DNA from: a virus
Length of the DNA: 20,804 nucleotides
Virus record (IMG/VR): IMGVR_UViG_3300014050_000174
Location: 1 to 20,804 of that record
Direction: 5' to 3' (one strand)
The position numbers were made by a program, and so were the translations under genes. Below are positions 1-20,804 of the stretch, piece by piece; the stretch's first letter is position 1, and each line of letters starts with the position of its first letter. The notes under the pieces were generated by a model, which ran no database searches, had not been told where the DNA came from, and saw nothing but the letters and a program-made list of their open reading frames with translations.

Positions 1-1135
1 GCGTTCCGAGAAACACCCCAGAGTCCGACCACCGCGTGATCCAAAACGTAGAGCCGACGTTGCTGCCGCTCTCCGCATCGAATCCCGGCCCAACCTCCCA
101 GCGTGTGCTGCCGCTGGTCTGCATCCGCAGGGAACGGACGTTGCCGGCGACGGTGCCGGTGATCGCAAGCGGCGACGTGACGGTGACCGTGCCACCAGAG
201 ATCGCCGCCCCCGCCTGCCCGACGATCTGCCCCGCGAACGTGGCGGTGCCGGTGGAGGAGACTGTAACGGCGGTGACATACCCGGCACGCTGTATCTTTA
301 CGTTGCCGGTTGTGTTGCCTGACCCAAGACCGAGATACAGATCATTTCCGTTGACCAGTTCCAGCACCCTCGTCCCAGTGCCGCCGACATGATCTATCAG
401 CGACGCCTGCACTTCTGAGGTCGTATACAACGAAATCTCGCCGCCGTTTTCGTTGTAGCCGAAAGCGTGCGACAGACTGCCACTGTTTGCCTTGACTTGA
501 AACGTGCCGGATACGATCGCGGTGCCAGTGAACGTAGGACTCGCTGTCGGCTGCACGGAAAGCGTGGTGCGCGCCGCAGGGGCATCGGCTGACGAAATCA
601 AGGAGCGTCCGAACGAGGTGCAGGTGATCTCCTCCACGTCGCCTGCACCCGCAGACGAGCGACCGAGCAGGCGGTCGGTGGCGGAGACGTTTTGAATCTT
701 GGCGTAGGTGACGGCGTCGTTGGCCAGATCGGCAGTGACAATCGCACCGGCGGCGATCGTCGGATTCGGATAGGTCCCCGTCAGGTCACCGCCTGCGGCA
801 CCAGTCGGCGTGCGTGAGTCACTCAGGCGGGCGTCGTTTCCCGCACAAAACGTGTTTGCCGACGTGCCGAATGTGCCCGTCGTCAACACGCCCGACGTGG
901 TAGTGATGACCGGCAGGTTCGCCGTCGATCCGATCGCACCTGCGTTGGTGATGTTGCCGTGCGTGTGCGATGTCGGCGTCGCACTGATCACTGACAGTGA
1001 CGAGTACGCAGACGACCCGTTGCCGACGACCAACGTGTTAGTGTCGCTGACCCAGACTATCTCGCCAGCCAGCGGCGTCGGGTTGACGGCGGCAAGTGCG
1101 GCGGCGAGGCCGCGTTTTACTTGGACTGTTGGCAT
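1..1135 (-). CDS. Tail fibre protein with anchor module, 3' end outside window (partial)
   Basis: The frame opens with an ATG at 1135 and has no stop down to base 1, giving 378 visible residues. Residues 1-50 are the anchor-type module also seen in the three genes before it (KRG near residue 8, NPTPLAGE, then DTNTLVVGNGSSAYSSL). It is followed by SHTHGNITNAGAIGS, a DLTGTYPNPTIAAGAI segment and LLGRSSAGAGDVEEIT, low-complexity shaft motifs very common in phage fibres. The C-terminal visible part is beta-rich, with Thr/Gly-rich stretches. It starts 6 bases after the previous stop with no good Shine-Dalgarno site, so translation is probably coupled. The role as a host-recognition fibre is inferred from module type and position; the receptor-binding tip is not visible. 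Confidence 0.85.
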   Translation of the reverse strand, partial: MPTVQVKRGLAAALAAVNPTPLAGEIVWVSDTNTLVVGNGSSAYSSLSVISATPTSHTHGNITNAGAIGSTANLPVITTTSGVLTTGTFGTSANTFCAGNDARLSDSRTPTGAAGGDLTGTYPNPTIAAGAIVTADLANDAVTYAKIQNVSATDRLLGRSSAGAGDVEEITCTSFGRSLISSADAPAARTTLSVQPTASPTFTGTAIVSGTFQVKANSGSLSHAFGYNENGGEISLYTTSEVQASLIDHVGGTGTRVLELVNGNDLYLGLGSGNTTGNVKIQRAGYVTAVTVSSTGTATFAGQIVGQAGAAISGGTVTVTSPLAITGTVAGNVRSLRMQTSGSTRWEVGPGFDAESGSNVGSTFWITRWSDSGVFLGT

Positions 1136-1141
1136 GACTGG

Positions 1142-2506
1142 CTATATACCGTAGTACGCTGAAACTTCTGACTCCGCCAGCGTCCTGCTGCCGCTTTTGT
1201 CGGACCCCCAGATTATCACCTCCTGCATCCTGCCGATGTGTTGCTGCGAACCACCATCGTTATTTCCGACGTAAAGCGTCGCGTCCGTCTGTGCAGTAGC
1301 ACTGCCTGTTAGTTGCGCGGCGTATGATACCTGTGTTTTGTTGACATGCATTGCAGCGACAGAAGAAGACAAGGTCGCAAATAGCATATTCTGCGCTGTT
1401 GACGATGATGTGATTGGGCTCCCTGTTGACACAATTCTTGGGCCTTGGCCTGATAGGAATCCGCGCCCGAAAAATACCGCCTGCGAGTCTGCCCAGTCCT
1501 CCGCAGCGGCTCCTGTAATTGGGGCAAGGCAGGCGTTGCTCGTCCCCGAGTCTGGACCGATGTTATAGAGTTTTATGTAGCCTCCAGCCCGTCGCACTGC
1601 GGAAAACACTGCCAGCGTAGAGAATGCGCTGGTTATTGTGATAGTCGCCGACAAGCACTTATTTGCAGATTCCGCCGGCCAATCAATCGCCGGCAGGCCA
1701 TTCAGCGTGATGACGGAGCCAGATGAGACGAGTATAGGCTGTAGGCTGCTATTGCTTGTACCTGCGTGCCTGCCGTTGCCGCTCTGGTCGTACCAATTCC
1801 GCACAAAACCTGTATTACCCGCGCCGACCCAACTCGCCAGTGTTCCGTCGCGCACCTGTGCTCCGTTGAATTCCGCGAATGCGCCGTCTGGAGTGCGCCG
1901 CACACGGACGACAGGAGTGGAGGCGCCTTGTACTAGGTTCCTTAAGCTGTAGGCTGCTGCCGCGCCAGGCACCAGACTCAACAGCGAGGCCGTCGCCGGA
2001 GTGGCTGTGGCGCTGGCGCTGTACGCTCCGCTGCCAGCCGAGTTGATGGCACGCACGCGCACCGTGTACGACGTGCCGTTGGTCAAACCAGTGAGCGTGT
2101 AACTTGTACCAGTGCTGCCCGTAGCGACGGTCGATGCCGATCCTCCGCTCGGCGTGTACTCCACCGTGTAGCCAGTGATTGACGTGGAGCCTGCAAATGC
2201 AGGCGCAGTCCATGTCAGCGCCAGCGCGCCAGACGATGGCGACGCCGCCAGAGATGTCGGCGCGTTCGGCGGCGCGAGAACCTCGCCGCCGTCGATGCCG
2301 GGCAGGCGGTCGGCATTGAGCGTGCCGGAGGTGATGTCAGCAGCGTTGGGGGCAACGTAGGCAAGGCTGGTGTACGCCGTGCTGCCATCGCCTAGTTTGA
2401 ACCGACGGGTGTCGGTCTCAAACACAAGTTCCCCAGCCGCTGGCGTGGGGTTAGCCGACGCCACCGCAGAGGCGGTGCCACGCTTGTGCTTGATCTTGAT
2501 GGTCAT
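1142..2506 (-). CDS. Tail fibre / receptor-binding protein: anchor module + fibronectin III + lectin-like C-terminus
   Basis: 454 aa. Residues 1-51 are the shared anchor module (KRG, NPTPAAGEL, DTRRFKLGDGSTAYTSL). Residues about 81-172 form a fibronectin type III domain (APTSLAASPSSGALALTW ... GTSYTVRVRAINSAGSG). Residues about 175-454 resemble concanavalin A-like modules of the arabinofuranosidase-B catalytic type (AAYSLRNL, VVRVRR, then NWYDQSGNGRHA near 237-248). The tip is therefore likely to bind glycans; enzymatic activity is not shown. The reading frame is open further upstream, but that part reads through the preceding gene, and the ATG at 2506 overlaps its stop (TGATG). The C-terminal part is much less GC-rich (about 45% over 1321-1440) than the FN3/anchor part (about 72% over 2281-2340), suggesting a domain acquired from elsewhere. 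Confidence 0.85.
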   Translation of the reverse strand: MTIKIKHKRGTASAVASANPTPAAGELVFETDTRRFKLGDGSTAYTSLAYVAPNAADITSGTLNADRLPGIDGGEVLAPPNAPTSLAASPSSGALALTWTAPAFAGSTSITGYTVEYTPSGGSASTVATGSTGTSYTLTGLTNGTSYTVRVRAINSAGSGAYSASATATPATASLLSLVPGAAAAYSLRNLVQGASTPVVRVRRTPDGAFAEFNGAQVRDGTLASWVGAGNTGFVRNWYDQSGNGRHAGTSNSSLQPILVSSGSVITLNGLPAIDWPAESANKCLSATITITSAFSTLAVFSAVRRAGGYIKLYNIGPDSGTSNACLAPITGAAAEDWADSQAVFFGRGFLSGQGPRIVSTGSPITSSSTAQNMLFATLSSSVAAMHVNKTQVSYAAQLTGSATAQTDATLYVGNNDGGSQQHIGRMQEVIIWGSDKSGSRTLAESEVSAYYGI

Positions 2507-3126
2507 CAATAAGAACCGCCGTCCAGCTCCGTCGCCCAGGAGATGGTGTCGGTGCTGGCCGTGTAGTACAGGACGCCGTTGCTGGTGCCGCCGCCATCCA
2601 GGGCCGTGATGGTGTCGGCAGTATTGGCGACCAGTACGGTTCCCTTGGCCATGGTTGTGAGACCAGTACCTCCCTTGGACACGCCGATGGACACGCCATT
2701 CCACGTGCCGCTGACGTTGCCGCTGGCGGTCACGTCGGTGCAGGACAGGTCGCCTGTACCAAGGCTGATGTCCTTATTAGCGTCAACAATCAGGGCTTTC
2801 GACGCTGTGGCTGTGCCGGCCGTGACGCCGGCCAGGGTGTTCAGCTCTGCCGCAGTGGAGGTGACCGACGTGCCGCCGACCTTGAACGTCCCGGACAGGT
2901 TTACTGTGCCGGAAAACGTGTAGGTTCCGCTGGCCGTCTGCGTGGCCGTCAGGCTGAGAAACGCCCCGGGCCCGCCAATTGCCAGGACTGACGCCCCGCC
3001 GCCAGTACCCTTGCCGATGTGCAGGATGTCATCGACTTCAGAGAACGCCAACTCTGACTGAGCAAGCGTACTTGGCGCCCCGCTCGCACCGCCAGTCGCA
3101 CGCCTCTTGATCCGCAGCGTAGCCAT
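2506..3126 (-). CDS. Tail fibre protein with anchor-like N-terminus and repetitive shaft
   Basis: 206 aa. The N-terminus (MATLRIKRRATGG ... STLAQSELAFSEVDDILHIGKG) is a divergent version of the anchor module of the neighbouring genes. It is followed by Gly/Ser/Thr-rich shaft segments, including TSTAAELNTLAGVTAGTATA (the common AAELN-xL-GVT fibre motif) and VSKGGTGLTTMAKGTVLVAN. The ATG overlaps the stop of the previous gene (TAATG) and is preceded by an excellent Shine-Dalgarno site (GGAGGTGATTTCTA before ATG), the strongest of the fibre cluster. No catalytic or lectin domain is recognisable. It is probably a structural fibre or a fibre segment that assembles with the flanking fibre proteins. 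Confidence 0.8.
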   Translation of the reverse strand: MATLRIKRRATGGASGAPSTLAQSELAFSEVDDILHIGKGTGGGASVLAIGGPGAFLSLTATQTASGTYTFSGTVNLSGTFKVGGTSVTSTAAELNTLAGVTAGTATASKALIVDANKDISLGTGDLSCTDVTASGNVSGTWNGVSIGVSKGGTGLTTMAKGTVLVANTADTITALDGGGTSNGVLYYTASTDTISWATELDGGSY

Positions 3127-3416
3127 TAGAAATCACCTCCGTTGACAACTTCCTGCTCTGGATAATTACGCCATTTCCCTGACGAGTAACGCAGCACATC
3201 ACCCGTTTGGACGCTGGTCAGCTCAAACTCAGTGATGTTGTCCAGGCTGGCGGAGGCGGTGTAGTACGGCAGGGCATTCCATGCCGTTTCACCGTCACCA
3301 ATTTTGAACTGGTTGGTATCCAGTTCCAAACCGAGTTCGCCCGCCAGCAGGACGGGGTTGCGCTCTGTCCAGGTAACCGCGAGACCCCGGCGGAGTTGAA
3401 GGCGGTTTCTGCTCAT
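3126..3416 (-). CDS. Short fibre protein consisting mostly of an anchor module (Mtd N-terminal-like)
   Basis: 96 aa. Residues 6-52 are the best example in this window of the fibre anchor module: LQLRRGLAVTWTERNPVLLA, then GELGLELDTNQFKIGDGETA, WNALPYY. This pattern is known from N-termini of many tail fibres and resembles the N-terminal domain of the Bordetella phage major tropism determinant. The remaining 44 residues carry a SVQTGDVLRYSSGKW segment that often follows in fibre proteins. The protein is very short, with no tip domain. It may be an adaptor or capping protein, or the N-terminal piece of a fibre completed by the next gene, which starts on its stop codon. The start is at ATG 3416, 15 bases after the upstream stop, with CAGGG in front. 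Confidence 0.8.
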   Translation of the reverse strand: MSRNRLQLRRGLAVTWTERNPVLLAGELGLELDTNQFKIGDGETAWNALPYYTASASLDNITEFELTSVQTGDVLRYSSGKWRNYPEQEVVNGGDF

Positions 3417-3431
3417 GGCGTACCCTGGTAT

Positions 3432-4523
3432 CTATTGCCCGCCATCCTCATTGCGGGCTGCGAAGTACCGGCGGACCCAGGCACGCAGGCCGTCCGGAGC
3501 GGAGCCGGTCCATTCCAGGAGTCCGTTGTCAGCAATGCGGAGGTGTTCCGCCGGATCGAACCCGGCGTCGATCACAGGCTGCCAACGGTCCACGTATTGC
3601 CTGTCCTGGCGGGCGCCGTGAAAGAGGTGGAACGCCTCCCCCTTCAGGGCTCCGATGTTCCCGCCCACCTTTCCCCAGGCCGTCTTGGCCCACGGCTCGT
3701 AGTCACGCTTCATTGCCTCGCTCATCCGCCCCAGGCAGCGGGAATGCTCCAGGCCCATCCATCCCTCCAGGCACATGGCGTCTCCGGAGCCGACGATATG
3801 CCGGTCATAGAGCGGGAATACGGACCTTCTGGCCGCCCACGCCCCGCCGGGAGAACTCACGCCGGCCCCCATGTACCTCTCGGCCATGGGCCCCACGCCG
3901 GCCAGGACCTGGACCACCGCCCCGTCCTCGTCTGCGCAATGCCAGCGGTTCCAAAGCTGGACCACCGGGTACTCAGCCAATGCCGCCATGGTCTTAGAGG
4001 GCCAATCCTTGTCCAGGAACAGGATGTCGGCGTCAATCCAGGCGATGTGCGTGAAGTCCTTTGGGAGTGACTCCGCCAGCAGGTTGATCAGACGCTCCTT
4101 TTGCCAGATGGCCTGGCCGTCCAGCGCATGGATCTGGAGGAAGGCGTCGGTCGTCGGGAACTGCTGCCCCGGAAACGCCACTTCTGCATTGAAAACAGGC
4201 ACGCCGTGCCACTCCATGGAGTGCAGGAACCGGAGGTAGTTGTCCCTGGGCCGTGACCAGTTGGCTGGATTGAAGTGGCAACAAACAACGGCCAGTCTGC
4301 CGGGTCGTTTAGCCCTGGGTCTGCGCTTGGCCATGGAGAGAATGCGCGACACGGACCTCCTGGGGAGGGTAACGCCACGCTTTTCAGCCTCCTCGGCAAT
4401 CCATGACTCCAGGACGGCGTCTTCGGCGCGGTCGGCCTGGGCCGCGCGGGCCATGGCCACGCCGCTGCGCAATGGCGCACGCAAGAGCAGGCTGCCGATG
4501 CGGAGTAGCCGCTGGCCGATCAC
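3432..4523 (-). CDS. Glycosyltransferase (GT-A fold) within the fibre cluster
   Basis: 363 aa. After a basic N-terminal helix region (about 1-75), residues 76-100 (LAVVCCHFNPANWSRPRDNY) begin a nucleotide-sugar-binding fold. The WQKERLINLLAESLPKDFTH segment (140-159) leads into AWIDADILFLDKDW, whose DAD (164-166) is the metal-binding DxD of GT-A glycosyltransferases. This set of motifs is familiar from a family of bacterial and phage glycosyltransferases of unknown acceptor. The GTG start overlaps the stop of the fibre gene before it (GTGA), indicating coupling; an internal Met at 24 is an alternative start. The next gene is again a fibre, so glycosylation of fibre proteins is a reasonable inference, but modification of a host glycan cannot be excluded. 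Confidence 0.8.
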   Translation of the reverse strand: MIGQRLLRIGSLLLRAPLRSGVAMARAAQADRAEDAVLESWIAEEAEKRGVTLPRRSVSRILSMAKRRPRAKRPGRLAVVCCHFNPANWSRPRDNYLRFLHSMEWHGVPVFNAEVAFPGQQFPTTDAFLQIHALDGQAIWQKERLINLLAESLPKDFTHIAWIDADILFLDKDWPSKTMAALAEYPVVQLWNRWHCADEDGAVVQVLAGVGPMAERYMGAGVSSPGGAWAARRSVFPLYDRHIVGSGDAMCLEGWMGLEHSRCLGRMSEAMKRDYEPWAKTAWGKVGGNIGALKGEAFHLFHGARQDRQYVDRWQPVIDAGFDPAEHLRIADNGLLEWTGSAPDGLRAWVRRYFAARNEDGGQ

Positions 4524-5194
4524 GTGCCGCCGCAGCAGTTGGGCACCACTCGCCAGCGCTGGCTGGTTGGGTCATAGCGCCCGTGGGCCCACTGGTTCTC
4601 GCCCAGTGCGAAGTTCACCCCACCCGGGCACAGGAACGCCGCAGAGTCGGTGCTGTGATTGTGGACGAACGTGACGTTGTTGACCCCCACATTGACAAAC
4701 GTGGCCCTGGTGGACCCGTCACGCACGGCGTTGGTGATGCCACGCAATTCCGTGTTGGTGGACGAGGTGAGGCGGTACACGTCGGCCACCGTGGAAATCA
4801 CGGAGTTGCTGATCGTCACCGTGGTCCATCGTTCTCCCGTAGCCACGGCAGTGACAAAGTCGGTCACGGCTGTTGAGTTGTGACTGTGAGACGCTGGTGC
4901 GGCGCCAATCGTTGTCGCGTTCAGACTGACCGCCCCCGTGGCCCCGTTTACGGAAACCACTGGCGATGCCGTGCCGGCGACCACGGCGACCGCAGTGTTG
5001 AAGTTGCTGATGTCTGCCGACGTAATGGCGACCGCACCCGTCCTGCCGGCGACCGAATGGACCGGGCCAGATAACGCCGCAATCGCCCCAGCCGTCACAC
5101 GCTGGGTCTGCGTGTTGCCGGCGTTGTTGATGATCAGGATCGCATTGGGATCTGCGGCTCCGACCGGCAGCGAGGAGATTTTGATTGACGGCAT
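4520..5194 (-). CDS. Tail fibre protein of a different N-terminal type
   Basis: 224 aa. The N-terminus (MPSIKISSLPVGAADPNAIL) differs from the anchor module of the other fibre genes. It is followed by a PVHSVAGRTGAVAITSADIS repeat and a second, related SVNGATGAVSLNATTIG segment, both standard shaft motifs of phage fibres, then APASHSHNSTAVTDF, a His-rich motif also frequent in fibres. The C-terminal 90 residues are beta-rich and end in CCGGT. ATG 5194 lies just after the upstream stop (TGACATG) with AAGGGT in front. It is probably a fibre or fibre-connector, made just before the glycosyltransferase whose GTG overlaps its stop. Confidence 0.8.
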   Translation of the reverse strand: MPSIKISSLPVGAADPNAILIINNAGNTQTQRVTAGAIAALSGPVHSVAGRTGAVAITSADISNFNTAVAVVAGTASPVVSVNGATGAVSLNATTIGAAPASHSHNSTAVTDFVTAVATGERWTTVTISNSVISTVADVYRLTSSTNTELRGITNAVRDGSTRATFVNVGVNNVTFVHNHSTDSAAFLCPGGVNFALGENQWAHGRYDPTSQRWRVVPNCCGGT

Positions 5195-5195
5195 G

Positions 5196-5723
5196 TCACT
5201 TACCCTTCGGTCGATAGGAGTGCTTGGCGATGATCATTTCCCGCAGCTCGCCAGCCTTCTTGTTGGGATGGAGCTTGCGGTAGTGCCGCATGTCCTCGGC
5301 AATGATCTTCTCGGATAGTGGCGCCCGCTTGGGAGGAACAGGGATGCCCTTATGGCTGACGATCCCCTCCACGGTCAGGTTACGCTTCCGGGCCACGCGG
5401 ACGATGTCGGCGGTTGAATCCACCCACGCCTCCGGGTCCTTGTGGGCCCTCTTGTCGGCCAGGCCGCCCACGTACTGCTTGCCGGCCGTGCTGATCCCGG
5501 CAGCCCGTGCCTCGCGGAGCATGTGTTCCGCCATCGGCTTGGGCATGTCGTCAAACTGCTGCTGGTTGTACCGGCCCTGGTTGAAAGCCCGGTCCGTGCC
5601 CTTGGTGCCAGGAGGGCACTGGAGCGCACACATCGACGCCCACTTCTCGCCGTAGGGCAGGGCGGCCTTGTAGGTCCGCACTGCCTCCGGACCGGCGTCA
5701 AGCACCTGCTGGGGGATTGGCAT
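5196..5723 (-). CDS. Unknown protein between portal and fibres
   Basis: 175 aa, basic, no signal peptide or membrane segment. I do not recognise a family. The N-terminal half contains YGEKWASMCALQCPPGTKGT and FNQGRYNQQQFDDMPKP; the C-terminal half is helical and Lys/Arg-rich (KIIAEDMRHYRKLHPNKKAG). Its ATG lies inside the 3' end of the portal gene (26-base overlap) and has GGAG eight bases upstream, so it is co-translated with the portal. Position suggests a head-tail connector or an assembly factor, but nothing in the sequence proves this. Confidence 0.75.
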   Translation of the reverse strand: MPIPQQVLDAGPEAVRTYKAALPYGEKWASMCALQCPPGTKGTDRAFNQGRYNQQQFDDMPKPMAEHMLREARAAGISTAGKQYVGGLADKRAHKDPEAWVDSTADIVRVARKRNLTVEGIVSHKGIPVPPKRAPLSEKIIAEDMRHYRKLHPNKKAGELREMIIAKHSYRPKGK

Positions 5724-7686
5724 TCTGTTGCTCCGGTGGAGGTTGTGGCGGTTGCGGAGGAGGCGGTGGGACCATGTACCGTGCCACGTCGATGTCCATG
5801 GACCGGCCCCAGTCTTCCAGGAGTGCGTTGAACAGCTGCGGCTGCCCGGCCTGGAGCATGCCCTGCGCTACGGGCATCATGACCTGGAGGGCCTGGTTCA
5901 TTTGTTCGACCTTGGTCCCCTTGTTGGGCTTCCTGGCGCTGCCGGCCTCAACGCGGTAGTCAAACTCACGGACGATCTCATCCGGGCTCGCCGCCAGGAC
6001 GTGCATCTGCCACGCGCCAGCAGCCATGGGACCAAGCAGCGGGGCGATGTCCTGCGGCTGCACCAGCCACCTGGCGCAGAACGCCTCCTTGCGTGCCAGG
6101 AGGGACATGGCGTCTTCCAGCTGGTTGGCCATGTCGTCTGGCCTGACCGATATCTGCTCGCTCTTCACGGCGGCTTCTGCGGCTGACCTAAACTGATTTC
6201 TGGACATGCCGTAAATCAGCTCGGTCAGTCCGACGCGGCGGTCGAACAGGTTGGTGACCTCGGCCACTATCTGGAACAGCTCATTCGGCACGCCCGGGAG
6301 ATTGAAGACGCTGATCACGTCATTCACCGATCGGCCGATCGCTTCACTGATCTCTACGATCTTGAAGCCGGAATCATCGGAATCCAGGATCTTGGCCTTC
6401 AGGTCGTTGTCTGCGGCCTTGGCAACACCGATGAGCGTCTGACTGGAGGTGGCAATCTTGGTGGCGATGAAGCTCATCGCATAGTTGATGAAACGCAGCT
6501 CACCGATGCCTGGTTTGATGAGCGAGATGGGGTACGAATACCCCGGCTTGCCGTGCCACTGGAGGATGGTGCAGGGCCAGCCGTCAGGCTCCACCCAGAA
6601 CGGGATGGGCCACTGAGCCGATTGGAACAGTCGCTGCGGCAGGCCGGTCTCGTCCACCTCGTCCTGGATGATGTCCGGCGGCAGGTTGAGCGGATACGGC
6701 ACGCCCTCGCAGACGACGATGTAGCAGAAGTCTCCCAGGGCATCGAACTTGCCACGGAGCTTCTGGTCCGCGTCCTTCAGGCGGTCTCCGAACCCCGTCT
6801 TACTGTAGATCTCCCAGTACGTGACGAGGTCGTTGGTCTTGCCGTTCTTCTTCTTGGTTTCGTAGCCCACCTCACGGCGGCGGCTGCGTGAGTCATAGGA
6901 CTCACTGTGGCCCTTCAGGTCTTCTTCCGGGACGCCAAACTTCTGGGCGACGAAGTCCCGTGAGTGCGTGCGTCGGCGGGCGATCCAGCGAATGTCCTGC
7001 TGGTCGTCTGCGTCCGGATCCCAGAGGACGTTGTCGAACGTCTCATAGAACGAACCGGCGACACGGGTTTCCGTTCCTGGGAACTGGAACAACTCCGTGA
7101 ACCAGCACCCCGCCCCCTTGATCAGCGCCTCATCCACCACCTTGCGGCTGTGATCCTTGAGGTGCAGTTCGTTGGGCGTGTAGTTCAGGTAGTCCTCCAG
7201 GAGCTTGGCGATGACGCTGCGCTTCTCGGAGAGGAACTGGGTCTGCTGCACCAGTTGCTGGTACATCTGCATGCCCGGGTCCGGCATCATCACCGGCTGG
7301 CCGTCAGGGCCGATGACGGGCTGGCCGTCGGGGCCCATCTGCGGCACGGGAGGTTGGGGAAAAATCCCCAGCATCTGCGGGCTCACCATGGGGTACTGGC
7401 GGGCCGTGACGTTCCGAACCGGGTTGCGGTGATGGATGACCGCGCCGAAGAGGCGAACAGCCTCCCAGACGCGGTTGATGGTCATCCGGAAGGCCGGCGG
7501 AGCCAGGCCCTTTACAAACCCCTTGACGCCCCGCGTGTAGTCATTGCGGAACATCCAGGCGTTCTCGCCGTCATAGAACTGCATGGCCTCATCAGCGTCC
7601 TCCTGAAAAGGCCGTTTGTGTTCTTTGGCGAGTTCGATCTTTTCCAGCCAACCCTGGACGATTGGTCGGAGCGGGTGTTCTTGCAT
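5698..7686 (-). CDS. Portal protein
   Basis: 662 aa, a size typical of podovirus-type portals, which form the dodecameric DNA entry ring at one capsid vertex. Evidence is the combination of position after the terminase and portal-like content: an N-terminal segment FYDGENAWMF, then INRVWEAVRLFGAVIHHRNP (close to the start of many portals), a long alpha/beta stem region with FDNVLWDPDADDQQDIRWIA, and a C-terminal helical part (LTELIYGMSRNQFRSAAEAA). An insertion near residues 115-145 contains a duplicated GPDGQPV and is Pro/Met-rich. The C-terminus ends in a proline-rich tail. The start is ATG 7686, 14 bases after the upstream stop; the initiation region contains the palindrome CAGGGCCCTG. Confidence 0.85.
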   Translation of the reverse strand: MQEHPLRPIVQGWLEKIELAKEHKRPFQEDADEAMQFYDGENAWMFRNDYTRGVKGFVKGLAPPAFRMTINRVWEAVRLFGAVIHHRNPVRNVTARQYPMVSPQMLGIFPQPPVPQMGPDGQPVIGPDGQPVMMPDPGMQMYQQLVQQTQFLSEKRSVIAKLLEDYLNYTPNELHLKDHSRKVVDEALIKGAGCWFTELFQFPGTETRVAGSFYETFDNVLWDPDADDQQDIRWIARRRTHSRDFVAQKFGVPEEDLKGHSESYDSRSRRREVGYETKKKNGKTNDLVTYWEIYSKTGFGDRLKDADQKLRGKFDALGDFCYIVVCEGVPYPLNLPPDIIQDEVDETGLPQRLFQSAQWPIPFWVEPDGWPCTILQWHGKPGYSYPISLIKPGIGELRFINYAMSFIATKIATSSQTLIGVAKAADNDLKAKILDSDDSGFKIVEISEAIGRSVNDVISVFNLPGVPNELFQIVAEVTNLFDRRVGLTELIYGMSRNQFRSAAEAAVKSEQISVRPDDMANQLEDAMSLLARKEAFCARWLVQPQDIAPLLGPMAAGAWQMHVLAASPDEIVREFDYRVEAGSARKPNKGTKVEQMNQALQVMMPVAQGMLQAGQPQLFNALLEDWGRSMDIDVARYMVPPPPPQPPQPPPEQQNANPPAGA

Positions 7687-7700
7687 GGCAGGGCCCTGGG

Positions 7701-8030
7701 CTACTGCTTATTGCCCCGCAGCTTCTGCTCCAGCATCGCAACCCGCTCGGAAAGCTGGGCGACACGCGGATCCCGCGGGGCGTAGGTCCAGGTGCCAAAC
7801 CGCCGCCATTCGGTGCTGTCGTCCAGGCGAGGGTCGTCCCGGTGGCGGACGCTGGGCTTCTCCACCCCGCCGTACCCTGGAGACAGGGCCCAGAGGGTAA
7901 GCGTGTCCTGGCCCACCTTGATGACGAACGCCATCACCTGATCAGACCCCTCATGGGACTGATACAGCACCGTGTCGCCCACGGAGGCGGCCGGCATCTT
8001 CCAGTTCACTTTTTCGTCGGTCCCAGGCAT
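7701..8030 (-). CDS. Small unknown phage protein between terminase and portal
   Basis: 109 aa. The middle (ASVGDTVLYQSHEGSDQVMA) reads like a small beta-barrel of the kind found in short phage proteins at this position, and the C-terminus (PRVAQLSERVAMLEQKLRGN) is a predicted short coiled coil, which may trimerise the protein. The ATG at 8030 lies inside the 3' end of the large terminase gene (25-base overlap) and is preceded by AAGGGATACGT, a good ribosome site. Function unknown; a minor virion or connector protein is possible. Confidence 0.75.
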   Translation of the reverse strand: MPGTDEKVNWKMPAASVGDTVLYQSHEGSDQVMAFVIKVGQDTLTLWALSPGYGGVEKPSVRHRDDPRLDDSTEWRRFGTWTYAPRDPRVAQLSERVAMLEQKLRGNKQ

Positions 8031-10549
8031 ACGTATCCCTTTCCGTCATCGCCCTGACGTTTCAGACGCTCGGCACGCCATTTGACATACCACGGCTCAG
8101 GGCCTGGCCGGGCTGGCGGTTGGTGGTACTGCGGCTCATAGGCACAGAGGTATTCCAAACATTGACAGCTGTGTACCTCGCCGCGTGTGTTGGGCATATC
8201 CGTGACGAACGGACCGTTGTTGGACTGCACCACTTTTTTCTTGTACCGACGCAGTTCGCGGTACAGCTCTGGCACAGCGTTCTCCAGGAACTTCAGCTGA
8301 GTGCTGCCGTCACCGCGGATGTGCAGCATTTGCCGCACCAGGGCGGTTCTCGCCTGGATGTCGTCGGATCCGGGGACGAACTGGAACCCAGACATTTGTG
8401 CCCGGATGTTTCGTTCCCGGAGTTGCTCCGAATACAGGTCGCATGGCAGCCTGCCTGAACCAAGGTCCCTCAGTGTACCTCCGTGCATGTCCATGATGAA
8501 AGCGTAAAAGTGCTGCCCTTCGCACTTGGCGGCAAAAGCCTCACCCCAGATCAGGGCGTTGGCGTTCCGCAGGTACAGCTCGTCATAGACCAGGATGAAC
8601 CGCTCGTCCGGAGGCACCGCCGCGAACACGCAGGCCATGACGGTGTGGCCAGGGTCGATGGATACGTAGCGCGTCCACTCCGGCGGAACGATGCCGTCCG
8701 GCAGCTCCGACCTGGGGAGCGTATGGACCATGGTGTTGAATGAGGGGTACATGAGGATGGAGTCCTGGGTGAACTCGCCCTCGGCCCGCATGCGCAGCTC
8801 ATCGACGCCCAGGGCAGACCACCGGGCGATGTTCTTCTCCTTCTCCTCCCGGTCGATGTGGTCGTTGTCCAGGAACCGCAGGACGAACTTCTTGATCTGC
8901 GGGTTTTCCTTACCCTCCTCGGCCTCCTTGTCTGCCCGCTCACACAGACCCAGCAGGGCGTCGTTCTTGGAGTGCGGCATGGCCGACCACACCAGCCGGC
9001 CTTTACGGTCAGCCAGGCGGGCCTGCATCTCCCCCACCCAAGATGGGTTGGAGATGTCCTCGTCGATATGCACCAAATCGGCCTGAAAACCCTGTGGGGG
9101 CTCGCCCTCAGAGGAAAAGAAGTTGACCGTCCATCCATTGGTCAGGACGACACGCTGGCAGTACCCGGCGTTCTTCAGAACCCAGGACACGTCTTCGACT
9201 AGTCTGGGTGGAACCAAGGGCGGTGCTGGTTTCGTCTCCGCTCGGCGGTCTGCGTCCTGGACAGGGCGGAATGCCCGCCACTCGCCAGTCTCCAGGTCCT
9301 TGATGATCCGGAACGCACCGGCCTTGAAGAGCATGGGATAGGCCACCAGGCCGATGTGCGGCCAGTTCCTGCCTATCACCACTAGGTTGCCGCCCTCCTT
9401 GGGATACTTGCCGAACGGATCAGTACCCGTCAGTGCGCGGGCGTCCTCTACGAACGTGGAGAGCGATTTGCCGCTGTTGTGGTTTGCCACGCCATCGATG
9501 AGGTAGTTGTGGTAGCGGGGGACGGAAAAGTCCCACACCGGCCCTCGTCCCAAATACGTGCAGGAGGTAATATACACATGTTCATTACCCCCTTCAGGAG
9601 AACGACATGGGGCTTCACAACAAGATCGACTGGCCTGTTGAGCAGATGAGGATCTGGTATGAGCAGGAAAGAAAAACAGTGGCCGAGATAGGCGCCCTGC
9701 TTGGTCGTAGCCCAAAGTCTGTGAACAAGGCATGCAAGCGGTTTGGGTTTCGCATGCGTCGGCGTGGGCCCAAGGCTGGCCATGAGCATCCGGGCTGGAG
9801 GGGAGGCCGGGTGAAAGACAAGGGCGGCTACACGCTGGTGCATGCCCCTGATCATCCGGACTGCAATGCCAATGGCTACATCCGGGAGCATCGCCTGGTG
9901 TGTGAGTCTCTTCTAGGACGGCGGCTAAGGCCGGCAGAGGTTGTTCACCACAGGAACGACGACCCCTCCGATAACCGCCCGGAGAACCTTCAGGTGTATG
10001 ACACCAACGCCGATCATCTTCGCGCAACACTGGCAGGTAAGTGCCCCCAGTGGTCCGCTGAAGGTCGGCAACGCATTCTGGCAGCAACACGTCGCCCACG
10101 GGGGCCCAGGCGCCGTCGGCATCCAGGACAAGGTGGTTCAGCGTGCAACGTAATTCTCCGCCGTTGCTCAACTGAAACGCATACAGGTGATCCCATCCTT
10201 TGATGAAAGGCCGCTTGGCTGGTGCCGTGACGGTGTAGCCACAGTGGACCGCCGTCACCCAGAACCAGTCGTCAATCTCACTGACGGTCCGGTGCTTGCC
10301 GGTGACCGGGTCCAGTATCTTCTGGTCTCCGGCCAGGCACCGATTTCCTCCAAGCACTATCCGCTCAGACGCCATGCTGGCGTGCATCTGCTGCTGAAGC
10401 GGCATGGGCTCGTACAGCCGGAGTGCTTCGATCTTCCGGCTCTTCAGCTCCGCCTGGACCTCTTTGAGGTGGCCAAGCGTGTGCTGGGTCACGCCGGGGA
10501 CGACCGGCGGCTTAGGATGGTCCGGGATCTTCCGCGGGTGCGGTTTCAC
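8006..10549 (-). CDS. terL: Terminase large subunit interrupted by an intein in the Walker A motif
   Basis: 847 aa precursor; removing the intein (residues 71-358) leaves a 559-aa DNA-packaging motor, a normal length. The ATPase Walker A is GGNR (67-70) joined to SGKS (359-362). Walker B is LVHIDED (492-498). The RNase H-like nuclease begins with YVSIDPGHT (about 628-636), with a second acidic strand at AFIMDMHGG (683-691). I chose the GTG at 10549 because GGAGGT stands five bases before it; the frame is open back to another GTG at 10567 without a ribosome site. The gene overlaps the preceding one by 38 bases. The protein cuts and translocates DNA into the procapsid together with the portal, two genes downstream. 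Splicing is needed for a functional ATP-binding loop. Confidence 0.92.
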   Translation of the reverse strand: MKPHPRKIPDHPKPPVVPGVTQHTLGHLKEVQAELKSRKIEALRLYEPMPLQQQMHASMASERIVLGGNRCLAGDQKILDPVTGKHRTVSEIDDWFWVTAVHCGYTVTAPAKRPFIKGWDHLYAFQLSNGGELRCTLNHLVLDADGAWAPVGDVLLPECVADLQRTTGGTYLPVLREDDRRWCHTPEGSPGGYRRGRRSCGEQPLPALAAVLEETHTPGDAPGCSHWHCSPDDQGHAPACSRPCLSPGLPSSPDAHGQPWAHADACETQTACMPCSQTLGYDQAGRLSRPLFFFPAHTRSSSAQQASRSCCEAPCRSPEGGNEHVYITSCTYLGRGPVWDFSVPRYHNYLIDGVANHNSGKSLSTFVEDARALTGTDPFGKYPKEGGNLVVIGRNWPHIGLVAYPMLFKAGAFRIIKDLETGEWRAFRPVQDADRRAETKPAPPLVPPRLVEDVSWVLKNAGYCQRVVLTNGWTVNFFSSEGEPPQGFQADLVHIDEDISNPSWVGEMQARLADRKGRLVWSAMPHSKNDALLGLCERADKEAEEGKENPQIKKFVLRFLDNDHIDREEKEKNIARWSALGVDELRMRAEGEFTQDSILMYPSFNTMVHTLPRSELPDGIVPPEWTRYVSIDPGHTVMACVFAAVPPDERFILVYDELYLRNANALIWGEAFAAKCEGQHFYAFIMDMHGGTLRDLGSGRLPCDLYSEQLRERNIRAQMSGFQFVPGSDDIQARTALVRQMLHIRGDGSTQLKFLENAVPELYRELRRYKKKVVQSNNGPFVTDMPNTRGEVHSCQCLEYLCAYEPQYHQPPARPGPEPWYVKWRAERLKRQGDDGKGYVCLGPTKK
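9562..9597 (+). promoter_or_regulatory. Two Shine-Dalgarno sites ahead of the antisense HNH gene
   Basis: AGGAGA at 9592-9597 is well placed for the HNH ATG at 9607. A second, stronger site, AGGAGG at 9562-9567, precedes an ATG at 9578 that opens a 23-codon frame ending inside the HNH gene. A TAATAT at 9568-9573 resembles a -10 box, but I see no matching -35. These bases simultaneously encode intein block F-side residues on the other strand. Whether the upstream site is used is unknown. Confidence 0.45.
9607..10203 (+). CDS. HNH homing endonuclease, antisense within the terL intein
   Basis: 198 aa, the only plus-strand gene I support. Residues about 8-50 form a helix-turn-helix (VAEIGALLGRSPKSVNKACK) followed by a basic linker RMRRRG. 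Residues 90-145 are an HNH_3-type nuclease: YIREHRLVCESLLGRRL, then EVVHHRNDDPSDNRPENLQV, with candidate metal and catalytic residues H95, H114, H115 and N123. A Shine-Dalgarno AGGAGA stands seven bases before the ATG. Recognisable similarity ends near residue 160 (LAGKCPQWSAEGRQRILAA), close to where intein block B ends on the other strand; the last approximately 38 residues are Arg-rich and overlap intein coding. Codon use is less GC-rich at third positions than the surroundings. It likely cuts intein-free terL alleles at the Walker A codons (inference). Confidence 0.88.
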   Translation: MGLHNKIDWPVEQMRIWYEQERKTVAEIGALLGRSPKSVNKACKRFGFRMRRRGPKAGHEHPGWRGGRVKDKGGYTLVHAPDHPDCNANGYIREHRLVCESLLGRRLRPAEVVHHRNDDPSDNRPENLQVYDTNADHLRATLAGKCPQWSAEGRQRILAATRRPRGPRRRRHPGQGGSACNVILRRCSTETHTGDPIL

Positions 10550-11054
10550 TGAGGACCTCCACTGCACGGCTGACCGGCAGAGCCTTGAGTGTGATGGCCG
10601 TCTCCATCAGGCGCTGCCGCAGTTCCTCTTCCAGCTCGTCTTCGGTCCACACCGACAGAGGCTTCTTGGCACCGCCCATTGCTGTGTTCGCATTTACCAG
10701 CCGCACCAGCGTCTCCAGCATCTTCGTCCGGTGAGCCCCCCCAGGAGGCGAATCGTAGTACTGTTTCATGAACACATTGCCGAAACCACGCACGCCGCCG
10801 AAGTACTCTAGAAGGACTTCGATCAGCTCGGCGCTGTGCGGGATCGTTGACCCGCCCAGCCGGGCCGCCTTGCAGAACACGTCCACCGCGTCCTGCTCTA
10901 TGGCATCCAGCCGCGAGTCCTTCTTCTTCTTGCGGCGTTTTCGTTCGTAGGACGACCGGCACGTCTTGCATTTGGGGTGCATCCTGCCATCGGCTGACCG
11001 ATGGAAACTGGTCTCTGGCAGCTCCTGCTTGCATTCGATGCAGGTCTTCTTCAT
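10512..11054 (-). CDS. Zinc-ribbon protein, candidate terminase small subunit
   Basis: 180 aa. Residues C5, C8, C29 and C32 (CIEC ... CKTC) form a zinc ribbon of the type with PETSFHRSADGRMHPKCKTC, followed by a strongly basic RKRRKKKK stretch (about 38-45) suited to nucleic-acid binding. The rest is helical and acidic at the C-terminus. It directly precedes and overlaps the large terminase gene, the usual place of the small terminase subunit that recognises the packaging site; I see no classic small-terminase helix-turn-helix, so this is positional inference. Similar zinc ribbons also occur in HNH nucleases, but no HNH core is present. The ATG at 11054 overlaps the previous stop (ATGA); an upstream TTG is less likely. 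Confidence 0.65.
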   Translation of the reverse strand: MKKTCIECKQELPETSFHRSADGRMHPKCKTCRSSYERKRRKKKKDSRLDAIEQDAVDVFCKAARLGGSTIPHSAELIEVLLEYFGGVRGFGNVFMKQYYDSPPGGAHRTKMLETLVRLVNANTAMGGAKKPLSVWTEDELEEELRQRLMETAITLKALPVSRAVEVLSETAPAEDPGPS

Positions 11055-12433
11055 AGCTTGCAGTGCCAAACGTTCCCGTTAACCACGGGCACCAGGCCGC
11101 AATCCGCAACCGCCCGCTTCACGCCATTGAATGAGTGGTAGTCATGGCCCGCCAGGATGTGCTTGGCCTTGGGCTTCCAAGCCAGGATGTCCTGCTTGAC
11201 CGATTCGTAGTCATGCTCGGCATCGATGTAGACGATGTCAAACTGGCCGTCTCGGAACTTGGCTGCCGCGTCAGGCGACTTGGCCTTGACGGCGGAGATG
11301 TTCATACCGGCGGTGTTGCGCTGGAACACCTCAAACGGCGACCCGGCTTGGCCGCTGTACTGCTTGCACCCCTCGTCGTTGACGTTCCCACCCCACGTAT
11401 CCACGCATGTCACATGTGCTGCCCCTGACTGGGCCATGATGATCGCACTGCGGCCAGCCCATGAGCCCACTTCCAACACCACCGGCTTGCGGCGATGCTC
11501 GTCGCGGAACTTCTGCACCAGCGCAGCCAGCGCCTCGGCGTCGGTCTGCGGCAGGTCCATGCCCATGTCGTTGAAGCTCTTTGGTAGCCAGGTCGGCTCC
11601 GGGAGGTCCACCAGCTTGTTGACACAGCCGGCCTCCACCGCACCGCGGAGTTTCTCCGACACATGGGCCGCCGTGATGATCACAGGCTTGCCAACGCACT
11701 TTGGTTTCCAGTGACCCGCCCAGGCGTCCCAATTGCAAAACACCGGGTTGTAGCCTAGCTTTTGCACGCCTACGAGCGACAAGTCCCGCGTCATCGTCAC
11801 GTCTTCTGTGCTTGCCTTCTCGGCGGCGTAGCGGTCCTTCCACTCGTAGTAGAACCAGGGCTTGTCCGCCTCGGACCGCGGCTCGGTCAGTTCAAAAGCC
11901 CGCATGTCATACATGATCAGGCCGGTGGGGAGCGCAGCGCACTCCTGGATGCCGGTCATGTTGTGGCCGGTGTTCCGGTCATACATCTCCAGCTGATAGT
12001 CCGGGTTGGCGTGTTCCGACTGCATGTTCTGCCAGCGGAACACGTACACGCACTCCGCAGGGGGAGGCCCGCAGTAGGGGGCCCCAATGACGCACGGTCC
12101 CTTGGGGTAGTGATTCACCAGGAAGTCAAAGCTGCTCTGGAAGAACGGCTTCACTCCTGGCTGGCCGGCGTTGATGTCCGGCTTCATGTCAGAGTCCACC
12201 ATCACCAGTACATCCAGTCCGTATTCCCGGGCCATGAGGACGGCCCGGTTGCGGGTCATGGTGATGGGCGTGTCTGACAGGTTCCAGATGCGGACCTGTT
12301 CGATCCTGTCGGACTTGGACAGGTCTGCGACCAACGGCACCATCCACTCACGGATGTCAGGCACTTCGGAGGAGATGCCGCCGTTGCCGCCGTATGAGAA
12401 CGTACAGAATCCGACGCTGAACTTCTGGTTCAT
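11051..12433 (-). CDS. Glycosyltransferase - methyltransferase fusion
   Basis: 460 aa with two domains. Residues about 5-250 are a GT-A type glycosyltransferase: TMTRNRAVLMAREYGLDVLV followed by MVDSDMKPD, with the metal-binding DSD at 80-82. Residues about 300-460 are a class I SAM-dependent methyltransferase similar to the Methyltransf_24 family: motif I EVGSWAGRSA (321-330), acidic VDTW (344-347), YIDAEHDYE (402-410) and GHDYHSFNGV (429-438). The two domains would transfer a sugar and methylate a product, perhaps the same glycan. The substrate is unknown. It lies between Pro/Gln-rich structural genes and the terminase. Its GGAG ribosome site is inside a perfect 6-bp hairpin, which may limit translation. 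Start at ATG 12433. Confidence 0.85.
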   Translation of the reverse strand: MNQKFSVGFCTFSYGGNGGISSEVPDIREWMVPLVADLSKSDRIEQVRIWNLSDTPITMTRNRAVLMAREYGLDVLVMVDSDMKPDINAGQPGVKPFFQSSFDFLVNHYPKGPCVIGAPYCGPPPAECVYVFRWQNMQSEHANPDYQLEMYDRNTGHNMTGIQECAALPTGLIMYDMRAFELTEPRSEADKPWFYYEWKDRYAAEKASTEDVTMTRDLSLVGVQKLGYNPVFCNWDAWAGHWKPKCVGKPVIITAAHVSEKLRGAVEAGCVNKLVDLPEPTWLPKSFNDMGMDLPQTDAEALAALVQKFRDEHRRKPVVLEVGSWAGRSAIIMAQSGAAHVTCVDTWGGNVNDEGCKQYSGQAGSPFEVFQRNTAGMNISAVKAKSPDAAAKFRDGQFDIVYIDAEHDYESVKQDILAWKPKAKHILAGHDYHSFNGVKRAVADCGLVPVVNGNVWHCKL

Positions 12434-12438
12434 GCCTG

Positions 12439-12455
12439 GGCTCCAAGGGGGAGCC
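12439..12455 (-). promoter_or_regulatory. Hairpin sequestering the ribosome site of the glycosyltransferase-methyltransferase gene
   Basis: On the minus strand GGCTCC-CCCTT-GGAGCC is a perfect 6-bp stem with a 5-base loop. The downstream arm contains the GGAG that precedes ATG 12433 by eight bases. No U-tract follows, so it is not an intrinsic terminator. Translational control is inferred from position. Confidence 0.45.
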
Positions 12456-12490
12456 GTCAGTGTACGGGCGGCCAGTATGTCAGTGCAAAC

Positions 12491-14146
12491 CTAGCGTTTG
12501 GATCCGTACCGCGTCCCGGAGGATCGCGTTGGCGTTGGGGTAGCCCGTCCACTTATGGCGTCTAACCGCTGGCCATTTTGCACATCTTCGGACCGCTTTT
12601 GCCGCGCTGCTTCTGGGGTCATTTGCCACCCGCTAATTTTTCCTTGCCCATTCCATGGACGCCCCTTACTGTCCACTGGCATCCGACCAGGGTACCGGCT
12701 TTGCATTTCCTTAACCTGTTCCCTGTATTGAGATTGCTGTGCAGCCTGGCGAATTCTATCCGCGTCTGCTTGCCTAGCGGGCGATAGTGGCTTGTCGTTA
12801 GTAATTTCGCCAAAGCCAGGGTCAATCGGATATGGCAGCTGCTGGCTCGGAGGGATTGGTTGGGTGTAGCCGGGGAAGCCCCAGTCAGGCATGCGGCCGG
12901 GAGGAAGTTGCTGGCTCGGTGGGATTGGCTGTGCTGCACCCGGGGGTGGCAGGCCGGGGCCGGGCTGATCCCGGTCGTCAATCATGTCGCCGTCTCGGTC
13001 TCGGAAATCCATTGTTCGCCCGGACCCGGGAGGCGCATTAATTGACCCGCCGTAGCCCGGGGCGAAAGAGTTGGGCTGCGGAGCGGGAGGCGTAACAGTT
13101 GCTGGTGGAGTAGGCTGTTGCAGCATTGGCACGCCTGGCCAGTACTCTCCGCCGCTGCCCGGTTGTTGGGCCACCAATCTCTCTAGGTTTTCTTTCTCCG
13201 CGGCGCCCTCCGGAGTATTGCGCAGCCACCACTCATAATGTAGCCGTTCGTCTCTTCGGTATTTGTCGGCCTTGGCAGTTAGTTGCTGTTTATCTTCCGG
13301 TGTAACGTAAACTGTTCGCTGTGATCGCGAGCCCTCATTCACTACATACGGAACGAGCCCTGGGGCGGGCTTGTCTGACATGGCGGGCGTCCCTGCCGGG
13401 AGATAATCCTGTCCAGCTGTTGGCGATGCCGGCTGCCTTACTGGCGAGGCATCCTGGTTCAGGCCAGGATTCATCATGTACTGGACGCGGCTCTGGTATT
13501 CGGCGTCCCGTCGCTGCTGCTCACTTCGCCATCCGCCAGGCGGTGGAGGTGGCGGGGTCCACGTGGCACGCTCGGGAGGTGGCGGAGCGGACGGCGCAGG
13601 GGATTGTGTAGGTGCCGGCTGACCATAGGGAAGGCCAGTGGAAGGATTGACGAACTTGGGTACGTCAAACGCCGGCTGTGTCGCGTACATAGGAGGGGCC
13701 GACTGCTGGCCAAGCTGGGCAAGCAGCTGGTCCTGAAACCCTTGTGGCGGGGTAAAGCCGTATTGGCCGAACATGCCCATCAGCGCGTCCACGTTGCCAG
13801 TGGCGAACGGGTTGCCCTGATAGCGGCCATCCTTAATGTTCTGTGCGGCCTGGTTCCATGTAGTCCCCAGGTCCACACGCTGCGGCCGCTGGCCACCCAT
13901 CAAGCCCTGGTTGTACTGGGCCTGGTTCTGGAGGAACTGCTGGACGAATGCATCCTGTTGGTTCTGGTACGCCTGGAGGTTGGGCATGGAGCCGAAGGGC
14001 GTCTGGACACCCTGCGGTTTCTGGAACGCGCTCATGTTTAGCGGCGCGGACTGGGGCGGTGAATCGTATCCGGGCGTGTTGGGACGTTCGCCTTTGCGGG
14101 ACGTGAAGCCCATGAATGGGTTGGACTGATTACTGCGGGTATCCAT
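12491..14146 (-). CDS. Long Pro/Gln-rich protein with a calcium-loop-like motif, unknown function
   Basis: 551 aa, low complexity and probably mostly disordered. The N-terminus is Gln/Asn/Met-rich (NLQAYQNQQDAFVQQFLQNQ), the middle has poly-proline runs (APPPPERATWTPPPPPPGGW), and the C-terminal 100 residues are basic and helical. Near bases 12964-13012 it encodes FRDRDGDMIDDRDQ, matching the DxDGDxxDD pattern of thrombospondin type 3 or EF-hand-like calcium loops. The unit QPIPPSQQLP occurs twice. The start is ATG 14146, five bases after AGGAG; a GTG six bases upstream falls within that ribosome site. I do not recognise a family. Position between decoration protein and terminase suggests a minor virion or ejection protein. 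Confidence 0.75.
   Translation of the reverse strand: MDTRSNQSNPFMGFTSRKGERPNTPGYDSPPQSAPLNMSAFQKPQGVQTPFGSMPNLQAYQNQQDAFVQQFLQNQAQYNQGLMGGQRPQRVDLGTTWNQAAQNIKDGRYQGNPFATGNVDALMGMFGQYGFTPPQGFQDQLLAQLGQQSAPPMYATQPAFDVPKFVNPSTGLPYGQPAPTQSPAPSAPPPPERATWTPPPPPPGGWRSEQQRRDAEYQSRVQYMMNPGLNQDASPVRQPASPTAGQDYLPAGTPAMSDKPAPGLVPYVVNEGSRSQRTVYVTPEDKQQLTAKADKYRRDERLHYEWWLRNTPEGAAEKENLERLVAQQPGSGGEYWPGVPMLQQPTPPATVTPPAPQPNSFAPGYGGSINAPPGSGRTMDFRDRDGDMIDDRDQPGPGLPPPGAAQPIPPSQQLPPGRMPDWGFPGYTQPIPPSQQLPYPIDPGFGEITNDKPLSPARQADADRIRQAAQQSQYREQVKEMQSRYPGRMPVDSKGRPWNGQGKISGWQMTPEAARQKRSEDVQNGQRLDAISGRATPTPTRSSGTRYGSKR
12833..12931 (-). repeat. Two direct 30-bp repeats encoding QPIPPSQQLP
   Basis: Copies at 12833-12862 and 12902-12931, in frame within the Pro/Gln-rich gene. 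They differ at a few, mostly silent, positions, indicating an old internal duplication maintained at the protein level. Confidence 0.7.
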
Positions 14147-14177
14147 CGCCACTCCTACGTAGTTTGGCCGCCATCAA

Positions 14178-15344
14178 TTACAGCAGGTTCCACTTCTGCT
14201 TTGCGTCCTCGCCGTACCTCTGTGCGTACCATTCTTCAAACGGTCGCGGCCCCTGCCATCCAGCCAAAAACTGCTCTTGGTTAACCAGGTCTTGCGCTCG
14301 GGCATTGCGCATTTCTTCCAACCGGCGCGCTGTGTCGTCGCTGTATTGTTTGGCCACACCGCGAATGGCCGCGCCCTGGAATTGCCCGCCGGTCATGTGA
14401 AGGCGCAAAAGATCATCGTATTGTTTGTCGCTGTTCCTGGATTGTTGGTATTGCTTTGGGCTCATGGTGGCCCGCTGCTTCTCGTTCATCCATTCAGCCA
14501 TAAACTTTTCACGGTCTTGAAATTGCGCAGCCCGTGGCGCATCGTCACGCCCCGCCTGACGCTGCCGAATAAAGTCTTCACGGCTTATGGGCTGACCACC
14601 CTCCAGCGTGTTCAGTCGGTACAGAATATCGTCGTCCTGAGAGGACCAGCCGCCAGCAAGTTGCCGCCGCAGATTAGAGATTTCATTGGACTTGGACGCC
14701 CTGGCATCGGCCTCATTGGCTTTGGCGTAGGCTTCCTCTAGTCGCGTCGCGTACTGTGGACTCCAGGACTGGGGATTTGCCGCGTGCCAAGCCCGTTGTG
14801 CTGGTGTCATTCTTTGCCATTGCTGAACAGCCTCTCGCTCCATCTTGGCGATGATTTCGGCCTGGTTTGGGTCTTTGATTGCGGCATGCGCCCTCATGCC
14901 GCTCCACTTCTGAAACCCATCGTCGGCCGGCGCCTGCTGGTAAGGAGTGCCAGTGCTAGTTGGCGGAATTGCCTGGGCCTGCCCCATAGTCGGCATCGGT
15001 CCGCCTGTCTGCGGTCCCATGACGCTGTCGTATGTGGGGAACGGGCCGCCTGTCTGCGGCTGGGCCGGTGGAGTAGATGGCTGCGTCACGCCAGGAGACG
15101 TTGGCGTCGGACCGCCTGCCTGTGGCTGGCCGCCGTAGGCCGGCATGCTTGTTGGTTGCTGGCTTGGCGTACTTGGGCGAGGGGGCTGCGGACTACTCGC
15201 CTGCGGCTGCTGGTTGTAGATATTGAACGTCGGAGCCTGCTTGGCTTGACGGACCTGATTGCCGTAGGGGTCCATCTGCCCCTGGGCCCGCAATTGATTC
15301 TGACGGTTGCGGCTGCCAAACCCTGCTTGGCCAAACGCACTCAT
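14178..15344 (-). CDS. Gln/Pro-rich protein with helical C-terminal half, unknown function
   Basis: 388 aa. Residues 1-145 are disordered and Gln/Pro/Gly-rich, with three copies of PQ(A/T)GGPxPT. Residues about 145-388 are helical and charged (ADDGFQKWSGMRAHAAIKDP, then MEREAVQQWQRMTPAQRAWH), ending WEEWYAQRYG-like (FEEWYAQRYGEDAKQKWNLL). No membrane segment. The ATG overlaps the stop of the 50-codon ORF before it (ATGA), with GCAGGGCGAGC in front. Its composition resembles the next gene, and the two probably work together, for example as internal head or ejection proteins; this is inference from composition and position only. Confidence 0.75.
   Translation of the reverse strand: MSAFGQAGFGSRNRQNQLRAQGQMDPYGNQVRQAKQAPTFNIYNQQPQASSPQPPRPSTPSQQPTSMPAYGGQPQAGGPTPTSPGVTQPSTPPAQPQTGGPFPTYDSVMGPQTGGPMPTMGQAQAIPPTSTGTPYQQAPADDGFQKWSGMRAHAAIKDPNQAEIIAKMEREAVQQWQRMTPAQRAWHAANPQSWSPQYATRLEEAYAKANEADARASKSNEISNLRRQLAGGWSSQDDDILYRLNTLEGGQPISREDFIRQRQAGRDDAPRAAQFQDREKFMAEWMNEKQRATMSPKQYQQSRNSDKQYDDLLRLHMTGGQFQGAAIRGVAKQYSDDTARRLEEMRNARAQDLVNQEQFLAGWQGPRPFEEWYAQRYGEDAKQKWNLL
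15001..15125 (-). repeat. Three-copy repeat encoding the PQ(A/T)GGP motif
   Basis: The 14-base unit CCGCCTGTCTGCGG (plus strand) is identical at 15001-15014 and 15046-15059 and recurs with two changes at 15112-15125. Spacings (45 and 66 bases) are multiples of three, so the protein frame is preserved. Confidence 0.75.
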
Positions 15345-15493
15345 CGCTCGCCCTGCTTGTTGGTCATGGAATCAGTGCCCACGCCATACCCATGGAGCAT
15401 CCGGAGCCGCTCGGCGTCCATCTGGGGCTCCGCCTGTCGCACCTCATTGATGAGCTGCCGGAGGTAGTCCAGGTTGGGTATGGCTGCGTCCAT
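15341..15493 (-). CDS. 50-aa ORF, unknown function
   Basis: A 50-codon frame, MDAAIPNLDYLRQLINEVRQ then AEPQMDAERLRMLHGYGVG, ending in NKQGER. It is helical and acidic-basic, with no recognisable family. It is supported by its stop overlapping the start of the next gene (ATGA) and by protein-like composition. The ATG sits only seven bases beyond the U-tract of a terminator hairpin. The best ribosome-site match, AGAGG, lies within the 3' arm of that hairpin, about 12 bases away, so its expression probably depends on read-through of the terminator. Confidence 0.65.
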   Translation of the reverse strand: MDAAIPNLDYLRQLINEVRQAEPQMDAERLRMLHGYGVGTDSMTNKQGER

Positions 15494-15499
15494 CTACAG

Positions 15500-15536
15500 A
15501 AAAAGCCTCTGACCCAGTCGCCCAGGTCAGAGGCTT
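15500..15536 (-). terminator. Intrinsic terminator after the capsid/decoration genes
   Basis: Perfect 12-bp inverted repeat AAGCCTCTGACC (15503-15514) and GGTCAGAGGCTT (15525-15536) with a 10-base loop, followed on the minus strand by TTTTT. It ends transcription, at least partly, 30-65 bases after the decoration gene. No promoter can fit between it and the next ATG, so downstream genes rely on read-through or on a promoter inside upstream genes. Confidence 0.85.
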
Positions 15537-15565
15537 CCCCCTAGCCCCAGAAGGGCGTGAACGGT

Positions 15566-16156
15566 TCAGACCCCGCAGTTGACGATCGCCAGCACCGCGG
15601 AGCCGGTCGTTGCACCGGCAGAGCAGGCGACACCGATCACACCCAGGCCGTTGTTCCCGGCAGCCGTGGTGGCCGCACCGACGCCGCTCGGCGTCACGCG
15701 GCCCGCCGTGGTTGCACCAGCAGTCGCAGCGGTGATCGCCGCGAGCCGGGCGCCCACACCGACCTCAGTCCCGGAGAGAGCGTGAGCCACTTCGGTCGGC
15801 CCAGCGACAGTCACCCAGAACACGTCGTTTGACGCCACCCCGGAAGCCGGGAGGAACTCGTCAACGATGCCTACTCGCTCTTCGTTGGTGACGGCCGAAT
15901 AGCCATCCACCTCGGAGAACACCGCCGTGCCGGCCGTGCCCACCCGGAACCGTACCACTCGCTTCGGCAGCAGAGCGCCACCTGAGCTGTTGCGGACGGC
16001 GATGCAGGTCTTCAGCCGGTTGCTGCGGATCGCACCCGTCGAAGGGTTCACGTCGGGGAACTGCTTCAGGCAGCCCACCCAGCTCTTGCCGTCCGCTGTG
16101 GAATCGACACCCAGGGTCTGGCCAAGAGCGAACGGCGGATCGATCGTCAGAGACAT
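15566..16156 (-). CDS. Probable head decoration / capsid-stabilising protein
   Basis: 196 aa, rich in Ala, Gly, Thr and Val, with a beta-rich pattern (MSLTIDPPFALGQTLGVD ... ALLPKRVVRFRVG ... GVIGVACSAGATTGSAVLAI). It directly follows the major capsid gene, the usual place for decoration proteins that clamp the capsid surface. The internal DVFWVTVAGPTEVAHAL segment resembles capsid decoration or fibre-like beta domains seen after capsid genes. The start is ATG 16156, nine bases after AGGAG; a GTG three codons upstream is too close to the ribosome site. A terminator follows. Assignment is by position and composition. Confidence 0.7.
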   Translation of the reverse strand: MSLTIDPPFALGQTLGVDSTADGKSWVGCLKQFPDVNPSTGAIRSNRLKTCIAVRNSSGGALLPKRVVRFRVGTAGTAVFSEVDGYSAVTNEERVGIVDEFLPASGVASNDVFWVTVAGPTEVAHALSGTEVGVGARLAAITAATAGATTAGRVTPSGVGAATTAAGNNGLGVIGVACSAGATTGSAVLAIVNCGV

Positions 16157-16175
16157 GCGACTCACTCCTAACGGG

Positions 16176-17288
16176 TCAGGCGTAGTTCTTGAACTTGATG
16201 AACGACCTGGGCGACTTGAACTTCATGTTGCCCAGCGTGGAGACACAGTAGCGATAGGACTGGGTGACCTCGTCGTAGAAAGGCCCTTCGCTGTTATACA
16301 TCTGCGACTCCATGTTCAGGAGTTCGATGTTGCCGATGGCGAGGCCGTATCCGGTGTCCGCCGGGACCGCGTACTCCGTGCCCACTTCCACGCCGTCGAT
16401 TTCGACGGTGTTGAAGCCGAACGACCGCAGGCCGTTCTCGCGGGAAACAACGATGCGCTCCTTTGCGTCCTGCTTGTTCAGGAAGTCGATGTAGAGCTTC
16501 CGGTCCAGGACCACAAGGTCGATGGCGTCTTCCTTGGTGTCGTTCCGCTTGGCGTAATGCAAGCCGGCCCGGATCGCCTTCACGCAGTTCTCGGCCCAGG
16601 TGTTTGAACTGCCCGCCCAGTACGTGGACGTGTAGTTGACCAGGATGGGCGAGTAGAAATCGTACTCGCTGTCCGCCTTGCCGCCCGGCCACGTGCCACT
16701 CACCTGCGAGCCGCCGTAGTAACCCAGCTGGGTGTTGAGCCCAGCGTAGGTATCCGAAGGGTAGGCAAACGGATCCGCGGCGTTGGCCGAACGCTGGGTT
16801 CCATCGGTCACGTGGAGCGTGCCGTTGTTGCCCAGGAACGACTCCAGGCCGTGATACCGCAGCTCGTTGCCGCTGGCATTGCCGTCGATCCAGACCTCCT
16901 GCGAGAGGTACTGTTCGATGGAGGTGAGGAGGCGGCTGGCCATCTTGCCGGCCACGTTCACCAGGGCGCTGGTGCCCCGGTTCTCCAGAAGCTCCTTGCG
17001 GTAGATCATGTCCGTGGCCTGATAGCCCCGGTACTCCAGCTCCGCCTTCTTCCAGAGATTCTGGCGGCTGAAGGAGCGAGGAGTCTCGCCGTTGTTGCCC
17101 TGCGGCTGATGCAGCCTGTAGGACACCTCCCAGTCGAAGCCCCTTCCGGCCATGTTCATCCGGATGTTGCCGCGGCTTTCGATGGCAGCGAACACCATGT
17201 ACTTGCGGAGGGAGGCGATCTCCTCTTCCCGCAGGTGGTTGACGATCGTCGTTGCAATCGACCGGGCGAAATCAGTGGACGAAGGCAT
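16176..17288 (-). CDS. Major capsid protein
   Basis: 370 aa. The protein starts with a helical segment (DFARSIATTIVNHLREEEIA), followed by FDWEVSYRLHQPQGNN, ELEYRGYQATDMIYRKELLE and a long alpha/beta body ending in GNMKFKSPRSFIKFKNYA. Length, the ordered mid-region (AIDLVVLDRKLYIDFL ... IVVSRENGLRSFGFNTVEID) and position right after a scaffold-like gene fit an HK97-fold major capsid protein. No protease domain or N-terminal pro-region is apparent, so scaffold is supplied in trans by the preceding gene. It starts at ATG 17288, nine bases after GGAG. Confidence 0.85.
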   Translation of the reverse strand: MPSSTDFARSIATTIVNHLREEEIASLRKYMVFAAIESRGNIRMNMAGRGFDWEVSYRLHQPQGNNGETPRSFSRQNLWKKAELEYRGYQATDMIYRKELLENRGTSALVNVAGKMASRLLTSIEQYLSQEVWIDGNASGNELRYHGLESFLGNNGTLHVTDGTQRSANAADPFAYPSDTYAGLNTQLGYYGGSQVSGTWPGGKADSEYDFYSPILVNYTSTYWAGSSNTWAENCVKAIRAGLHYAKRNDTKEDAIDLVVLDRKLYIDFLNKQDAKERIVVSRENGLRSFGFNTVEIDGVEVGTEYAVPADTGYGLAIGNIELLNMESQMYNSEGPFYDEVTQSYRYCVSTLGNMKFKSPRSFIKFKNYA

Positions 17289-17302
17289 CGCTCAGTTACT
17301 CC

Positions 17303-18322
17303 CTAGATGGACCCGTCTTTGACCAGCTGCGCCCGTAGACGCTCCTCAAAGCTCATCTTTGGCTGCGGAACCCGCGGTTCCGTAGCACCGCCGCTCCTGC
17401 TCGGCGCGCGTGTCGCACGCTGTCGCAGGAACTGCATGTTCGATTGGGCTTGCGGCTCCACCGGAGGCGGCTCCATTTGGGGAGGCGCCTGCGGCGTGGC
17501 GAACATCTGCTGCACCTGCTGATAGCGGAGATTCAGCAGATCACGCTCCAGCATGCTGGTTGCGTACTGCCATCTCCCTTCAGCCGTGGCGATGCCCGCC
17601 TGCGCGGCCTGTGCGATGTAGCCCCGGATAGCCTGACCCTCTGGGGTCACCTGTCCGTTGGCGTCGTACAGCCAGTCGGAGTTCTGCTGCTCCAACGACT
17701 GCACGTAGTTTTGTGCGGTGTATTGACCCAGCTGCTGCTGAACCAGCTCCTGGGCCTTCTGCTGGGCGATCGATTCGATGAAGGGCTTTAGTGTCCCTTC
17801 AGGATCGGTGACGAACTTCTTGGCGAAGTTGGCCGTGTACGCCTGGTACGCCCTGATCTGGGCCTGGGCGTCGATCGGTGCGTCCGGGGCGATCACCTCT
17901 CGGCCGGTCTCAGGGTCTCGGACGATGTACTGACGCCATTCGTCCTTCACCTGCGGAGGGTCCCACCACTTGGGCTGGGCGGGAGCCTGCTGCTGGGCGG
18001 CCTTCTGCTGGGCCTGCCACTGCCGGTACTGCTCGGCGGTCTGCATGTACTCCAGGGTCGCCGGCATCATGGACTGATACTGGCGGAGCTGCCCCTGGGC
18101 GTCGCGGTAGCCCTGCATCGACTGATACAGGGTGCGAGCGATCGTTACGTCATCGGCTCCGTTGAACTCCGGCAGCTGCTTGAAAGCGTCATAGACGCTT
18201 CCGGCCGGCTGGGCCGATGCTTGCGTAGGCTGCGAGTTGTCAAAGGACTGCTGCGGTGCCGCACTCTGCGGCGCCGACTCCGGAGCTTGCGACTCCGGCG
18301 ACGGCATTGCGTCGTCGCTCAT
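17303..18322 (-). CDS. Probable capsid scaffolding protein
   Basis: 339 aa, very Gln-rich. The N-terminal approximately 40 residues are disordered (Pro/Ser/Gln), residues about 45-280 are helical and coiled-coil-prone (YRQWQAQQKAAQQQAPAQPK, AQQKAQELVQQQLGQYTAQN), and the C-terminus is basic (FLRQRATRAPSRSG, then SFEERLRAQLVKDGS). A basic helical C-terminus that contacts capsid protein is characteristic of scaffolds such as that of P22. It lies 14 bases before the capsid gene. The start is ATG 18322 with AGGAAAGAG just upstream; this site can pair with an upstream repeat (see hairpin). No protease motif is seen. Confidence 0.75.
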   Translation of the reverse strand: MSDDAMPSPESQAPESAPQSAAPQQSFDNSQPTQASAQPAGSVYDAFKQLPEFNGADDVTIARTLYQSMQGYRDAQGQLRQYQSMMPATLEYMQTAEQYRQWQAQQKAAQQQAPAQPKWWDPPQVKDEWRQYIVRDPETGREVIAPDAPIDAQAQIRAYQAYTANFAKKFVTDPEGTLKPFIESIAQQKAQELVQQQLGQYTAQNYVQSLEQQNSDWLYDANGQVTPEGQAIRGYIAQAAQAGIATAEGRWQYATSMLERDLLNLRYQQVQQMFATPQAPPQMEPPPVEPQAQSNMQFLRQRATRAPSRSGGATEPRVPQPKMSFEERLRAQLVKDGSI

Positions 18323-18363
18323 CTCTTTCCTTTCAGGTGGCCAGGGGGTGCCTGTGGAAAGAG
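18323..18363 (-). promoter_or_regulatory. Possible hairpin masking the scaffold gene's ribosome site
   Basis: CTCTTTCC (minus strand, from 18363) pairs perfectly with GGAAAGAG, which ends right before ATG 18322. The 25-base loop contains an extra CAGG/CCTG pairing. The arm at the ATG includes the Shine-Dalgarno bases. This lies in a 72-base gap, the longest in the early part of the block, in which I find no convincing promoter. Confidence 0.4.
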
Positions 18364-18394
18364 TGCCCGTGGTCTGCGGATCGCAAACCGATTT

Positions 18395-19072
18395 TCAATA
18401 GCCGGGACCAGGAAGGCCCATGCGCGGCGCTGGCCTGGCGTCCCGGATGCGGCGAATCACGTCTCCATGGCGATCCACCAGCTCAGTGCGAATCGCCGTT
18501 GTTGGGGGACGCCCTCGCCACGCAACCATGTCTGCCGGGAACGCCAGGTTCACAGGATCGGTCATGGTTCCGGCGATGAGCCGCTGAAGCCCGCCCATCG
18601 GCTCGCCGTCTCGGTTGCGGTATAGGCGATCCTGCACGGCCTCCCTGTCCATTGGGTCACCGGAAGTGCCCTGGAGAATCGGCTGCACAAAGCCACTGCT
18701 TCGGTCGGTAGGGCGACTGAGCCCAGCCAGCACACCCTCTACTCCGCCATGGGCTAGGTCCAGTGTGTCAATTACCCCAGCCACCGGGCCTGGCAGCATT
18801 TCGTATTCCGACACTGGAGGCATGCCGGCGGCTGCGTCCAGCACAGTCATAAGGTGATTGGCGGCGTACTCTCGCCTGGGCATGTAGCCCTGTCCGGGAA
18901 CGAACACCAGCGCGTCGCTGTTGTCTCGCAATGCCGGGGAATAGGCCCGCGTCAGCCTGGCAGCCGCGTCCATTGCGGCGTCATGTGCCGCCTGACGCTC
19001 CTGAGCCTCGGTCTGCCACTGAGGCGACTGCTTCGGACGGTACAGCGATGTAGCGGAGACGATGGGGTTCAT
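18395..19072 (-). CDS. Unknown protein upstream of scaffold
   Basis: 225 aa, no membrane segment or signal peptide. The N-terminus (YRPKQSPQWQTEAQERQAAH) is Gln/Ala-rich and helical; the middle includes VPGQGYMPRREYAANHLMTV; the C-terminus is Arg/Pro-rich. No family recognised. Its ATG overlaps the previous stop (TGATG) behind CAGGTGG. Adjacent genes point to a virion or assembly role, not proved. Confidence 0.7.
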   Translation of the reverse strand: MNPIVSATSLYRPKQSPQWQTEAQERQAAHDAAMDAAARLTRAYSPALRDNSDALVFVPGQGYMPRREYAANHLMTVLDAAAGMPPVSEYEMLPGPVAGVIDTLDLAHGGVEGVLAGLSRPTDRSSGFVQPILQGTSGDPMDREAVQDRLYRNRDGEPMGGLQRLIAGTMTDPVNLAFPADMVAWRGRPPTTAIRTELVDRHGDVIRRIRDARPAPRMGLPGPGY

Positions 19073-19536
19073 CAGCCCACCTGCCTGGCAGTGCCAGTGA
19101 GATCGATGAGCAACGGACTCATGGGAGAGGAGAGTTCCTGGGCCTGGCGGGCCATGCGGACTCGCTCCAGCATGGACTGGGCCCGGATCTGTTCGATGTC
19201 CTTCTCATGCTCCATGCGACGAATCTCCCGGACCTGGGAGACACGGGACTTCATCTCGTCGTCAATGGCGTCGTTTACGTCGTCCGCGGCCTTGGCCAGG
19301 ACGCCTGCCTGCACGTCCGGGGTAATGACAGGGACAGGAAGACCGACCTGCGGAATGTTGAACGCGGCGCGGGGTTTCGCCTGCTGGTTGGCCTGGTTGT
19401 TGGCTGGGCGACGTTGCTGACCCACCGGCGCCAATGGATTGGCCGGGACCTCGTCCCGCTTTTCCTTGGGCTGATCGCCAAACTGCTCGGCAAAGCCTCT
19501 GCGGATCGACTCCTCCAGAATCGCATTCAGGTCCAT
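19072..19536 (-). CDS. Unknown helical protein
   Basis: 154 aa. The N-terminus has a short helix (NAILEESIRRGFAEQFGD), then a Gln/Asn/Pro-rich linker (about 35-60), and residues about 85-140 form a charged helix likely to be a coiled coil (SRVSQVREIRRMEHEKDIEQ). No recognised family. The ATG overlaps the previous stop (TAATG) and is preceded by AGAGGA. Stop and next start also overlap, so it is translated as part of the block. Confidence 0.7.
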   Translation of the reverse strand: MDLNAILEESIRRGFAEQFGDQPKEKRDEVPANPLAPVGQQRRPANNQANQQAKPRAAFNIPQVGLPVPVITPDVQAGVLAKAADDVNDAIDDEMKSRVSQVREIRRMEHEKDIEQIRAQSMLERVRMARQAQELSSPMSPLLIDLTGTARQVG

Positions 19537-19943
19537 TAGGTCTTCCTCTTGGCTTTCCAGCAGGCCATGCGCACCAGGGCGCGTCCGGCGGTACGGATGA
19601 ACGGCAGGCCACGCTTCTTGGCCGTCTCCTCCATCACGTCCACTATCTCCTCAATGTGCTTCATGGCCTCTTCTGGACCCCATTCGTCCATCTGGCGGGC
19701 CATCTTGTTGCACTTGCAGGTAGGGGAGGCGTGGATCCCCATGGTGGACAACATGGCTTTCAGCTCTGTCCCTGGTCCGGGGTTGGGTGCGTACTTGGCC
19801 CGTATCCTCTGGAAGTGATGCTCCGGCATCTCCAAGTGGGTGTCGGAGACCTTGGTGGCACAGCGCAAGACATCTTCCATGTACCCGGGTTTACGGGTAG
19901 CAGCAGCCTGTTCCAGTTTTGCGATAGATATTTGACGAGTCAT
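19536..19943 (-). CDS. Small protein with a CKC motif, unknown function
   Basis: 135 aa. Helical, with GPGTELKAMLSTMGIHASPT followed by CKCNKMARQMDEWGPEEAMK; the C-terminal part is basic (RTAGRALVRMACWKAKRKT). I have the impression that this GPGTEL ... CxCN pattern occurs in other phage-associated proteins without a known function, but cannot check it. The ATG at 19943 overlaps the stop of the cysteine-rich gene (ATGA); a GTG ten codons upstream also opens the frame but lacks a ribosome site and would overlap the previous gene by 34 bases. Confidence 0.7.
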   Translation of the reverse strand: MTRQISIAKLEQAAATRKPGYMEDVLRCATKVSDTHLEMPEHHFQRIRAKYAPNPGPGTELKAMLSTMGIHASPTCKCNKMARQMDEWGPEEAMKHIEEIVDVMEETAKKRGLPFIRTAGRALVRMACWKAKRKT

Positions 19944-20743
19944 GGAGGTGAGTCGCAATTGTCCGGCTGACACTGACCGTCACAACAGTAGTAGTACTGT
20001 GTTGATCCACCACCCCCTAGTGCTGGCGCGTAGAGTGTCCCCGCCAAGCCAGAGCCGTCATTGGGCCAAACACAACGCAGCGCCTTGATATTTGCTAGCG
20101 TCGCCTGTGCCGCTGCTACGGCTGCTGCCAGCGCGTCTCCGTAGCACTGAGCTGCAACGTGCGGAACGGAAATCGCCCGCCGCTCACCGCCATAGTAATA
20201 CTCCGTCCATCCTTCCGGCAGCAAGCATTCTGGTTCGCTGTGGGCCACCCAATTCACTACTGCCGACACCTCGCACGGACAGGCCAAGTCCACTATGCCC
20301 GGCGCGTTGCATTCTGTGACGCACTCACCGCACACACCATCGTTACAGCACTGACCCTCTGGGCAGTCCTCGTCGGACTCGCACTCGCACGGCACGCATG
20401 CGTCATCGACGCAGCACTCGCCCTCGGCGCAACACACGCCAGCACAGCAGACGACATTGGATTCACAGCATGTGGCGCCATCGTCGCCTATGCAGCAAAT
20501 CTCACCCACCTCACAGCACACGCCCTGGCCGTCGTTGCAGCAGTACTGGGTCTCGGTGCAGCAGACTTCTGACTCACCAACCCCCACTTCATAGACCGTG
20601 CAGCACTCCCTTGGGGTCTCACAGCAGACCTGGGACTCTCCTGTGCCGCAGCACACGTCCGGATCCTTGCAGCACACCTTGTTGCCATCAGGGCCGCAGC
20701 ACTCACCATTCAGCTGGATGCAGCAGCAGGTGCAGCAGGGCAT
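19940..20743 (-). CDS. Cysteine-rich protein with arrayed CC pairs
   Basis: 267 aa with about 49 cysteines by hand count, about 42 of them in the first 160 residues, including 17 adjacent CC pairs typically 5-9 residues apart (e.g. NKVCCKDPDVCCGTGESQVC, CCETPRECC). This spacing resembles granulin-like or other disulfide-ladder modules, or a metal-binding array, but no precise family match. Residues about 170-267 are different: PEGWTEYYYGGERRAISVPH, an Ala-rich helix, and a second short Cys cluster (YYYCCDGQCQPDNC). No signal peptide is visible, so disulfides would have to form after lysis or outside the cell. It is strongly acidic in the repeat part. The ATG overlaps the previous stop (TAATG). 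Confidence 0.8.
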   Translation of the reverse strand: MPCCTCCCIQLNGECCGPDGNKVCCKDPDVCCGTGESQVCCETPRECCTVYEVGVGESEVCCTETQYCCNDGQGVCCEVGEICCIGDDGATCCESNVVCCAGVCCAEGECCVDDACVPCECESDEDCPEGQCCNDGVCGECVTECNAPGIVDLACPCEVSAVVNWVAHSEPECLLPEGWTEYYYGGERRAISVPHVAAQCYGDALAAAVAAAQATLANIKALRCVWPNDGSGLAGTLYAPALGGGGSTQYYYCCDGQCQPDNCDSPP

Positions 20744-20804
20744 TACCAGCTCCAGTTGCAGGACCAGTAGCCGGCCGTGAGCTTGTCAGTCTTCTCGTCA
20801 CAGT
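20743..20804 (-). CDS. C-terminal end of a Cys/Trp-containing gene (partial)
   Basis: The minus frame entering the window reads CDEKTDKLTAGYWSCNWSW and stops with TAA whose last base is the A of the next gene's ATG (TAATG). The one-base overlap and non-random composition support a real coding end. Too short to identify; two Cys and three Trp suggest relation to the cysteine-rich downstream gene or a small binding module. Confidence 0.55.
   Translation of the reverse strand, partial: CDEKTDKLTAGYWSCNWSW

Follow-up and report, generated by a model that had tools for sequence, protein, structure and literature searches.

Organization of the terL locus

The window, by which we mean the whole stretch of 20,804 nt of viral DNA that was analysed, carries on its minus strand a gene for the large terminase subunit (terL; product matching PHROG phrog_2 terminase at 1.3e-4) whose frame contains an intein-like insert, and within this insert lies, on the opposite strand, a gene for an HTH-HNH endonuclease (Table 1). 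The insert splits the P-loop of TerL as GGNR|SGKS, and in homologues from IMG/VR that lack it the GGNR-SGKS junction is restored at ∼98 % protein identity to the window TerL. An earlier note, made from the letters of this DNA alone, had placed the intein exactly to the base; it had also described the splicing blocks A, B, F and G as complete, and all four were located, together with Cys1 and a +1 Ser. The intein begins with CLAGDQ (Cys1), has TLNH in block B and VWDFSVPRYHNYLIDG (VWDF..HNY) as block F, and ends in VANHN (block G NHN). The four blocks were present in six aligned window-type members, and the terminal intein residues were retained in all 23 contigs carrying the same element (the window-type group, described below). 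The intein-profile comparison that the note had proposed for the minus-strand product gave a divided result: with the single sequence the matches were weak and lay under the curated cut-offs (Pfam Intein_splicing, 0.0023; TIGR01445, 0.0038), whilst a profile built from the alignment of relatives (A6) matched solved DnaB and RecA inteins, the best at 5.8e-10 and several others at < 1e-6. AlphaFold2 modelling of the intein, from an alignment of six sequences only, reached a pLDDT of 34 and yielded no fold. By its sequence the insert is an intein, and it would be expected to splice.

Table 1. Features of the terL locus in window coordinates
Feature	Position	Strand	Remarks and basis
terL ORF including intein, large terminase subunit	8006–10567	−	853 aa, GTG start, open throughout
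N-extein, 76 aa	10340–10567	−	ends in GGNR of the P-loop; junction read directly in empty alleles
Putative intein, 288 aa / 864 nt	9476–10339	−	TerL residues 77–364, between GGNR and SGKS; same length in 23/23 members
Hint-N part, blocks A and B	10085–10339	−	TxxH at 10133–10144; mostly intein-type codon variation; aligns with 132-aa mini-inteins
Central insert of the intein frame	9608–10084	−	antisense reading of HNH; stop-free, weakly conserved as protein
Hint-C part	9476–9607	−	block F 9491–9538, block G HN 9476–9481; mini-intein alignment and codon variation
C-extein, 489 aa	8009–9475	−	first residues SGKS; empty alleles
HTH-HNH endonuclease gene, 198 aa	9607–10203	+	conserved core 9607–10137; profile matches, AlphaFold2 model
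Ribosome-binding site AGGAG of the HNH gene	9596–9600	+	6 nt ahead of ATG; 4–6 nt Shine-Dalgarno (SD) match in 22/23 members
Imperfect palindrome GGTAATATACACATGTTCATTACC, 24 nt, upstream of the HNH gene	9566–9589	+	left-half invariance; arms specific to nested inteins

The plus-strand product matched Pfam HNH_3 (9e-9) and PHROG 20891 (6.7e-25) and, with AGGAG upstream of its ATG, this bears out the earlier description of an opposite-strand HTH-HNH gene with its own ribosome site inside the intein. Matches to HTH profiles were weak (HTH_38, 0.01). An AlphaFold2 model of the protein (pLDDT 72) showed a helical N-terminal part and an HNH-type region, and a PDB fold search with this model gave nothing better than weak matches to helix-turn-helix structures, none of them under 1e-3; a PDB search with the HNH protein sequence (A1) gave no match, nor did PADLOC. 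The two frames share codon position 1, and the third base of an HNH codon falls on position 2 of an intein codon, so that HNH residue r sits over intein residue 246−r. The ATG start is kept in 22 of the 23 window-type contigs; in the remaining one (element L003:1585–2448) it is AGG, which may mark the onset of endonuclease decay. Within the helix-turn-helix region of HNH (9676–9692), ACAGTGG and AGATAGG were invariant in 18 members, wobble positions and a rare ATA codon included.

With regard to expression, an SD match also precedes HNH in 44 of 48 members of a second, divergent group (Ymer-type, below), compared with 13 % of random single positions; the count of 44 is somewhat inflated as the best of several candidate starts was taken. 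Across 18 non-redundant members the left half of the palindrome did not vary, wobble positions of the intein frame included, and among 164 loci its exact arms, GGTAAT-N12-ATTACC, occurred only in nested inteins. It is probably a regulatory or promoter-proximal signal, and may act as a promoter element or as the enzyme's own operator; a consensus scan found no sigma-70-like promoter upstream of HNH. The gene's own ribosome site and its strand suggest that HNH may be expressed separately from terL, a point on which the earlier note went further than the evidence. Immediately upstream of terL, and overlapping it, is a further gene (10512–11069) that is endonuclease VII/HNH-like (PHROG 1035, 2.2e-9).

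Recurrence of the nested arrangement

Twenty-three IMG/VR contigs, the window included, share the element. In each of them the intein is exactly 864 nt without a stop, the HNH frame is open, and the terminase/intein frame runs open across the whole HNH gene, as had been claimed for the window; the remaining frames are interrupted by stops, save that minus frame +1 is free of them in a few members. The presence of this 864-nt element in all 23, with neither frame broken, ruled out an assembly error as the source of the nesting. A split intein or fractured gene was likewise ruled out by the single ORF that stays open in all members, and a group I intron by the absence of any Rfam intron match in 8000–11100 and a host frame open throughout. 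A tblastn search of TerL against the phage collection gave no match, so that close relatives of the phage come from metagenomes only.

Homologous terL genes with the same nesting, for which the earlier note had suggested searching, were found not only in these contigs but also in the divergent Ymer-type group. Relatives of HNH in the phage collection included Pectobacterium phage Ymer with seven relatives, and Pseudoalteromonas phage PHS3. In Ymer, HNH is antisense inside a 754-aa TerL with the intein GFG|CVHP...HHN|TGKS (TEHH, HHN|T), whilst the intein of PHS3 is 300 aa long (SGHH, HHN|S). A nested element is also carried by the prophage of Escherichia coli MEI003, the same site being empty in E. 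coli ET729; among 5,426 E. coli genomes, 784 matched the prophage region, and the HNH stretch was matched by MEI003 only. Between the window-type and Ymer-type groups HNH is ∼40 % identical and Hint ∼20 %, with the same phase and site; the two groups may descend from one nested ancestor or may each have acquired HNH independently. Scanning IMG/VR with the Ymer and PHS3 HNH proteins, we obtained 241 relatives, the best 80 of which were analysed and joined by three loci from genome contigs, one of them from a prophage of Enterobacter cloacae DSM 26481. In all 83 of these HNH loci (L180, L235 and L250 being read by eye) the frame antisense to HNH runs without a stop through the gene and into HN|SGKS, HN|TGKS or HN|SSK of a terminase-like frame. 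Antisense nesting recurs in more than 100 phage and prophage sequences. The notion put forward earlier, that it might be an intermediate between mini-intein and split intein, is without support because the arrangement, present at 83/83 HNH loci, is a widespread and stable class in its own right.

The nesting also explains a number of miscalled genes, with TerL given as a pseudogene or begun inside the intein and HNH given as a neighbour. Annotation hides such inteins at KX912252.1 17336–19314, NZ_CP071263.1 151257–153544 and OP748252.2 2451–4715, the forms taken being a TerL begun inside block F, a pseudogene and a hypothetical. In the GenBank record of PHS3, TerL begins at a Met inside block F and HNH is a neighbouring gene, whilst terL of the MEI003 prophage is annotated as a pseudogene.

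Coding constraint on both strands

The openness of the intein frame was assessed in 48 non-redundant members (< 90 % nucleotide identity, GC 0.40–0.58). All 48 had an intein frame without stops and one long HNH ORF in constant relative phase, the four other frames being stop-rich. Synonymous shuffling of the HNH codons put the expected number of stops in the intein frame at 7.3 per gene on average (range 4.1–12.7); none was observed, with P < 0.01 in 48/48 members and < 0.001 in 39. For the window alone the same shuffle gave P = 0.07, and members of its group 0.07–0.19 each, a weak result that is due to their high GC. As such, a frame open by chance is plausible for the window by itself, but is ruled out by the 48-member family.

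Codon variation between relatives indicates which product is maintained where. At the Hint ends it falls chiefly on intein codon position 3; in the overlap it shifts to position 2 of the intein codons, the third position of the HNH codons, and HNH is therefore the selected product over that overlap. Approaching Hint-N, the HNH type and the intein type of variation are mixed. Read as intein, the central insert is poorly conserved as protein and yet never interrupted. Selection thus acts on HNH over the greater part of the overlap and on Hint at either end, and on the two together across part of Hint-N. In 41 Ymer-type members the middle is HNH-like and both ends intein-like, and intein residues ∼25–60 show low variation at all three codon positions; these residues overlie the conserved C-terminal segment of HNH (ARLRQILLAALSLGxDSPYLLG...). 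This doubly constrained stretch, absent from the earlier note, is clearest in the Ymer-type group. We tentatively put forward, at somewhat short of even odds, that this is an entangled selfish element in which a splicing domain and an endonuclease occupy shared base pairs on opposite strands, with ∼35–50 codons doubly constrained in the Ymer-type group; overlap with an indispensable splicing frame might then slow the decay of the endonuclease after fixation, which would explain why intact copies are common.

Mobility, rival readings and known systems

An IMG/VR scan with TerL revealed three kinds of allele at one site: empty, occupied by the same intein, or occupied by a mini-intein of 132 aa. 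The 123 classed terL alleles comprised 97 empty, 22 nested and four mini (L014, L015, L016 and L033, without endonuclease). On a tree of the exteins, 13 changes are required for the nested state, and well-supported branches force no fewer than eight of these; L053 and L094 are a neighbouring pair of nested and empty alleles, and L067 is nested but placed in the mini clade, with a Hint of the nested type. When nested L002 was compared with its empty relatives, identity was 76–86 % in the first 50 nt downstream of the insertion and 98–100 % in the next 50, and similar but weaker dips by the insertion site were seen for L053/L094 and L015/L030. Such footprints, which are short, would fit double-strand-break repair with short co-conversion but could in part reflect local divergence; the patchy presence and the junction footprints are as homing predicts, and support it.

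Taken together, we consider it probable (about 0.88) that the element is a mobile P-loop intein of the large terminase, with an opposite-strand HTH-HNH gene nested wholly within it as its homing endonuclease. A minus-strand message would give TerL with the intein included, the two end segments of which would fold as a minimal Hint domain and splice out, carrying the central antisense reading along as a dispensable, passive loop. A plus-strand message from within the intein would give the HNH enzyme, which would cut terL alleles lacking the intein at the point where it inserts, the whole element then being copied into the cut allele by repair. The anatomy and recurrence of the element, the selection on both frames, the empty sites, the patchy distribution and the junction footprints are observed; we infer splicing, plus-strand transcription, cutting of terL, gene conversion and the passive nature of the loop.

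Much of the evidence above bears also on other readings. It is very improbable, in our judgement, that a passive mini-intein was struck by an unrelated free-standing HNH gene that now homes elsewhere or is dead, the antisense frame being open by chance in GC-rich DNA. Mini-inteins without HNH do occupy the same site, free-standing and ShiLan-type relatives of HNH exist, and the window's frame taken singly could be open by chance at P 0.07; however, all close HNH relatives examined (83/83) are nested at the same terL site, the frame is open even at GC 0.40, where ∼7 stops would be expected, and HNH is under purifying selection. We find it hardly credible that nothing is spliced at all and that HNH is simply a selfish gene inserted in a terL that is either inactive or, by starting internally, yields a C-terminal part of the protein. 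The public annotations of PHS3 and MEI003 agree with that view, but the splicing residues and intein frame are retained in 23/23 contigs and the frame in 48/48 members, the N-extein is conserved and in frame with its half of the P-loop, and TerL is essential for tailed phages.

More an extension than a strict alternative is the idea that HNH acts in trans on the intein family at this site, as a shared helper that mobilises mini alleles. Mini-intein allele L015 and its neighbour, the empty allele L030, are almost identical and differ at the junction, and L015 may have been mobilised in trans by nested relatives; the placement of nested L067 within the mini clade points the same way. The mini alleles may also be no more than loss derivatives; we regard a helper role as possible but rather unlikely.

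Returning to the reading of a mobile intein with a nested antisense endonuclease, its nearest counterparts by site are the TerL inteins of mycobacteriophages, TerL1-a to -e, for representatives of which splicing and the cutting of inteinless terL have been shown (Kelley et al., 2016; PMC5050341). These likewise lie in the TerL ATPase domain, P-loop included. Their endonuclease is an in-frame domain, that of the window element the product of an independent, opposite-strand HNH gene, and TerL1-a is inserted at a Lys-Thr site whereas the window intein precedes SGKS. On account of its opposite-strand endonuclease, the window element was rejected as a canonical large intein. In the ShiLan domain and other hidden HNH insertions, HNH shares the strand of its host gene but not the frame (Arsenault, Gosselin & Gogarten, 2025; PMC11855218). 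As in the window, the host frame remains open and the distribution is homing-like; ShiLan, however, occupies the third frame of the same strand, inside a methylase and without an intein splicing domain, and the opposite strand and the Hint blocks of the window element set it apart from an insertion of that type. A Mantra gene in the methylase series is a relative of the window HNH (48.8 % over 80 aa).

Antisense homing endonuclease genes have been described in nuclear group I introns, namely Didymium Dsq.L2066 and Dir.S956-2 (PMC9548176) and in Porphyra (PMC2585584). With an endonuclease gene nested opposite to a self-splicing element these are functional look-alikes of the window element, but they are RNA introns in rRNA genes with His-Cys box enzymes and have no protein frame to preserve. 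A free-standing endonuclease gene is also said to accompany the split inteins of fractured genes reported by Dassa et al. in 2009; there too it is apart from the Hint domain, but host gene and intein lie in two ORFs, whilst in the window one unbroken ORF crosses the endonuclease gene. No description of an intein with an opposite-strand endonuclease was found in full-text searches of an open-access library, in which the antisense homing genes found were those of group I introns, in agreement with the earlier impression that the arrangement was undescribed. By membership the window element is an intein with an HNH homing gene, and the arrangement is new.

Textbook inteins have their endonuclease in frame or lack one. 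The nested elements form a sizeable class that has been overlooked; with its opposite-strand endonuclease, it constitutes a third way of pairing a splicing element with a mobility enzyme, and this placement would uncouple expression of the enzyme from that of the host gene. Among natural examples of antisense dual coding the nested element ranks with the clearer ones. Since its carriers include phages in culture as well as E. coli prophages, direct tests can be made of splicing, of homing and of what the overlap costs.

Several terL genes contain further elements. A second intein of ordinary design, with an in-frame LAGLIDADG endonuclease unlike the nested one, is present at TerL residue ∼517 in L010:2400–3420, L037:1100–1915 and L040:1634–2583 (Pfam LAGLIDADG_3 at 6.9e-8 in L040), and in L010 the nested-antisense and the in-frame designs occur in one terL gene. 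Furthermore, distant relatives of HNH (∼37 %) lie on the terL strand downstream of terL in L061:1480–1920, L062:1480–1920 and L037:2814–3251, and are a possible source of the nested gene.
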